This document shows positions 1 through 60,598 of a stretch of 60,598 bases of DNA, piece by piece. The stretch is from contig CAMBUO010000007.1 in the NCBI GenBank assembly GCA_945871105.1, positions 1 through 60,598 on the forward strand. The letters run 5' to 3'. Made by a program: the position numbers and the translations under genes. The notes under the pieces are model-generated. The model saw only the letters and a program-made list of their open reading frames with translations. It made no database searches and had not been told where the DNA came from. Source of the DNA: an uncultured Clostridia bacterium. Its GTDB lineage: Bacteria; Bacillota_I; Bacilli_A; RF39; UBA660. How positions within the stretch are numbered: the first letter of the stretch is position 1; each line of letters opens with the position of its first letter.

Positions 1-1813
1 CTCCTGATCCTCTTAATTTAAAATCTTCTTCACTTAATTTAAAACCATCACTTGTCGTTTTTAGAATCTCTAATCGTTTAGTATCTTGATCAGATATTAA
101 AATACAGGTTGATTTAATATCTCCTCTTCCTACTCTTCCTCTTAACTGATGAAGAGTCGAAAGTCCAAATCGATTAGCATCAAAAATAACCATCATACTA
201 GCATTTTTAACATCTATTCCTACTTCAATAACAGTTGTACTAATTAATATATCAATTTTACCTAAAGCAAATTTCTCCATAATATCATCTTTTGCTTTAC
301 TATTCATCTTACCATGGACTAAATCAATTTGATATTTTTTTCCAAAAGCTGCATTCATTTTTTCTTTTAATTCATTAACACTAGTTAAATTTGTACTATC
401 ATTTTCCTCAATTAAAGGAGCTATTACATATATTTGATGACCATCTTTTAATTCATCATACATTAAATTTAATACTTTTGTCATTTCATCATTTTTATAT
501 AAATAAGTTGTTACTTCTTTTCTTCCTTTAGGCATTTCTTTAATCGTAGAAACATCCATATCACCATAAATAGTTAAAGCATAAGTTCTTGGTATAGGGG
601 TCGCACTCATATATAAAACATCTGGCGTTAATCCTTTATTTTTTAAATTATCGCGTTGATTAACACCAAAACGATGTTGTTCATCCGTAACTACTAAACC
701 TAAATTATAATAAACTACATCATCCTGAATTAAAGCATGTGTACCAACTACCATATCAATACTACCATCTTTTAGTCCTTCATAAATTCTCGTTTTATCT
801 TTTTTTGAAGTAGAACCAGTCAATAATTCAACGTTAACTAAATCACCAAACAAATTTTTCATATTATTATAATGCTGATTAGCCAATATTTCCGTTGGTA
901 CCATTAAAGCACTTTGATACCCACTTAATTTATTCAAATACATAGCAATTAAACTAACAATAGTTTTTCCTGATCCTACATCACCCTGGACTAATCTATT
1001 CATTCTTTTACTACTATTCATATCTAATCTTATTTCTTCAATAACCTTTTTTTGATCATTAGTTAAAGTAAATGGTAATAATTTATAAATACTTTCTAAA
1101 TCTTTTTTATATAATTTTCTTTTAATACCATCTAATTTGGTATTTTCTCTTTTTAAATAATTTATTTTAAACATAAAAGCAAATAATTCTTCATATTTTA
1201 GTCTTACTTTAACTTCTTTTAATTTTTCTATACTACTTGGATTATGAATAATATTTAAAGCCATCTTTTTGCTAACAAAATTATATTTTTCTTGTAAATA
1301 ATCCGGAATAAAATCTTCTACATCCCGACCAATTTGTAATAAAGCCATATTAACATAAGTAGAAATATTTTTAGTAGTTAATCCACTTGTTAAATGATAA
1401 ATAGGTTCTATTTTAACGGAATCCCCTAATCTTCCTATTTTTATATCACTAGCTGTAATAATATTTTTAACTTTATCATATTTACCAATGACAATAACAT
1501 TACTACCAATTGATAAATGTTGTTTCATAAAAGCTCGATTAAAAATAGATACTCCAAATATTCGATCATTAGTTGCCAAACGAAAATTCATTTTATTTAA
1601 ACCAGCTTTTATTCTAATAATTAAAGGAATAGATTCTACTTTTCCATCAACTATTACTTTCATATCTTCTGAAAGATTATTAAAATCAGTTTGTTTTAAA
1701 ACATCATATCTAACTGGATAATAAGTTATTAAATCATTTACTGTATATATACCTAATTTATTTAATAAAGCTAAGCTTTTTATTCCAATTCCCTTTACAT
1801 CTTTTAATTCCAT
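1..1813 (-). CDS. recG: ATP-dependent DNA helicase RecG (3' end outside window)
   Basis: RecG is a superfamily 2 helicase that remodels stalled forks and Holliday junctions. The first ~604 codons are present and the C-terminus is cut by the window edge; full-length RecG is usually about 670-690 residues. The N-terminal wedge/OB region is followed by Walker A GDVGSGKT near residue 280, the RecG-type Walker B signature DEQHRFG near residue 374, SATPIPRT, and motif VI QLRGRVGRG near residue 560. The reading stays open to the edge with EEDFKLRGSG, the expected RecG C-terminal motif. The start ATG gives MELKDVKGIG, matching the family N-terminus. It lies downstream of glmS on the same strand, separated by a hairpin. 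Confidence 0.95.
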   Translation of the reverse strand, partial: MELKDVKGIGIKSLALLNKLGIYTVNDLITYYPVRYDVLKQTDFNNLSEDMKVIVDGKVESIPLIIRIKAGLNKMNFRLATNDRIFGVSIFNRAFMKQHLSIGSNVIVIGKYDKVKNIITASDIKIGRLGDSVKIEPIYHLTSGLTTKNISTYVNMALLQIGRDVEDFIPDYLQEKYNFVSKKMALNIIHNPSSIEKLKEVKVRLKYEELFAFMFKINYLKRENTKLDGIKRKLYKKDLESIYKLLPFTLTNDQKKVIEEIRLDMNSSKRMNRLVQGDVGSGKTIVSLIAMYLNKLSGYQSALMVPTEILANQHYNNMKNLFGDLVNVELLTGSTSKKDKTRIYEGLKDGSIDMVVGTHALIQDDVVYYNLGLVVTDEQHRFGVNQRDNLKNKGLTPDVLYMSATPIPRTYALTIYGDMDVSTIKEMPKGRKEVTTYLYKNDEMTKVLNLMYDELKDGHQIYVIAPLIEENDSTNLTSVNELKEKMNAAFGKKYQIDLVHGKMNSKAKDDIMEKFALGKIDILISTTVIEVGIDVKNASMMVIFDANRFGLSTLHQLRGRVGRGDIKSTCILISDQDTKRLEILKTTSDGFKLSEEDFKLRGSG

Positions 1814-1881
1814 GTTAGTACCTCACTTACTAGCACATTATATCAAAAAATGAGAATTTAGTAAAGAATAGTTATTTGAAA

Positions 1882-1914
1882 AATAAGACTAGTTTTTTTA
1901 TTCCTAGTCTTATT
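1882..1914 (-). terminator. Intrinsic terminator downstream of glmS
   Basis: An 11-bp perfect stem (AATAAGACTAG / CTAGTCTTATT) with an 11-nt loop sits immediately after the glmS stop. On the minus strand it is followed by a short T-run. The fold is symmetric, and it separates glmS from recG. Confidence 0.7.
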
Positions 1915-1917
1915 ATT

Positions 1918-3690
1918 TTATTCTACAGTTACGCTTTTAGCTAGATTTCTTGGTTTATCAATATCATATTTTAATTCTAAAGCTACATAATATGCTAATA
2001 ATTGTAAAGGTATAACTGTTAAAACACAAGTTACTAAATCACTTAAATTAGGTATTTTTATAACATCATCATAGATATCTTGATTAATATTTAAGTTATC
2101 TCTAGCTATTACCAAGGAATATGCTCCTCTTGCTTTAGTTTCTTTAATATTACTAATAGTTTTTTCATAAATAGTAATATCAGTTAAAATACTAATAACT
2201 GGAGTTCCTTCTTCAATTAAAGAAATCGTTCCATGTTTTAATTCTCCAGCTGCATAAGTTTCCGAATGAATATAAGATATTTCTTTTAATTTTAAAGATC
2301 CTTCTAAAGCTAAATAATAATCAATTAAACGACCTATAAAGAAAACATCATGATGCTTAGCTATTTTTTTAGCTATTTCTTGATAATTGAAATTTAATAA
2401 TTTATTTACTTCATCACTTAATATTTGATAATCTGAGAATACTTCTTGACTTAATTGAGAATCATTTTTCTTTAATAATTTATAAGCTAACATACTAAAA
2501 GTTAAAACTTGTAAAGTAAAAGCTTTAGTCGTAGCAACCGCTATTTCACACCCAGCATTGATATAAATAACTTGATTAGATTCTCTGGCTATTGTTGATC
2601 CTACAACATTGACAATTCCTAAAGTATAGGCTTTGTTTTCTTTAGCTAATCTTAAAGAAGCAATAGTATCAGCTGTTTCCCCTGATTGAGAAACTAAAAT
2701 AACTAAACTATTAGCTGTTAAAAAATTCTTTTTATAACGAAATTCACTAGCAATTTCTACTTTAACTTCAATATTACCATATTTTTCAATTAAATATGCT
2801 CCAATTAAACCGGCATGATAAGCTGAACCACAAGCAACAATATATATTTTTTCATATTTACTAATATCTGGTATCAAGTCTAAATTATTAAAATAATAAT
2901 CCAAATAATTTTTAATTAAAGTAGGTTGTTCATGTATTTCTTTTAACATAAAATGTTGATATCCATCTTTTGAAGCTGTTTTGATATCATGCGTAAAAGT
3001 TAACATATCTTTTTTTACTTCTTCACGATTTAAATAAAATTTGATATCATTTTTTGTAATAATAGCAATTTCTTGCTCTAATAAATAATAATCCCTTGTA
3101 TATTCTAAAATAGCAGGAATATCTGATGAGACTAAATTGCCTTCTTTACTTTTAGCAACAATCAAAGGACTCCCTTCCCTTAAAGCATAAAGAGTATCTT
3201 TACAATCATCAAACATGATAACAAAAGCATAACTTCCTTTTAATAAATTTTTAGCTTTTTCTAATATTTCTAATTTATTATCATTTTCTTGATATAAGGA
3301 ATCAATTAAAGCTGTTGCTACTTCTGTATCGGTTTCACTTTGAAATTGATAACCTTTTTTCTTTAATTCTTCTTTTAAAACATTATAGTTTTCAATAATT
3401 CCATTATGGACTAAAGTTACATTGCCAACTCTATGGGGATGAGCATTTATTTTACTTGGTTTACCATGCGTTGCCCATCTTGTATGACCAATTCCTATAG
3501 TTGGTTTATCATCAACTAATAACTTTTCTAATTCACTTATTCTTCCTTTTTCTTTAAATATTTTAATTTGATTATCTATAAAATAAGCTATACCACTTGA
3601 ATCATATCCTCTATATTCTAATTTTTTTAAACCTTCTATTAAAATAGGAATAGCATTTTTCTTCCCATTATATCCTATAATTCCACACAT
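1918..3690 (-). CDS. glmS: Glutamine--fructose-6-phosphate aminotransferase (isomerizing) GlmS
   Basis: GlmS makes glucosamine-6-phosphate from fructose-6-P and glutamine, the first committed step of UDP-GlcNAc and peptidoglycan precursor synthesis in the cytosol. The 590-aa product has the class II glutaminase domain with Cys as residue 2 (MCGIIGY), two SIS sugar-isomerase domains, and the canonical C-terminus KPRNLAKSVTVE. The start was placed at the ATG that exposes Cys as the N-terminal nucleophile; it is preceded by a strong AAGGAG. An in-frame upstream start would bury that Cys and lies in the ribozyme. A glmS ribozyme in the 5' leader indicates feedback by glucosamine-6-phosphate. Confidence 0.97.
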   Translation of the reverse strand: MCGIIGYNGKKNAIPILIEGLKKLEYRGYDSSGIAYFIDNQIKIFKEKGRISELEKLLVDDKPTIGIGHTRWATHGKPSKINAHPHRVGNVTLVHNGIIENYNVLKEELKKKGYQFQSETDTEVATALIDSLYQENDNKLEILEKAKNLLKGSYAFVIMFDDCKDTLYALREGSPLIVAKSKEGNLVSSDIPAILEYTRDYYLLEQEIAIITKNDIKFYLNREEVKKDMLTFTHDIKTASKDGYQHFMLKEIHEQPTLIKNYLDYYFNNLDLIPDISKYEKIYIVACGSAYHAGLIGAYLIEKYGNIEVKVEIASEFRYKKNFLTANSLVILVSQSGETADTIASLRLAKENKAYTLGIVNVVGSTIARESNQVIYINAGCEIAVATTKAFTLQVLTFSMLAYKLLKKNDSQLSQEVFSDYQILSDEVNKLLNFNYQEIAKKIAKHHDVFFIGRLIDYYLALEGSLKLKEISYIHSETYAAGELKHGTISLIEEGTPVISILTDITIYEKTISNIKETKARGAYSLVIARDNLNINQDIYDDVIKIPNLSDLVTCVLTVIPLQLLAYYVALELKYDIDKPRNLAKSVTVE

Positions 3691-3750
3691 AAATCTCCTT
3701 CTAGTTGATATATTCTTTGTTATAATTTTAATTTTATTTTTTGTAATATA

Positions 3751-3828
3751 TCTATCGAGTACCACCCGTTAATGCATCCGCCGAAAAATTCGATAACATT
3801 AAACCTCGTTAACTTACAGTCTGGCGCT
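3751..3828 (-). ncRNA. glmS self-cleaving ribozyme (core)
   Basis: Read on the minus strand, the leader carries the glmS ribozyme landmarks in order. These are A|GCGCCAG at the cleavage site (cut between 3828 and 3827), then AACGAGG, then TATCGAA-TTTTTC-GGCGGATGC, then ACGGGTGGTAC. The last two blocks match the conserved P2.1/P2.2 catalytic core. In this family glucosamine-6-phosphate acts as coenzyme for self-cleavage, and the 5'-OH product is then degraded (in Bacillus by RNase J). The P1 segment is extremely short (ACT-GTA-AGT) compared with the long hairpin of Bacillus examples, and the GAACT of the consensus reads GACT. The remaining ~60 nt to the SD may hold P3/P4. Confidence 0.93.
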
Positions 3829-3837
3829 AATTATCAT
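3814..3837 (-). CDS. Possible 7-codon leader ORF across the glmS ribozyme cleavage site
   Basis: ATG ATA ATT AGC GCC AGA CTG TAA (MIISARL) is preceded by AAAAGGAGG with 5-nt spacing, as good an SD as any gene here has. The fourth codon, AGC, contains the ribozyme scissile A|G. There is no homology evidence; the case rests on the SD, start and stop only. It could equally be an SD-like element that protects or structures the 5' leader. Confidence 0.3.
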   Translation of the reverse strand: MIISARL

Positions 3838-3860
3838 CTATACCTCCTTTTGGATGATAA
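3831..3860 (-). promoter_or_regulatory. Hairpin presenting an SD in its loop, just 5' of the glmS ribozyme
   Basis: An 8-bp perfect inverted repeat (TTATCATC / GATGATAA) encloses a 14-nt loop that contains AAAAGGAGG. The 3' arm contains the ATG of the 7-codon ORF and ends 3 nt before the ribozyme cleavage site. Confidence 0.55.
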
Positions 3861-3872
3861 CTTTATATTATT

Positions 3873-3901
3873 ATTCTATACTAATATTAAAAAAAAGACA
3901 A
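3873..3901 (-). promoter_or_regulatory. Promoter of glmS
   Basis: TTGTCT - 17 bp - TAGAAT lies on the minus strand and places the transcription start just upstream of the SD-loop hairpin and ribozyme. Confidence 0.6.
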
Positions 3902-3943
3902 ATATTTTAAAAATATTTTACATATATTTAACAAGGTGATAAT

Positions 3944-4453
3944 ATGTATTATTTTAATTTAATTATATTTTACTCCTTATTAGGTTTTATTTTAGAAAGT
4001 GTTGTTTATAAAATTAGTAAATCTAATGAACATAGTAGCATCTTTTATGGTCCTTATACTTTAGTATATGGATTTGGCGTTCTAGCTTGTATATTAGTTT
4101 TTAATTTCTTAAATAATTTTTTACCAAACAATTTTTCAAAAATTTTAATATATTATCTTTTATTTACTATAATAACAACTATTATTGAATATATAGGTGG
4201 TAATTTAATACATTATTTTTTAAAAATCGATAAATGGAATTATAGTAATCATAAATACCATTTTGGTAAATATATTTGTTTAAATAACTCTCTTTATTGG
4301 GGTATATTATCATTATTGGTTGTTTATTATTTACATCCCTATTTTAATAAATTTATTTTAAATACTATTCCCAATAAAATATCTATTTTAATTTTAATCA
4401 TCTTCTTAATAGATTTAATTTTCGTAATTATGAAAAAAATAATAAAAAGATAA
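3944..4453 (+). CDS. CmpB-like integral membrane protein (putative ABC transporter type IV family)
   Basis: A 169-aa hydrophobic protein with four to five predicted membrane segments. The conserved features fit the ABC_trans_CmpB family (PF06541): the N-terminal GFILESV, the FYGPYTLVYGFG block, the IEYIGG segment, and the WNYS...Y-I-C-L-N-N-S-L-Y-W-G block. The biochemical role of the family is not established. The ATG follows AAGGTGAT. It is a lone gene, divergent from glmS and convergent with the surface-protein operon. Confidence 0.7.
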   Translation: MYYFNLIIFYSLLGFILESVVYKISKSNEHSSIFYGPYTLVYGFGVLACILVFNFLNNFLPNNFSKILIYYLLFTIITTIIEYIGGNLIHYFLKIDKWNYSNHKYHFGKYICLNNSLYWGILSLLVVYYLHPYFNKFILNTIPNKISILILIIFLIDLIFVIMKKIIKR

Positions 4454-4520
4454 TACTCGGTTTTATGTCAACTTCAAACACCTTCGATATATCTCTAATT
4501 GTAGAAGATGTTCTTAATTC

Positions 4521-4550
4521 ATAAAAAATATAGGTCTATTTCAACCTACA
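4521..4550 (-). terminator. Weak terminator-like hairpin after the surface-protein operon
   Basis: A TAGGT / ACCTA stem with an 8-nt loop is followed on the minus strand by TATTTTTTAT, about 45 nt after the stop of the last gene of the operon. The stem is short. Confidence 0.4.
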
Positions 4551-4592
4551 TTTTAAAAGTCAAACAAACTTCCGGAAGAACCATTCTCTTTA

Positions 4593-5891
4593 TTATTTTT
4601 TTATTTCTAATAAACGATTAATTAAAAGATTATAATCATTTAAACTTAAATCATTTTGTCGCATTTTAATTCGATAATAAATATCTTCTATTTTATTTTT
4701 ATCATCTTGATTATATTTTAATTTTTCAATTTCTGACAAAATACTTTCTAAATTATTAGAGAATACTTGATGCATATTATAATCAAATTCAGGTGATATT
4801 TCTTCATTTTCTTTAAAAATTGAATCATAGTTTTCTAAATTAATATCTGAAATATCCCTTTCAATTGAATTATCATCTAATGATAATTGATATTTACGTT
4901 TATTATTATCTTTAAAAGGCAATAATTCATCTAAAGTTGGTATTTTATTATTTATGTTATAATCTTCTTTGTTTTCTTCATAAGTTTTTATTTCTAATGG
5001 ATTATTATCAAGGATACTTAATGGTTTTAAGAAAACCTTTTCTTCTGATACTGAAGAATTATCAATATTTTCAAAATTATTATTTATTAAATCATTATTA
5101 AATTCTGGATAATCTGGAATTGGTTTAATTTCTTGAACCTCTTGGTCTTCAATAAACATCTGTTTATTTGCTTTTTTAATTGGCATTACATCGATATAAT
5201 CATTATAAATATTATATGGTTTAATCTTCTTCTTAGAAACTTTTTTAACTTTAGATAATCCATAATTATCATCAACTTGCTCTAAATTCAAATAATGATT
5301 AGCATGCTTTCTTATTTCAACCTTACTACTAATATGATTAATAAACTTTATAATTAAAATCGTGAATAACCATATTACAAATATTTTCATGTTTAAAACG
5401 ATTAAATTTAACAACTCTTGATTAGTATATATATCTAATTGTTCATATACATTTATTTGATTAGTAATAATATTATTAACAATTAAATAGAACAAAATAT
5501 TAAATAATCCAAAATATATAATATTAATAATTTTTTGAAAATTACTATCTTTATTAGAAAAAGTTGATTTTATAATAAGGATATTAACAATTACTAAAAC
5601 AAATATATAAATAGCTAAGTTAGGAAAAAGTAAAAGTCGAACTAAATTATCCATTAAATAATCTAATAGATTTAAGATTTCACCATGATACATATAAATT
5701 AAATAACCAAAAATACTAACATAAATTATAAAGCATATAACTTTTGTTATTTTTTTATTTTTAAATTTATTAGCAAGTATAAATAATAAGATTATACCAA
5801 TAGTTATTCCTAAAATTATATATTTATTGGTTTGTTTCATAAATATATTAAAAAACAAAATTATTTGATCTAATATACTTGTTTGTATCAT
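4593..5891 (-). CDS. Hypothetical five-TM membrane protein with long acidic cytoplasmic tail
   Basis: No family was recognised. The N-terminal ~190 residues contain about five hydrophobic helices (near 24-43, 48-72, 85-109, 121-143, 161-187). They are followed by a ~240-residue polar, Asn/Asp/Glu-rich tail ending in a helical segment (IEDIYYRIKMRQNDLSL). It is the last gene of the adhesin-sortase operon, 20 nt after the sortase, so a role in surface-protein assembly or anchoring is possible but only inferred. Its ribosome-binding site is a run of seven G (AAAAGGGGGGG, 6 nt from the ATG), unusual in this AT-rich DNA. Confidence 0.7.
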   Translation of the reverse strand: MIQTSILDQIILFFNIFMKQTNKYIILGITIGIILLFILANKFKNKKITKVICFIIYVSIFGYLIYMYHGEILNLLDYLMDNLVRLLLFPNLAIYIFVLVIVNILIIKSTFSNKDSNFQKIINIIYFGLFNILFYLIVNNIITNQINVYEQLDIYTNQELLNLIVLNMKIFVIWLFTILIIKFINHISSKVEIRKHANHYLNLEQVDDNYGLSKVKKVSKKKIKPYNIYNDYIDVMPIKKANKQMFIEDQEVQEIKPIPDYPEFNNDLINNNFENIDNSSVSEEKVFLKPLSILDNNPLEIKTYEENKEDYNINNKIPTLDELLPFKDNNKRKYQLSLDDNSIERDISDINLENYDSIFKENEEISPEFDYNMHQVFSNNLESILSEIEKLKYNQDDKNKIEDIYYRIKMRQNDLSLNDYNLLINRLLEIKK

Positions 5892-5897
5892 TACTAT

Positions 5898-5904
5898 CCC
5901 CCCC
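5898..5904 (-). repeat. G7 homopolymer at the ribosome-binding site
   Basis: Seven consecutive C on the plus strand (G on the coding strand) form the SD of the downstream five-TM protein. A related AAAAGGGGGGGG-TAGTAAT occurs upstream of the LRR protein near 38390. Confidence 0.8.
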
Positions 5905-5911
5905 TTTTCTA

Positions 5912-6571
5912 TTAGATATTAATAACACTTTCAAGTTCTAAAATATAAATTGTTTGCTTTGTTTTACTATCTTTAGTACACGTTATTAGTGTTAAAGTAT
6001 TTTTATTTAAATCTCGATATATAGCTATTTTTCCTGTTTTTTCTTGTTGATAAATATTAACTATTTTATAGGTATATCGATAGTTTTTATAATTAATATA
6101 AGCTTTATCACCTAAAGTTAATTGGTAAAGATTTTTGAAATAAGCTAAATAACTATTACCAGAATGAGCTGCTAAAATAAAGTTACCTTTAGAAACATCA
6201 GGATAATTTGAGTTCTTAACAACTTCAATATTTTTATTAACGGTATTATAAGGTGAATCTATCGTTGTAAATCCTTTATTTAAGTTAATTTTTGGTATTT
6301 CTAACGTACCTATATAATATTTTGCATATGGATCGATTACAGTTTCCTCAATTTGCATATTTTCTAAAGAAGAAGTAGTTTCATCTATGGTGGCTACTTC
6401 TTCTTGTAATTCTAAAACTTCTGTTTCGGTATTCTCAAGTAATAAATTGTTCATATATGTATATGCATTGTCAACTTTTTCATTAAAATAATTACTAGTT
6501 AAAATTATCATTCCTGAAACAATTAACAAAGTACCAATAATGATAATTAATTTATTTTGAGAATTTTGCAT
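5912..6571 (-). CDS. Sortase (class uncertain), partner of the upstream Cna-B adhesin
   Basis: A membrane-anchored cysteine transpeptidase that would join surface proteins to peptidoglycan or to one another. There is one N-terminal TM helix, a ~45-residue acidic linker, then the sortase beta-barrel with YIGTLEIPKI, catalytic His in ILAAHSG and catalytic Cys in LTLITCT. The catalytic Arg expected on the next strand is not visible. After TCT the sequence reads KDSKTKQTIYILEL, and no Arg follows the Cys at all. The start chosen is the ATG at 6571; a TTG three codons upstream overlaps the adhesin gene further. The start lies inside the end of the adhesin gene, implying translational coupling. Confidence 0.88.
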   Translation of the reverse strand: MQNSQNKLIIIIGTLLIVSGMIILTSNYFNEKVDNAYTYMNNLLLENTETEVLELQEEVATIDETTSSLENMQIEETVIDPYAKYYIGTLEIPKINLNKGFTTIDSPYNTVNKNIEVVKNSNYPDVSKGNFILAAHSGNSYLAYFKNLYQLTLGDKAYINYKNYRYTYKIVNIYQQEKTGKIAIYRDLNKNTLTLITCTKDSKTKQTIYILELESVINI

Positions 6572-8642
6572 AATACACAACCATTCCTGTTCCTAAAATA
6601 ACTAAAATGGAAGCAAATATAATTAATGATTGACTAACATTTAAATCTGTTATTGGAACATCATATAAAGAATTATACATAACAACCTCAGTAATTGTTC
6701 CATCAGTTTTAACAGTAAAATTAATTGTTTCAGTACTTAACATATAACCATCTGGTGCTTTTTCTTCGGTTAAAGTATATTCTCCTGGTGCAAGTCCTTC
6801 GATATAATGTGGTTCATTAGTTGATACCCATTTATCAATTTCTTTACCATCTTTATCTTTAATTATCAATGTTGCTCCTGGAAGTTCAGTCTTAGTAGTT
6901 ATATCTTGTTTGCTAATTTTAACAATTGTAGTTTTTGAATTATACATTACTACTTCTGTCACACTTCCGTCATCTTTAACAGTAAACTTAATTGTTTCTG
7001 TGCTTAATTTGTAACCGTCTGGTGCAATCACTTCGGTTAAAGTATATTCTCCTGCTGCAAGTCCTTCGATATAATGTGGTTCATTAGTTGATACCCATTT
7101 ATCAATTTCTTTACCATTTTTATCTTTAACTATTAAAGTTGCTCCTGGAAGTTCTTTTTTCGTAGTTATATCTTGCTTACTAATTTTAACTTTCGTTGCT
7201 TCTTTTGGTGCATTATACATAACAACTGTTGTAATACTTCCATCATCTTTAACTGTAAATTTTTTCGTTTCTGTGCTTAATTTGTAACCATCTGGTGCAA
7301 CTATTTCAGTTAAAGTATATTCTCCTGGTTCAAGACCTTCTATATAATGTGGTTCATTAGTTGATACCCATTTATCTATTTGTTTTCCTTTTTTATCTTT
7401 GATGACTAACGTTGCTCCTGGAAGTTCTTTTTTCGTAGTTATATCTTGTTTACTAATCTTAACCTTTGTTACTTCTTTTGGTGCATTATACATAACAACT
7501 GTTGTAATACTTCCATCATCTTTAACAGTAAATTTAATTGTTTCTGCACTTAATTTGTAACCATCTGGTGCAATCACTTCCACTAAAGTATATTCTCCTG
7601 GTGCAAGTCCTTCAATATAATGTGGTACATTTGTTGATACCCATTTATCTATTTGTTTTCCATTTTTATCTTTGATAACTAAAGTTGCTCCTGGAAGTTC
7701 TTTTTTCGTAGTTATATCCTGTTTACTAATTTTAACTTTAGTTACTTCTTTTTCATAGTTTAAAACTAGTTTTTCAGATATATTTTGACTTTCTGTATAA
7801 ACTTCTGGAATTATATCTTGATAGCCACTTTTGTTTGGCGTATAGATATATGTTTTTTTGATAAGACCAGTAGCATTTATTGATAAGGTTATACTACCTT
7901 TACCAGATGTAATATCACTATTAGGAACATAAACTATAAATTCTTCACCACTATTGAAAGTATTTTTTTGTTTTCCGTCTTTATCTTTAATAATTGTTCC
8001 TTTAGTAGCTTTTTCTAATTTTACTGTATAAGTACCTGTAGTATTTGTAAGATTTACTTTAATTGGACTAGATACAAAATAACCATTTTTTAAAGTTAAT
8101 TTCGTACTTGAATATGTAAGACTAATAGTTGGTGTTGGATAAGAATCCTTAACTGCTGCTAAAGCACCTTGTACTAATTGATAAACGTATCCTTTCATAC
8201 CTGTTGATGAACTATCAAAGTTAGTATTTTTCCAGTTATTACTACCACGGGTTTTATCATAATATTCCCAAATAGCTGATTGAGTTATATAATAATCTTT
8301 TTTAGCATTTCCAGTAAAACTTTTATTAGGATAACCATTTTGAACAATGTAGTTTAAGCCCATATCATTATTAACACCTTTTAAAGTTAAAGTTAATCCG
8401 GCTGGAACTTTGGTATTAATATTACTAGCACAATATGCTAAAGAACCATTAGTTAATTCTTTACGATAAAAATTATAACCACTAATGTAGTCAGTACCAT
8501 CTTTCTCTGAAAAATAATAAAGACTTGATTTAGATTTTAATGTAATAGTACTTGGTGCTGTTTGAGCTTCAACATTTAAAAAGCCAAAATTTGCAATCAT
8601 AACTATCAATGACATAGCCATAAATTTAAATATTTTTTTCAT
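6552..8642 (-). CDS. Thioester-domain / Cna-B repeat surface adhesin with non-canonical sorting signal
   Basis: A 696-aa secreted, sortase-anchored adhesin. The signal peptide ends near residue 27. The next ~130 residues resemble a thioester domain: a Tyr-Cys (SLAYCAS) and TQSAIW supply the Cys and Gln that form the internal thioester used for covalent attachment to host surfaces in Gram-positive adhesins. After a linker come four near-identical ~90-residue Cna-B/SpaA domains. Each has KISKQD (isopeptide Lys), GATL, and TLxE-x-APDGY (catalytic Glu). The C-terminus is VPITDLNVS, a hydrophobic helix and a short KFSK tail, so the usual LPxTG is replaced. The SD is AAGGGGGAAAG. It is the first gene of the sortase operon. 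Confidence 0.9.
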   Translation of the reverse strand: MKKIFKFMAMSLIVMIANFGFLNVEAQTAPSTITLKSKSSLYYFSEKDGTDYISGYNFYRKELTNGSLAYCASNINTKVPAGLTLTLKGVNNDMGLNYIVQNGYPNKSFTGNAKKDYYITQSAIWEYYDKTRGSNNWKNTNFDSSSTGMKGYVYQLVQGALAAVKDSYPTPTISLTYSSTKLTLKNGYFVSSPIKVNLTNTTGTYTVKLEKATKGTIIKDKDGKQKNTFNSGEEFIVYVPNSDITSGKGSITLSINATGLIKKTYIYTPNKSGYQDIIPEVYTESQNISEKLVLNYEKEVTKVKISKQDITTKKELPGATLVIKDKNGKQIDKWVSTNVPHYIEGLAPGEYTLVEVIAPDGYKLSAETIKFTVKDDGSITTVVMYNAPKEVTKVKISKQDITTKKELPGATLVIKDKKGKQIDKWVSTNEPHYIEGLEPGEYTLTEIVAPDGYKLSTETKKFTVKDDGSITTVVMYNAPKEATKVKISKQDITTKKELPGATLIVKDKNGKEIDKWVSTNEPHYIEGLAAGEYTLTEVIAPDGYKLSTETIKFTVKDDGSVTEVVMYNSKTTIVKISKQDITTKTELPGATLIIKDKDGKEIDKWVSTNEPHYIEGLAPGEYTLTEEKAPDGYMLSTETINFTVKTDGTITEVVMYNSLYDVPITDLNVSQSLIIFASILVILGTGMVVYYAKFSK
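6670..7745 (-). repeat. Four tandem ~270-bp Cna-B coding repeats
   Basis: In-frame repeats start at about 7745, 7472, 7199 and 6932 (periods 273, 273 and 267 bp; 91, 91 and 89 codons). DNA identity between copies is high, e.g. the block encoding WVSTNEPHYIEGL. Copy number could change by recombination. Confidence 0.9.
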
Positions 8643-8663
8643 AATCTTTCCCCCTTAATAACT

Positions 8664-8707
8664 ATGTTGCTTCATATTTTACCACAAAATTAATAAAAAA
8701 GCAACAT
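8664..8707 (-). promoter_or_regulatory. Promoter of the adhesin operon inside a 9-bp inverted repeat
   Basis: On the minus strand TTGCTT - 17 bp - TAAAAT (with TGTGG just upstream of -10) precedes the adhesin. The arms ATGTTGCTT and AAGCAACAT are exact inverted repeats separated by 26 bp. They overlap the -35 and the transcription start, so this may be an operator. Confidence 0.6.
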
Positions 8708-8752
8708 TTTTATTTCTTTTAACTTTTGTTTTTTATTTCTTTTAACTTTTGT
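8707..8752. repeat. Two tandem copies of a 23-bp AT-rich unit
   Basis: The unit TTTATTTCTTTTAACTTTTG is repeated with a 23-bp period just upstream of the adhesin promoter. Confidence 0.8.
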
Positions 8753-8755
8753 TTC

Positions 8756-8810
8756 TTACTTGGACAAGTAAATACCATTATTAGTATATCAGTTGTAATT
8801 ACTTGTCCAA
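8756..8810. repeat. Three TTACTTG half-sites: a palindrome plus a 12-bp inverted repeat
   Basis: TTACTTG-GA-CAAGTAA is a 16-bp palindrome. Its right part, TTGGACAAGTAA, is repeated in exact inversion as TTACTTGTCCAA 27 bp further on. This suggests a regulator-binding region or alternative hairpins. The rest of this gap (about 8811-9084) is AT-rich and I see nothing in it. Confidence 0.75.
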
Positions 8811-9084
8811 TAACTAACCAATGAGTAATGATTGATTGATATTATAAAATATTTCCTTTATTAATTCTATTTTTTAAATAATTTAAATTTCTTTATCACA
8901 ATAGCCAATTCTATTTTTATTTTGTAATAAATTTAGAAATTTTTATTAAATTTCAAAAACAATTTTTTTAATCACAATATTATATAGTTACTACAAAACG
9001 ATATTAGAAAGTAATTATTTCAAAAAAATATTTTATAATCATTAAAACATATTAAAATAAATTGTTAATATGAAAATAACTGAA

Positions 9085-9120
9085 AAAAGATAAACAAAAT
9101 GTTACTTTTATTTATCTTTT
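9085..9120 (-). terminator. Intrinsic terminator of nifJ, overlapping its stop codon
   Basis: A 10-bp stem AAAAGATAAA / TTTATCTTTT with a 16-nt loop is followed by T's. The 5' arm encodes the last residues and overlaps the stop. Confidence 0.75.
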
Positions 9121-12100
9121 TCACTTAATTTATTTAAATAGTCAAAACGATCTTTAGCATTATTCATATTATTTTCTAGTAATTCTTTATAATTATCCGG
9201 ATTTATCTTCTTTAAAGTTCGATATCTATCTTCACCAGCAATAAATTCATAATATTTATCAAAATCAGCTTTAGAATCTATTTCTAATCCTTTTTCTGGA
9301 TGATATCTAAATAAAGGAAAATATCCTGATTCGGTTGCTAATTTTTCTTCTTCAATAGAATTATTCATTCCTTTTAAAATACCATGAGCAATACAAGGAG
9401 CATAAGCAATAATAATACTTGGTCCATCATAACTTGCTGCTTCTTTGAATACTTTAATAGTTTGATTCATATTAGCACCTAAACTAACTGTTGCAACATA
9501 AGCATGTTTATAGGTTAAAGCAATCTTAGTTAGATCTTTTTTATTACTTAATTTACCATGACTAGCAAATTTAGCAACGGTTCCTATTTGACTTGATTTA
9601 CTAGTTTGACCACCAGTATTGGAATACACTTCGGTATCTAAAACTAAAATATTAACATTATAGTTATTAGCTAAAACATGATCGATACCAGAAAAGCCAA
9701 TATCATAAGCCCAGCCATCACCACCAACGATAAAGAAAGTTTTATCTTTAATAAAATTTTTATATGGTAATAAATCTTTATCTTTAGTTTTAGAAACATA
9801 ATCATATAATTTTTGACTATTTTCTTTTGGACTAGCTAGATATTCATCAAATATTTCTATTTCTTCATCATCAGCACCTTTTATTTTTTCTTTTACTATA
9901 TCTTGAATATGTTTTTTCATGGTTAAATCAGCAACACACATACCAAGTCCAAATTCTGCATTATCTTCAAAAAGGGAATTAGCCCACGGAACATTGTAAG
10001 CCATTGATGGATAGGAAGCTGAATAAATAGATGAACAACCCGTGGCATTGGCAACAACTAAATTTTCACCAAACAACTGAGTCATTAATTTTAAATAAGC
10101 TGTTTCACCACAACCAGCACAAGCACCAGGATACATGAATTTTGGTTTAACAAATTGACTACCTTTTAAAGTAAATTTATCTAAAACTTCTTTAGTAGTT
10201 ATATTTTTATCAAGATAATCAAATCTCTTTTGTTCTTTTTCAGTTAAAAGTTTAGAAACATCACTAAGTTCTAATGCTTTTATTCCTTTTTTACCTGGAC
10301 AAGTATTAACACATAAACCACATCCTGTACAATTAGCTACATTAATAGCTATAGTAAATTTATAAATTTTACTTTTAATAGAAGTATCAATACAATTACT
10401 TCTAACATAATCAGGAGCTTTTTCGTATTCTTCATCTGATAAAAGGAAAGGTCTAATAACCGCATGCGGACAGACAAATGAACACATATTACAACTAATA
10501 CAATTTTCTTTAAGGTATTTTGGAGCCACACTTGATGTATATCTTCTTTCTAAAGAACTAGAAATAGGTGGTGTCATTCCATTATAATTATCAACAAAAG
10601 AGGAAACAGGTATTTTATCACCCATTCTTTTTTCTAATACTTCAAATATAGTCATTCCCTCTTCTTTCATTTCGATAGGTCCAATATCTTTTTTATCAAT
10701 AATAATTTCTTCATACTCATCGATTCTTTTGATAGCCTCTAAGTTCTTTTCAAGAACGTTATTACCTTTATTTTTAAATTTTTTCTCTAAACTATTTTGA
10801 ATTTCTTTATTAGCATAAGTAAAATCAATAATATGACAAATTTTAAAGATAAATGCTTCCATAATTGAACTTATTTTACCAGGAAGTCCTACCTCATTAG
10901 CAATTTTTGAAGCATTAATGATATAAATCTTAATTTTATTTTTTCTTAAAATATCTTTATTTTTATTCGATAATAATTCTAATACTTCATCTTTAGTTCT
11001 TTCAGTATTTAAAATAAAAATACCATTTTCTTTAATTTTTCCAAATAAATCAAACTTAGTTAAATATGTATCCTTAGTAACTACTAAGGTATTAGCCATA
11101 TTTACATAGTAAGTAGAACGAATAGGATTTGATCCAAATCTTAAATGTGAAATTGTAACACCACCAGATTTTTTAGAATCATATTCAAAGTAACCTTGAA
11201 CAAATGCTTTACTACCCGTTCCTGTTATTTTAATAATATCTTTGGAAGCTGAAACCATTCCATCTGATCCAAATCCATAAATTAACATTTCATAATTTTT
11301 ACTTGGTATTTTAAATTTAGTTGTTTTTAAACTTAAATTTGTTACATCATCAACAATTCCAATAGTAAAGTTATTAAATATTTTTCCATTACTTAGATAA
11401 TCATAAACCGTTTTAATATGACTTGGATTAGTATCTTTTCCTGATAAACCATATCTTCCACCATATACTTCAATATTTAAGTTATTTTCTTTAACAAAAT
11501 TAGAAATATCTAAATACAAAGGTGCATTACTACCATTTTCTTTTGTTCTATCTAAAACTGCTATTTTTTTAACACTTTGTGGTAATACTTTTAATAAATA
11601 TTTACTTGAAAAAGGTCTATATAAATGAACTTCGATTAAACCATAATCTAGGCCTTGACTATTTAAATAATCAACTGTTTCTTTAATAGTTTCACAAACA
11701 CTCCCCATAGCAACTATAATATTTTTAGCTGTTGGACTACCATGATAATTAAATGGTTTATAATTTTTGTTTGTTATTTCATTAATACGTTCCATATAAT
11801 CATTAACAATATCTGGTAAATTATCATAATTTTTATTTTTGGCTTCAGCATATTGAAAATAAACATCATCCATTTGACAAGTACCAAAGGTATGTGGATT
11901 ATCTAAATTAATTCCACCATTACGAAATTTTTGTAATTCTTTTTTATCAATTAATTTAGAAACTTTATTTAAATCGATTAATTCAACTTTTTGTAATTCA
12001 TGACTAGTTCTAAAACCATCAAAAAAGTTTAAAAAAGGAACATGCCCTTTAATTGCTGATAAATGAGCAACACTAGTTAAATCCATAACTTCTTGAGGTG

Positions 12101-12521
12101 AACTATTAGCTAAAATAGCAAATCCCGTTGATCTTGTTGCATAAACGTCTTGATGATCACCCATGATTGATAAAGCATGGGTTGCTAAACTTCTAGCAGC
12201 AACATGCATAACCATTGGTAATCCTTCCCCAGCTATTTTATACATATTAGGAATCATCAAAAGTAATCCTTGACTTGCTGTATAAGTAGTTGTTAAAACT
12301 CCTGATAACAAGCTACCGTGAACAAGTCCTATAGCTCCAGCTTCACTTTGCATTTCAACAACTTTTACTTTTGATCCAAAAAAGTTTGTTTTATCATTAC
12401 TATCTTTATCAACATACTCAGCCATTGGACTACTTGGCGTAATTGGATAAATACCTGCTAACTCAGTAAAATTATAAGAAACATAACTACATGCTTCATT
12501 ACCATCCATTATTTTATACAT
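9108..12521 (-). CDS. nifJ: Pyruvate:ferredoxin (flavodoxin) oxidoreductase
   Basis: A single-chain PFOR of 1137 aa, slightly shorter than the usual ~1170-1190. It oxidises pyruvate with CoA to acetyl-CoA and CO2 and reduces ferredoxin in the cytosol. Visible in order: domain I with YPITPSSPMAEY, the gamma-type domain (FGSDGMVSASK), two [4Fe-4S] motifs (CISCNMCSFVCP, CTGCGLCVNTCP) near residues 670-740, and the TPP domain. The TPP domain contains GACAGCGET (proximal cluster), NATGCSSIY, GGDGWAYDIG and EVYSNTGGQTSKS. The SD GGAGG is 6 nt from ATG and an extended -10 (TGATATAAT) lies ~25 nt upstream. A small ferredoxin at 52.9 kb is a plausible electron acceptor. Confidence 0.97.
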   Translation of the reverse strand: MYKIMDGNEACSYVSYNFTELAGIYPITPSSPMAEYVDKDSNDKTNFFGSKVKVVEMQSEAGAIGLVHGSLLSGVLTTTYTASQGLLLMIPNMYKIAGEGLPMVMHVAARSLATHALSIMGDHQDVYATRSTGFAILANSSPQEVMDLTSVAHLSAIKGHVPFLNFFDGFRTSHELQKVELIDLNKVSKLIDKKELQKFRNGGINLDNPHTFGTCQMDDVYFQYAEAKNKNYDNLPDIVNDYMERINEITNKNYKPFNYHGSPTAKNIIVAMGSVCETIKETVDYLNSQGLDYGLIEVHLYRPFSSKYLLKVLPQSVKKIAVLDRTKENGSNAPLYLDISNFVKENNLNIEVYGGRYGLSGKDTNPSHIKTVYDYLSNGKIFNNFTIGIVDDVTNLSLKTTKFKIPSKNYEMLIYGFGSDGMVSASKDIIKITGTGSKAFVQGYFEYDSKKSGGVTISHLRFGSNPIRSTYYVNMANTLVVTKDTYLTKFDLFGKIKENGIFILNTERTKDEVLELLSNKNKDILRKNKIKIYIINASKIANEVGLPGKISSIMEAFIFKICHIIDFTYANKEIQNSLEKKFKNKGNNVLEKNLEAIKRIDEYEEIIIDKKDIGPIEMKEEGMTIFEVLEKRMGDKIPVSSFVDNYNGMTPPISSSLERRYTSSVAPKYLKENCISCNMCSFVCPHAVIRPFLLSDEEYEKAPDYVRSNCIDTSIKSKIYKFTIAINVANCTGCGLCVNTCPGKKGIKALELSDVSKLLTEKEQKRFDYLDKNITTKEVLDKFTLKGSQFVKPKFMYPGACAGCGETAYLKLMTQLFGENLVVANATGCSSIYSASYPSMAYNVPWANSLFEDNAEFGLGMCVADLTMKKHIQDIVKEKIKGADDEEIEIFDEYLASPKENSQKLYDYVSKTKDKDLLPYKNFIKDKTFFIVGGDGWAYDIGFSGIDHVLANNYNVNILVLDTEVYSNTGGQTSKSSQIGTVAKFASHGKLSNKKDLTKIALTYKHAYVATVSLGANMNQTIKVFKEAASYDGPSIIIAYAPCIAHGILKGMNNSIEEEKLATESGYFPLFRYHPEKGLEIDSKADFDKYYEFIAGEDRYRTLKKINPDNYKELLENNMNNAKDRFDYLNKLSEKDK

Positions 12522-12562
12522 TTTATACCTCCATCTAACACTAAAATTATATCATAACCCTA

Positions 12563-12594
12563 AAAAAAATAATATAAAAGTATATTATTTTTTT
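12563..12594. terminator. Bidirectional terminator between a hypothetical gene and nifJ
   Basis: A 14-bp perfect stem AAAAAAATAATATA / TATATTATTTTTTT with an AAAG loop covers the stop codon of the gene on its right. It lies upstream of the nifJ promoter. Confidence 0.8.
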
Positions 12595-13211
12595 AATTTT
12601 TTGATATATTCATTATTACTAGTTATACTATTTTTATCATCATAATCTTGTTGAATTTTTCCTTTCTTACCCATTAGTTTACATACATTTAATAAACTTC
12701 TTACATAAAGATATTTATTTTTAGAACTACTTAAACGATTAATAAAAAATATAATAAAATCTTTTTTATATTTTAAATTATTTGTACTAAAATAAATATT
12801 TAACAAATCTTTTTCATTACGAGATAACAAATAACTTTTTCTTACTGAAATATCTTTTAAAATATTATCATCATTTAATTTATCTTTTATTATTTTTAAA
12901 GTTTTATCAATATTTAATAACTCTTGTTCATTACTATAAATAATTGGAAAATATCGAATATTATTATAGTTATCAAGATAAGTAATTACTATTCTTCCCT
13001 CTTTTTGCTTTTGATTAGTTAAATATTCTATATTTTTTCTTAAATATTCCTGAATCTCTTTAGAATATTTATTTCTTATTTCACTACTATTGCTAAAAGA
13101 TATAGTATATGAATCTAGTTCTTCTAAACTAGGAAAAGTTATTAAATCTTTTTTTCTTATATTAGCATCTCCTAAAACAAGAGAAATTGAAACATAAAAA
13201 TTATTTATCAT
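12585..13211 (-). CDS. Hypothetical protein
   Basis: A 208-aa soluble, Lys/Asn-rich protein that I do not recognise. It has no signal peptide or clear TM helix, and begins MINNFYVSISLVLGD. The centre contains a beta-rich stretch (GRIVITYLDNYNNIRYF) and the C-terminal half is helical and basic. The ATG follows GGAGG, which directly abuts the T-run of the rny terminator, so expression probably depends on read-through from rny. It ends within a strong terminator. Confidence 0.65.
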   Translation of the reverse strand: MINNFYVSISLVLGDANIRKKDLITFPSLEELDSYTISFSNSSEIRNKYSKEIQEYLRKNIEYLTNQKQKEGRIVITYLDNYNNIRYFPIIYSNEQELLNIDKTLKIIKDKLNDDNILKDISVRKSYLLSRNEKDLLNIYFSTNNLKYKKDFIIFFINRLSSSKNKYLYVRSLLNVCKLMGKKGKIQQDYDDKNSITSNNEYIKKLKK

Positions 13212-13220
13212 AAACCTCCA

Positions 13221-13246
13221 AAAAAAGTAAAGAAACTATCTTTACT
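13221..13246 (-). terminator. Terminator downstream of rny, abutting the next gene's SD
   Basis: AGTAAAG / CTTTACT is a 7-bp stem followed by seven T. The next bases are the GGAGG of the downstream hypothetical gene. Confidence 0.75.
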
Positions 13247-13329
13247 CCTTTATCTTTTTAGTTAAAATTTTAATGATCTAATCATACATTAATATTTTTT
13301 TAATTTTTATAATCCTATTTTTTAATCGT

Positions 13330-14883
13330 TTATTTTGCTTCTTCTTGGGCTCTAACTTCCCGAATAACCGTTACTTTAATAGTACCTGGATATTGTATTT
13401 CGTTTTCAATTTTTTCTTTTACTTCACGAGCAATTTTGTAACTTGTTAAATCATCAACTTCATCTGGTTTAACTATTACTCGAAGTTCTCTTCCCGCTTG
13501 AACAGCAAATGTTTTTTCAATTCCTGGAATATCAACGGTTACTTTTTCAAGTTGTTCTAAACGTTTTAAATAATTTTCTAAAGAATCATTTCTAGCTCCT
13601 GGACGTGATGCTGATAAACTATCGCAAATAGCTACAATTACCGAAATAACACTAGTTGGTTCTGTATCACCATGATGAGAGGCAATTGCATTAATTACTT
13701 CTTTTGGCTCATGATATTTTTTAGCAAGATCAATACCTATTTCAACATGACTACCTTCAGTTTCGTGATCAATAGCTTTTCCAATATCATGAAGTAATCC
13801 AGCACGTTTAGCTAAATTAACATTTTCACCTAACTCACCAGCCAAAGTTCCTGCTAATTCGGCAACTTCAATTGAATGGGTTAAAGCATTTTGACCATAA
13901 CTAGTTCGAAAATGTAATTTTCCAATTATTTCTACTAATTTTGAATCCATTTTTGTTAATCCAAGTTGAAATAAAGCATTTTGACCATATTCAATAATTT
14001 TTTGATTAACATCTTTACAAGTTTTATCATACAACTCTTCAATCCTTGTTGGATGAATTCGTCCATCCTTAATTAAAGTTTCTAAAGTAATTCTGGCTAT
14101 TTCTCTTCTTAGAGGATCAAAACTTGATAAAACGACAGCTTCTGGTGTATCATCAATAATTAAATCAACTCCAGTTATAGCTTCAATAGTTCGAATATTT
14201 CTACCTTCACGCCCGATAATTCGTCCTTTCATTTCATCATTAGGAAGAGATACAACCGTTACTGTTTGTTCCTCGGCAACATCAGCAGCATATCTTTGCA
14301 TTGATAAAACAAGCATTTCTCTAGCTTTTTTATCACATTCTAACTTAGCATCATTTTCTCTTTCTTTAATATAATTAGCAATTTCTAATTCAAGTGATTC
14401 TTTAACTTTTTCCATCACTAAAACTTTAGCTTCTTCTTTTGAAATACCCGATAAATCTTGAAGTATTTTTATTTGTTCATTTTTAATTTCTTCAATTTTA
14501 GCTTGTTCTTCTAAAATAGCAGTTTGCTTATTAGTAATTTTAGATTCACGTTCATCTAACGCTTCTTCTCTTTTTTGAAATAAAAGATCACGTTTATCCA
14601 TATTACTTTCACGTTGAGTTAAACGATTTTCCGTTTCTTTTAATTCTAATTTTTTTTCTTTAATTTCCTTGTCTGCTTCCATTTTTAATTTATGTAATTC
14701 TTCTTTTGTCTCTAAAATAGAATCACGTTTCAATTTATCAGTTTCTTTACGAGCTGTTTCAAGAATTACATCTTTTTTCTTTTGAAGCGAATTACCTTTA
14801 ATAGTATAAGCAACAATAGTTCCAACAACTCCTACTACTATCCCAACAAGGCCAAGCAAAATGAAAATAAGTGTATTATCCAT
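13330..14883 (-). CDS. rny: Ribonuclease Y
   Basis: A membrane-anchored endoribonuclease that initiates mRNA decay in Firmicutes. At 517 aa it is the normal length. Visible in order: an N-terminal TM helix (residues ~4-27), a long charged coiled coil (~30-185), a KH domain with [13 protein letters not shown], and an HD domain with [20 protein letters not shown] and ASHHGD supplying the metal-binding His/Asp. The SD is GAAAGGAAAG. A promoter TTGACA-17-TAAAAT lies ~110 nt upstream, leaving an unusually long leader. Confidence 0.97.
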
Positions 14884-15029
14884 TTTCTTTCCTTTCTAGT
14901 ATATTCTAATTAGCAATCCCCGTATACTTCGGTTAAGACTATGTTAACAATAAATTTTTAATCTATATAATAAAAAATATAAAACATAATATCTACTTTC
15001 ATTTTAATTTTTTTTTTAAGTTATGTCAA
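14884..15029 (-). promoter_or_regulatory. rny promoter and long 5' leader
   Basis: TTGACA (15024-15029) - 17 bp - TAAAAT (15001-15006) is a near-consensus sigma-A promoter. The ~110-nt leader contains a relatively GC-rich block (AACCGAAGTATACGGGGATT) that could fold, but I recognise no known RNA family. Confidence 0.65.
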
Positions 15030-15147
15030 CATATTTTATTTAATTAAATTTTCCAAAACAAATCACTTTATTTATAATATAAGGGTTTTAAAAACATATA
15101 TTTTTATTTTAATCTTGACGTAAATATGTTTTTTTCATTAAATTTAG

Positions 15148-15176
15148 TAGCAAAAATAAAAATTATATAGTATAAT
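15148..15176 (+). promoter_or_regulatory. Probable promoter of recU-ponA
   Basis: A consensus TATAAT has a weak -35 TAGCAA 17 bp upstream. The start of transcription would be about 10 nt before the recU SD. The rest of the 306-bp gap to rny is AT-rich with nothing else recognisable. Confidence 0.4.
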
Positions 15177-15192
15177 TTAATAAGGTGATGTG

Positions 15193-15762
15193 ATGAATTA
15201 TCCAAATGGTATAAAAAAAGATAATATAAATAAAAATATTACCTATAAAAATCGTGGAATGAATTTAGAAAATGATTTAAATATAACAAATAATTACTAT
15301 ATAGAAAATAATATTGCTTTTATATATAAAAAACCAACACCTATTCAAGTAGTTAAAGCAAGTTATAACGAATCAGGTAATAGAGTTATTAAAGAAGCTT
15401 ATTATAAAGAACCATCAACAACCGATTATAATGGTATATATAAAGGATATTATATTGATTTTGAAGCCAAAGAAACGAAAAATAAACAGGGATTTCCGCT
15501 TAATAATATTCACCCACACCAAATAAAACATTTAAGAAATATACTAAGTCAACAAGGAATTTGCTTTTTGATTATTCGATTTACTAGTTTGAATGAAACG
15601 TATTTAATTAAAGCAGATGATTTTATATTCTTTATAGATAATAAGAAAAAAAGTATTATGGGTTTAGATTATATAAAAGAAAAAGGATATATTATTAAAG
15701 AAAAATTATTAAAAAGACTAGATTATTTAGAAATAGTTGATAAAATATGGAGGTTATTATGA
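15193..15762 (+). CDS. recU: Holliday junction resolvase RecU
   Basis: RecU cleaves Holliday junctions during recombination and chromosome segregation in Firmicutes. The 189-aa product shows YPNGIKK, the NRGMNLENDLN block with TN-YY, and the catalytic core STTDYNGIYKGYYIDFEAKET with the Asp/Glu/Lys active site. The HPHQIKHL segment follows. The ATG at 15193 is favoured by AAGGTGAT; a GTG one codon upstream is possible. It ends in TGA, 2 nt into the ATG of ponA, the same recU-ponA coupling as in Bacillus. Confidence 0.95.
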   Translation: MNYPNGIKKDNINKNITYKNRGMNLENDLNITNNYYIENNIAFIYKKPTPIQVVKASYNESGNRVIKEAYYKEPSTTDYNGIYKGYYIDFEAKETKNKQGFPLNNIHPHQIKHLRNILSQQGICFLIIRFTSLNETYLIKADDFIFFIDNKKKSIMGLDYIKEKGYIIKEKLLKRLDYLEIVDKIWRLL

Positions 15763-18566
15763 AAAAGAATAATAATAATAAAATTAAAAATGTTAATAAA
15801 AATACTACTAAAAATAAAACAAAACTTAATAAAAGTTTTTTAATTATTTTAATAATAATTATTTTAGTTGTTTTAATATTTGGTATTTTATATGGAAAAG
15901 AAATAGCTTTTATTATGTTTCTTGGTTTAATGATTATTTTAGGCTTTGCTAGATTATTAGATATAACCAAACATAAAAAGAAACAAAGAAAAATTTTACA
16001 AACTCTTTTAATTGTATTTTTAACTTTTGCCATTATTGGTTTTTTAGGAGTAGCTGCTTTTCTTGGTTATGTTGTTTATAGTGCACCAGAATTTGATACT
16101 GATAAATTACAATATAAAGAGTCTACTATTTTATATGATAGTGATGGTAATGAATTTGCTAAATTAGGAAAACAAAAAAGAGAAAATATTGAATATAATG
16201 AAGTATCAGAAGTATTTATTGATGCTTTAATAGCAACTGAAGATTCAAGATTTTTCCAACATAATGGTATTGATATAGCAAGATTTTCTAAAGCAGCTGT
16301 TAAACAATTACTTGGCCAAGATGATGCTGGTGGTGGTTCTACTATTTCCATGCAAGTTATTAAAAATAATTTTACGGATACTACTAGTACTGGTATTAAA
16401 GGAATAATTCGTAAATTTACTGATATTTATCTGGCTGTTTTTAAATTAGAAAAGAACTATACAAAAGAGCAAATAATTGAATTTTATATTAATAACCATA
16501 ATTTAGGAAGTGCTTGGGGAGTTGAAGAAGCAAGTCAAACTTATTTTGGAAAATCAGCTAGTGAATTAAATTTAGCTGAAGCATCTTTATTAGCAGGAAT
16601 GTATCAAGCACCAAATACTTATAATCCTTATAAAAATCCGGATAAAGCTGAAAAAAGACGTAATACTGTTTTAAATTTGATGGTAAGACATGGCTATATT
16701 ACTAAGGAAGAAGCTGATTTAGCTAAAAGTATTCCTGTCTCATCTTTAGTATCCTATGAAGCATCAAATCAAAGTGCTTATCAAGGTTATATTGATACTT
16801 TACTTGATGAAATTGAAGAAAAATATGGTTTAGATCCAAATAAAACATCTATGTTAATCTATACCAACATGAATAGAAAAAAACAAGATGCTTTTAATGA
16901 TGTTATTACTGGTAAAACTTATAATTGGATTGATGACTATGTTCAAGCTGGAGTTGTTGCTTTAAACTCAGCAACTGGTAAAGTTGAAGCTATTATTGCT
17001 AGTCGTAGTACTGATCAAAAAGTTTATAATTTTGCAACTGATATTAATCGTCAAATTGGTTCAACGGCTAAACCATTATTTGATTATGGTCCTGGTATTG
17101 AATACAATAATTGGTCTACCTATACTCTATTTAATGATAGTTATTATACATATACCGGTGGTAAAGAAATAACCAATTACGATGGTACTCATAAAGGAAT
17201 TATAACTTTAAGATATGCCCTATCTGATTCAAGAAATGTTCCAGCTCTTAAAGCTTTCCAACAAGTTGACAAAAAGAAAATAATTGAGTTTGTAACAAGT
17301 GTTGGCATAACTCCAGAAATTAGTGGCAATACTTTACATGAAGCTCATGCTATCGGTGCTTTTAATGGGGCTAATCCTATGCAAATGGCTGGAGCTTATC
17401 AAGTATTCTCTAATGGAGGTAAATACACAGAACCTTACTTAGTATCCAAAATAGTTATTCGTTCAACTGGTGAAGTTATTGAAAATTCTAACGAAACTAA
17501 GCAAGTGATAAGTGATGCAACTGCATATATGATAACTGATGTATTAAAAGATGTAGCTGCTAAAGAAAGACTTATGCGCAGTTATAAATATAATATAACT
17601 GATAATTTTGCGGCTAAAACTGGTACTACTAACTTACCAGCAAATGCTTGGCAAAATTATCCTGGTCTTCCAAGTGATGCAATTAGTGACTGTTGGGTTA
17701 TGGGTTATACTAATAAAACTGTTATTTCTCTATGGTATGGTTATAAATCTTTAGATAAAGAACATCCTGAAAGAGCCCTACATTGGGTACCAGCTACTAC
17801 CGAAAGAGCTAAGTTATTTAATATTTTAGCTAATGCTGCTTTTGATCATGATGGAACTGATTTTGAAATGCCAAGTAGTGTTGTAAAAGTAGGCATTGAA
17901 AGAGGAACCAATCCTCCACTATTAGCTAGTAGTAATACTCCACCTGATCAAATCGTGTACGAATTATTTAAAAAAGGAACTGAACCAACTGAATATTCTA
18001 CAGCTTATTCAAGGTTAGATAACCCAACTAATTTTAGTATCAATTATAAAAATAATAAAGTTTATCTAACATGGAATAAAGTAAATGATCCTGGCTATTT
18101 AGCTGATGGAGTACTTGGATATTACATTTACTTTAATGATGAACAAATTGCCTTTACTACCAAAACATCATATACCATCGATGATTTAGATGATTATATC
18201 GGTACATATACTATTAAAACTGGCTATAAGGATACATCAACTAGCATGTCAAGTGGAGTTACTCGTCAATTACAAAGCACAGTTTCTTATGAATTAGCTT
18301 TAAAAAATAAAAATACTACTTATTTAAGAGTTGGCGAAAATATACCAAAAGAATTATATGATGGAAGTTTAGTTATTCTGAAAGAAAATGGTAAAGATAT
18401 AAATAAAGATTTAACCAACTATTTAACAATTAAATTTCAAAATAGTAGTATGGATACAATTGACACTATTTCAAACGATACACCTGAAACCTATACCATT
18501 ACTTATACAATCGATTATAAAGGATATACTAATAGTATTTCTAATAAAATTGTTATTCGTGAATAA
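15759..18566 (+). CDS. ponA: Class A penicillin-binding protein (PBP1-type)
   Basis: A bifunctional peptidoglycan glycosyltransferase/transpeptidase, ~935 aa, membrane anchored. The GT51 domain has ATEDSRFFQHNGID, GGGSTISMQVIKN and RK-KNYTKEQIIEFYIN. The transpeptidase domain has the three catalytic motifs STAK (GSTAKPLFDYGPG), SRN and KTGT, followed by a fibronectin-like C-terminal extension. Three hydrophobic segments precede the GT domain, two more than the usual single anchor, after a Lys/Asn-rich cytosolic start. The ATG at 15759 was chosen because a GGAGG lies 7 nt upstream; an earlier in-frame ATG would itself contain that SD. It overlaps the recU stop. Confidence 0.95.
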   Translation: MKKNNNNKIKNVNKNTTKNKTKLNKSFLIILIIIILVVLIFGILYGKEIAFIMFLGLMIILGFARLLDITKHKKKQRKILQTLLIVFLTFAIIGFLGVAAFLGYVVYSAPEFDTDKLQYKESTILYDSDGNEFAKLGKQKRENIEYNEVSEVFIDALIATEDSRFFQHNGIDIARFSKAAVKQLLGQDDAGGGSTISMQVIKNNFTDTTSTGIKGIIRKFTDIYLAVFKLEKNYTKEQIIEFYINNHNLGSAWGVEEASQTYFGKSASELNLAEASLLAGMYQAPNTYNPYKNPDKAEKRRNTVLNLMVRHGYITKEEADLAKSIPVSSLVSYEASNQSAYQGYIDTLLDEIEEKYGLDPNKTSMLIYTNMNRKKQDAFNDVITGKTYNWIDDYVQAGVVALNSATGKVEAIIASRSTDQKVYNFATDINRQIGSTAKPLFDYGPGIEYNNWSTYTLFNDSYYTYTGGKEITNYDGTHKGIITLRYALSDSRNVPALKAFQQVDKKKIIEFVTSVGITPEISGNTLHEAHAIGAFNGANPMQMAGAYQVFSNGGKYTEPYLVSKIVIRSTGEVIENSNETKQVISDATAYMITDVLKDVAAKERLMRSYKYNITDNFAAKTGTTNLPANAWQNYPGLPSDAISDCWVMGYTNKTVISLWYGYKSLDKEHPERALHWVPATTERAKLFNILANAAFDHDGTDFEMPSSVVKVGIERGTNPPLLASSNTPPDQIVYELFKKGTEPTEYSTAYSRLDNPTNFSINYKNNKVYLTWNKVNDPGYLADGVLGYYIYFNDEQIAFTTKTSYTIDDLDDYIGTYTIKTGYKDTSTSMSSGVTRQLQSTVSYELALKNKNTTYLRVGENIPKELYDGSLVILKENGKDINKDLTNYLTIKFQNSSMDTIDTISNDTPETYTITYTIDYKGYTNSISNKIVIRE

Positions 18567-18594
18567 AAGAGTCCTCACATGAGAACTCTTTTTT
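18567..18594. terminator. Bidirectional terminator between ponA and rbgA
   Basis: The AAGAGT-c-CTC / GAG-a-ACTCTT stem is followed by T6 on the plus strand. It sits between convergent stop codons. Confidence 0.8.
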
Positions 18595-19504
18595 AATCAA
18601 AAGTAATATTTTTAATCCTTCCTTCTTTTAAGTCATTTATAATAATAGTATAAACACGATCATAATCAAATTCCAATCCTTTTTGATAAGAATTAGTATT
18701 TTTAGCAATCTCTTCTAATATTTCTATTTTAGAAAATTCAGATCTATTTTTCAAATTATAGCGCCTATTTAAAATATCCGGGTAATTTTTAAATAATATT
18801 TCTAAAATATAAGTAGCAATTTCTTCTTTATTTAAAATATCTTCATTAATAGAAGCAAAACTAGCTAAATTAAGACCTACTTCCGGGCTAGTTATTTTCG
18901 GATATAAAATTCCTGGAGTATCCATTAATTCGATAGTATTACCTATTCTAATCCACGATAATCCTTTTGTTACTCCAGCTCTATTTCCTGTTTCTAAAAC
19001 ATTTTTTCCCCTAATTCGATTAATTAAAGTACTTTTACCAACATTTGGAGCTCCAACTACCAAAGCTCTAAATATTCTAGGTTTTAATCCTTTTTTTCGA
19101 CGAGTTTCATTTATTTCCTTTAAAGAATCATTAGTTAAATTAATTAAATTATTAATATCCTTTTGATTAGTATTTTTTAAATCATAAACTAAAACAGGAT
19201 ATTCTTTTTTTATTTCATCTAAGTACTTATCAGTTTTTAATTTATCACATAAATCATACTTAGTCACAACGACTATTCTTTTCTTATTTTCAATTAAATC
19301 ATCTAGTGGTATTCTTGATGAAATAGGTAGCCTTGCATCAATTACTTCATATACAATATCAATTAAATCTAATTTTTCTTTTATTTCTCTTTTAGCTTTG
19401 GCCATATGACCGGGATACCAGTTAAGAACGACTTTAGTTAACTTTTCTTCTTGATTGTTATTTTTCTTTTCTGCTCTGATTTTTCTTTTTTGATACATGT
19501 CCAT
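18593..19504 (-). CDS. rbgA: Ribosome biogenesis GTPase RbgA (YlqF)
   Basis: A circularly permuted GTPase needed for late 50S assembly. Motif order is permuted as expected: G4 TKYDLCD, then G1 GAPNVGKST, then G3 DTPG, followed by the C-terminal ANTAR-like helical domain. WYPGHMAKAKREI marks the family N-terminus. An extra ~28 basic residues precede it; the upstream ATG is supported by GGAAGTGAT 5 nt away, so the extension is probably real. At 303 aa it is somewhat longer than Bacillus RbgA. It is not adjacent to rplS as in Bacillus. Confidence 0.94.
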   Translation of the reverse strand: MDMYQKRKIRAEKKNNNQEEKLTKVVLNWYPGHMAKAKREIKEKLDLIDIVYEVIDARLPISSRIPLDDLIENKKRIVVVTKYDLCDKLKTDKYLDEIKKEYPVLVYDLKNTNQKDINNLINLTNDSLKEINETRRKKGLKPRIFRALVVGAPNVGKSTLINRIRGKNVLETGNRAGVTKGLSWIRIGNTIELMDTPGILYPKITSPEVGLNLASFASINEDILNKEEIATYILEILFKNYPDILNRRYNLKNRSEFSKIEILEEIAKNTNSYQKGLEFDYDRVYTIIINDLKEGRIKNITFD

Positions 19505-19536
19505 TATTTATCACTTCCTTTTTTATAATTTGTCTT

Positions 19537-20382
19537 TTACTTATTGTATAATGTTATAACTACTAATTCTGGTCTGTTATTTATTCTAAGTGGTATAATA
19601 CTATTTCCAATTCCTCTGCTCACTACCATAGTAGTCTTATTTTTTTCAATTACTCCACTTGTATATTTAGGGAAAAAGCCTTGATTTGGTGCAACAATAC
19701 CACCTATAAATGGAATTCTTATTTGTCCACCATGAGCGTGTCCAGTTAATATTAAATCTATTTTCTTTTCGACATAGGTATCAAATAATTCTGGTCTATG
19801 GGATAATAATATATTATATTTATCTCCATTATATTTTGTATTATCTAATTCCACTTTTACTATTTCAGAATCTGATATAAAACTTTCGTGAGCCATTCTT
19901 GGATCATCTATACCTATTAAATTTATTGACGATTCATTTATTTTTAATTCTTCTTTTTTATTTTCTAAAATAACAACTTTATTTTCGGCTAATTGTTCTT
20001 TAATTTTTGTGTAACTCTTAACACTTGCTTCATGATTACCAGAAACATAGTAAATTGGAGCAACAGTATTTATTTTCTTAATAAAATTCATAGCAACTTC
20101 TACATTCGTTTTACTAGAATCAATAAAATCTCCTGTTAAAACAATAATATTAGGCTTTTGTTTTTCTATTTCTTTTATTAAATCATTAGTTAGAGTATTA
20201 GATTGATTATTATGAAAATCTGATATTTGCACTATTTTATAATTATTAAAATCAACAGGTATATTATTATTAACTATTTTATAATTACTTACTTGTAATT
20301 TTGTGTTTTCATAGTGTAAATACAATCCACATAAAACTATTGTAATCGTAATAAAAATCATAATTATAACTTTCCTTTTCAT
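19537..20382 (-). CDS. Membrane-anchored calcineurin-like metallophosphoesterase (YkuE/YaeI type)
   Basis: A ~281-aa protein with an N-terminal signal-anchor (KVIIMIFITITIVLCGLYL) and all metallophosphoesterase motifs in order: ISDFH, GDFID, GNHE, SHRP and GHAHGGQ. These bind the dimetal centre on the outer face of the membrane. YkuE-like proteins of Bacillus act at the cell envelope, but the substrate here is unknown. The start at 20382 is favoured by GAGGAGG 6 nt upstream; earlier in-frame ATGs would overlap the preceding gene without an SD. Confidence 0.88.
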   Translation of the reverse strand: MKRKVIIMIFITITIVLCGLYLHYENTKLQVSNYKIVNNNIPVDFNNYKIVQISDFHNNQSNTLTNDLIKEIEKQKPNIIVLTGDFIDSSKTNVEVAMNFIKKINTVAPIYYVSGNHEASVKSYTKIKEQLAENKVVILENKKEELKINESSINLIGIDDPRMAHESFISDSEIVKVELDNTKYNGDKYNILLSHRPELFDTYVEKKIDLILTGHAHGGQIRIPFIGGIVAPNQGFFPKYTSGVIEKNKTTMVVSRGIGNSIIPLRINNRPELVVITLYNK

Positions 20383-20404
20383 AACCAACCTCCTCATCAT
20401 ATTA

Positions 20405-21415
20405 CTATTCATTTGTTTCATCTATATCTAAATATAAGTTTATTTCTTCTTCTGTTGGTAATTTATCCATTAATTCTTTTGGTAGTTGTTCTTTCAATTC
20501 ATAAGTTGAAACCCCTATAGGAACATTGGTAGATTTCAAAGACCAATCTACCGTTAGCCTATTCTTCCCTCTACATAATAATAAACCAATCGTAGGTGCA
20601 TCACATTCTTTTTTTATTGTTTCATTAACTGCTGTTACATAAAATCCTAATTGTCCTATATATTCTGGTTTAAATTCGCTTGCTTTTAATTCAACAACTA
20701 CATAACATCTAAGTTCCAAATGATAAAATAGCAAATCAATATAAAAATCTTGATTATCAACTGAAATTTTGTATTGATTTCCGACAAAACTAAAGCCTTT
20801 TCCTAATTCTAGCAATACATTTCTTATTTTATCTATTAAAGCGGTTTCCAATTCTTTTTCCTTATATTCTTCTTTTAATGTAATAAAATCAAAAATATAT
20901 GGATCTTTTATGGTATTATTCACTAAATCACTATCTTTTGGAGGCAACATTGCATTAAAATTATTGTTACTATTTCCTATTCTTTTATGAAATTTTGTTT
21001 CAATTTGAATAGCAAGTACATTTCTACTCCATCCATTTTTAATAGTATTTTCGGCATATATTTTTCTAATATCCTTATCTTTAATTTTTTCAATTAGTAA
21101 TAAATTATGTCCCCAAGGTAATTTGGCAACAAGCTGTTGCCATTTTTCATCATCAGCATATTCTTCATAGAATAATCTCATTGACCTTATATTTCTTTCA
21201 GAAAAGCCTTTCATATTAGGAAAAGTTAATTTAAGTTCTATTGACACTTGCTTCGTAAAATTATTTCCATATTGTTTGTTTTCTGAAACGATTTTTCCTA
21301 ATTTAAAATACAACATAATTAAATTACTATTAACTTCTTGCATAGTTTTAATTTGCGTATTTATAATTTCTTCTTTAATATTACTAATAATATCTTTAAA
21401 ATTTTTATCTAGCAT
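20405..21415 (-). CDS. YhcG-type PDDEXK nuclease domain protein (DUF1016)
   Basis: A 336-aa protein with the DUF1016 architecture. The N-terminal helical, DNA-binding-like domain (FSERNIRSMRLFYEEY, WSRNVLAIQI) is followed by a C-terminal PD-(D/E)XK nuclease core, in which FYIDLLFYH supplies the Asp and VVVELKASEF supplies E-x-K. These proteins are widely distributed by horizontal transfer, often near restriction-modification or phage genes, and their role is not settled. It sits at the edge of an accessory patch with pseudogenes, consistent with acquisition. Confidence 0.85.
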   Translation of the reverse strand: MLDKNFKDIISNIKEEIINTQIKTMQEVNSNLIMLYFKLGKIVSENKQYGNNFTKQVSIELKLTFPNMKGFSERNIRSMRLFYEEYADDEKWQQLVAKLPWGHNLLLIEKIKDKDIRKIYAENTIKNGWSRNVLAIQIETKFHKRIGNSNNNFNAMLPPKDSDLVNNTIKDPYIFDFITLKEEYKEKELETALIDKIRNVLLELGKGFSFVGNQYKISVDNQDFYIDLLFYHLELRCYVVVELKASEFKPEYIGQLGFYVTAVNETIKKECDAPTIGLLLCRGKNRLTVDWSLKSTNVPIGVSTYELKEQLPKELMDKLPTEEEINLYLDIDETNE

Positions 21416-21652
21416 AATTCACATCCTTTCCATTGTTTTTCATAACTCCTGCACATTTATTTTTTTAACACTTTTCAAGTAAAAATATGTTTAAAATGTA
21501 AAAAGAGATTTTATTTTTTTCTTTTATTTTCAAAGGTTTAATAGTGTTCTTACCTAATTTTTATTATAATTTTTATTAAAAATTGTAATAAGGATTTTAA
21601 TTAAAAATCTTATAAAATAAGGGTTTTAAAGAGAGTTTATATAAGTCGTTCT

Positions 21653-21709
21653 TTACCAGTTGATGGTCTTTTTATTATCATATCCATTTACATTATCAAA
21701 ATTTGACAT
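21653..21709 (-). CDS. Possible 18-codon ORF coupled to the transglutaminase-like gene
   Basis: ATG is preceded by AAGGAAGTGAT that overlaps the TGA stop of the upstream gene, an excellent initiation site for an ORF of only 18 codons (MSNFDNVNGYDNKKTINW). It looks like the surviving 5' end of a deleted gene rather than a functional peptide. The remaining ~240 bp toward the nuclease gene holds AT-rich inverted repeats (AAGGATTTT / AAAAATCTT) but no gene. Confidence 0.25.
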   Translation of the reverse strand: MSNFDNVNGYDNKKTINW

Positions 21710-21713
21710 AATA

Positions 21714-22793
21714 TCACTTCCTTAAATTAATTATTTTCTCCTCAAAATTATCATCACATTTGTGAGAGTTTAATGTTGTCGCTTTATATAATAATTTATC
21801 ATCATTTACTAAATAAGTGCTAATTTCTTCATTATTATTAATACAATACGAAGCAACAGTTACATCTGCATTATACCATTTATCATTTATTTTAACTTGA
21901 TTCCAAACATGACCACCTTCTTCTTTACCACCACCACCACCAACAGTAATGGTTTCCACATTTATTAAACTTAATAATTGTTGTAAATACTTAGAATATC
22001 CTTCATATACAGCTTTACCATTTAACACGGAACCAATTAAATTTTGATTTTCTATTTTAGTTTGAAGAACACCATCCTCATCATAAGATACAGTTCTTGC
22101 TATATAATTAAATATTTTATAAAATCCATCTAATTGATTTTGTATATTTAATTTTTTTAATATTTCTTCAAACTTATTCGATATTTTTATAAATTCATCT
22201 ATACTATAAATATCATTTGTAATTTTATTAATTTTTTCTAATTCTATTTTTTTAGAACTATCAATATTATACATTTTAGACATTATTTCATACAAATACT
22301 CATAATCTTTTGTTAAATAAGGTATTTGTCCTAATAATATTTCCTTAATTCTATATTGCCCTAATAATTCGTTTAATCTAGTAATTGACAACTCGCTAAT
22401 TTTATCAACTTGTATTACCAAATCTAAATCTTTAATATCAACTTTACAAATATCAGATAAGTCAACAATAATTTTTATTCCTTTTACCCTACTAGATTGT
22501 TGAATTTTTCTATATTCATTAATATCGCGAATACGCACATATATTTTATCTTTATAAATTTCATTAATATTAATATAACTTATAATTTTACTATAATTTT
22601 CAACATTAGAAAAATATATAATAAATGCATTTTTATCAAACTCATAAATCTTTTTTAAATCTTGTTTTATTTTTTTATACTCATCTTCACTATCATCAAA
22701 AACATCAATATTATAATGAATAAATTTTAAATCATATTCACTAGGATTTGAACCATAGTAATTACAAAAAGTTTTACTTTCTAATGATATCAT
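21714..22793 (-). CDS. Transglutaminase-like fold protein lacking the catalytic Cys
   Basis: A 359-aa protein. The first ~230 residues are unrecognised, with alternating strand/helix segments. The C-terminal third matches the transglutaminase/protease-like core. GKAVYEGYSKYLQQL takes the place of the usual GxAVCEGYS, GGHVWNQVKI supplies the His and KWYNADVT supplies the Asp. The catalytic Cys is Tyr, so peptidase or transamidase activity is unlikely. GGGGG precedes the His strand. The ATG at 22793 is chosen for its GAGGTGA SD; there is no signal peptide, so it is probably cytosolic. Confidence 0.75.
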   Translation of the reverse strand: MISLESKTFCNYYGSNPSEYDLKFIHYNIDVFDDSEDEYKKIKQDLKKIYEFDKNAFIIYFSNVENYSKIISYININEIYKDKIYVRIRDINEYRKIQQSSRVKGIKIIVDLSDICKVDIKDLDLVIQVDKISELSITRLNELLGQYRIKEILLGQIPYLTKDYEYLYEIMSKMYNIDSSKKIELEKINKITNDIYSIDEFIKISNKFEEILKKLNIQNQLDGFYKIFNYIARTVSYDEDGVLQTKIENQNLIGSVLNGKAVYEGYSKYLQQLLSLINVETITVGGGGGKEEGGHVWNQVKINDKWYNADVTVASYCINNNEEISTYLVNDDKLLYKATTLNSHKCDDNFEEKIINLRK

Positions 22794-23059
22794 TACTTCA
22801 CCTCTATTCTGTATTTTTAACACTTTCTATTTTATTCCTCATTTGAAGTGTTCAACGTCGACCTCAACCCTTCAATTCATACCCCAAAAACAAAGTATTT
22901 TTGTTAAAAAATATTATTTTTTCTTTTTTTATATTTTTTATTAAAAATGTGCAAGATTTAAATCTTCTGAAAGCCTTTATTTATAAAGTTTTTATGGAAT
23001 TGTTGAATAAATCGCTATCAGTAAATTGATATTTGTTTTATTTTCATTATTCATTATTA

Positions 23060-23619
23060 TCACTTTCTCTTACCATCTACATTAAGTTCATATTTGTCAT
23101 TATAATATTTAATAGAATTAAGCAACAAATTATTTCTACAACTATCTAACTGTTTTGTATTTTGTAAAATTTCAATTAATTTTTCTTTACCAGTAGTTTC
23201 TATTAAATAACTAATCATTAAATACGCATAATCTAACTATCGTAATCATACATTCCAAATTCATTTTCTATTTCGTTTTGATTGGGAATGGGGATATTAT
23301 TTATGTAATTTTCTAACAACCATTTTATTCCTTTAGAATATGTTCCATCTAAATATTTTTTTACTTCTTGTATTTCATCTTTTGTTACAATAACTGATTT
23401 ATCATTATTTATATTTTCAATATCAAATAATGATAACGAATTCGCTTCTATCGAAAGTGATGAATGAATAGATCGAACCTTTGATTTAATAACTAAATTA
23501 TCTATTTTTTGACTATTAGTTATTTTTATTTTACTAAGTTTTATATCAATTGATGAAATTTTTTTCTTCATATCATAATCAAAAAAATATATGAATTTTA
23601 TATTATCAAACATATTCAT
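23060..23619 (-). pseudogene. Broken fusion: Fic N-terminal domain joined to another protein's C-terminus
   Basis: The first ~95 codons resemble the N-terminal part of Fic/DOC AMP-transferases, including the inhibitory helix signature SSLSIEANSL and KDEIQEVKKYL. The catalytic HPFx(D/G)GNGR domain is absent. From about codon 96 the sequence (GIKWLLENYI...) reads as another protein. It stops at TAG (23233), but its continuation is open in the next frame (DYAYLMISYLIETTGKEKL, to the TGA at 23060) and reads like the C-terminal end of a secreted-peptidase-type protein. Restoring one T before the TAG rejoins the frames, so there is one frameshift plus an older deletion fusion. Confidence 0.6.
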
Positions 23620-23653
23620 TTTGTCACCTCAAATCTATTCATATTGTAACATA

Positions 23654-23682
23654 TGTCACTCTAAATGTCACTGTATGTTTAA
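23654..23682 (-). promoter_or_regulatory. Promoter-like element of the Fic fusion
   Basis: GTGACA - 17 bp - TACAAT with an extended TATGT lies on the minus strand. AGTGACAT occurs twice within it. The rest of this ~270-bp gap shows nothing recognisable. Confidence 0.45.
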
Positions 23683-23893
23683 AATGTTTTATATATAGGT
23701 GAATAATTAATATCGATCCAAAAAATTTACTACAAAAAAGCACTATTTCAGTACTTTCTTGTATATATATCTTTGTTGTTTTAATATAGATAAATTATAA
23801 AAACTTATTTAAGGAAATGCTTATATTATAAAAATTTGCAATATTTTATAAATGTTAAAATAAAAACTGATGGAATGAATAATATTGAAATAA

Positions 23894-24079
23894 TTATTGA
23901 ATAAAATATTTATATTTTTCTTTTAAAACATTTGCAACTATTATAGATAATATCAAAGTTACTATTAAAATTAAGAAAACCATTCCCATAGCATCCGTAG
24001 GTCCTGTAAACATAGGAAAAATATAAAACATAAATAATTGGATTAACAATACTATAATTTCTTTCAAATATTTTTTCAC
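23894..24079 (-). CDS. Small two-TM membrane protein
   Basis: A 61-aa protein with two hydrophobic helices (about 7-24 and 32-52) separated by GPTDAMGM, and a basic C-terminus. It starts at GTG preceded by AGAGGAG, 6 nt away. No function was recognised. It stands alone between the degraded accessory patch and the ATP-grasp gene. Confidence 0.6.
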   Translation of the reverse strand: MKKYLKEIIVLLIQLFMFYIFPMFTGPTDAMGMVFLILIVTLILSIIVANVLKEKYKYFIQ

Positions 24080-24127
24080 TTTATTCTCCTCTTTATAATT
24101 ACAACAAAAAATATCAATTAATTAAAG

Positions 24128-25048
24128 TTATTTAAACATCTCTAAAATAGCTTCTTTATATATTTCTTTAGCTATTTTTTCTCCATTTTCATGTTGATTA
24201 ATAAAATTTTCCATCATAACACCACTATTTATTTCCATAACATAAAATTTATTTTCAACTGTTTTAATAATATCAACACTAACAAATTTAAGATCTAAAA
24301 ATTCATTTATTTTATTAATAATATTAATTATTTCTATCTTATCAGATTCTAAAATATCTAAAGAAGAAAGAGAACCTCTTGATAAATTAAATTTCCAATC
24401 ATATTCAAATACTTCTCCTTGTTTTAAAATTATATTTTTATTATTCTCATTATAATCTTTAAAATATTCAGGATTAAATTCTTGTAATAATTCTTTAATT
24501 GTTTTTTTAGAATCTCCTACTACTCTAGGATTTATCTTTTTATATAATAATTTAATTTGACCATTTACTAAAATAGCTCGGTATTCATTTATAATATCGT
24601 AAAAAGGACAAATGCTAATAGCTGAATGTTTCATCATTAATTTATTATATTTACTAGTTAAATCATTAAGATCTTTTACATGATATATATCTCTTCCACA
24701 AGTACCATTATTAATTTTTAAAACAATATTTTCTTGATATTTAGAAAATAATTTTTGAGCATATTCTAATCCTTTACAATCTTTAGCATATAAATTATTA
24801 TTACTATCTTGATAAACGATGTCGTGTTTTATAACAGGAATATTTTTGTAATTTAAAACATCATACATGGCATATTTATCATCTAATATTAATCCTAAAG
24901 CATGTTTATTTAAATCAAATTTATAACCACTTAAAAATCTAGTTTTATTCTTGTATTCTAACATAATTACCCAATCCTTGGATAAAAAAGTATATTTGAT
25001 ATTTAATTCATTACATATTTCTTTAATTATTTTTAGAAAATTATTCAT
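24128..25048 (-). CDS. ATP-grasp domain ligase of unknown substrate
   Basis: A 306-aa soluble protein with an ATP-grasp core. NIVLKINNGTCGRDI is the phosphate-binding Lys/Gly region, EYRAILVNG and GDSKKTIKEL form the central domain, and FVSVDII...FYVMEINSGVMM carries the acidic metal ligands. The layout resembles RimK/cyanophycin-synthetase-type carboxylate-amine ligases, but the acceptor cannot be read from sequence. It lies downstream of the lepB terminator and has a weak AAGGAG SD. Confidence 0.8.
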   Translation of the reverse strand: MNNFLKIIKEICNELNIKYTFLSKDWVIMLEYKNKTRFLSGYKFDLNKHALGLILDDKYAMYDVLNYKNIPVIKHDIVYQDSNNNLYAKDCKGLEYAQKLFSKYQENIVLKINNGTCGRDIYHVKDLNDLTSKYNKLMMKHSAISICPFYDIINEYRAILVNGQIKLLYKKINPRVVGDSKKTIKELLQEFNPEYFKDYNENNKNIILKQGEVFEYDWKFNLSRGSLSSLDILESDKIEIINIINKINEFLDLKFVSVDIIKTVENKFYVMEINSGVMMENFINQHENGEKIAKEIYKEAILEMFK

Positions 25049-25079
25049 ATAAACTCCTTGTTAAAAACATTATATCATG

Positions 25080-25100
25080 AAAAAAGCAGATTATTCTGCT
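25080..25100 (-). terminator. Terminator of lepB
   Basis: AGCAGA / TCTGCT is a 6-bp stem with a 4-nt loop followed by T6. It overlaps the end of lepB. Confidence 0.75.
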
Positions 25101-25593
25101 ATTTCTTATTTCCAAAACGATTAAATGGAAATATTACAAAAGAAGTTTTACCTAGTATATCTTCTTCTTTAATAAGACCAATATAACGTGAATCATTAGA
25201 AACAGGTCGATTATCACCTACGACAAAATAATATCCCTCGGGTATTTTTTCTTCTAAAATAAAATCAGGTGTTTCTTCATGATTAAATTTTTCAGCTACA
25301 TTTTTATTATTAATATATAATTTATTATTTTTATATTCAACTGTTTCTCCTGGTAGGCCAATTACTCTTTTAATTAAATATTCTTTATCTTTTTTAATAA
25401 CAACAATATCAAAACGTTTAATATCTTGAAAACGATAACTTATTTTATCTAAAATCATTATATCTTTATCTTTTAAAGTATTATTCATACTATCACCATT
25501 TACTTTAATTGGGGTAACTATAAAATGTTTAATTAATAAAACTATTACAATAATAATAACATAACTTAATATTTCTTTTACTTTATCATTCAT
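25099..25593 (-). CDS. lepB: Signal peptidase I
   Basis: Removes signal peptides on the outer membrane face. The 164-aa product is normal for the short Gram-positive SipS-like enzymes. It has one N-terminal TM helix (~10-28), catalytic Ser35 in NGDSM, the catalytic Lys in YLIKRVIGLPGE, and the C-terminal VVGDNRPVSNDSR box. The ATG lies only ~12 nt after the rplS terminator stem and no SD is visible upstream (TTTTTTGTTAAT), so initiation and transcription are unusual. Confidence 0.95.
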   Translation of the reverse strand: MNDKVKEILSYVIIIVIVLLIKHFIVTPIKVNGDSMNNTLKDKDIMILDKISYRFQDIKRFDIVVIKKDKEYLIKRVIGLPGETVEYKNNKLYINNKNVAEKFNHEETPDFILEEKIPEGYYFVVGDNRPVSNDSRYIGLIKEEDILGKTSFVIFPFNRFGNKK

Positions 25594-25599
25594 ATTAAC

Positions 25600-25624
25600 A
25601 AAAAAGATAAGGTCAAACCTTATC
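25600..25624 (-). terminator. Terminator of rplS, directly ahead of lepB
   Basis: GATAAGGT / ACCTTATC is a perfect 8-bp stem with a TTG loop and a T6 run. It starts at the rplS stop codon and ends 7 nt before the lepB ATG. Confidence 0.9.
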
Positions 25625-25962
25625 TATCCTCTCTCTTTGATTTTGTATTGACCAACTAAATCTCTTAAGAAGTTTAACTTAGCACGTCTTACTTTACCTT
25701 TTTTAATTACTACAATATTAGCAATTTTTGGAGAATGAATTGGAAATGTTCTTTCAACACCAACTCCATATGAAACTTTACGAACAGTAAAAGTTTCACT
25801 TATACCAGAACCATGTCTTTTAATAACGATTCCTTCAAATGCTTGAATTCTTTCTCTTTTTCCTTCGATGATCTTAACATCAACTCTAACAGTATCTCCT
25901 ACACGAAACTCTGGAACGTTAGGATTTAACTGTGACGCAGTAATTTTGTCAATTACGTTCAT
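25624..25962 (-). CDS. rplS: 50S ribosomal protein L19
   Basis: A 112-aa L19 of normal length, located at the 30S-50S interface. Conserved segments include [60 protein letters not shown] and [12 protein letters not shown]. The SD is AAAGGAAAG. The leader is ~55 nt with a near-consensus promoter, and may hold an autoregulatory structure (see the promoter entry). Confidence 0.97.
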
Positions 25963-26050
25963 AATACACTTTCCTTTCTAATCATGATTATACTAAGACC
26001 TAGCAGCGAATCACATTTAAGAATATATCATACTTTTAATGATTTTGCAA
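25963..26050 (-). promoter_or_regulatory. rplS promoter and leader
   Basis: TTGCAA (26045-26050) - 17 bp - TATATT (26022-26027), extended by TG. The leader contains TTCGCTGCTAGG and the palindrome TAATCATGATTA. This recalls r-protein leaders that bind L19, but I cannot confirm a match to that family. Confidence 0.6.
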
Positions 26051-26069
26051 ACAATTTTTTCAATATTTC

Positions 26070-26783
26070 TTAAATTTCCTTAATAATATAAGATTCTTTA
26101 ATTATTTTTTGAATATTATTAATTAAATTAGTATCTATTTTGGTAAAATATAATTCTAGTTTAAAGTTAGTATCATTACTAATTTCTATACTATTTAATA
26201 AAGGAATAGCCATATTTAAAATAGGAATGGAAAGATATTTTTTTAATTCATTTATTAATAAAGGATAATGTGTACAACCTAAAATTAAAATATCATGATT
26301 AAACACTTGTAAACAATAATTTTTTATAATACTAAGATCTAATTTATTATTTTCAATCATAGGTACAAATTCTGGTGTTTTTATTTCTAATACATCTTTA
26401 GCTATTAATTTATCTTTAAATATATGACTATCAATTGTTCGATTAGTTGCAAATATTGCCATAGATTTATAATTATTATGATTTAAATAATTAATAGTAG
26501 GCGTAATAATATCATAAACAGGAATAGTAGTCATTTTTTTTAATTCAGAAAAACAGGTTGAACTAATAGTACCACATGCAATAATAATAAAATCAACTTT
26601 TTGTTTAGCAAAAAAACTAATAATAGGTTTTACTAATTTTAATAATTCTTCTTTATCTTTTGTTCCATAAGGTAAATTTTTGGTATCACCATAATATATA
26701 TAATGATTATTCGGATATTTTTTAATAAATTCTTTTAAAACGGTTAATCCACCGATTCCGGAATCAAACATACCTATTTTCAT
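26070..26783 (-). CDS. murI: Glutamate racemase
   Basis: Makes D-glutamate for peptidoglycan. The 237-aa product begins GMFDSGIGGLTVLKE and has YYGDTKNLPYGTK, both family hallmarks, plus the second catalytic Cys in LGCTHYPLL. The first catalytic motif reads ACGTISS where most racemases have ACNT(A/S), and the protein is ~25 residues shorter than typical. Both Cys are kept, so racemase activity is likely, but substrate preference is less certain. Confidence 0.88.
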   Translation of the reverse strand: MKIGMFDSGIGGLTVLKEFIKKYPNNHYIYYGDTKNLPYGTKDKEELLKLVKPIISFFAKQKVDFIIIACGTISSTCFSELKKMTTIPVYDIITPTINYLNHNNYKSMAIFATNRTIDSHIFKDKLIAKDVLEIKTPEFVPMIENNKLDLSIIKNYCLQVFNHDILILGCTHYPLLINELKKYLSIPILNMAIPLLNSIEISNDTNFKLELYFTKIDTNLINNIQKIIKESYIIKEI

Positions 26784-26821
26784 AAATCCTCCTATTTTCC
26801 TATTAATTATATTCTTATTAA

Positions 26822-26847
26822 GAAAAAGTATAGAACTAATCTATACT
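26822..26847 (-). terminator. Terminator of the serS operon
   Basis: AGTATAG / CTATACT is a 7-bp stem with a 7-nt loop and a T5 run. The 5' arm overlaps the serS stop codon. Confidence 0.8.
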
Positions 26848-28129
26848 AATTTGTTTTAATTTCACTCATACCACCCATATATGGTCTTAAAGCTTCCGGA
26901 ATAGTAATAGTTCCATCTTTTTGATAATGATTTTCTAAAAAAGCAATTAAAGCTCTAGGACTTGCTAATACCGTATTATTTAAAGTATGAACATAATAAG
27001 TACCATTCTCACCTTTAGTACGAATTCCTAAACGTCTAGCTTGAGCATCACCTAAAGTTGAACAAGATCCAACTTCAAAATATTTTTGTTGTCTTGGACT
27101 CCAAGCTTCAACATCACATGATTTAACTTTTAAATCAGCTAAATCACCTGAACAGCATTCTAAAGTTCTAACTGGTATCTCTAAACTTCTAAAGAAGTCA
27201 ACCGTTAATTTCCACATTTTATTATACCAATCCATAGAATCTTCTGGTTTACAAAGAACAACCATTTCTTGTTTTTCAAATTGATGAACACGGTAAATGC
27301 CTCTTTCTTCAATACCATGAGCTCCTACTTCTTTTCGAAAACATGGTGAGTAACTAGTTAAATTAATTGGTAAATCGCTTTCTTTAATTATTTGATCTTT
27401 AAAACGACCAATCATAGAATGCTCACTAGTTCCAATTAAATACAAGTCTTCCCCTTCAATTTTATACATCATATTTTCCATTTCGGTAAAGCTCATAACT
27501 CCAGAAACAACATCAGAACGAATCATAAATGGTGGAATACAATAAGTAAAACCATGATTAATCATATAATCTCTAGCATAAGTTAACATAGCTGAATGAA
27601 GTCTAGCTGCATTACCCATTAAATAGTAAAAACCATTACCACTAGTTCGACCACTTGATTCTTTATCAAGACCACTCATCTTCTCTAAAATATCAGCATG
27701 ATAAGGTATTTCATAATCTGGAACAACCGGATCACCAAATTTTTCAATTTCCACATTTTCCGTATCATTTTTACCAATTGGAACACTTGCATCAATAATA
27801 TTAGGAATAGTTAACATAATTTTTCTAATTTCTTTATTTAACTCAACTTCCTCTTCTTCCATTGAAACTAGTTGATTATTAATATCAGTTACTTTGGATT
27901 TAGCCATTTCTGCTTCTTCTTTTTTGCCATTTTTAAAAAGCATGCCAATTTCATCACTTATTTTTTTTCTTTCACTACGTAAATTATCACCATTAGCTTT
28001 TAATTCTCTTGATTTTTTATCAAGTTCAATAACTTTATCAACAAGTTCTAATTTTTCATCTTGATATTTCTTTTTAATATTTTCTTTAACAACATCAGGG
28101 TTTTCCCTAACAAATTTTATATCTAACAT
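26846..28129 (-). CDS. serS: Seryl-tRNA synthetase
   Basis: A class II synthetase of 427 aa, standard length. The N-terminal coiled-coil arm (~residues 30-100) binds the long variable arm of tRNA-Ser. The catalytic domain shows motif 2 (FRKEVGAHG, RGIYRVHQFEKQE), the ETLECCSGDL-type segment and motif 3 (NGTYYVHTLNNTVLASPRALIAFLE). It is the second gene after a serine T-box, 1 nt after the HD hydrolase stop, so both are controlled by uncharged tRNA-Ser. Confidence 0.97.
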   Translation of the reverse strand: MLDIKFVRENPDVVKENIKKKYQDEKLELVDKVIELDKKSRELKANGDNLRSERKKISDEIGMLFKNGKKEEAEMAKSKVTDINNQLVSMEEEEVELNKEIRKIMLTIPNIIDASVPIGKNDTENVEIEKFGDPVVPDYEIPYHADILEKMSGLDKESSGRTSGNGFYYLMGNAARLHSAMLTYARDYMINHGFTYCIPPFMIRSDVVSGVMSFTEMENMMYKIEGEDLYLIGTSEHSMIGRFKDQIIKESDLPINLTSYSPCFRKEVGAHGIEERGIYRVHQFEKQEMVVLCKPEDSMDWYNKMWKLTVDFFRSLEIPVRTLECCSGDLADLKVKSCDVEAWSPRQQKYFEVGSCSTLGDAQARRLGIRTKGENGTYYVHTLNNTVLASPRALIAFLENHYQKDGTITIPEALRPYMGGMSEIKTN

Positions 28130-28130
28130 T

Positions 28131-28637
28131 TTATTTCTCCTTTTTCATACTATCTAATTTATTTAAAATTTTATTATAAGCAGGTATATATCTTTTAGTA
28201 ACTCTTTCATAATCGTTAACCGATGGATCTTTAATCCTATTAATATCAATATTATGAGTTAAATCAGCTAATTTAACCTCAAGAGCCAACTTATTATCAC
28301 TATTAATTATTCTTTCAATATAATCAGGATAATATTCACCTTTTTGCTTAGTTAAATAAGTTAAAGCTTCAATTATATCATCTGAATAACCAAATTCTTT
28401 TAAATCTTTGAAAGTAACATCTGTATCTTCAACAACATCATGTAATAAAGCAATTATTTTTTCTTGATAATCACTAACACCTGCATAAACTTTCATTAAA
28501 TGATTTAAATAAGGAAGTCCTCCCTTATCAGTTTTTCCTTCAAATAATTTAACTACTAATTCTAAAGTTTTAAATAATAAATCATTAGAAGCTTGTAAAC
28601 TATTATATTCTTCTTCTGTAAAATATTTTTTTAACAT
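28131..28637 (-). CDS. SpoT/MESH1-like HD-domain hydrolase (candidate small alarmone hydrolase)
   Basis: A 168-aa protein consisting almost only of an HD domain. PYLNHLMKV is the first His, ALLHDVVEDT is the HD plus the ED signature of ppGpp hydrolases, and VKLADLTHNID is the final Asp. There is no synthetase or TGS/ACT domain. (p)ppGpp hydrolysis is inferred from the HDxxED signature; a nucleotide pyrophosphohydrolase is the alternative. An upstream in-frame start would translate the T-box terminator; the ATG at 28637, with AGGAGGGAAT, is the real one. It is the first gene of the Ser T-box operon. Confidence 0.8.
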   Translation of the reverse strand: MLKKYFTEEEYNSLQASNDLLFKTLELVVKLFEGKTDKGGLPYLNHLMKVYAGVSDYQEKIIALLHDVVEDTDVTFKDLKEFGYSDDIIEALTYLTKQKGEYYPDYIERIINSDNKLALEVKLADLTHNIDINRIKDPSVNDYERVTKRYIPAYNKILNKLDSMKKEK

Positions 28638-28647
28638 ATTCCCTCCT

Positions 28648-28836
28648 AAAAAAAATAAAAGAATAGTACTAAGGAGTGCAAAGCACGGTACCATCCTTTC
28701 TTTTACTCAATTAAATAACGGTTTTAACCGGGATTGATTAGATCCAAACTAAGAGGAGATAAATAGATTTTATTATAATTTTCCACCAACCAATTACTCT
28801 CTCAAAATAAAGATTCTATTATTATCTCTTAGATAA
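28648..28836 (-). promoter_or_regulatory. Serine T-box riboswitch
   Basis: The T-box AAAGGATGGTACCGTGC and pairing TCCTT form the antiterminator at 28671-28699. The competing terminator pairs AAAAGAA...TGGTAC with GTACTA-TTCTTTT and ends in T8. Stem I starts right after the yneF stop: CTAAGA-GATAA pairs with TTATC-tcc-TCTTAG. The specifier on its 3' side reads UCU (28765-28767) followed by A, which is Ser. That agrees with serS in the operon. Confidence 0.93.
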
Positions 28837-28839
28837 TTT

Positions 28840-29049
28840 TTACATATATTTTTGCATTTGTTTCATCATTTGATTAACTTGTTTTTGGGTAGGAGTTCTT
28901 CCCATTCCACTCATTAAAGTTTTAATCATTTCCTCATTAATAGGAGGATTTTTTTTCATATATTTCATTATTAGTTTTCTCGATACAAAGAAACCTACTA
29001 CTCCTCCAGCAATAAAACCAAGAGCAATTTGTAATATATCTAGCCACAT
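28840..29049 (-). CDS. YneF family (UPF0154) membrane protein
   Basis: A 69-aa protein with one N-terminal TM helix (GFIAGGVVGFFVSRKL) followed by the family hallmark KKNPPINEEMIKTLM and the C-terminal QKQVNQMMKQM. The function is unknown; it is conserved in Firmicutes. Its stop codon abuts the Ser T-box leader, so the T-box may be intra-operonic. Confidence 0.9.
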   Translation of the reverse strand: MWLDILQIALGFIAGGVVGFFVSRKLIMKYMKKNPPINEEMIKTLMSGMGRTPTQKQVNQMMKQMQKYM

Positions 29050-29158
29050 AATATCAACTCCTTATAAGTATATTACTATAATAAAAGAAATATTTCAACT
29101 ATTATTTGTAAAATTAGAAAAAAAATAGAAAAGATAAAATTTTAATTTAGATTTACCA

Positions 29159-30823
29159 TTATGGTTTATTACTCATTATATAATCAACATTCATATTGTT
29201 ATATTTTTCTTTATCGCTTTTACTATCACACGAATAAGTGGAAACTTTTAATCCATTATTATGTAAAGTATTTACTATTTTTTGACTAATTATTTTTTTA
29301 TTTATATTTACACCTATTGCTTGGGATTTCTTTGCATCATTTATTATTCTTGTTAATCCTGTCGAACTATTGTTCCATAATAACCATGTTACAGCATTTG
29401 GTTCAATTCTTTTTATTTCAACTATGTATTCAACTATACCACATTGCCAAACAATTTGATCTAACATACCATATGATTTTACCATATTAACGGCATCTTG
29501 AACCATTTTTTTCCAACTTCCATATTGTTTGAAATAAGAAGAAGATTTTAAATCAACTATACCTACTAAATTATATTCTTTTATTATTTTTAGATATTCT
29601 TCAAATGAACAATAGCTTTTACCTCTATCATGAACCATTGCTAGTCCATTTCCTCGAAGCTGCAAATCACCTTCTATTCCATAATATCCTGCTTTTGCTG
29701 CTGCTAGATAACTTTCTTTTGAATTATCTTTAGCACCATTTACTCTATATCCCATATGAGATAATTGTACATATCCATTTAGTTTTTTATCTAATTCTAT
29801 ATTACATACTATTTTACTTTTATTACCTGCAGTATCATATACTAAAACATATACTTCTTTTTCAAGTCTTCTATTAAATTCATATTTTGAATATTTATTT
29901 TCAGATAATAAAATATTAGAAGCATAATAACTATATTTAGCAATTCCACTATTATCAGTTGCTGAAACATTAATTGTAGATTTTGTTAAAGTATTACTTA
30001 CCTTACATGTTCCAACTGGAGGAATTGTATCAATATTTTTAATTTCAACATCTTTCTTTTGAAAATTTCCAAATTTATCGTAAGCATAAATTGTATAAAC
30101 ACCATTTTTACTAACACTATAATTGTAATTTTTACTTGCTATTCTATCACCATTCGGTAACACTAAATATGCAAAATTTGTACCTGATGCCTCTATTGAT
30201 ATAACAAAATTATTATTAGATTTATTCTCAACTTTAGTTGTCAATTCTAAATCATTTATTGCTAAAACTCTTATTTGCTTTTCTAATGTTTTTTCATAAC
30301 CTTTATAAGATAAAACATATTTTATAATATAATTTCCAGGAATACTAGTATCAACATTATTCTCAATAGTAACATAGCTTATTATATTTTCATTATCATA
30401 TAATGCTATAACCCCATCATCTATGTAATTATCATTTTGATTAATTATAACAAGCTCATCATTTTTTAGTTTAAAAATTATCTTCTTTTCATCAAATCTA
30501 TCATCTTTAATTATATTTATAGTTCTTGTTTTTACATAACCATCTTTAGAATAAATAATTTTTTGTTCGCCAATAATACTTGTATCTATTTTAGAAACCT
30601 TTATGCCATCTCTTTCAATTTTACCATTACAATAATAATAATATCCTGGTTCATTATAAGGATCATTTTTATATAAAGTCATATAATCTTCACCCATAAG
30701 TACTATTTCACATTTACTTATATTATTATTTTCATTATTTTTACTAATAAATATGAATATTAAAGCTAAAATCAATATAATTAAAAAAAGTATTATTATT
30801 AAGTATTCTTTAATTTTTTTCAT
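29159..30823 (-). CDS. Membrane-anchored Ig-like protein with GDPD-like C-terminal domain
   Basis: About 554 aa: an N-terminal signal anchor, then repeated bacterial Ig-like (DUF5011-type) domains over ~residues 35-330. The C-terminal glycerophosphodiester-phosphodiesterase-like barrel contains SHMGYRVNGAKDNS, AAKAGYYGIEGDLQLRGNG, MVHDRG and VGIVDLK. His, the E-x-D pair and the second His of the GDPD site are present. The usual HRG reads HMGYR and the ENT is KDNS, so chemistry may differ. The Ig domains suggest an extracellular, wall-associated enzyme perhaps acting on teichoic acid or lipid head groups (inference). Start: the ATG at 30823, with GGTGG upstream. Confidence 0.75.
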   Translation of the reverse strand: MKKIKEYLIIILFLIILILALIFIFISKNNENNNISKCEIVLMGEDYMTLYKNDPYNEPGYYYYCNGKIERDGIKVSKIDTSIIGEQKIIYSKDGYVKTRTINIIKDDRFDEKKIIFKLKNDELVIINQNDNYIDDGVIALYDNENIISYVTIENNVDTSIPGNYIIKYVLSYKGYEKTLEKQIRVLAINDLELTTKVENKSNNNFVISIEASGTNFAYLVLPNGDRIASKNYNYSVSKNGVYTIYAYDKFGNFQKKDVEIKNIDTIPPVGTCKVSNTLTKSTINVSATDNSGIAKYSYYASNILLSENKYSKYEFNRRLEKEVYVLVYDTAGNKSKIVCNIELDKKLNGYVQLSHMGYRVNGAKDNSKESYLAAAKAGYYGIEGDLQLRGNGLAMVHDRGKSYCSFEEYLKIIKEYNLVGIVDLKSSSYFKQYGSWKKMVQDAVNMVKSYGMLDQIVWQCGIVEYIVEIKRIEPNAVTWLLWNNSSTGLTRIINDAKKSQAIGVNINKKIISQKIVNTLHNNGLKVSTYSCDSKSDKEKYNNMNVDYIMSNKP

Positions 30824-31020
30824 ACTTACCACCATATATTATGGTAACAAATTTTTAACAAAAAGTCATTAATTTTTCTTAAATTTATTTACAAATATAT
30901 TAAAACAAATATTTTTTTATTCTTTTAAAAATCAAATTTATATTTTATTCTAATCATTTGTTAAAATTATCTTTCTTTTTACTAATTTTTTCGTTATAAT
31001 TAAAAAGAATAGGAGAATAT

Positions 31021-32775
31021 ATGTTAGGAAAAATAAAAGAAATAAATAATAATAATTTAATAATTGAATATCAAGAAAATCAAGAATTAAATTTATTAAA
31101 TCACTTTGTTAAAATAGGAAATAATATCATTGGTGAAATTATTAATATCAACGAAAATCTTATAACAATAAAATTACTAGGAGAAATTATTAATCAAGAA
31201 TTTAGTTATGGAGTTTTAAAAAAGCCAAGTTTAAAAGAATCAATTAGTTTAATTGATGATAATAACTTAAAAATAATTTTAAATACTTTAAATTATCAAG
31301 AAGATAAAGATTTAATTTTAGGAATAAATCCTATTTATAATCAAGAAGTAACTATTAAAATAAATCCTTTTTTTCAAAATCACTTTGCTATTTTTGGATC
31401 AACTGGTTCAGGTAAATCATGTGGTATATCAAGAATTATTCAAAATATTTATAGTAAGAAAAACTATATTGCATATCACTCTAATTTATTTATCTTTGAT
31501 AATTATGGAGAATATTAACCAGTTTTTAATAATTTACCTAATTTAAATCCTTATCTAAGTGCAAAAAGTTATACAACTGATTTAACGAAAAATAATTTAA
31601 TTAATATTCCTCCTTGGTTATTAGGAATCGATGATCTAGCTATCCTTTTAAATGCTACTACCTCTAGTCAATTATTAATAATTGAAAAAGCTTTAAAATA
31701 TGTTAATGTCTTCGCTAGAGAAGAAGAAAGTTATGTAAAAATAAAAAATGATATTATCGCAAGAAGTATCATTGATATTTTATTAAGTGGTAGACCTCCT
31801 GTACAAATAAGAGATCAAATATTTTCTATTTTATCATTTTATAAAACAAAAGATTTAAGTTTAGAAACTATTATTTCTTCTCCTGGTTATAATCGAGCTT
31901 TAAAACATTGTTTATTAATAGATCCTGATGGTAAAATAAGAGAAATGGAATTATTAATTAATTTCTTTAACGAATACTTACTTGAAAATGTTAATTTAAG
32001 TTTACCAGATGGAACATTTAGATATTCTTTAAAAGATTTAGAAGATGCTCTTGATTTTGCTTTAATTGATGAAGGAATATTCAAAAGTGAAAAAATATAT
32101 GATGAATCAAATATTATTAAAGTAAGACTTCATGCTTTAATAAATAGTAGTAATAGTATTTTCTTTGATGCTAATAATTATATTTCAAGAGATGAATATA
32201 TTATTAATTTAATTAAAAGTATTAATAACAATAAAGCTCAGATAGTTCATTTTAATATTAGTTATATTGATGATAGATTAGCTAAAACAATTGTTAAGAT
32301 TTATTCAAAAATGTTATTTGATTATGCTAAATCGAGAAATGATCGAGGAAGTATTCCTTTTCATATTATTTTAGAAGAAGCACATCGTTATGTTCAATAT
32401 GATAATGATATTAACTTACTAGGATATAATATCTTTGAAAGAATTACTAAAGAAGGAAGAAAATACGGAGTATTACTAGGTTTAATTTCCCAAAGACCAG
32501 ATGAATTATCCGAAACAGTTGTTTCCCAATGTAATAATTTTTTAATCTTTAAAATGAATCATCCCAAAGATTTAGAATATATTAAAAAATTAGTTCCCGA
32601 TATTACCGAAGATGAAATAAATAACTTAAGAGTATTAAAACCAGGTAGCTGTATTGGTTTTGGAAATGCTTTTAAATTTCCAAGTATTATTAAATTAGAA
32701 TTACCAAATCCTACTCCTTTAAGTAATAACACTGATATTTCTAAAAAATGGTTTGTTAATATAAATAAAAATTAA
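31021..32775 (+). pseudogene. HerA/VirB4-type ATPase interrupted by one in-frame TAA
   Basis: One continuous frame of 585 codons with a single TAA at codon 166 (31516-31518). Before it come a beta-barrel N-terminal domain and Walker A FGSTGSGKS, then FIFDNYGEY directly before the stop. After it the frame continues (PVFNNLPNL...) through Walker B HIILEEAHRYV, SQRPDELS and LKPGSCIGFG, as in HerA-like DNA-translocating ATPases (DUF87 family). No other lesions are seen, so the mutation is very recent, a sequencing error, or a rare recoding event. AAA to TAA is the simplest change. Confidence 0.85.
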
Positions 32776-32779
32776 ATAT

Positions 32780-32820
32780 AAAAAAACGGATATTTTATAA
32801 CAAAATAAAGCCGTTTTTTT
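32780..32820. terminator. Bidirectional terminator between the HerA-like gene and pbpB
   Basis: A 10-bp stem AAAAAAACGG / CCGTTTTTTT with a 21-nt loop sits between convergent genes. Confidence 0.85.
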
Positions 32821-34930
32821 ATTCCTTTAATTTACTTGCTAAAGTTATTTCTATTTGCATATTACTATCTATTTTAGTTCCTGGTAAAATACTTTGATTT
32901 ATAACATAACCATGTCCTTTAATAGTATAAGGTATTTTTAATAAAGTTAAGACTACTTCTAAATCATTTTTCGAATATCCTGTTAAATCAGGGATTACTA
33001 AATTATTACTATTAGTAACGAAGAATACTTTATCAAAAGTAGTAATAGTTGTATTAATTGGATATTGATTAATAATTTTATTACCATCTCCTAAAATTAT
33101 GGTATTAATTTTTTCTTTATTCAATATTTCTTTCACTTCTTTAATTGATTGATTAATAAAATTATTAAGTTGATAAGTTGTCCCATTTGATTTAGTTGCT
33201 TCTTGATAAATATTATAATACTTAGAAATGTTTTTTACTATTTCTTTAACTGGTTCTGCTAAAGCTTGAATACTATTTGGTCTTTTAGCAGCAGCATAGA
33301 TAATTATTTCTGGATCATCTTTTGGGAACATTAAAGCAACACTTCTTATAATATCTCTATCTCCCGTTAAATATCCTTTTCCATTCGTACTAGCTATTTG
33401 GGCGGTTCCGGTTTTTCCAATTAAATCAAAGCCATCAATATAATAGTAATGACCGGCTCCATCATTATCGTTAATTGTATGCCACATTAAATTTTTCATA
33501 TATTCAATCGTTTGTTCACTGGCTACTTTTCCTAAACTAGTTCTTTTATTCTCAGTAACACTGGTATCACCATTAACAATTTTTTTAATAACATAAGGGC
33601 GTAATAACTCCCCATTATTAGCAATCGATGTTAAAGCTTGAATATGTTGAATAGGAGTTGTTGTTATACCTTGACCAAAAGCCGCATTAAAAACTTCAGT
33701 TTCATATTTAAATTCAATTTTACCACTTGTTTCATTATAAAGACCAATATTCGTTTTTTGACCAAAACCTAATTTTTTTAAATAACTTTTTAAATCCGTT
33801 GCTTGTAAATATTTATCCATAATATTAACAACAGCTGTATTACTAGAATAAATAAAACCTTGATCAAAAGTAATACGACCCCATCCTACTTTATTCCAAT
33901 CACTAATAACCGTTTTATCTTTGGTGGTAAAACTACCTGATTGATAAGTATCACTACCTTTATAAACCCCAGCTTCTAAAGATGCCATATAAGTATATAT
34001 TTTCATCGTACTACCAGGTTCAAAAGCAACTGAACTATTAGAATCTAAATAATTTTTAATATCTCTAATATTAGGATCAAAACTAGGTGTCGTTGCATAA
34101 CCAAGTATTTCTCCTGTTTTAGCTTTCGCTACTATTATATCTATTTCATCAAATTCATACTTTGAAGTAACATTATTTAAAGCTTCTTCTAAAAAGAATT
34201 GCACATTATTATCAATAGTTAAATAAATATCCGATCCATCTATCTTTTCCTCAGTCATTTCTTTAGTACCAGCTATCTTATAACCTTTTAAATCTTTTTG
34301 ATAAACAGTTTTCCCGTCAACTCCCGTTAATTCTTGATTATAATACTTTTCAATTCCTAATTCTCCAACCATATTACCATTTTCATCTTGCTTAGCATAA
34401 CCAATTAAATAAGATAAAAATTTACCATAAGGATAATATCTTTTAGTAGTTTCAAGAAAATCAATTCCTGGTAATTTAGTAGCTAAAATAGTATCTTTCT
34501 CAAGTTCAGTTAAACCTTTTCCTTTAACTCCAAACTCCGTTTGATAAACACCTTCTTTATTTAAATAACCTAAAACAGTATTATAATCCATTTTTAAAAT
34601 AGCTGATAAAACTAAAGCGGTATTTTCTTTATCAACAACATGTTGCGGATTTTTTTCATCAGTTGTTCTTTTTGGATCTAAATAAGCAATTAAAGTATAA
34701 CTAGCAACATCTTCAGCTAAAACTTCGCCTGAATTATCAAAAATAGTTCCTCGATTAGCTTTTAAAATAGTTTCTTTAGTTGTTCTTTTACTAGCTAATT
34801 CCTGAATATTAATATCATCAACTTCCTTCGATAAAGCAATATAAGAAACCCGACCAATTAAAATTAAAAATAAAAAAAGAGTAACGATTAAAACTATATT
34901 ACTAACTTTAATACCTTCCTCTTTTTTCAT
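32819..34930 (-). CDS. pbpB: Division-specific class B penicillin-binding protein (PBP2B/FtsI) with PASTA domains
   Basis: The septal transpeptidase, 703 aa. It has a cytosolic start, one TM helix (~9-30), the class B dimerisation domain (ANRGTIFDNSGEVLAEDV), and a transpeptidase domain with STMK, SSN and KTGT (FDLIGKTGTAQIA). Two PASTA-like repeats lie at the C-terminus, the last containing VIPDLTGYSKNDLE and PGTKI. It is the fourth gene of the dcw-type operon after mraZ, rsmH and ftsL. Confidence 0.96.
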   Translation of the reverse strand: MKKEEGIKVSNIVLIVTLFLFLILIGRVSYIALSKEVDDINIQELASKRTTKETILKANRGTIFDNSGEVLAEDVASYTLIAYLDPKRTTDEKNPQHVVDKENTALVLSAILKMDYNTVLGYLNKEGVYQTEFGVKGKGLTELEKDTILATKLPGIDFLETTKRYYPYGKFLSYLIGYAKQDENGNMVGELGIEKYYNQELTGVDGKTVYQKDLKGYKIAGTKEMTEEKIDGSDIYLTIDNNVQFFLEEALNNVTSKYEFDEIDIIVAKAKTGEILGYATTPSFDPNIRDIKNYLDSNSSVAFEPGSTMKIYTYMASLEAGVYKGSDTYQSGSFTTKDKTVISDWNKVGWGRITFDQGFIYSSNTAVVNIMDKYLQATDLKSYLKKLGFGQKTNIGLYNETSGKIEFKYETEVFNAAFGQGITTTPIQHIQALTSIANNGELLRPYVIKKIVNGDTSVTENKRTSLGKVASEQTIEYMKNLMWHTINDNDGAGHYYYIDGFDLIGKTGTAQIASTNGKGYLTGDRDIIRSVALMFPKDDPEIIIYAAAKRPNSIQALAEPVKEIVKNISKYYNIYQEATKSNGTTYQLNNFINQSIKEVKEILNKEKINTIILGDGNKIINQYPINTTITTFDKVFFVTNSNNLVIPDLTGYSKNDLEVVLTLLKIPYTIKGHGYVINQSILPGTKIDSNMQIEITLASKLKE

Positions 34931-34938
34931 ATACCCTC

Positions 34939-35226
34939 CTAATCAATGTTCTTAATACTATCGTTATTATAAACTAACCCCTCATCTTTAATCACTTTTT
35001 GAATATTTTCTAAACTAGCAAGTTCATTTATTTTCATTTTTAAACTTTCATTTTCTTTTTCTTGACTAGCAATTTCTCTTTTAATTTTTTCAACTTCATA
35101 GTTAACTTCTGATAAAGTTGATTTCGTAAACACAATGAAAATTGGAGAAACTAACAATAAAAAACAAGTCAAAGTATATAAAAACTTTTCAAATTTCGAA
35201 ATTTTTACTTTTTTCTTTTTTTTCAT
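34939..35226 (-). CDS. ftsL: Cell division protein FtsL
   Basis: A 95-aa bitopic protein. The Lys-rich N-terminus and one TM helix (~15-33) are followed by a ~45-residue coiled coil with heptad hydrophobics, ending in GLVYNNDSI. Sequence conservation of FtsL is low; the assignment rests on size, topology and the position between rsmH and pbpB. It would form the FtsL-DivIC-type subcomplex in the divisome. Confidence 0.88.
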   Translation of the reverse strand: MKKKKKVKISKFEKFLYTLTCFLLLVSPIFIVFTKSTLSEVNYEVEKIKREIASQEKENESLKMKINELASLENIQKVIKDEGLVYNNDSIKNID

Positions 35227-35246
35227 GTTATCCTCCTTTTAATTTA

Positions 35247-36170
35247 TTATTTAATTCTTTCAATTACTCTTAATTTACTTGAATGACTTCGATTATTTTC
35301 TTCTAATTCTTCTTTACTAGGTAAAATTACTTTATCGGTTACTAATTTAAAATCAGGTTGATAAGCATCTGGTATAACTGGTAAACTAGCTACAACTGGA
35401 TCAACACTTGATACTTCTTTAAATACTTGTTTAACAATTCTATCTTCTAAGGAATGAAAAGTAATAACAACCATTCTTCCCCCAACATTTAAAAGGGATA
35501 AAGCATTTTTTAAACTAGTTTCTAAGATATCTAATTCGTGATTAACTTCAATTCTTATCGCTTGAAAAGTTTTTTTAGCCGGATGCTTATTAATAGTATC
35601 TTTATACGGCATACTTTTTTTAATAACATCAACTAATTCTAAAGTTGTTTCAATTGGTTTTATGTTTCTTGCTTTAACGATATTTTTAGCAATTGATTTA
35701 GCATGTTTTTCCTCACCATAAGTAGATATTATTCTGGTAAGATCTGATTCACTATAATTATTAACAACTTCATAAGCAGATAAGGGATTATCTAAATCCA
35801 TTCGCATATCAAGTCGACTATCAAAGTGATAACTAAAACCTCTTTCTTTCGTATCTAATTGTGGTGATGATACTCCAAGATCAAAGACAATTCCATCAAC
35901 TGAATTAATATTTTGTTTAGCAAGTTCTTCTTTCATGTATAAAAAATTACTTTTAATAAGTAAAAAATTACTTCCTATTTTCGAAAGCTTTTCTTTGCTA
36001 TAATTAATAGCATTGATATCCTGATCAAAGGCGAATATAAAACCCCTTTTTACTCGCTTTAAAATTTCTCCAGTATGACCAGCATACCCTAAAGTCGCAT
36101 CAACGTAGATACCCGTATCCTTCAAATTAAGATTATCAATTACTTCTTTTAACATAACACTATAATGCAT
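35247..36170 (-). CDS. rsmH: 16S rRNA m4C1402 methyltransferase RsmH (MraW)
   Basis: A SAM-dependent methyltransferase of the 30S P-site, 307 aa. It begins HYSVMLKEVIDNL, with the SAM-binding region VDATLGYAGHTGEIL, DGIVFDLGVSSPQLD, RGFSYHFDSRLDMRMD and the C-terminal ITFHSLEDRIVK and NNRSHSSKLRVIER. The SD is AGGAGGTTTAT. It lies 9 nt after mraZ. Confidence 0.97.
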   Translation of the reverse strand: MHYSVMLKEVIDNLNLKDTGIYVDATLGYAGHTGEILKRVKRGFIFAFDQDINAINYSKEKLSKIGSNFLLIKSNFLYMKEELAKQNINSVDGIVFDLGVSSPQLDTKERGFSYHFDSRLDMRMDLDNPLSAYEVVNNYSESDLTRIISTYGEEKHAKSIAKNIVKARNIKPIETTLELVDVIKKSMPYKDTINKHPAKKTFQAIRIEVNHELDILETSLKNALSLLNVGGRMVVITFHSLEDRIVKQVFKEVSSVDPVVASLPVIPDAYQPDFKLVTDKVILPSKEELEENNRSHSSKLRVIERIK

Positions 36171-36179
36171 ATAAACCTC

Positions 36180-36608
36180 CTAATTTGAATTAAATAAATT
36201 ACAAGAAATTTCTGATAAACGATTAAAATTATCTTTCATGAATTCATTCCAATTCTTATTTGACCATATTTCAACACGATTTAAAGATCCAATAATGACG
36301 ACTTCTTTTTCTAAGCTAGCAAATTCCTGTAAATAAGTTGGAATAATTATCCGACCTTGTTTATCAAATTCCAAAGTTATAGCACCAGATAAGAGAAATC
36401 TTACAAAGTTACGATTATCTTTTTCCGTAAAAGCTAAAGTATCAAATTTTTTAAGTAAAGTATTCCAAGTAGCAACTGAATATAAAAATAAACTATTATC
36501 AAGTCCTCGAGTTAAAACAATTTTATCCCCTAGAACTTCTCTTAATTTACTTGGAATAACAACTCTTCCCTTTAAATCAAGGTTATTATGATACTCACCC
36601 ATTAACAT
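36180..36608 (-). CDS. mraZ: Transcriptional regulator MraZ
   Basis: An AbrB-like DNA-binding protein of 142 aa with the two conserved DxK(G/Q)R motifs (LDLKGRVVIPSKLRE and FDKQGRIIIPTYLQE). In other bacteria MraZ binds direct repeats in its own promoter and controls the dcw operon. The start at 36608 gives the family-typical MLMGEYHNNLD; GTG codons further upstream were rejected because the SD (GTGGTGA) covers them. Confidence 0.96.
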   Translation of the reverse strand: MLMGEYHNNLDLKGRVVIPSKLREVLGDKIVLTRGLDNSLFLYSVATWNTLLKKFDTLAFTEKDNRNFVRFLLSGAITLEFDKQGRIIIPTYLQEFASLEKEVVIIGSLNRVEIWSNKNWNEFMKDNFNRLSEISCNLFNSN

Positions 36609-36616
36609 AATATTCA

Positions 36617-36680
36617 CCACTTTTCCCCACTAAATGCCTAACTTCAAGTATATTATAGTAAAAAATAACTAATTTGTAAA
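36617..36680 (-). promoter_or_regulatory. mraZ promoter with MraZ-box repeats
   Basis: TTTACA (36675-36680) - 17 bp - TATAAT (36652-36657). Downstream, TTAGTGG and AAAGTGG are spaced exactly 10 bp apart (36633-36627, 36623-36617), matching the AAAGTGG-N3 repeat bound by MraZ in mycoplasmas. The proximal box overlaps the mraZ SD. Confidence 0.75.
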
Positions 36681-36755
36681 GTTTTTAAAAAAATATAAAC
36701 ATTAATTTACATAAAATATGTAAAAAACGTCATACTATATTTGAAAGGATAAATT

Positions 36756-36980
36756 ATGGATAATATAAAAATAAGAGATTATATCATCAATAACTTTAAA
36801 GATGATGATGAAAAAACGATAAAAAAAGCCATTGAAGAAAGTATTCAAGAAGGAGACGAAGTAACCCTACCAGGTATGGGAGTGTTCTTTGAAATTATCT
36901 GGCAAGAATCAACAGATAATGAAAAAAACAAAATACTAACCACCCTAAAAAATAGATTTCATAACAAAAAAGCCAACTAA
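36756..36980 (+). CDS. sspI: Small acid-soluble spore protein SspI family
   Basis: A 74-aa protein matching Bacillus SspI in its core: IEESIQEGDEVTLPGMGVFFEIIW corresponds to the [22 protein letters not shown] pattern, with an ILTTLKN tail. In Bacillus SspI is a minor spore SASP, but homologues occur in non-sporulating relatives. The ATG follows GAAAGGATAAATT. It is divergent from mraZ and has its own terminator. Confidence 0.88.
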   Translation: MDNIKIRDYIINNFKDDDEKTIKKAIEESIQEGDEVTLPGMGVFFEIIWQESTDNEKNKILTTLKNRFHNKKAN

Positions 36981-36990
36981 GGCTTTTTAT
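36967..36990 (+). terminator. Terminator of sspI
   Basis: AAAAAGCC / GGCTTTTT is an 8-bp stem with a 6-nt loop that includes the stop codon. Confidence 0.85.
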
Positions 36991-37009
36991 TTTGTATATT
37001 TTTAATATT

Positions 37010-38263
37010 TTAATAACTATCACATACTTCAGAACCTGTTCCATAGATAGTTACACCACTGGCTGTATAAGGACTACTACTTGATAACCAAGGATAATAT
37101 TTAGTACTATCAGTACTATATGCAGGAATATTCTTAATATCTGAACAACTTCTATTAATATTTATACTACTTAAATTAGGATTACTAGATGAATTTTTAT
37201 TAAATGCACTTTGATAAATATATTGAATACCACTACCTATGGTTACGCTTATTAATTGATTTTTATAAAAAGCATCAATTCCTATTGTTGTTACACTATC
37301 GGGTATTACAACACTTGTTAATTGATTATTAGTAAAAGCATAATTTCCTATTGTTGTTACACTATTTGGTATTGTTACACTTGTTAGATACTTAGCTTGA
37401 AATGAACCAGTAACACTCTGCTTCATACCTTCTAAATCATATTTTTTATTATAATAATTTAGATTATTAAAATTCGAATTAGATTGTTTATTGTTTAATT
37501 GTTGAATAATACTAGTTTTATTATTTCCAATTACAGTAACTGGGTATCCTTGAATAGTAGAAGGAATAATAACATCACTTCCACATGTTTCGTCATAGTC
37601 AAGTATAGCAACTTCATTACCATCATTTATTGTTCCAACCTTAAAGCAAGATTCGTCAGTATATATATTTTTCTCATTAAAATCTCCTGTTACATTTACT
37701 TTAATACTTGCAAATACATCATTCCATTCTTCCATGGTATAGTCTTGATCTACATTTCCTATTTTTGTATCATTACTAATCCACATATATAATCTATAAG
37801 TATGCACTACATCTGCTGTTGTATTTTTATTAATAGTATCTACCCAAATTCTTCGACTTGTTAAATCTTGATAACTTTTACTATCAACAACAACTGTTTC
37901 AACATCATCTTTAATTTCAACTAAAGTAAATTTTAATAAGTTATCTTTTATTCTGGTTGTTCTTGTTGGATGATTATCTCCATATGATAATACTATTTCA
38001 TACCAAATATCCTTATTGGTTGTAGTATTCTTTCCATCTATAGTAAATTCAAAATAATTAGTACTATCATAGGTACTACTTGGCATGACATTATCTATTG
38101 TTATTTGATTAGTTTCATTATAATGCATATAAATATCACCGACTACTAGTTTAGAATTAGTACTAGTCTTGTTAAAATTAAATACAGCAAATGTTACTCC
38201 TAGACTTAAGACTAAAATTGCTACTATTAAACTTGATAAAAATATTATCCTTTTTTGATTCAT
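37010..38263 (-). CDS. Secreted surface protein with TasA/camelysin-like N-terminus and BspA-type LRRs
   Basis: A 417-aa protein with an N-terminal signal segment (IIFLSSLIVAILVLSLGVTFAVF). Next is an extracellular beta domain over ~residues 30-195 with Asn-rich strands, resembling camelysin/TasA-type proteins. Then come a Cys-containing module (SCFKVG... DETCGSD) and ~3 BspA-type leucine-rich repeats (VTIPNSVTTIGNYAF, VVIPDSVTTIGIDAF, VTIGSGIQYIYQSAF). No sorting signal is seen. Such LRRs mediate adhesion in other bacteria. The start was chosen for GAAGGAGG. Its leader carries a terminator-like hairpin and a G8 tract. Confidence 0.78.
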   Translation of the reverse strand: MNQKRIIFLSSLIVAILVLSLGVTFAVFNFNKTSTNSKLVVGDIYMHYNETNQITIDNVMPSSTYDSTNYFEFTIDGKNTTTNKDIWYEIVLSYGDNHPTRTTRIKDNLLKFTLVEIKDDVETVVVDSKSYQDLTSRRIWVDTINKNTTADVVHTYRLYMWISNDTKIGNVDQDYTMEEWNDVFASIKVNVTGDFNEKNIYTDESCFKVGTINDGNEVAILDYDETCGSDVIIPSTIQGYPVTVIGNNKTSIIQQLNNKQSNSNFNNLNYYNKKYDLEGMKQSVTGSFQAKYLTSVTIPNSVTTIGNYAFTNNQLTSVVIPDSVTTIGIDAFYKNQLISVTIGSGIQYIYQSAFNKNSSSNPNLSSININRSCSDIKNIPAYSTDSTKYYPWLSSSSPYTASGVTIYGTGSEVCDSY

Positions 38264-38291
38264 TTTTATTCCTCCTTCTATAATATAAATC

Positions 38292-38338
38292 AAAAAAACA
38301 CGATTAAAGAACAGTTTATTAACTGACTAACCATGTTT
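38292..38338 (-). terminator. Attenuator-like hairpin in the leader of the LRR protein
   Basis: A long interrupted stem runs AAACATG-GTTA-gt-CAGTT, AATA loop, AACTG-ttctt-TAAT-CGTGTTT, followed by T7 on the minus strand. It lies 29-75 nt upstream of the start codon, so transcription of the gene must pass it. Confidence 0.65.
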
Positions 38339-38384
38339 TAACCTCGTAAAAGCTTATTTGATCTGGGTTTAGAAGATATTACTA

Positions 38385-38392
38385 CCCCCCCC
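38385..38392 (-). repeat. G8 homopolymer upstream of the LRR protein
   Basis: Eight consecutive G on the coding strand (AAAAGGGGGGGGTAGTAAT) sit ~17 bp after a perfect TTGACA. Runs this long are rare in this AT-rich DNA. Confidence 0.85.
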
Positions 38393-38548
38393 TTTTATCA
38401 AATATGTGTCAAGTAAATTTAAATTATTTTTATTAATTTTTAACATACTTTTCACTCCTTTTACTTTCTTATAGTTAAATATTAACACGTTTTTTTATCT
38501 TAATCAAGTATTATTTTTTATATTTATAATATAATTAATTGGTGAAAT

Positions 38549-39469
38549 ATGTTAAGTGATAGTAAATTTATAGAAAATAGTTTGATAAGTAATTTATATT
38601 ATTTAAGAACTTTAAGAGAGTTTTGTACTAGAGTTCAATTATCTTTACCTAGTAATTATAAAGAATATATTGATATAGCTGGAAAACTTGCTAAACAATG
38701 TGAAGAATTAGGTAGGGAAATTATGAAATATGCTAATGGAAATATACCAAGTGTTGCTTTAAATAGTGATATTTTTGTTACTCCTTATACTTTAAGATTA
38801 GAAGAATTAACTAATAAATTATTTGCTTATGATATCAATACCGATATTACAAAACAAGAATTAGCTTTAGAACCTGGAATACCTAAACCTAATCCTGAAA
38901 TAGTTAAATCTTTAGAAGAAATTAATCAAGAAGCTTTAAGAATTGCTAATGAATTTATTAATTTTTCTTCTGAATTAAGTAATAATATTGGTAATCAAAA
39001 TGCTTTTTGCTTTTATTATAACTCTTTAAATACTAATACCGTTTATGAAATGAATGTTTATATTTCTATCTTAGAAAGACTAATTAATAAAGATAATTTA
39101 GATCCTTTATATGTTATTGATTATGAATATGGATTTAATAAACTAATGGCTGGTATTGCTACTTATATTAGAGGTGAATGTGATCCAATTTATGTTGATG
39201 TTGTTAATCAAGCTAATAATTTTGTCAATGAATATAATAATTTAGTTCTTGAATATGAAAATATTATTTTATCACCGGAAAATCAAAAGAACATGACTGA
39301 TAATAGTATTGAACTTAGTAAACGTTTTAAATTATTTGTTGAAGATTGCTTAAATAAATTATTAAAAAAAGAATTATATTTTTCTTCTCCTCCGATTACT
39401 AAAGATAATGCTTTAACTGATATTAATTTTTTTATTTATAATTTAGAAGAAAATATTAAAGAATTATAA
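38549..39469 (+). CDS. DUF2935-like helical protein
   Basis: A 306-aa, almost all-helical protein in two similar halves. Each half has an NLYYLRTLREF- or YNSLNTNTVYEMN-type start and long amphipathic helices, reminiscent of the ferritin-like DUF2935 family found mainly in Bacillus and Clostridium. FVTPYTLRLEELTNKL and NTDITKQELALEPG fit that family as I recall it. The function is unknown. A single SD-like GGTGAAAT precedes the ATG. It ends in a perfect palindrome shared with the convergent MgtC-type gene. Confidence 0.5.
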   Translation: MLSDSKFIENSLISNLYYLRTLREFCTRVQLSLPSNYKEYIDIAGKLAKQCEELGREIMKYANGNIPSVALNSDIFVTPYTLRLEELTNKLFAYDINTDITKQELALEPGIPKPNPEIVKSLEEINQEALRIANEFINFSSELSNNIGNQNAFCFYYNSLNTNTVYEMNVYISILERLINKDNLDPLYVIDYEYGFNKLMAGIATYIRGECDPIYVDVVNQANNFVNEYNNLVLEYENIILSPENQKNMTDNSIELSKRFKLFVEDCLNKLLKKELYFSSPPITKDNALTDINFFIYNLEENIKEL

Positions 39470-39488
39470 AAGATATCTTTTATAATTC
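39461..39488. terminator. Perfect 28-bp palindrome between convergent stop codons
   Basis: GAATTATAAAAGAT / ATCTTTTATAATTC is fully symmetric and contains both stop codons. It forms a 12-bp hairpin in either transcript, without a following U-run. Confidence 0.6.
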
Positions 39489-40184
39489 TTCTTCTAATTC
39501 TTGAATATTAACTTCGGATATTTTCTTTAATTCTATACTATTTATATTATAATTATCATTTATATTATCAATTAGTTTTTCTATAATCAAAAATTGTTTA
39601 CTATAAATAGAAAAACTATAAGTAATAATTTGTTCTTTTAAAGTATTTTTAATACTAGAATTATAATTAGTTATTTTTTTATCTATTAATTGTTGTTTGA
39701 TAAATTCTCTTAATTCTTTGGATTGATTTCTATTTATTTTAATAATGATCATATATTCTGAAAGAGAATTTTTTTTATCACTTAAATTATTAATTAATTT
39801 ATTAACATATCTTAAAATAATATTAGAAAATAAGATTAAAATAGTACCTATAATAGCTTCTGGAATAGCACCTCCTGCACAAAGAGTTCCGATTGCTGCA
39901 TCACACCAAAGAGTAGCTGCTGTTGTTAAACCTCTTATTTTTTGACCATCTTTTAATATTACTCCAGCTCCTAGAAAACCAATTCCGGTTACTACTTGAC
40001 TAGCAATTCTTGATAAATCAGTTGCTCCAACCGAAAAAGAGAAAGTTACAAATAAAAAGGCTCCTAAGGATACTAAAATAGTTGTCCTTAAACCAACTAC
40101 TCTTCTTCGATATTGTCTTTCAACACCAATTAAAAAACTTAAAACAAAACAAATAATTAAATATAAGATAAATTCACTATTCAT
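39480..40184 (-). CDS. MgtC/SapB family membrane protein
   Basis: A 234-aa protein with four to five N-terminal TM helices carrying the MgtC signatures: LIGVERQYRRR, GLRTTILVSLGAFLF, ASQVVTGIGFLGAGVILK and GLTTAATLWCDAAIGTLCAGG. A ~90-residue cytosolic domain follows. Family members modulate Mg/phosphate homeostasis or ATP synthase; the specific role here is unknown. The SD is AGAGGTGTTATATG-like. Confidence 0.92.
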   Translation of the reverse strand: MNSEFILYLIICFVLSFLIGVERQYRRRVVGLRTTILVSLGAFLFVTFSFSVGATDLSRIASQVVTGIGFLGAGVILKDGQKIRGLTTAATLWCDAAIGTLCAGGAIPEAIIGTILILFSNIILRYVNKLINNLSDKKNSLSEYMIIIKINRNQSKELREFIKQQLIDKKITNYNSSIKNTLKEQIITYSFSIYSKQFLIIEKLIDNINDNYNINSIELKKISEVNIQELEEEL

Positions 40185-40229
40185 ATAACACCTCTTACTA
40201 TATGTATGATTATATCATAGTTAATAATA

Positions 40230-40251
40230 AAAAAAAAGCCTATAGCTTTTT
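40230..40251 (-). terminator. Terminator of glyQS
   Basis: AAAAAGC / GCTTTTT is a 7-bp stem with a 5-nt loop and a long T-run. The stem overlaps the stop codon. Confidence 0.8.
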
Positions 40252-41617
40252 AAAATTTAATTTTATTTTCAATATAATTTGTAACTTCATCTATTGGTAG
40301 AGTAATTTGTTCCATTGTATCACGATCTCTTATCGTTACCGTATTATTTTTAATTGTTTCATCATCTATTGTTATACAAAATGGCGTTCCAATAGCATCT
40401 TGTCTTCTGTAACGTTTACCGATATTACCTGCTTCATCATAAGTTGTCATGAAACTTTTACTTAATTCTTGATATATTTCTTTAGCTTTTTCTTGATGGA
40501 ATTTTTTAACAAGTGGTAAAACACATACTTTATATGGTGCTAAGAAAGGATGAAATTTCATAACTTCTCTTTCTGATCCATCTTCTAATTTTTCTTTATG
40601 ATAACTATCACATAAAACGGTTAAAACTGTTCTTTCAACCCCAACTGATGGTTCAATAACATAAGGAATATACTTTTCATTTGTTTCAGGATCTAAATAC
40701 ATCATACTCTCTCCTGAGATGTTTTGATGACAAGTTAAATCATAATCGGTACGTGAAGCAATTCCCCATAATTCGCCCCAACCAAATGGAAATAAATATT
40801 CAATATCGGTAGTAGCATTACTATAAAAACTTAATTCTTCTTTTGAATGATCACGAAGTCTTAATTTATCTTTATCAATACCAAGTGATAATAAATAATT
40901 ATAGCAATAATCTTTATAATATTTATGCCATTCAAGTTCGGTTCCTGGTTTACAGAAAAATTCAAGTTCCATTTGTTCAAATTCTCGAACACGGAAAATA
41001 AAATTACCTGGGGTTATTTCATTTCGAAAACTTTTTCCAACTTGGCCAATACCAAAAGGTACTTTTAAACGCATACTTCTTTGTACATTTAAGAAATTAA
41101 CAAAGATTCCTTGAGCAGTTTCTGGTCTTAAATAAATAGTTGCTTTGGCATCTTCGGTTACTCCTTGAAAAGTTTTAAACATTAAATTAAATTGACGAAT
41201 ATCCGTGAAATTTGATTTACCACATTTTGGACATGGTACTTTATTTTCTTTAATAAAAGCTACTCTTTCTTCATTAGTTAACATATCACCTTGATTACTA
41301 TTAGTATAATCATTGATTAAATTATCAGCACGATGTCTTGTTTTACATTCTTTGCAATCAATCAAAGGATCAGCAAATGTTTTTAAATGACCTGATGCTT
41401 CCCATGTTTTAGGATTCATTAAAATAGCTGAATCAAGTCCTACGTTATTAGGATCTTCTTGAATAAACTTTTTTAACCAAGCTTTTTTAACATTTTCTTT
41501 TAATAAAGCTCCAACTGGTCCAAAATCCCAAGTATTAGCAAGTCCTCCGTATATTTCACTTCCTTGAAATATAAATCCATATTGTTTACAATAATTTACT
41601 AAATCTTCCATTTTCAT
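40250..41617 (-). CDS. glyQS: Glycyl-tRNA synthetase (single-chain, alpha2 type)
   Basis: A class IIa synthetase, 455 aa. Motif 1 region [23 protein letters not shown], a Cys4 zinc site (CKECKTRH and CPKCGKSN), motif 2 ([28 protein letters not shown]), motif 3 (EPSVGVERT), and a C-terminal anticodon-binding domain (PYKVCVLPL) are visible. It is the eukaryote/archaea-like dimeric enzyme also found in mollicutes and staphylococci, not the GlyQ+GlyS tetramer. Expression is under a T-box leader. Confidence 0.97.
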
Positions 41618-41633
41618 ATTATCTTCCTCCTTA

Positions 41634-41755
41634 AAAATAAAAAAGAGATTCTTATTTGTAAAGACGAATTAAATCCGCGGTTCCACTTTACTTATTCCTA
41701 AGAATCCCTTTATTTATATAACTGATAGGTTTCCAAGCCCGTCTTCGTTTCCTTT
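41634..41755 (-). promoter_or_regulatory. Glycine T-box leader with very short 5' part
   Basis: The antiterminator AAAG-TGGAACC-GCGGAT...ATTCGT-CTTT (41660-41689) is a bona fide T-box. UGGA matches the U73 discriminator of tRNA-Gly. The competing terminator GATTCTTA / TAAGAATC ends in T6. Only ~65 nt separate the predicted transcription start from the antiterminator. They contain one GGGC (possible GGC specifier) in a tiny AAG-ACGGG-CTT hairpin and no conventional Stem I. Confidence 0.85.
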
Positions 41756-41760
41756 TCTTA

Positions 41761-41789
41761 ATTATATATAACTTTTAATTGTTTGTAAA
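41761..41789 (-). promoter_or_regulatory. Promoter of glyQS
   Basis: TTTACA - 17 bp - TATAAT, starting just after the stop of the upstream kinase gene. Confidence 0.75.
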
Positions 41790-41804
41790 TAGTTTATTTT
41801 ATTT

Positions 41805-43601
41805 TTAATCAAATTTCTCAAAAATTCTTGTTAATTCATTTTCTAAATCATTAATAATGATATAATCAGTAAAACCATCTTCAATAAAATGTTTACCTAA
41901 TTTTTTATTATTTTCATCTAGCATAACCATAACTGGAATATCTAAATTTAATTTTTTAATTTCTTGTAAAACTTCATATCCATTCATTTTTTTCATTGAA
42001 TCAGATATTAAAATATAATCATAAGTATTCGTTTTTAATCGATCAATTGCATAGGTACCATATAATATATTTATAATAGTTAAATTATATTTATTACTAA
42101 GTCTTTTTAAATCATTAACTAATTCTTTATCTTGGGATATTACTAATACTCTTTTATAATCATTAAAGAAATTTTTATATTCTTGATAGAAATCTTTAGG
42201 TTGATTATTAACCATTTTTTGATCAATAACAACTGTTGTTTCTGTTCCTTTCGAACTTGATTTTATCATTAAATGTCCACCCATAAATTTAATTACTTTT
42301 TGACATAACTGCATATTAAATTCTGTTTTCTCTAAATTTTCTATTTCTTTTGGACTAAATTCTCCAGTTGCACTTAATATTTCATTAATATCTTTTAATG
42401 ATAAATCTTTTCTATTATCTAAAATAGTAAAAATAATTCGACAAGCATCATATCTTTCTAATAAATTAACTTTAAATTCAATAGTTCCTTCTGGATTATT
42501 CCGACATGAATTAATTAAAATAGAATAAATAATTTGTTTTAATTTAATATAATCGCCATATAATATTGGTAAATTATTAGGTAATTCTACTCTTAAATCA
42601 ACATTGATATCGGAATTCATTTTAACTTTTCTGATTAAATCTTTAAAGAAATTATCTAAGTTATACTTAGTATCAACTAATTTTAACTTTTGAGCATCAA
42701 TTGAAGAAATATCTAAAATATTATTAATTGAAAAATCTAATTCTCTTAATTTAGAAATTATTAAATTAACTCCACCTTTAATATTTTTTATATCTTCTTC
42801 ATTTTTTAATTCTAAACAAACTTGATTAATATCTATTAAAGGTCTTTTAACTTGTTCAGTCATTTCAAATAAGAAATTATATTTATCTTCATATCCTTGT
42901 TCTACTAATTCTTTATTTTTATATAATTCATTTAATAATTTTATATCCGGATTTTCAATAGTAAAATACATAATTAAATCGATATAAACTAAAACAGTTG
43001 GTATTATTAGTAAAGTAGGATTAACTACTCTTATAATAGCTATAAATATTAAAAGTATCATTAAAACAAGTATAGGAATATATTTTTTATTAAATACTTT
43101 TTTAATATTTAATATTAAAGTTAAAAGTATTAATATTATATATATTATAGCTGTTATATAAACAATCGTTGTACTAAATCCACTTATACCCATAACACCA
43201 TTTTCATTATATAAATTTAATGGTAAGAAAAATTCCATAATAATGACAATTACATTTAAAATCATCAATCTATTTTTTAGTTTATTATATTTTTTCAAAG
43301 TATTATCATCATTTTTATAGGTAATATAGTAAACATATAAAAATAGAAGAAATGTCCAAATTATATAATGAATAAAATCTATTTTATTTAAAATCCAAAT
43401 TATTTTAGAAGTAAAATCATTATACGCTAAATAACCTAAGAGAATAGTTGTTAAACATATTGAAATATCTAAAAAACTACTTATTAACATTAAACTATAA
43501 ATTTTGGTTTCTTCACTATCAATTCTTTTTCTTGAAAAGAATAGTATTAACAAGAGTATTATTACAAAAAAACCTGATATAGGAAAATATAAATTAGTCA
43601 T
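41805..43601 (-). CDS. Degenerate hybrid histidine kinase (7TM sensor, kinase core, receiver)
   Basis: A 598-aa protein. About seven TM helices span residues 5-215. They are followed by a DHp-like helix pair, an HATPase-like domain and a C-terminal receiver-like domain. The H-box reads FEMTEQVKRPL, so the phospho-accepting His is Glu. The N-box (ILINSCRNNP) is recognisable, but the DxGxG box reads DNRKDLS. In the receiver, ILISDSMKKMNGYEV replaces the usual DxxMPxMDG, with the Asp shifted by one and no Pro. It looks like a signalling scaffold or pseudokinase. It lies upstream of glyQS and 12 nt after the acyltransferase gene. Confidence 0.82.
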   Translation of the reverse strand: MTNLYFPISGFFVIILLLILFFSRKRIDSEETKIYSLMLISSFLDISICLTTILLGYLAYNDFTSKIIWILNKIDFIHYIIWTFLLFLYVYYITYKNDDNTLKKYNKLKNRLMILNVIVIIMEFFLPLNLYNENGVMGISGFSTTIVYITAIIYIILILLTLILNIKKVFNKKYIPILVLMILLIFIAIIRVVNPTLLIIPTVLVYIDLIMYFTIENPDIKLLNELYKNKELVEQGYEDKYNFLFEMTEQVKRPLIDINQVCLELKNEEDIKNIKGGVNLIISKLRELDFSINNILDISSIDAQKLKLVDTKYNLDNFFKDLIRKVKMNSDINVDLRVELPNNLPILYGDYIKLKQIIYSILINSCRNNPEGTIEFKVNLLERYDACRIIFTILDNRKDLSLKDINEILSATGEFSPKEIENLEKTEFNMQLCQKVIKFMGGHLMIKSSSKGTETTVVIDQKMVNNQPKDFYQEYKNFFNDYKRVLVISQDKELVNDLKRLSNKYNLTIINILYGTYAIDRLKTNTYDYILISDSMKKMNGYEVLQEIKKLNLDIPVMVMLDENNKKLGKHFIEDGFTDYIIINDLENELTRIFEKFD

Positions 43602-43613
43602 CTTTACTCCTTT

Positions 43614-44528
43614 TTACTTTTTATATTTTTTAACGAAAACTCGATTAACTGGATATTCGTTATATACATAATCTTGGTTGTTAAAGATGAATTTTTGTTC
43701 TTCTAAAACATCATATTTAAACATGGCTGTATTCATTCTTAAGTTAAGATGATTCTCATATACATCAAAATCAATATCTTCTCTTTTCATAAGGGGTTGT
43801 TGTTCTAAAATATGCCATTTAATAGTTGCCATTTGTTCTCTTAATTCTGAAAGTTTTTCTAATGTATTATCATCTTCATGGACATAGATTGGTGTACCAA
43901 TTTGGATAATACATTTTTTTATTAAATCTTTTTCTTTTTTGACATCTAAATCGGTATCAATATATTCCATAACTAAAGGAATAATCGGTTTTTCGGTTAT
44001 TCCGGCTATTTTTATAACTCCTGTATGCATAGGTAGTAATAACTTAGCAGGATGAATACACCAAGTAGCTTCTGGGAAAATTAGTATATCTTTTCCTTGT
44101 AAACTTTTTTCAATTAGCATATTTCGACCGTTAAAAGTTGATTCTTTATCGTTTCGATCAATAAAAATACAAGCACCTAATTTAAGTAAAAATTTACTAA
44201 ATTTATTTAAAGTATCTTCACCTGATAAAGCATAAAAGATATTAGGTAAAATTTCTTGTAAATTATAATAATCATGACTATTTGAATGATTACAAGCAAA
44301 TATAACATTGGTATCAAGAGGAATATTCTCAATTCCTTGAAGTTCAATATCATAATGCCTTAATATTTTAGCAATATGCGTATAAACTTTATGAACTTTT
44401 TGATAAAAGTTATCATTTAACCTACCTTGTTCTTGATAAAATTTTCGCATTTTTTGGTAATATTCTTTTAATTCACTAGCACTTAATTTTTTTTCTTCTT
44501 CTCTACTTAAAAATTTAAAACTTTCCAT
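43614..44528 (-). CDS. PlsC-family 1-acylglycerol-3-phosphate acyltransferase
   Basis: A 304-aa protein. The acyltransferase motif NHSNSHD (H-x4-D), the CIFIDRND block, a FPEAT in place of the common FPEGT, and IPLVMEY match the LPLAT superfamily. It probably acylates lysophosphatidate at the inner membrane face, though there is no clear TM helix and the ~60-residue N-terminal extension is charged and helical. It is downstream of rbfA with a 7-nt gap, so it is likely cotranscribed with the infB operon. Confidence 0.85.
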   Translation of the reverse strand: MESFKFLSREEEKKLSASELKEYYQKMRKFYQEQGRLNDNFYQKVHKVYTHIAKILRHYDIELQGIENIPLDTNVIFACNHSNSHDYYNLQEILPNIFYALSGEDTLNKFSKFLLKLGACIFIDRNDKESTFNGRNMLIEKSLQGKDILIFPEATWCIHPAKLLLPMHTGVIKIAGITEKPIIPLVMEYIDTDLDVKKEKDLIKKCIIQIGTPIYVHEDDNTLEKLSELREQMATIKWHILEQQPLMKREDIDFDVYENHLNLRMNTAMFKYDVLEEQKFIFNNQDYVYNEYPVNRVFVKKYKK

Positions 44529-44535
44529 AACCCCT

Positions 44536-44871
44536 CTAACTATTAATTTCTTTTATTTTATCTTCGATTTTTTTAGCATATTCAAGTGATTCATCATAGA
44601 CAAAATTAAGTTCTGGAGTATGTCTAATATCTACTCTTTTCGCTACTTCACTTCTTAAAAAACCGGAACTTTCTTTTAATTCTTTTAAAACGATTTTTCT
44701 ATCTTCATTAAAACAAGTAAAGTAGACTTTAGCAAAGCTTAAATCATTAGTAATTTTAACACCTGTTACAACAACACTTTTTAAAATTTGATTTTTTACT
44801 TCGGTTCCAAAGATGATATTTAATTGTTCCATGAAAGCATTGTTGTATCGTTCTAATTTAACTGATTCCAT
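44536..44871 (-). CDS. rbfA: 30S ribosome-binding factor RbfA
   Basis: A 111-aa KH-type protein for late 30S maturation and cold adaptation. ERYNNAFMEQLNIIFGTEVKN, VVVTGVKITNDLSFAKVYF and LRSEVAKRVDIRHTPELNFVYDESLEY are family hallmarks. It overlaps the infB stop by 1 nt (TAATG). Confidence 0.96.
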   Translation of the reverse strand: MESVKLERYNNAFMEQLNIIFGTEVKNQILKSVVVTGVKITNDLSFAKVYFTCFNEDRKIVLKELKESSGFLRSEVAKRVDIRHTPELNFVYDESLEYAKKIEDKIKEINS

Positions 44872-46982
44872 TATTTTTTCACCTCAACATTAGTAAATGC
44901 TTCGATAATATCTCCTTCTTTTATATCTTGGAAAGATTCAATGGTGATTCCACAGTCATAACCATTTTTTACTTCTTTAACACTATCTTTTTCTCTTTGA
45001 AGGGAACCAATTTTACCAGTATAAACTACAACTCCATCACGAATAACTCTAGCATCAGCTCCGTTTTTAATAAGACCTTTATTAACATGAGATCCGGCAA
45101 TATTACCAATTTTGGAGAATTTAAATATTTGTCTTACTTCGGCTTCTCCTAAAATAACTTCTTCATAAGTAGGATCTAACATACCTTTAATTGCACTTTC
45201 CATATCTTCAATTACTTTATAGATGATATCATATAATCTTATATCAACACTTTTTTCTTTAGCAAAATCCATAATTTTGGTATTTGGTCTAACATTAAAA
45301 CCGATTATTAAGGCATTTGAAGCTTGAGCTAAAAGAATATCACTTTCAGAAATTGCTCCTACGCCACTTCTTATAACATTAATCCAAACACCATCAATAT
45401 TAATTTTGGATAAAGATTGTTTAACAGCTTCTTCGCTACCTTTAACATCACATTTTAAAACAACATTAATTTCTTTTTCACCGGCTTCAACCATACCAAA
45501 TAAATCTTCTAAACTCATACCGGCTTTATTAGTAGCAATTTCTCTATTTCTTACTTGTCTTTCTAAAGAAATATTTCTCGCTTCTTTTTCTGTTTCAAAA
45601 GCCATGAATTTATCTCCAGCAAGAGGTAATTCGTTAATACCGGTAACTTCAACGGGAGTTGATGGTAAAGCTTCCGTGATATTATTACCTTTATCATCTT
45701 TTAAAGTTCTAATTTTGCCATAACTTGTTCCAATTACAACAGGATCTCCTAAACGAAGAGTACCACTTTGCACAAGTAAAGAAACGATACTTCCTACTTT
45801 TGCATCAGTTCTGGCTTCTAAAACCGTCCCAGTTGCATAACGATTTGGATTTGCTTTTAATTCTTGCATTTCACTAACTAATAATAAAGTTTCTAATAAT
45901 TCTTTAACGCCATCACCTTTTTTAGCGGAAATATTACAAGTAATTGTATCACCACCAAATTTTTCCGGAACTAAACCATATTCTGTTAATTCAGTTAAAA
46001 CACGATCAACATTAGCTTCTGGTAAATCAACTTTATTAACAGCAACAACAATTGGTACGCCAGCTGCTTTTGCATGATCAATGGCTTCTTTCGTTTGTGG
46101 CATAACTCCATCATTAGCAGCAACGATTAAAACAACAATATCGGTAACACTAGCTCCACGAGAACGCATTTTCGTAAATGCTTCATGACCAGGAGTATCA
46201 ATGAATGTTACTTTTTTACCATTAACTTCAACTTGATAAGCTCCAATTGCTTGGGTTATTCCACCAGCTTCTCCACTAGCTACATTAGTTTTTCTAATTG
46301 TATCAAGTAAAGTTGTTTTACCATGATCAACATGACCCATAATTGTAATAACTGGAGGTCTTTCCACTTTATCTTCTTCTTTATCTACTATTTCATATTG
46401 TTCAAAGTTAGCTTTATCAACACTTTCTTCATTTTTTAATTTTTTATTATAATCAACTAAGACTAATTCAACTGTTTCAAAATTCAAGTTTTGATTAACA
46501 TTAGCCATAATACCTAAATTAAATAATTTTTTTATAATTTCTGAAACATTAACTTTTAATAAACTAGCAAGTACTCCTGGAGTCATTTTATCATGATAAA
46601 CAATAACATCATCACTTTCTTGATTATTCATCAATTTATTACGATGTTTATAAATTTCTTTTTTATTCTTTTGAAACTTAATCTTAGCATCATTTTTACT
46701 ATCAACTTTAGTTTTTACTTTTTCTTTTTTGGAACTAACTTCATCTAAGTCAATATCAATTTTACTAACTAAGTTATCAACTTTACTTTCTAGTTCTTCA
46801 TCAATCTCATAATCAGGATTTTCATTTTCTTTTAAAGAATCTAATTCATTATCTAGTAAAATAATCTCTTCTTCAGTTAAAAAATCATCTTCTTTATTCT
46901 TGTTTATCTTTAAACTTTGACATAAATTAATAATTTCTGAAACATCCTTATTTACATCTAATGCGTACTCTAAAATACTCAT
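44871..46982 (-). CDS. infB: Translation initiation factor IF-2
   Basis: The initiation GTPase, 703 aa. A charged N-terminal region (~200 residues, shorter than in Bacillus) includes an IF2N-like segment ([18 protein letters not shown]). The G domain has [18 protein letters not shown] and NKVD, and is followed by domains II-IV. The SD is GAGGTGGAGAT. It is part of the rimP-nusA-rnpM-infB-rbfA operon; the L7Ae-like ylxQ gene present in Bacillus is missing between rnpM and infB. Confidence 0.97.
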
Positions 46983-46997
46983 ATCTCCACCTCTTTC

Positions 46998-47267
46998 TTA
47001 TTTATTATTTATAATTACCTCTTTAATTTCTTCATAAACAGAATCAGGTATTTCTATTTCTAAACATTTATTTAATATTTTACTTTTTCTAGCTTTTTCT
47101 AAGACCTCAAGATCTTTTTTGATATAAGCTCCTCTTCCATTTAGTTTACCTGTTAAATCAGCTTTTATTTCCATTTCTGGCGTTCTAACAATGCGAAGTA
47201 ATTCTCTTTTTTCTAATTTTTCCTTGGTAACTACACAAGTTCTTAAAGGTATTTTTTTTACTTTCAT
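46998..47267 (-). CDS. rnpM: YlxR/RnpM family RNA-binding protein
   Basis: An 89-aa DUF448 protein. IPLRTCVVTKEKLEKRELLRIVR and GKLNGRGAYIKKDLEVLEKA are diagnostic. In Bacillus the protein binds RNase P RNA and modulates it. It lies between nusA and infB as in other Firmicutes. Confidence 0.93.
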   Translation of the reverse strand: MKVKKIPLRTCVVTKEKLEKRELLRIVRTPEMEIKADLTGKLNGRGAYIKKDLEVLEKARKSKILNKCLEIEIPDSVYEEIKEVIINNK

Positions 47268-47275
47268 AAAATCCT

Positions 47276-48379
47276 CTATTGTAATTTAATACCTAATTCT
47301 TTAGCATCTTCTTCGCTTTTAATATCTAATTGATATTTAGTTAAACGACTAGCTAATTTAGCATTAATTCCTTTTTTACCAATTGCAAGTGAGAAATTAT
47401 CACGATCAGCTACAACAATAGCTTCATTTTTCTTAGGATCAGTAATTAAAACTGTTAAATTTTTCGCTGGAGCCATAGCATTTTCTATAAATACTTTAGG
47501 ATCTTTATCATATTTAATTAAATCGATTTTTTCTCCTTTTAACTCTTTAATAATACTTGCAATTCTAACTCCTTTTTCTCCTATACAAGCTCCGATTGGA
47601 TCAAAATTAGGATTTTCTGAGTAAACAGCTACTTTACTACGTACTCCTGGTTCACGACTAACAGCATACATTAATACGTTACCTGATTCAAATTCTGGTA
47701 TTTCTAGTTCAAATAAACGTTTAACAAAACCATAATGTCTACGACTTAACTTAATAACTAAATTACGACCTGTATTATCAATTTTAGTTACATAAACTTT
47801 AATTGATGATCCCATTTCAATTTTTTCCCCAGGAATAATCTCTTTTTTCGGTAAAATACCATTACTTCTACCTAAATCAATATAGTAATTATCTGTATCT
47901 TCTAAAGCAACCGTTCCCAGTAACATCTCACCTTCTTTATCTTCAAAAGCTTCAACAATACTATTTCTTTCAGCTTCTCTTATTTTTTGCACTACTACTT
48001 GTTTAGCAGTTGAAGTTGCAACTCTAGAAAAATCTTCTTTTGGTTTAATCTCCGTATCAATAGTATCACCTATTTCTAAAGTCTTATTAATTTTTTTAGC
48101 ATCACTTAAAGTTATTTCAAGTTCTGGATTAATTTCTTTTGTATAAGTATTTCCTTCTTCATCAGTTACTTCCAAATTATCATCAACAACTGTTAAATAA
48201 GAATATACTTTAATATCACCAGTTTCTCGATTAATTACTACTTTACTATTACTTTTTCCATAATTTTTCTTGAAAGCTGTTGTTAAAGCTGCTTCCATAG
48301 CTTCAAAAACTATTTCCTTATCTATATTTTTTTCTTTAACAATATTATCAACCGCTTTTAAAAATTCACTAGCATTCAT
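47276..48379 (-). CDS. nusA: Transcription termination/antitermination factor NusA
   Basis: A 367-aa protein with an N-terminal RNAP-binding domain, an S1 domain (MLLGTVALEDTDNYYIDLG) and two KH domains (GACIGEKGVRI and AIGKKGINAKLASRLT). There are no C-terminal acidic repeats, as is normal for Firmicutes. The ATG at 48379, with AAAGGAAGTGGAAG upstream, gives the family start MNASEFLKAVD. It overlaps the rimP stop by 11 nt. Confidence 0.96.
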   Translation of the reverse strand: MNASEFLKAVDNIVKEKNIDKEIVFEAMEAALTTAFKKNYGKSNSKVVINRETGDIKVYSYLTVVDDNLEVTDEEGNTYTKEINPELEITLSDAKKINKTLEIGDTIDTEIKPKEDFSRVATSTAKQVVVQKIREAERNSIVEAFEDKEGEMLLGTVALEDTDNYYIDLGRSNGILPKKEIIPGEKIEMGSSIKVYVTKIDNTGRNLVIKLSRRHYGFVKRLFELEIPEFESGNVLMYAVSREPGVRSKVAVYSENPNFDPIGACIGEKGVRIASIIKELKGEKIDLIKYDKDPKVFIENAMAPAKNLTVLITDPKKNEAIVVADRDNFSLAIGKKGINAKLASRLTKYQLDIKSEEDAKELGIKLQ

Positions 48380-48629
48380 AACTTCCACTTCCTTTACTTT
48401 TACCATATACATCTAAGACATAAAATTCATCTATCAAATTCGCTTTTGTTATAATTGGATCAATTATCTTCGTAGCTGCAACAATCATTTCTAAATCAAT
48501 TATGTTCTTAGAATCTAAACAAATTTTTAAAGTTAAATTATTATCTTCTTTTTCTAAAGAAACACTATCAACAAATAAATCTAACTCATCTAAAGAATTA
48601 CCTATTAAATCTTTAACTTTATCTTCCAT
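48369..48629 (-). CDS. rimP: RimP-like ribosome maturation factor, N-terminal domain only
   Basis: An 86-aa protein at the position of rimP, directly upstream of nusA. The pattern MEDKVKDLIG...LDLFVDSVSLEKEDNNLTLKI...DEFYVLDV aligns with the RimP N-terminal alpha/beta domain up to the strand normally reading YFLEVSSPG. The C-terminal SH3-like domain (~70 residues) is missing, replaced by KSKGSGSYEC. The start is chosen for AAGGAGG. Operon position makes the assignment firm, but function of the truncated form is uncertain. Confidence 0.75.
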   Translation of the reverse strand: MEDKVKDLIGNSLDELDLFVDSVSLEKEDNNLTLKICLDSKNIIDLEMIVAATKIIDPIITKANLIDEFYVLDVYGKSKGSGSYEC

Positions 48630-48650
48630 ACTCCTCCTTATTAAATTAAA

Positions 48651-48708
48651 GAGTAGGATTTCTCCCACTCAAACAACCTTATTATATCATATATTTCCAT
48701 TAATTCAA
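48651..48708 (-). promoter_or_regulatory. Promoter and 5' hairpin of the rimP-nusA-infB operon
   Basis: TTGAAT (48703-48708) - 16 bp - TATAAT (48681-48686), extended by TG. A 7-bp stem GAGTGGG / CCTACTC lies at the very 5' end of the mRNA (48651-48670), 12 nt before the rimP SD. Confidence 0.7.
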
Positions 48709-48727
48709 GCAAAATAGTTATTATTCC

Positions 48728-49519
48728 TTAAATTTTAATAATTTTTTTATATATCAAAAAACCAATAACTAAAGCTATAAGAAATAGTATTATTAAGACA
48801 ATTAAAACAATTTTTCGATTAGGTTTTTCATCAAATAATATTTCTTCTTCATCTATCTCATCATCTTTTATTTCTTTTATTAACTCCTTTTTATCTTCAT
48901 CTACTTCTACTAATTTATTTTCTTCTAGAATATGATAATTTTTATCATCGTCAACAGAATTTAAATCTTTATCTAATTCATTAATTGATTTTTCATCCTG
49001 ATTATCTAATCCTTTTTCTTCCTCTTTTTCATCTTTATTTATCTTATTTTCTTGATAACTATCTTCTAAAATAGGTGTTTCTAAAGGAGGAATAACTGCT
49101 GTATTATTATCACTTGGCATTAAATCAACTAATAAACCATCATTTACTTCCTTTTCATTTTCTTTTTTATTTTCATTAATACTTTCAATTAAATTATTAA
49201 TTTCTAAATCATCTACTTTAGTATCAATACTTCTTTTTAAATTATCATCTTTTTTACTAGCAAGTGCTTCTTCAATTAAAGTATTAATATTATAAATCTT
49301 ATCTTCATATTTAACATCAACTAATTTATTTTCTTTAATTAATTTTAAATTTTCATTTTCTTTTAAATCATTATCTTCTTGCATAAAATGTTTTAAATTA
49401 TTAATATCAACACAAACATTATTCATATAAACATCTGTATATAATTCTTGATTTTTATTTGTTCTTGTTTTTAAACTTTCACTTACTTCTTCATTATCAT
49501 TATATCTATCCATTCGCAT
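48728..49519 (-). CDS. Hypothetical acidic protein with C-terminal membrane anchor
   Basis: A 263-aa protein, extremely rich in Asp/Glu/Lys/Asn and probably largely disordered or coiled. It ends in a single TM helix (IVLIVLIILFLIALVIGFLIY) and a short basic tail, a tail-anchored topology with the bulk in the cytosol. No domain was recognised. The SD AGGTGAT supports the first ATG. It is divergent from deoB and upstream of the rimP promoter. Confidence 0.7.
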   Translation of the reverse strand: MRMDRYNDNEEVSESLKTRTNKNQELYTDVYMNNVCVDINNLKHFMQEDNDLKENENLKLIKENKLVDVKYEDKIYNINTLIEEALASKKDDNLKRSIDTKVDDLEINNLIESINENKKENEKEVNDGLLVDLMPSDNNTAVIPPLETPILEDSYQENKINKDEKEEEKGLDNQDEKSINELDKDLNSVDDDKNYHILEENKLVEVDEDKKELIKEIKDDEIDEEEILFDEKPNRKIVLIVLIILFLIALVIGFLIYKKIIKI

Positions 49520-49667
49520 TTATATCACCTACTATTAATATAATATCATAAAATTAAAGGAATTTATAGATTAAATTTAAAATTTTTAGGTGTCAAAAAA
49601 TGTCTTTTTTAAAGTTTTTACTTTTAAGGATATTCTAAATAATATATAATTAAAAATGGAGGATATT

Positions 49668-50834
49668 ATGTATAAAAAATATAAAAGAATTTTTTTAATT
49701 GTTTTAGATTCTGTGGGAATTGGTGGAGCAATTGATGAAAAAGAATTTGGTGATATAAATGTTAATACTTTATTACATACACTTGAAGTTACTAATGGTA
49801 AATTACCTCATTTAGAAAAGATGGGTTTAATGAATTTAATAAATAATCAAGATAGTGAAAGTGATTCTTATTATACAAGAGCTATTTGTCAAAGTTGTGG
49901 AAAAGATACTTTAACTGGTCATTTGGAAATGATGGGAGTTTTAACAACCAAACCTTTAAAAACTTTCACAGAAACTGGATTTCCTAAAGAATTAATTCAA
50001 GAACTTGAAGAGAAAACTGGGCGAAAAGTAATTGGTAATATTAGTGCAAGTGGAACAGAAATAATTGAAAAACTAGGTCAAGAACACATGGAAACTGGGG
50101 CTATTATCGTTTATACTAGTGCTGATAGTGTTTTACAAATTGCTGCTCATGAAGATATAGTTCCTTTAAATGAATTATATAAAATATGTGAAATAGCTAG
50201 AAATATTACTTTAAAAGATGAATGGAAAGTAGGACGTATTATTGCTAGACCTTTTATTGGTCAACCGGGTAATTTTACAAGAACAGCTAATCGTCATGAC
50301 TATGCTCTAGATCCACCTTCTAAAACAACTCTTGATGTGTTAAAAGAAAATAATTTTGATGTTTTAGCTATTGGAAAAATAAGTGATATTTTTAATAACT
50401 GTGGTATTACCAAAAGTGTTAAAACCAAAGATAACTTAGATGGAATTATAAAAATTGAAGAAGCTATGAAAGAAGATTTTACTGGTCTTTGCTTTGCTAA
50501 TTTAAATGACTTTGATTCTAAATATGGTCATCGTCGTAATCCAAGTGGATATATGAATGCGCTACTTGAAGTTGATAATAATATTGATAATATTAAAAAT
50601 AATTTAAATGATGACGATTTATTAATCATAACAGCTGATCACGGAAATGATCCTACTTATAAAGGAAGTGATCATACAAGAGAAAATACTCCAGTTTTAA
50701 TCTATAATAAAAACTTTAAAAACCCTACTCGTCTTCCTAATTTAGAAACATTTGCTGATTTAGGTGCAACCATAACTGATAATTTTAATCTTTCTTCTTT
50801 CCTTGGAACTAGTTTCTTGGAGTCTTTAAAATGA
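49668..50834 (+). CDS. deoB: Phosphopentomutase
   Basis: Interconverts (deoxy)ribose-1-P and -5-P in nucleoside salvage. At 388 aa it is normal length. Alkaline-phosphatase-superfamily metal ligands are visible: IVLDSVGIGG, GKDTLTGHLEMMG (phospho-Thr region), FANLNDFDSKYGHRRN, and ADHGNDPTYKGSDHTREN-type residues. The ATG at 49668 has GGAGG 5 nt upstream; an earlier in-frame ATG contains that SD. It pairs functionally with cdd at 54.9 kb. Confidence 0.96.
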   Translation: MYKKYKRIFLIVLDSVGIGGAIDEKEFGDINVNTLLHTLEVTNGKLPHLEKMGLMNLINNQDSESDSYYTRAICQSCGKDTLTGHLEMMGVLTTKPLKTFTETGFPKELIQELEEKTGRKVIGNISASGTEIIEKLGQEHMETGAIIVYTSADSVLQIAAHEDIVPLNELYKICEIARNITLKDEWKVGRIIARPFIGQPGNFTRTANRHDYALDPPSKTTLDVLKENNFDVLAIGKISDIFNNCGITKSVKTKDNLDGIIKIEEAMKEDFTGLCFANLNDFDSKYGHRRNPSGYMNALLEVDNNIDNIKNNLNDDDLLIITADHGNDPTYKGSDHTRENTPVLIYNKNFKNPTRLPNLETFADLGATITDNFNLSSFLGTSFLESLK

Positions 50835-51568
50835 ATTTTCAAACAACCTGGAATCAAGAAAAATATCAAGAATTAAATAATTATTTAAAAACAAAACAAG
50901 ATTTAAAATATCAAGATTTTCATGGAAAAATTATTAATTCAAATAATTTAATTGGTATTAGAACTAATGAATTAAAAAAAATAGCTAAAGAAATTAGTAA
51001 AGGTGATTATCAAACCTTTATAAAGATAAATAACTGTAATTTATATGAATTTACCATGATAGAAGGATTTATCTATGGTTATTTAAAAATAAATATACAA
51101 GATTTAATTACTTATTTAAATAATTATTTAGAAAAAATAGATAACTGGGCTTTAGTTGATTTAACAGTTAGTAATTTAAAAATATTTAAACAAAAAGAAA
51201 ATCAAGAAATAGGTTTTAAATATGCTAAAAAACTTTGTAAAAATAAAAATACTTGGATTAAAAGATTTGGTATTGTTCTTTTATTAAATTATTATTTACA
51301 TGATATTTATATTGATAAAACTTTAGAATTAGTATCAAAAATAAAAACAAGTGATTACTATGTTCAAATGGCTATTGCTTGGTTAATGTCTATTTCCTAT
51401 ATTAAATATAAAGAAAAGACTTTAATCTATTTAGTTAATATTCAAGATGACTTTATATATAATAAAACTATTAGTAAAATAATTGATTCAAGACTAATTA
51501 ATAAAGATGAAAAAGATTTTTTGAAAACTTTAAAAAGAAAAACGAAGAAGAAAAAGATTAAACAATAA
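50831..51568 (+). CDS. AlkD-like DNA alkylation repair protein (HEAT-like)
   Basis: A 245-aa all-helical protein of the DNA alkylation repair family (PF08713). LIGIRTNELKKIAKEI, EFTMIEGFIYGYLK, NWALVDLTVSNLK, WIKRFGIVLLLNYYL and YYVQMAIAWLMS correspond to successive HEAT-like repeats of AlkD glycosylases. The usual NWDxCD reads NWALVD, so the catalytic Asp region is kept but altered. It overlaps deoB by 4 nt (ATGA) and ends in a terminator. Confidence 0.85.
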   Translation: MNFQTTWNQEKYQELNNYLKTKQDLKYQDFHGKIINSNNLIGIRTNELKKIAKEISKGDYQTFIKINNCNLYEFTMIEGFIYGYLKINIQDLITYLNNYLEKIDNWALVDLTVSNLKIFKQKENQEIGFKYAKKLCKNKNTWIKRFGIVLLLNYYLHDIYIDKTLELVSKIKTSDYYVQMAIAWLMSISYIKYKEKTLIYLVNIQDDFIYNKTISKIIDSRLINKDEKDFLKTLKRKTKKKKIKQ

Positions 51569-51598
51569 ATACTTATTTTATAATAGGTATTTTTTTTC
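51567..51598 (+). terminator. Terminator of deoB-alkD
   Basis: AAATACTTA / TAGGTATTT is a 9-bp stem with one G-T pair, followed by T8. It overlaps the stop codon. Confidence 0.8.
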
Positions 51599-51620
51599 TT
51601 AAGTTTCATATCTTTTATTG

Positions 51621-52856
51621 ATGAATATGAAAAAAATTAAATATCTTATATTATTATTTTTAATATTACCTATTATGGTTAGGGCTAGTGATGCTGTTAA
51701 TTTTAAAGTTGGTAATCGTTTCTTTGAATCTTTTTTCGAAGCTTATCAATATGCTAGTTTAGATAATCCTTTAATTATTCTAAATGATATTAACTTTGAT
51801 GATACTTTAAATATTAATAAAAGTATTGAGATTAATTTAAATAATCATGATATAAGTAGTCCAAGAATGGTTTTTAAGTTAGATGGTGGTACTTTAAATT
51901 TAACTGGTAAGGGAACTGTTCGAGAAAGAAATCCTTATTATGGAGCGGTGGTTATTAAAGGATCAGAGACTAATCAAGAAGATTATAGTATTTTAAATGT
52001 ATCTTCCGATGTTACTTTAGAGGGATGGACAGGTATTTTTATTGATCAAAAAAATAAAAAAGCTTATGGAGTCAAGGTTAATTCTAATGCCAAAATTAAT
52101 GCTTTAAATGATACATCGGGTGATAGTGGAATTGGTATTTATGTTAATGGACAAATTAAAGATTCTGTAAATGCTCCAGAAATTAATTTAGGTAATAATT
52201 CTTATATTAAATCAACGGGACCAGGTATTTATTTAGCTGGATATAGTACTTTAAATGTTGATGGTTACATTGAAGGAATTGATTCTGGTTTATCTTTAAA
52301 ATCAGGAATTATTAATATTAATGGTGGAACAATTAAAGCAACAGGACCAGATAATACACCTACTAGTCCTAATGGCAATGGTACGAATAGTAGTGGAGCT
52401 GGTATTCAAATAGAATCCAATAATTCTTATGCTGGAAATATTGAATTAACTATTAATGATGGTAATATCATAAGTGAAAACGGTTATAGTTTCTATGAAT
52501 TTACAGCTACTCCAAGTACTAATACCAAAGTGAAAAACATTAATATTTTAAATGGAACTTTTACTTCTTTAAAAAACAATTTCTTATTATCCGATAGTTT
52601 TAAAACTACTCATCCCAAATTTATATCCGGTGGTAAATTTACCAGTGATGTTTCACCATATTTAAAAACTGGTTCTTTAAGTCATAATGACAATTATTAT
52701 CAAGTTGTTAGTAAAAATTTCGATAATATTAAAGATTTAACAATTAGTAAAAAGAATTTATTACCAATTATTATTATCATTACTTTTTTAATTGTTGTAC
52801 TAATTAATCTTTATTTATATACAAGAAAAAAATTATTAAAAAAAAAGAATAAGTAA
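51621..52856 (+). CDS. Secreted beta-helix surface protein with C-terminal membrane anchor
   Basis: About 411 aa: a signal peptide (KKIKYLILLFLILPIMVRA) and a long right-handed beta-helix-like repeat region of Asn/Gly/Ile-rich strands (LDGGTLNLTGKGTV, GIININGGTIKATG, LTINDGNI). The C-terminal TM helix (LLPIIIIITFLIVVLINLYLY) is followed by a Lys-rich tail. There is no LPxTG-like motif, so it is held by the membrane helix. No clear SD is seen; ATG 51621 or 51627 are both possible. It lies 29 nt after a terminator with no obvious promoter. Confidence 0.75.
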   Translation: MNMKKIKYLILLFLILPIMVRASDAVNFKVGNRFFESFFEAYQYASLDNPLIILNDINFDDTLNINKSIEINLNNHDISSPRMVFKLDGGTLNLTGKGTVRERNPYYGAVVIKGSETNQEDYSILNVSSDVTLEGWTGIFIDQKNKKAYGVKVNSNAKINALNDTSGDSGIGIYVNGQIKDSVNAPEINLGNNSYIKSTGPGIYLAGYSTLNVDGYIEGIDSGLSLKSGIININGGTIKATGPDNTPTSPNGNGTNSSGAGIQIESNNSYAGNIELTINDGNIISENGYSFYEFTATPSTNTKVKNINILNGTFTSLKNNFLLSDSFKTTHPKFISGGKFTSDVSPYLKTGSLSHNDNYYQVVSKNFDNIKDLTISKKNLLPIIIIITFLIVVLINLYLYTRKKLLKKKNK

Positions 52857-52858
52857 GT

Positions 52859-53050
52859 TTATTCTTTGATTTCTTCAATAGCTGATGTTGGACAAGATTC
52901 AATAGCATCGACTACAGCTTCTTTTTCTTCTGCATCAGTAATTTCACTTTTAATTACTTGTGATACACCATCTACTTCAAATACTTCTGGACAAATACTT
53001 TGACATGCACCACAGCCAATACAATTTTCTTCAATAACTTTTACTTTCAT
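52859..53050 (-). CDS. Small ferredoxin
   Basis: A 63-aa cytosolic electron carrier. CIGCGACQSICPEVF plus the distal ESCPTSAI form a single [4Fe-4S] site, with an extra Cys in the first motif. The size and the acidic C-terminal half match the Firmicutes Fer type. It is a likely partner of the PFOR encoded at 9-12.5 kb. It sits at the end of the era-recO operon strand with its own SD (GGAGGTAAAA). Confidence 0.92.
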   Translation of the reverse strand: MKVKVIEENCIGCGACQSICPEVFEVDGVSQVIKSEITDAEEKEAVVDAIESCPTSAIEEIKE

Positions 53051-53113
53051 TTTTACCTCCTACTTAATTATATTTATTTTCTTCATAATTAGCAAGTTAA
53101 AATATTTAATAAT

Positions 53114-53839
53114 TTAAAAAACTTCAAATTTCGTCTTATCTTTTAAATAAAGACCAGTATAAGTTTCATAATATTCACTAATAAAATTATTTATTTCTTG
53201 AATTACTTTCAAATTATTTATATTTAATTTATCTATTTTTTGAATATCAACACTTTGAAATAAATTTAATAATTTTAAAGTGTTTTTTTCAAATAAATAA
53301 GTATCTTGATAACAATTAGAACAAACGGATCCACCAAGTTTTAAATCAAAAGTTAAAATATCCTCGGAGCCACATCCTAAACAACTAGTAAAATTAGGTT
53401 TTACTCCTAGAAAATCTAAATATTTAATCTCTACAATATTCGTAATTAGTAAAGGATTAAAACTATTATTTATCTTAATTAAAGCATTCTTTAAAATTAC
53501 ATAAATATCCGGATTAAAATAATCTTTTAAAATACTTTTAGTAATATCAGTTAAATACATGGCATAATTCATTTTTTTAAAATCCGTTAAAATATATTTT
53601 AAAGAATCAATCGTATTTCCTTCTAATAAAAGAGAAATACCATTTTCTTTATAATTAATAGTAAAACTAGCTAAAGCTAATTTCATGCTAATACCACGTA
53701 GTTTACTTTTTAAAACTCGACAACCTTTAGACATAATTGAAATATAACCATAGTCTTTTGTTAAAACATTTAAAATTTTACTAGTTTCGCCATAATTAGT
53801 TTCATTTAATACTATTCCCTCGACGGTTATTTTTTCCAT
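53114..53839 (-). CDS. recO: DNA repair protein RecO
   Basis: RecFOR mediator, 241 aa. The N-terminal OB fold (EGIVLNETNYGETSKILNVLTKDYG) is followed by a helical domain and a Cys4 zinc site (CLGCGSED and CSNC). It lies directly downstream of yqzL and era, as in Bacillus. Confidence 0.95.
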   Translation of the reverse strand: MEKITVEGIVLNETNYGETSKILNVLTKDYGYISIMSKGCRVLKSKLRGISMKLALASFTINYKENGISLLLEGNTIDSLKYILTDFKKMNYAMYLTDITKSILKDYFNPDIYVILKNALIKINNSFNPLLITNIVEIKYLDFLGVKPNFTSCLGCGSEDILTFDLKLGGSVCSNCYQDTYLFEKNTLKLLNLFQSVDIQKIDKLNINNLKVIQEINNFISEYYETYTGLYLKDKTKFEVF

Positions 53840-53921
53840 TTGTACCTCTTACTTTATTATATAAAAGATAATAATTAACATTACCCGTTTTCATAAATAA
53901 ATCCCATAATACTTTTTCCAT
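53802..53921 (-). CDS. yqzL: YqzL-like small protein
   Basis: A 39-aa ORF starting MEKVLWDLFMKTGNVNYYLL, with GGTGATGAT directly before the ATG. It fits the YqzL family (W-x-x-F-x-x-TG-x-I/V-x-x-YLL) and its invariant position between era and recO in Bacillus. The function is unknown. It overlaps the first 38 nt of recO in another frame. Confidence 0.75.
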   Translation of the reverse strand: MEKVLWDLFMKTGNVNYYLLYNKVRGTNGKNNRRGNSIK

Positions 53922-53958
53922 ATCATCACCATTAATATAATGATGTTTTTTTAAAATT

Positions 53959-54855
53959 TTATTCAAGATCTAAATCATCTTTTAAACCAAGTTCTTGTAA
54001 ATATTTTTCACGATCACGCCAATTTTTAATGGTTTTAACATATAAAGATAAATATACTTTTTTATTAAAATATTCTTCTAAATCAATTCTTGCAGCTGTA
54101 CCAATTTTTTTTAACATTGATCCGTTTTTACCAATAATAATTTTTTTTAGATTATCTCGATCAACAATAATTAAAACTCCTAAACTAACTAAATCTTTAG
54201 TATTTTCATATTCTTCTAAATAACAGGTAACAGAATGTGGCACTTCATCATTAGTTTCTCTTAATACTTTTTCTCTTACTAATTCCGTTATCATCATAGA
54301 AGTTGGTTGATTAGTTAAATAAGTGTCATCATAGTATTTTTGATCATTTGGTAAATATTTTTTAATAGTTTTAATTAAAGCATCAATATTAGTATTTTTA
54401 AGAGAAGAAATAGGAACTATTTCTAAAAAATCATATAATTCTTTTAATTTATCAATTTCTTTTAAAAGAATTTCTTTATCTTTAAGTTTATCTATTTTTG
54501 TTAAGACTAAAATTACTTTTTGGTTATCTTGTTTTAATTTATCAAGAATAAAGCTATCTCCTTTCCCAAATCCTTCTTTAATATCAACTAAGAAAAGAAC
54601 TAAATCAACATTAGTAGTCATGGAATAAGCTTTTTTATTTAAAACGGTTCCTAATTTATGTTTTGGTTTATGAATACCTGGAGTATCAACAAAAACTATT
54701 TGAGAATCTTCATCATTATAAACACCTTCAATGATATTTCTAGTGGTTCCTGATTTATCCGAAGTAATAGCAATATGACGTTCTAAAATAGCATTTAAAA
54801 GAGTTGATTTTCCAACATTAGGACGTCCTACGATACTAACAAATCCAGATTTCAT
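53959..54855 (-). CDS. era: GTPase Era
   Basis: A GTPase binding the 16S rRNA 3' end in 30S assembly, 298 aa. G1 GRPNVGKST, G2 TTRN, G3 DTPG (FVDTPGIHKPKHKLG), G4 TKID and a C-terminal KH domain (IIIGKNGSMLKKIGTAARIDLE) are visible. It overlaps the cdd stop by 4 nt. Confidence 0.97.
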   Translation of the reverse strand: MKSGFVSIVGRPNVGKSTLLNAILERHIAITSDKSGTTRNIIEGVYNDEDSQIVFVDTPGIHKPKHKLGTVLNKKAYSMTTNVDLVLFLVDIKEGFGKGDSFILDKLKQDNQKVILVLTKIDKLKDKEILLKEIDKLKELYDFLEIVPISSLKNTNIDALIKTIKKYLPNDQKYYDDTYLTNQPTSMMITELVREKVLRETNDEVPHSVTCYLEEYENTKDLVSLGVLIIVDRDNLKKIIIGKNGSMLKKIGTAARIDLEEYFNKKVYLSLYVKTIKNWRDREKYLQELGLKDDLDLE

Positions 54856-55232
54856 AAATTATCCTCATTAAAGACTAAAGGTGTAAATTCTTCTAAAAGA
54901 TGTTTTTCTTCTTTATCTTTAGTATATAAGTAAACAAGCATATCAGGACTACAAAATTCAATTAAGACTTGTCTACAAATAAAACAAGGAGTAGCAATCT
55001 TCGAACTTGAATTCATGATATGAATTTCTTGAAAATCACCTTTTTTATAGCCATGACTAATAGCTGATAAGATAGCACTTCTTTCAGCACAAATAGTTGC
55101 ACCATAAGAAGCATTTTCGACATTAACCCCCATAAACTCTTGATTATCTTTGGTTTTAATAATACAAGCTACTTTAAAATGGGAATATGGAGCATAAGCA
55201 TTATCTAATAATTTTTCTAATTTATCTTTCAT
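54852..55232 (-). CDS. cdd: Cytidine deaminase
   Basis: A homotetrameric zinc deaminase, 126 aa. [12 protein letters not shown], the catalytic CAERSA (C-A-E) and PCFICRQVL (P-C-x-x-C) zinc ligands are all present. It overlaps rnhB by 11 nt at its start and era by 4 nt at its end. The position before era is conserved in Bacillus. Confidence 0.96.
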
Positions 55233-55845
55233 TTTTCATCCTTTCTAAATATTCTTTAACCGGAGCATAGCTTTTTCGATGTAAATCGATAATACCAAAT
55301 TGATTAATAGCTTCTAAATGTTTTTTAGTAGGATACCCTTTATTATGTTTAAAATCATACATTGGATATTTCTTATCTAATTCAATTAACATTCTGTCTC
55401 TTGTAACTTTTGCTATCACACTAGCAGCGGCAATACTTAAACTTTTACTATCACCTTTAATAATCGAATTACTAGGAATAGACGTGTCTAATTTCATAGC
55501 ATCAATTAATAAATATTCTGGTTTTGTAGCACAGTTTTTAATAGCATCTTGCATAGCTAATTTTGTAGCTTCATAAATATTTACTTCATCTATTTTTTTG
55601 GCTGATATAATTCCAACACCAATACTAAGAGCTTCTTTTTTTAAGATTTCATAAAACTGTTCTCTTTTCTTTTCACTTAGTTTTTTTGAATCGGTTAATC
55701 CTTCTAACTGATAATTTAACGGTAAAATAACACAAGCAGCTACAACTGGTCCAACTAAAGGACCTCTTCCTACTTCATCAATTCCACCAATTAAAGTTAT
55801 TCCTTGCTTAATTAATTCGCGTTCGTAAGTATATAAATCTTCCAT
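55222..55845 (-). CDS. rnhB: Ribonuclease HII
   Basis: Removes ribonucleotides from DNA, 207 aa. [17 protein letters not shown] carries the D-E pair, with LIDAMKLD and [12 protein letters not shown] following, then the [13 protein letters not shown] segment. It overlaps yqeY by 1 nt. Confidence 0.96.
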
Positions 55846-56288
55846 TATAAATTACTAAGTTTATCTTTAATGATAAGACTTACTTCTTTCATATCACATT
55901 TACCTTTAACAAGAGGTGTTAATTCTTTCATAATAAGACCCATATCTTTAGATGAAGTTGGGTTAACTTTAACAAAGACAGAATCAATTAAATTCATTAA
56001 TTCATCATGGGATAATTGTTCTGGTAAATATTTACTTAATAATTCTATTTCAACATTAGTTTTTTCAATTAAATCAGAGCGATTTCCTTTTTCAAATTCC
56101 AAAATAGATTCTTTTCTGGTTTTAATTTGATGACTAATAACATCAATTACTAATTCATCAGTTATTTCAACTTTTTTATTAATATGTTCTAAATCAATTT
56201 CTCCTTTAACTCCTCTTAAAGTTTGTACTTTTAAAGTATCTTTTTCTTTCATTGCATCAACAATAGCTTTTTTTAATGTTTCATACAT
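55845..56288 (-). CDS. yqeY: YqeY (GatB/YqeY domain) protein
   Basis: A 147-aa protein related to the tail domain of Gat[53 protein letters not shown] and [24 protein letters not shown] are diagnostic. It is classically located next to rpsU; its exact role is unknown. The start is chosen for GGAAGGTGAT; an in-frame upstream ATG lacks an SD. Confidence 0.93.
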
Positions 56289-56372
56289 AAATATCACCTT
56301 CCACTTTAATTTTATCAAATTGCTTTTATAAAGTCCATAAATCTATTGGAAAAAATTCATAAATCTAAGTTT

Positions 56373-56810
56373 TTATTTATTAATTAATCCTAATATTTCT
56401 AAAGAATAAATGGTAAATGGCGTTAAATCTTCTTTTTTTAAATCTTTAATAGAATACCAAGAAGCTCCTAGCGAATCTAATCCATCTGGAGTATCCTTTA
56501 TTTTACCTTCTTTAATATTAGTTTTATACAAAACACCTATATGCTGTAAATCTTCTACTCTCTTATCATCCATTTGCCATTTTATATTAACAGATTTAAT
56601 ATCTAAGAGTTTATAGTAGGTTACCTCAACTCCTACTTCTTCCATGATTTCTCTTTTTAAAGCATCTTCTGGAGTTTCCTCATGTTCAATTCCTCCACCT
56701 GGTAAATCTAAAAGTCCTTTATAACCTCCATAAGCTTTTTTTACTAATAAAATTTTATCATTATTTATTATTACACCATATGATCCAATATGTGTTTTTT
56801 TTATTATCAT
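56373..56810 (-). CDS. NUDIX hydrolase
   Basis: A 145-aa protein with a complete Nudix box (GGGIEHEETPEDALKREIMEEVGVE). It is related to MutT/ADP-ribose-type pyrophosphatases, but the substrate is not readable. The SD is AGGAGGATAT. It is inserted between rpsU and yqeY, which are adjacent in most Firmicutes, and follows the rpsU terminator. Confidence 0.92.
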   Translation of the reverse strand: MIIKKTHIGSYGVIINNDKILLVKKAYGGYKGLLDLPGGGIEHEETPEDALKREIMEEVGVEVTYYKLLDIKSVNIKWQMDDKRVEDLQHIGVLYKTNIKEGKIKDTPDGLDSLGASWYSIKDLKKEDLTPFTIYSLEILGLINK

Positions 56811-56827
56811 ATATCCTCCTAAATGAC

Positions 56828-56855
56828 TTAAAAAGACTAATCTCTCGACTAGTCT
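56828..56855 (-). terminator. Terminator of rpsU
   Basis: AGACTA / TAGTCT stem with a 10-nt loop and a T5 run lies between the rpsU stop and the NUDIX SD. Confidence 0.7.
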
Positions 56856-57043
56856 CTATTATTTTTTTCACGTTTACGTGCATTTTTTATTCCAGCTTTT
56901 TTAGCTTCACGTCTTCTAACGCCTGGTTTATCGTATGCTTCTCTTTTTTTGAATTCAGAAGGGATTCCATCTCGTGCAACTTTTTGTTTAAACTTTCTTA
57001 AAGCCCCGTCTAGATTACCGTTTCTAACAGCAACATGTGTCAT
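56849..57043 (-). CDS. rpsU: 30S ribosomal protein S21
   Basis: A 64-aa basic protein. LDGALRKFKQKVARDGIPSEFKKREAYDKPG and the RRREAKKAGIKNARK tail are typical S21. The SD GGGAGGGAG is strong, and the promoter lies ~35 nt upstream. Confidence 0.96.
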   Translation of the reverse strand: MTHVAVRNGNLDGALRKFKQKVARDGIPSEFKKREAYDKPGVRRREAKKAGIKNARKREKNNRD

Positions 57044-57079
57044 TCTTTACTCCCTCCCTTCGTTCTAAAATCAATATAG

Positions 57080-57108
57080 ATTATAACAAACTTTAAAACA
57101 AAATTCAA
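57080..57108 (-). promoter_or_regulatory. Promoter of rpsU
   Basis: TTGAAT - 17 bp - TATAAT, extended by TGT. A CGACAT...ATGTCG inverted repeat (57116-57163) lies just upstream, at the end of the bacteriocin operon, and may act as its terminator. Confidence 0.75.
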
Positions 57109-57165
57109 CCTAAATCGACATTTTTTCTAAAATATTATATGTTTTTTTCGTTTAAAGATGTCGCT

Positions 57166-57333
57166 TTACAGCAAATTAGAAGTAATTTCAAAAATATTTC
57201 TTAAAAATGTTCCATAATATTTTCCTATTTCTAAGATAACCCAAAACCAATATTTTAAGACAATAAAGCTAATTGGTATTAGAATAATTAATAACACGTA
57301 TCTAATTATATTATTATTTAATTTTAATTCCAT
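57166..57333 (-). CDS. Small membrane protein sharing a motif with the bacteriocin; candidate immunity protein
   Basis: A 55-aa ORF starting 1 nt after the stop of the second bacteriocin gene (TAAtATG), so translationally coupled. One TM helix spans ~residues 10-33 (IRYVLLIILIPISFIVLKYW). Next is WVILEIGKYYGTFLRNIFE, which aligns without gaps to VFKEIGQAFGSAIRR of the upstream bacteriocin. There is no GG leader. Position and topology fit a dedicated immunity protein, with the shared motif suggesting mimicry; a third, non-processed peptide is the alternative. Confidence 0.6.
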   Translation of the reverse strand: MELKLNNNIIRYVLLIILIPISFIVLKYWFWVILEIGKYYGTFLRNIFEITSNLL

Positions 57334-57334
57334 A

Positions 57335-57499
57335 TTACTTTATTTGACAAAGATTATGAGCAGTAAATCTTCGAATAGCACTTCCAAAGGCTTGACCAAT
57401 TTCTTTAAAAACACCTAAATAGCCTTTTAAAGCTGAAATAACGGCTCCACTTATAGTAGCTCCTCCTATAATATTTTTCATTTCTTCCTTACTTAACAT
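57335..57499 (-). CDS. Double-glycine leader bacteriocin precursor (peptide B)
   Basis: A 54-aa precursor with the leader MLSKEEMKNIIGG, ending in Gly-Gly for C39 peptidase cleavage. The ~41-residue mature part starts ATISGAVISALKGYLG, continues with EIGQAFGSAIRR (contains a G-x3-G) and ends NLCQIK with one Cys. It is amphipathic and cationic, as in unmodified class II bacteriocins. A perfect AGGAGGG SD is present. It is encoded 9 nt after peptide A, with exporter genes upstream. Confidence 0.8.
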   Translation of the reverse strand: MLSKEEMKNIIGGATISGAVISALKGYLGVFKEIGQAFGSAIRRFTAHNLCQIK

Positions 57500-57508
57500 A
57501 AAACCCTC

Positions 57509-57655
57509 CTAATTACATTTAACAGGTCTTGTAAACCCATCTAAAACACCTGAAATAAAAGCAATTGCTGAAGCAATCCCAAACATTGCTAATATCCAAG
57601 ATGATGCTGATCCTCCTTTAATATTTTTCATTTCATTAATTTTTAATTCTTGCAT
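57509..57655 (-). CDS. Double-glycine leader bacteriocin precursor (peptide A)
   Basis: A 48-aa precursor with the leader MQELKINEMKNIKGG. The ~33-residue mature part SASSWILAMFGIASAIAF... is strongly hydrophobic in the middle, has GxxxA-type spacing, and ends RPVKCN with one Cys. The leader shares EMKNI-x-GG with peptide B, pointing to the same exporter and perhaps a two-peptide (class IIb) toxin. The ATG directly follows the TAA of the accessory gene and uses AAAGGAG inside it. Confidence 0.8.
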   Translation of the reverse strand: MQELKINEMKNIKGGSASSWILAMFGIASAIAFISGVLDGFTRPVKCN

Positions 57656-58063
57656 TTAATCTTCTCCTTTCATATTTCTTAGTATAAATTTTAATAAAGT
57701 TTCTTCCTTAAAAACCAAAGGAATTTTTTTATTTTTAAAAATATTTATATTTTCCTTAAACTTTAATTCCAGATTATATTTTTTGTTTATTTCTTCAATA
57801 TTTATGATTTCATATTTAATTTTTTTATTATCAATAATTATTTCTTGACTATTTACTATCTTATTAAAGTTAAATAAATCTAAACTAGTAATTAATAAAG
57901 TATTATTAGTACTTAAACTATATTTTAAATCTAAACTATCTTTATTTTTAAACTTAAATAATTCTAAGCCAATAATTAATAGTATTATTAGAAGAAAAAT
58001 TAAATATAAACTAATTATTTTTCTAATCTTTAAATTATACTTATCAATCTCTTTAATAATCAT
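57656..58063 (-). CDS. Miniature HlyD-like bacteriocin secretion accessory protein
   Basis: A 135-aa protein with a short cytosolic start, one TM helix (~residues 15-36) and a ~95-residue outside domain of beta strands and Lys/Asn-rich loops ending KEETLLKFILRNM. The topology and operon position match the membrane-fusion accessory proteins of C39 ABC exporters, but it lacks the coiled coil and lipoyl-like parts (normal ~400 aa). It overlaps the exporter gene by 11 nt. Immunity is an alternative role. Confidence 0.6.
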   Translation of the reverse strand: MIIKEIDKYNLKIRKIISLYLIFLLIILLIIGLELFKFKNKDSLDLKYSLSTNNTLLITSLDLFNFNKIVNSQEIIIDNKKIKYEIINIEEINKKYNLELKFKENINIFKNKKIPLVFKEETLLKFILRNMKGED

Positions 58064-60122
58064 AAATAACTCCTTTATCTAATAAAACAAATTGTTGATA
58101 TAAATCTCTATTATTAAAACGATGACTAATAACAATAACTGTTTTATACTTTAAATAATCAAATAAATCTTTTAAAATATATCTTTCATTTTTAATATCA
58201 ATTGCACTTAAAGATTCATCAAAGATATAAATATCACTTTGTTTTACTAAAGCTCTAGCTAATAAAATTCTTTGTCTCTCTCCTCCTGATAAATTAGATC
58301 CATTGTTTTCTATTAACATAGAATCTTTTAAAATACTTCTTTTAATTATTTTATCAACACCGGTTAATTTTAAAATATTTAAATATTCTTGATAAGCTAT
58401 TTTATTATTTAAAACAATATTATTATAAATAGTATCTGTATATAAATATTCATCTTGGGATAAATAAGTTATTTTCTTTCGAATATCAAATAAATTATAA
58501 TAACTAAGTTCTCTATTATCAATTAAAATATCCCCTTCATAATTAGTTAAATACTTAACTAATAATTTCATTAAAGTACTTTTACCTACCCCACTTGTAC
58601 CATATAATAAAACTTTATTACCCGCGTTAATTTCTAAATTGTCACACTTTAAAATATTTTTAATATTATTATAAGAATATCTTAATTTAGAAAATTTAAT
58701 ATTTCCTATTAAATGATGATTAATATTTTTTAAATCAGGCTCTATTTTCTCTTTTGAAACATTGAATAATTCTTTAATTCGTAAAAAAGAAATACTTGCT
58801 TCTTTTAAAGATATTTGTAAAGAACTTAAATCTTGAATAGGATCAAAGTAATAAACTAATAAACTATTAAAAACCAATAAATTAGCTAAACTAAAATTAT
58901 TATTTAATACTTCATGAAATCCTAAATAAATAATAATTAATAAACCTAAACTATAGATTAAATTCTTTAAAAAGTTTTCTTGATAATATTTTCTTAATAA
59001 ACTAAAATTAGTATCTTGATAATCATGATATTTAACTAATAATTTATTTAATAAAGTGTCTTCTATTTGCATACCTTTTACAGTATTTATAGAAGTTAAA
59101 GATTCTATTAAATGATTATTGACAATTGATTCTTGTTCTTTTAAAGTTTTTAATTTTTTACTAATAATTAAGTTATAGAAATAATTAATTAATAAATAAA
59201 TTATAGTTAGAAAAATAGTTATTAAACCTAATTTTAAATTAATTTTTAAAATAACAACTAATAAAATAATAATCAAAACTAAATCAATTAATAATACACC
59301 AAGTAATTTACTAATAATATCGCGAATAGTAAATATATCTTGAATTCTAGTAACAATATCTCCTTTCGTATGATTTTGAAAATATAAATATGGAAGTTGA
59401 ATGATTTGTTCATATGTATCTTTTAATAAACTTTTATCAAGAATATGATTAATATAATTGATTAAGTTACTCCGAAATAAATTCGTTATTTCTTTTAAAA
59501 GAATAATACTTATTAAAAAGATAAATAAAAGTTGCATTGTCTTATTATTTTTATTATTTAATAAATCTAAGAAAAAAGAAAATTGGTAAGACATTATAAT
59601 ATTTGTAAGAGTATAAATTAAAGATAAGATAAATAGGATTAGGATAGTAATTTTATATTTTTTTACAAGAGGTAAGATGAGTATTTTTAAACCTTTTTCC
59701 TTATCTTGTTTTAAGATTTGATTTTTAGGTTTTAATAAGATATAAACATTAGTTGTTATTTTTTGAAATTCTTCTTTTGTTAATATTTTAATACCACAAC
59801 TTGGATCCATAATTGTAATATGTTTTGAAGTAACTTTCATAATAACAATAAAATGTCCTAAATTATTAATAATAACATGAGAAATTAAAGGTGTATCTTC
59901 TTTAATTGTTAAAATATCTCCTTTCATAGCTTTAGCTTCAAATCCTAAAATTTTACTACCTTCAACTAAATCATAAACACTTACTCCTTCTCTTGTTGTC
60001 TTAGTAATTTCTCTTAAATATTCTTTGGTAGCATAACCACCATAATATTTCATAATAGCCAATAGACATGCTACTCCACAATCTTTTAAATCAGTTTGTT
60101 TAACATATGATATTTTCTTCAT
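58053..60122 (-). CDS. Peptidase-containing ABC exporter for bacteriocin (C39 type)
   Basis: A 689-aa protein. The N-terminal C39 peptidase has catalytic Cys in LKDCGVACL, His in GHFIVI and Asp in MDPSCG, and cleaves Gly-Gly leaders. The TM domain (~residues 150-430) has about six helices. The ABC domain has Walker A LYGTSGVGKST, signature LSGGERQRILLARA, Walker B IYIFDE and a switch His (VIVISHR). It exports and matures the two peptides encoded downstream. The SD is CGGAGGGTGAA. Confidence 0.95.
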   Translation of the reverse strand: MKKISYVKQTDLKDCGVACLLAIMKYYGGYATKEYLREITKTTREGVSVYDLVEGSKILGFEAKAMKGDILTIKEDTPLISHVIINNLGHFIVIMKVTSKHITIMDPSCGIKILTKEEFQKITTNVYILLKPKNQILKQDKEKGLKILILPLVKKYKITILILFILSLIYTLTNIIMSYQFSFFLDLLNNKNNKTMQLLFIFLISIILLKEITNLFRSNLINYINHILDKSLLKDTYEQIIQLPYLYFQNHTKGDIVTRIQDIFTIRDIISKLLGVLLIDLVLIIILLVVILKINLKLGLITIFLTIIYLLINYFYNLIISKKLKTLKEQESIVNNHLIESLTSINTVKGMQIEDTLLNKLLVKYHDYQDTNFSLLRKYYQENFLKNLIYSLGLLIIIYLGFHEVLNNNFSLANLLVFNSLLVYYFDPIQDLSSLQISLKEASISFLRIKELFNVSKEKIEPDLKNINHHLIGNIKFSKLRYSYNNIKNILKCDNLEINAGNKVLLYGTSGVGKSTLMKLLVKYLTNYEGDILIDNRELSYYNLFDIRKKITYLSQDEYLYTDTIYNNIVLNNKIAYQEYLNILKLTGVDKIIKRSILKDSMLIENNGSNLSGGERQRILLARALVKQSDIYIFDESLSAIDIKNERYILKDLFDYLKYKTVIVISHRFNNRDLYQQFVLLDKGVIYDY

Positions 60123-60219
60123 TTCACCCTCCGAATATAATATAAGTTTTTTTAACTAATTATTAGGAAGAGAAAAATATTCAAAGATGCTTATTTAATA
60201 GGTATTTAGAAAGTTTTTT

Positions 60220-60260
60220 AGGTGAAAAAGTGTTCACCTTTTAAAAATCTATGTTATAAT
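60220..60260 (+). promoter_or_regulatory. Promoter with inverted-repeat operator for the LexA-like gene
   Basis: AGGTGAA-AAAGTG-TTCACCT (60220-60239) is an exact 7-bp inverted repeat. It overlaps the -35 position of a promoter whose -10 is TGT-TATAAT (60255-60260). This is a probable binding site of the divergent regulator, between it and the exporter gene. Confidence 0.6.
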
Positions 60261-60279
60261 AACCCCATTCGGGGGATTT

Positions 60280-60598
60280 ATGTTAACAAAAAAGCAAGAA
60301 GAATTTTTTCAAATTATTGTTCATTATTACCAAGATAAATTTCTTTATCCAAGTTTAAATGATTTAAAAAAATTAACTAATTATAAATCATATAACACTA
60401 TTTATAAATACTTAAATATTTTAGAAACTAAAGGATATATAATTTATAATAAAGAAGAGAAAAAAATTAGTTATATTAAATATAATTTTTATAATAATAA
60501 AATATTACAAATACCAATTATTAATGAAAATGATTATGTTTATCTTTATAACTTAAAGAAAAATACTAATTATATTGCTTTTCGAACCCATAATAATC
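60280..60598 (+). CDS. LexA-type winged-helix regulator (5' part; 3' end outside window)
   Basis: 106 codons are present. MLTKKQEEFFQIIVHYYQDK, YPSLNDLKKLTNYKSYNTIYKYL and LETKGYI match the LexA DNA-binding winged helix (LTxxQ...PSxREI...S...LExKGxI). The following KILQIPIINENDYVYLYN looks like the start of an effector or peptidase-type domain but is cut off. The SD is GGGGGATTT. It is divergent from the bacteriocin exporter, so a regulatory link is plausible but unproven. Confidence 0.65.
   Translation, partial: MLTKKQEEFFQIIVHYYQDKFLYPSLNDLKKLTNYKSYNTIYKYLNILETKGYIIYNKEEKKISYIKYNFYNNKILQIPIINENDYVYLYNLKKNTNYIAFRTHNN

Follow-up and report, generated by a model that had tools for sequence, protein, structure and literature searches.

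Gene organization and candidate class IIb-like peptides

The window, the whole stretch of 60,598 nucleotides analyzed here, contains a run of genes on the minus strand from 60122 to 57166. They encode, in this order, an ABC exporter with a C39 peptidase, an accessory protein of 135 aa, two small peptides (A and B) and a third small protein, ORF3; rpsU follows. The individual features are listed below.

58053 to 60122, minus strand: peptidase-containing ABC exporter, 689 aa; C39 peptidase, membrane domain and ATPase (Pfam PF03412, PF00664 and PF00005, above cut-off)
57656 to 58063, minus strand: accessory protein, 135 aa; one N-terminal TM helix and a small β domain
57509 to 57655, minus strand: peptide A, 48 aa; GG leader, hydrophobic helix and a GVLDGFTRPVKCN end with GxxxG and a single Cys
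57335 to 57499, minus strand: peptide B, 54 aa; GG leader, helix with EIGQAFGSAIRR, and Cys at +16 from the first motif Gly
57368 to 57412, minus strand: motif copy in peptide B, residues 30-44, VFKEIGQAFGSAIRR, from a pattern search; G35 and G39 invariant, R43 and R44 near-invariant
57166 to 57333, minus strand: ORF3, 55 aa; basic N-terminus, TM helix and a C-terminal module like that of B; candidate immunity or partner protein
57196 to 57240, minus strand: motif copy in ORF3, residues 32-46, VILEIGKYYGTFLRN, from a pattern search
56849 to 57043, minus strand: ribosomal protein S21 (rpsU), an ORF; fixed downstream neighbor in the loci of the source's genus

The exporter matches TIGR01193 with an E-value of 7e-108, yet the match is under the curated cut-off of this model. 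The exporter is expected to cleave the GG leaders of peptides A and B and to export both. The accessory protein adjoins peptide A on its upstream side in 149 loci, as judged by position. Its AlphaFold2 model (pLDDT 87) contains a helix at residues 2-37, followed by strands. A Foldseek search of the PDB with this protein (57656-58063) found no fold match at E ≤ 0.001. It is probably an export accessory protein, and possibly a reduced export adaptor.

Peptides A and B are encoded by two adjacent small genes, and both are precursors with double-glycine leaders. G12 and G13 of peptide B are invariant in 40 sequences. Each mature peptide contains GxxxG, at G36-G40 in A and G35-G39 in B, and in the family alignment of peptide A G36, D39, G40 and P44 are invariant. 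The C-terminal halves of both peptides are strongly conserved. One Cys near the C-terminus is kept in each, and a disulfide between A and B is possible. The co-evolution of A and B is strong: with the transporter distance removed, the partial Mantel r is 0.471, and none of 500 permutations was as high. Such co-evolution would be consistent with A and B needing each other for antimicrobial activity.

Comparisons with bacteriocin families gave matches under the curated cut-offs. Peptide A matches NF038034 (lactococcin G-beta) with an E-value of 1.8e-4, under the cut-off, and the leader of peptide B weakly matches NF038035 and PF10439. The scores with the lactococcin G subfamily models NF038034 and NF038035 are 21.7 and 19.8 bits, below the curated cut-off of 37. 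TIGR03949 is matched weakly by 4 of the 37 B members, the best at 9e-4. A PDB search with the profile of peptide B found chance-level matches only, and a search of the accessible literature on bacteriocins of this bacterial group found nothing relevant. The A-B cluster includes a dedicated C39-peptidase ABC exporter. The best label for the operon is class IIb-like with a toxin-like immunity candidate, and A and B would be the toxins.

ORF3 is a membrane protein gene directly behind the peptide genes, as in known class IIb immunity. In the window it starts 1 nt past the stop codon of B, and in most loci its start overlaps the B stop by 7-16 nt. This overlap is consistent with translational coupling of B and ORF3. 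AlphaFold2 predicts a single helix at residues 7-54 (pLDDT 90.8), a lone helix being uninformative about packing. The charge bias favors an orientation with the N-terminus inside and the C-terminus outside (N flank +2.6, C flank +1.0; 79/103). Only four columns are invariant in the genus alignment: G37, G41, F43 and R45.

ORF3 and 39 homologues fall into no Pfam or NCBIfam family, with scattered weak matches at most. By the features of LagC/EntI-type proteins, ORF3 has no sequence match to a known immunity family, and it has one predicted helix and is not multi-TM. We also considered and rejected an Abi (CPBP) metalloprotease, which is a multi-TM protein with EXXXR, FXXXH and an invariant His. 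ORF3 has 55 aa, contains no His and has no Pfam match.

Likeness between peptide B and ORF3

A preliminary description of this DNA had proposed that peptide B and ORF3 share an ungapped motif. A pattern search confirmed a single occurrence of V-x-x-E-I-G-x3-G-[ST]-x-[IL]-R in B, starting at residue 30, and another single one in ORF3, starting at residue 32, and found the pattern absent from peptide A. The best ungapped BLOSUM62 score of the window pair is 37, which was reached by 2 of 3000 ORF3 shuffles; this single-pair result is suggestive only. The exact EIGxxxG[ST] wording of the motif is specific to the source species, and across the family the motif reads [IL]G[RKQT]xxG[TS]x[IL]R.

We compared profiles of about 120 B and about 120 ORF3 sequences with hhalign. 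The B and ORF3 profiles score 39.2. The null maximum was 14.0 in 300 full column permutations and 17.3 in 300 permutations within thirds. The reversed profile scored 12.3, and 55-column windows of the co-encoded transporter from the same taxa scored no more than 14.8. HMMs of the two proteins (E cut 1e-3, Z=10,000) detect each other: the B HMM matches 13 of 139 ORF3 proteins (best 5e-6), and the ORF3 HMM matches 47 of 180 B peptides (best 1e-6). At the same cut and Z, there were no cross-matches between A and ORF3. The candidate relationship of peptide A to ORF3 via the GxxxG of A was rejected, as neither profiles nor HMMs gave any similarity.

The likeness is limited to the C-terminal ~22 residues, which score 28.7 where the nulls reach at most 14.7. 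No similarity links the two proteins in their N-terminal halves, with a score of 7.5 versus a null maximum of 8.0. Segments of 21 residues from the two proteins are 31.5% identical in register, versus 4-10% at other offsets. The likeness also extends beyond the motif of the preliminary description. All 179 B peptides scored have their Cys at exactly +16, counted from the first Gly of the motif. In the ORF3 tail, +16 is the commonest offset (33 of 139), +15 is next (16 of 139), and 60 of 139 contain no tail Cys. The closest pairs are alike along the whole tail. One example is locus L067, with NAGRSLGSAIRRAVSGTICPV in B and EAGRVVGTCMRLIMSGSFCLV in ORF3; another is L029.

ORF3 homologues without the motif, or similarity at chance level, had been named as findings that would speak against the proposal. 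GxxxG is present in 139 of 139 profile-detected ORF3 sequences and the R in 127 of 139, counts that are skewed upward because the search profile itself contains the motif. The B-ORF3 profile score is far above the nulls, and at the family level the proposal withstood this check.

The sequence comparisons support the view that ORF3 holds a B-derived helix module. Common ancestry of B and ORF3, or at least one reused module, is well supported by them for the C-terminal helix only. The earlier suggestion that ORF3 arose by duplication of the toxin can be kept in this restricted form. Whole-gene duplication of B is not supported, because the N-terminal halves are alike no more than the null. ORF3 may have originated as a copy of a B-like peptide, or as a B tail fused to another membrane helix. 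The shared segment is short, and convergence toward one partner is possible.

Peptide duplication does occur in this operon, as the gene order A1-B1-A2-B2 is found before rpsU in one locus (L226, G061:C2, 2378-2951). There the last B-like peptide stands where ORF3 would otherwise be; it retains a GG leader but not the Cys.

Distribution and co-variation

Peptide B is found in 357 of the 386 genomes and 144 of the 150 genera of the family, mostly as a single copy per genome. A class sample outside the family gave only weak leader-type matches to B. By a crude pattern, rpsU is located within 1 kb of the end of B in at least 89 of 165 loci. The A-B pair is almost a core gene set of the family, which is unusual for a bacteriocin.

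ORF3 homologues were found at first in 14 other genomes of the same genus and in five further genera, and then in 117 of the 386 family genomes and 66 of the 150 genera. A profile search with the genus-level ORF3 alignment found 9 loci, in MAGs of uncultured Bacilli. The order A, B, ORF3 is present in nearly all of about 130 loci inspected. Sixty B loci without a match to the first ORF3 profile were counted by eye. A wider profile recovers a full ORF3 in about 19 of them. By synteny, about 6 contain an ORF3 of 34-40 aa with a TM helix and GxxxG and no R, and about 35 have no recognizable ORF3, with A and B intact. Extrapolation gives an estimate of roughly half to 60% of B-bearing genomes with ORF3. 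No credible ORF3 match was found in any of the 20 listed genomes without B.

In loci L165, L166, L175, L185, L189, L193 and others, A and B are retained and ORF3 is missing downstream. In L168 and L171, ORF3 is shortened to 34-36 aa and contains GxxxG but no Arg. Because several genera that keep A and B have lost or shortened ORF3, a role for it as the sole obligatory immunity protein is disfavored. One further locus (L009, G031) has B and ORF3 but no recognizable adjacent peptide A and no downstream rpsU, and the frames on the other side look unrelated.

Alignment of homologues for co-variation between the two motifs had been suggested as a check, and it yielded little. Identity between B and ORF3 of the same locus is slightly above that of shuffled pairs (0.197 versus 0.181; 13 of 2000 shuffles as high), a comparison uncorrected for phylogeny. 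With the transporter distance removed, the B-ORF3 signal is weak (partial Mantel r 0.086; 23 of 500 permutations as high). Since the corresponding value for A and B is 0.471, A and B act like partners, and B and ORF3 resemble an old split.

Proposed role of ORF3 and known systems

Our leading interpretation, to which we assign a probability of roughly 0.4, is that ORF3 is a self-protection protein that mimics B and blocks the active A-B complex. It builds on computed features, namely the shared module, its conservation, the operon position, the gene overlap and the predicted helix and orientation. ORF3 would be co-produced with A and B, as all three are encoded in a single operon. Its basic N-terminus would stay inside, with one helix spanning the membrane. 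Within the membrane of the producer, the outward B-like GxxxG-R end would then meet peptide A, either alone or paired with B. This pairing would be unproductive, and no active A-B complex would form there. We infer here that A and B are toxic, that A binds ORF3 via the module, and that the cell is protected thereby.

Several results favor mimicry. B and ORF3 are linked by the profile match and by HMM cross-detection, and A and ORF3 by neither. The residues of ORF3 conserved in the genus are those of the motif, and the Cys offset of +16 is common to B and commonest in ORF3. ORF3 is directly behind B, with an overlapping start and a charge bias toward N-inside/C-outside, and the 20 listed genomes without B gave no credible ORF3 match. 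In addition, the helices of class IIb peptides pair through GxxxG, and class IIb immunity proteins are membrane proteins from the same cluster with little mutual similarity (PMC6957408, PMC8538875). Mimicry is weakened by the loss or shortening of ORF3 in genera with A and B and by the weak B-ORF3 covariation beyond phylogeny. It is also weakened by how common GxxxG is in helix packing, and by B being single-copy and near-universal.

Immunity by mimicry or co-assembly, as the preliminary description proposed, would fit the position, coupling and topology of ORF3. The reuse of the B helix in ORF3 suggests that the producer may be shielded by an imitation of its toxin. A new immunity principle for two-peptide bacteriocins is plausible. 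Stated in full, the immunity protein would be a membrane-tethered form of the C-terminal helix of one toxin peptide, with the Cys included in many species. It would occupy the place of that toxin next to the partner peptide, and it would be encoded in a near-core operon of a large, uncultured family of gut Bacilli. We put this full statement forward tentatively, and its chances are below even.

The strongest alternative is that the operon is no weapon. A, B and ORF3 would then belong to a conserved system of this family that is passed on vertically and acts in the envelope or between cells, with ORF3 as a partner or receptor of the exported pair. Because the near-universal presence of B is atypical of a bacteriocin, a non-killing role has to be considered. 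B is present in nearly all genomes and genera of the family, mostly once each and often beside rpsU, with weak leader-type matches only elsewhere in the class, and the C-terminal halves of A and B are strongly conserved and co-evolving. However, the leaders, the C39 exporter, the paired helical peptides and GxxxG are all class IIb-like, and family-wide toxins can exist. We regard this alternative as somewhat unlikely.

The same module, coupling and predicted C-outside orientation would also be expected if ORF3 acts as a surface anchor or as the third structural partner. Pairing with A via the B-like module, it would retain the exported peptides at the outer face of the producer's membrane or assemble them there, for contact-dependent action or presentation, and would neutralize nothing. 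Loss of ORF3 in clades with A and B would be easier for an accessory partner than for an obligatory immunity protein. Caulobacter Cdz has surface-retained glycine-zipper peptides, although the small TM protein there, CdzI, is the immunity protein (PMC5380434). Where such systems have been studied, a small TM protein encoded after two toxin peptides is mostly an immunity protein, and an anchor is unlikely.

ORF3 could also be an ordinary immunity protein that acts on a putative receptor. It would contain a B-like helix since both bind the same receptor, by convergence or module reuse. Contact with both the receptor and the peptides is assumed for immunity proteins like LagC (PMC8538875), and B and ORF3 are unrelated in their N-terminal halves. 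The matching Cys offset and the HMM matches exceed a few interface residues, which makes this explanation improbable. Finally, a mere common GxxxG packing motif, with no shared origin or functional meaning, is very improbable: the motif is widespread, the similarity is short and A has GxxxG too yet is unrelated to ORF3, but the profile score of 39 compares with at most 17 in 600 permutations and 14.8 in transporter TM windows, and the mutual HMM matches and matching Cys offset already disfavor it.

As a candidate immunity protein, ORF3 bears on a general question, as two sources describe the mechanism of class IIb immunity proteins as unknown (PMC6957408, PMC8538875). Its sequence points to a partner, a contact face and two or three testable residues, so that the question would become directly testable. 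The near-core spread of the operon in an uncultured gut family raises another question, whether such peptide pairs always serve killing.

The operon resembles those of lactococcin G and enterocin 1071 in its two adjacent GG-leader peptides with helices and GxxxG and in its C39 ABC exporter with an accessory protein. In each case the peptide pair is followed immediately by a third gene, for a membrane protein. Unlike ORF3, the ORF in the immunity position of enterocin 1071 is ~125 aa, multi-TM and without GxxxG, and so contains no toxin-like module. The A-B pair also differs from both systems in being nearly universal in a family, with peptides under the subfamily cut-offs. ABP-118, taken as a small-immunity control, has no small ORF behind the peptides in its plasmid record. 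Lactobin A/cerein 7B (TIGR03949) and peptide B have in common a GG leader and a small glycine-rich helix. In contrast, no tested B member is over a curated cut-off, and the literature searched reports no toxin-like immunity protein for these bacteriocins. More generally, our literature search, with many subscription papers outside its reach, found no report of a class II immunity protein sharing the helix of its toxin.

Caulobacter Cdz has, like this operon, two small GxxxG proteins (CdzC and CdzD), dedicated ABC export and a small TM protein from the same operon; in Cdz this protein, CdzI, gives immunity (PMC5380434). It differs in its type I secretion and Gram-negative host, and the accessible part of that source reports no sequence likeness of CdzI to CdzC/CdzD (PMC5380434).

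The yeast K1 killer toxin differs from ORF3 in that one gene and the eukaryotic secretory pathway are used, with no separate bacterial membrane paralogue. The producer's own toxin precursor serves there as immunity. As in the role proposed for ORF3, protection is tied to the producer's own toxin, and it is directed against a pore-forming toxin (PMC7021474, PMC5705960).
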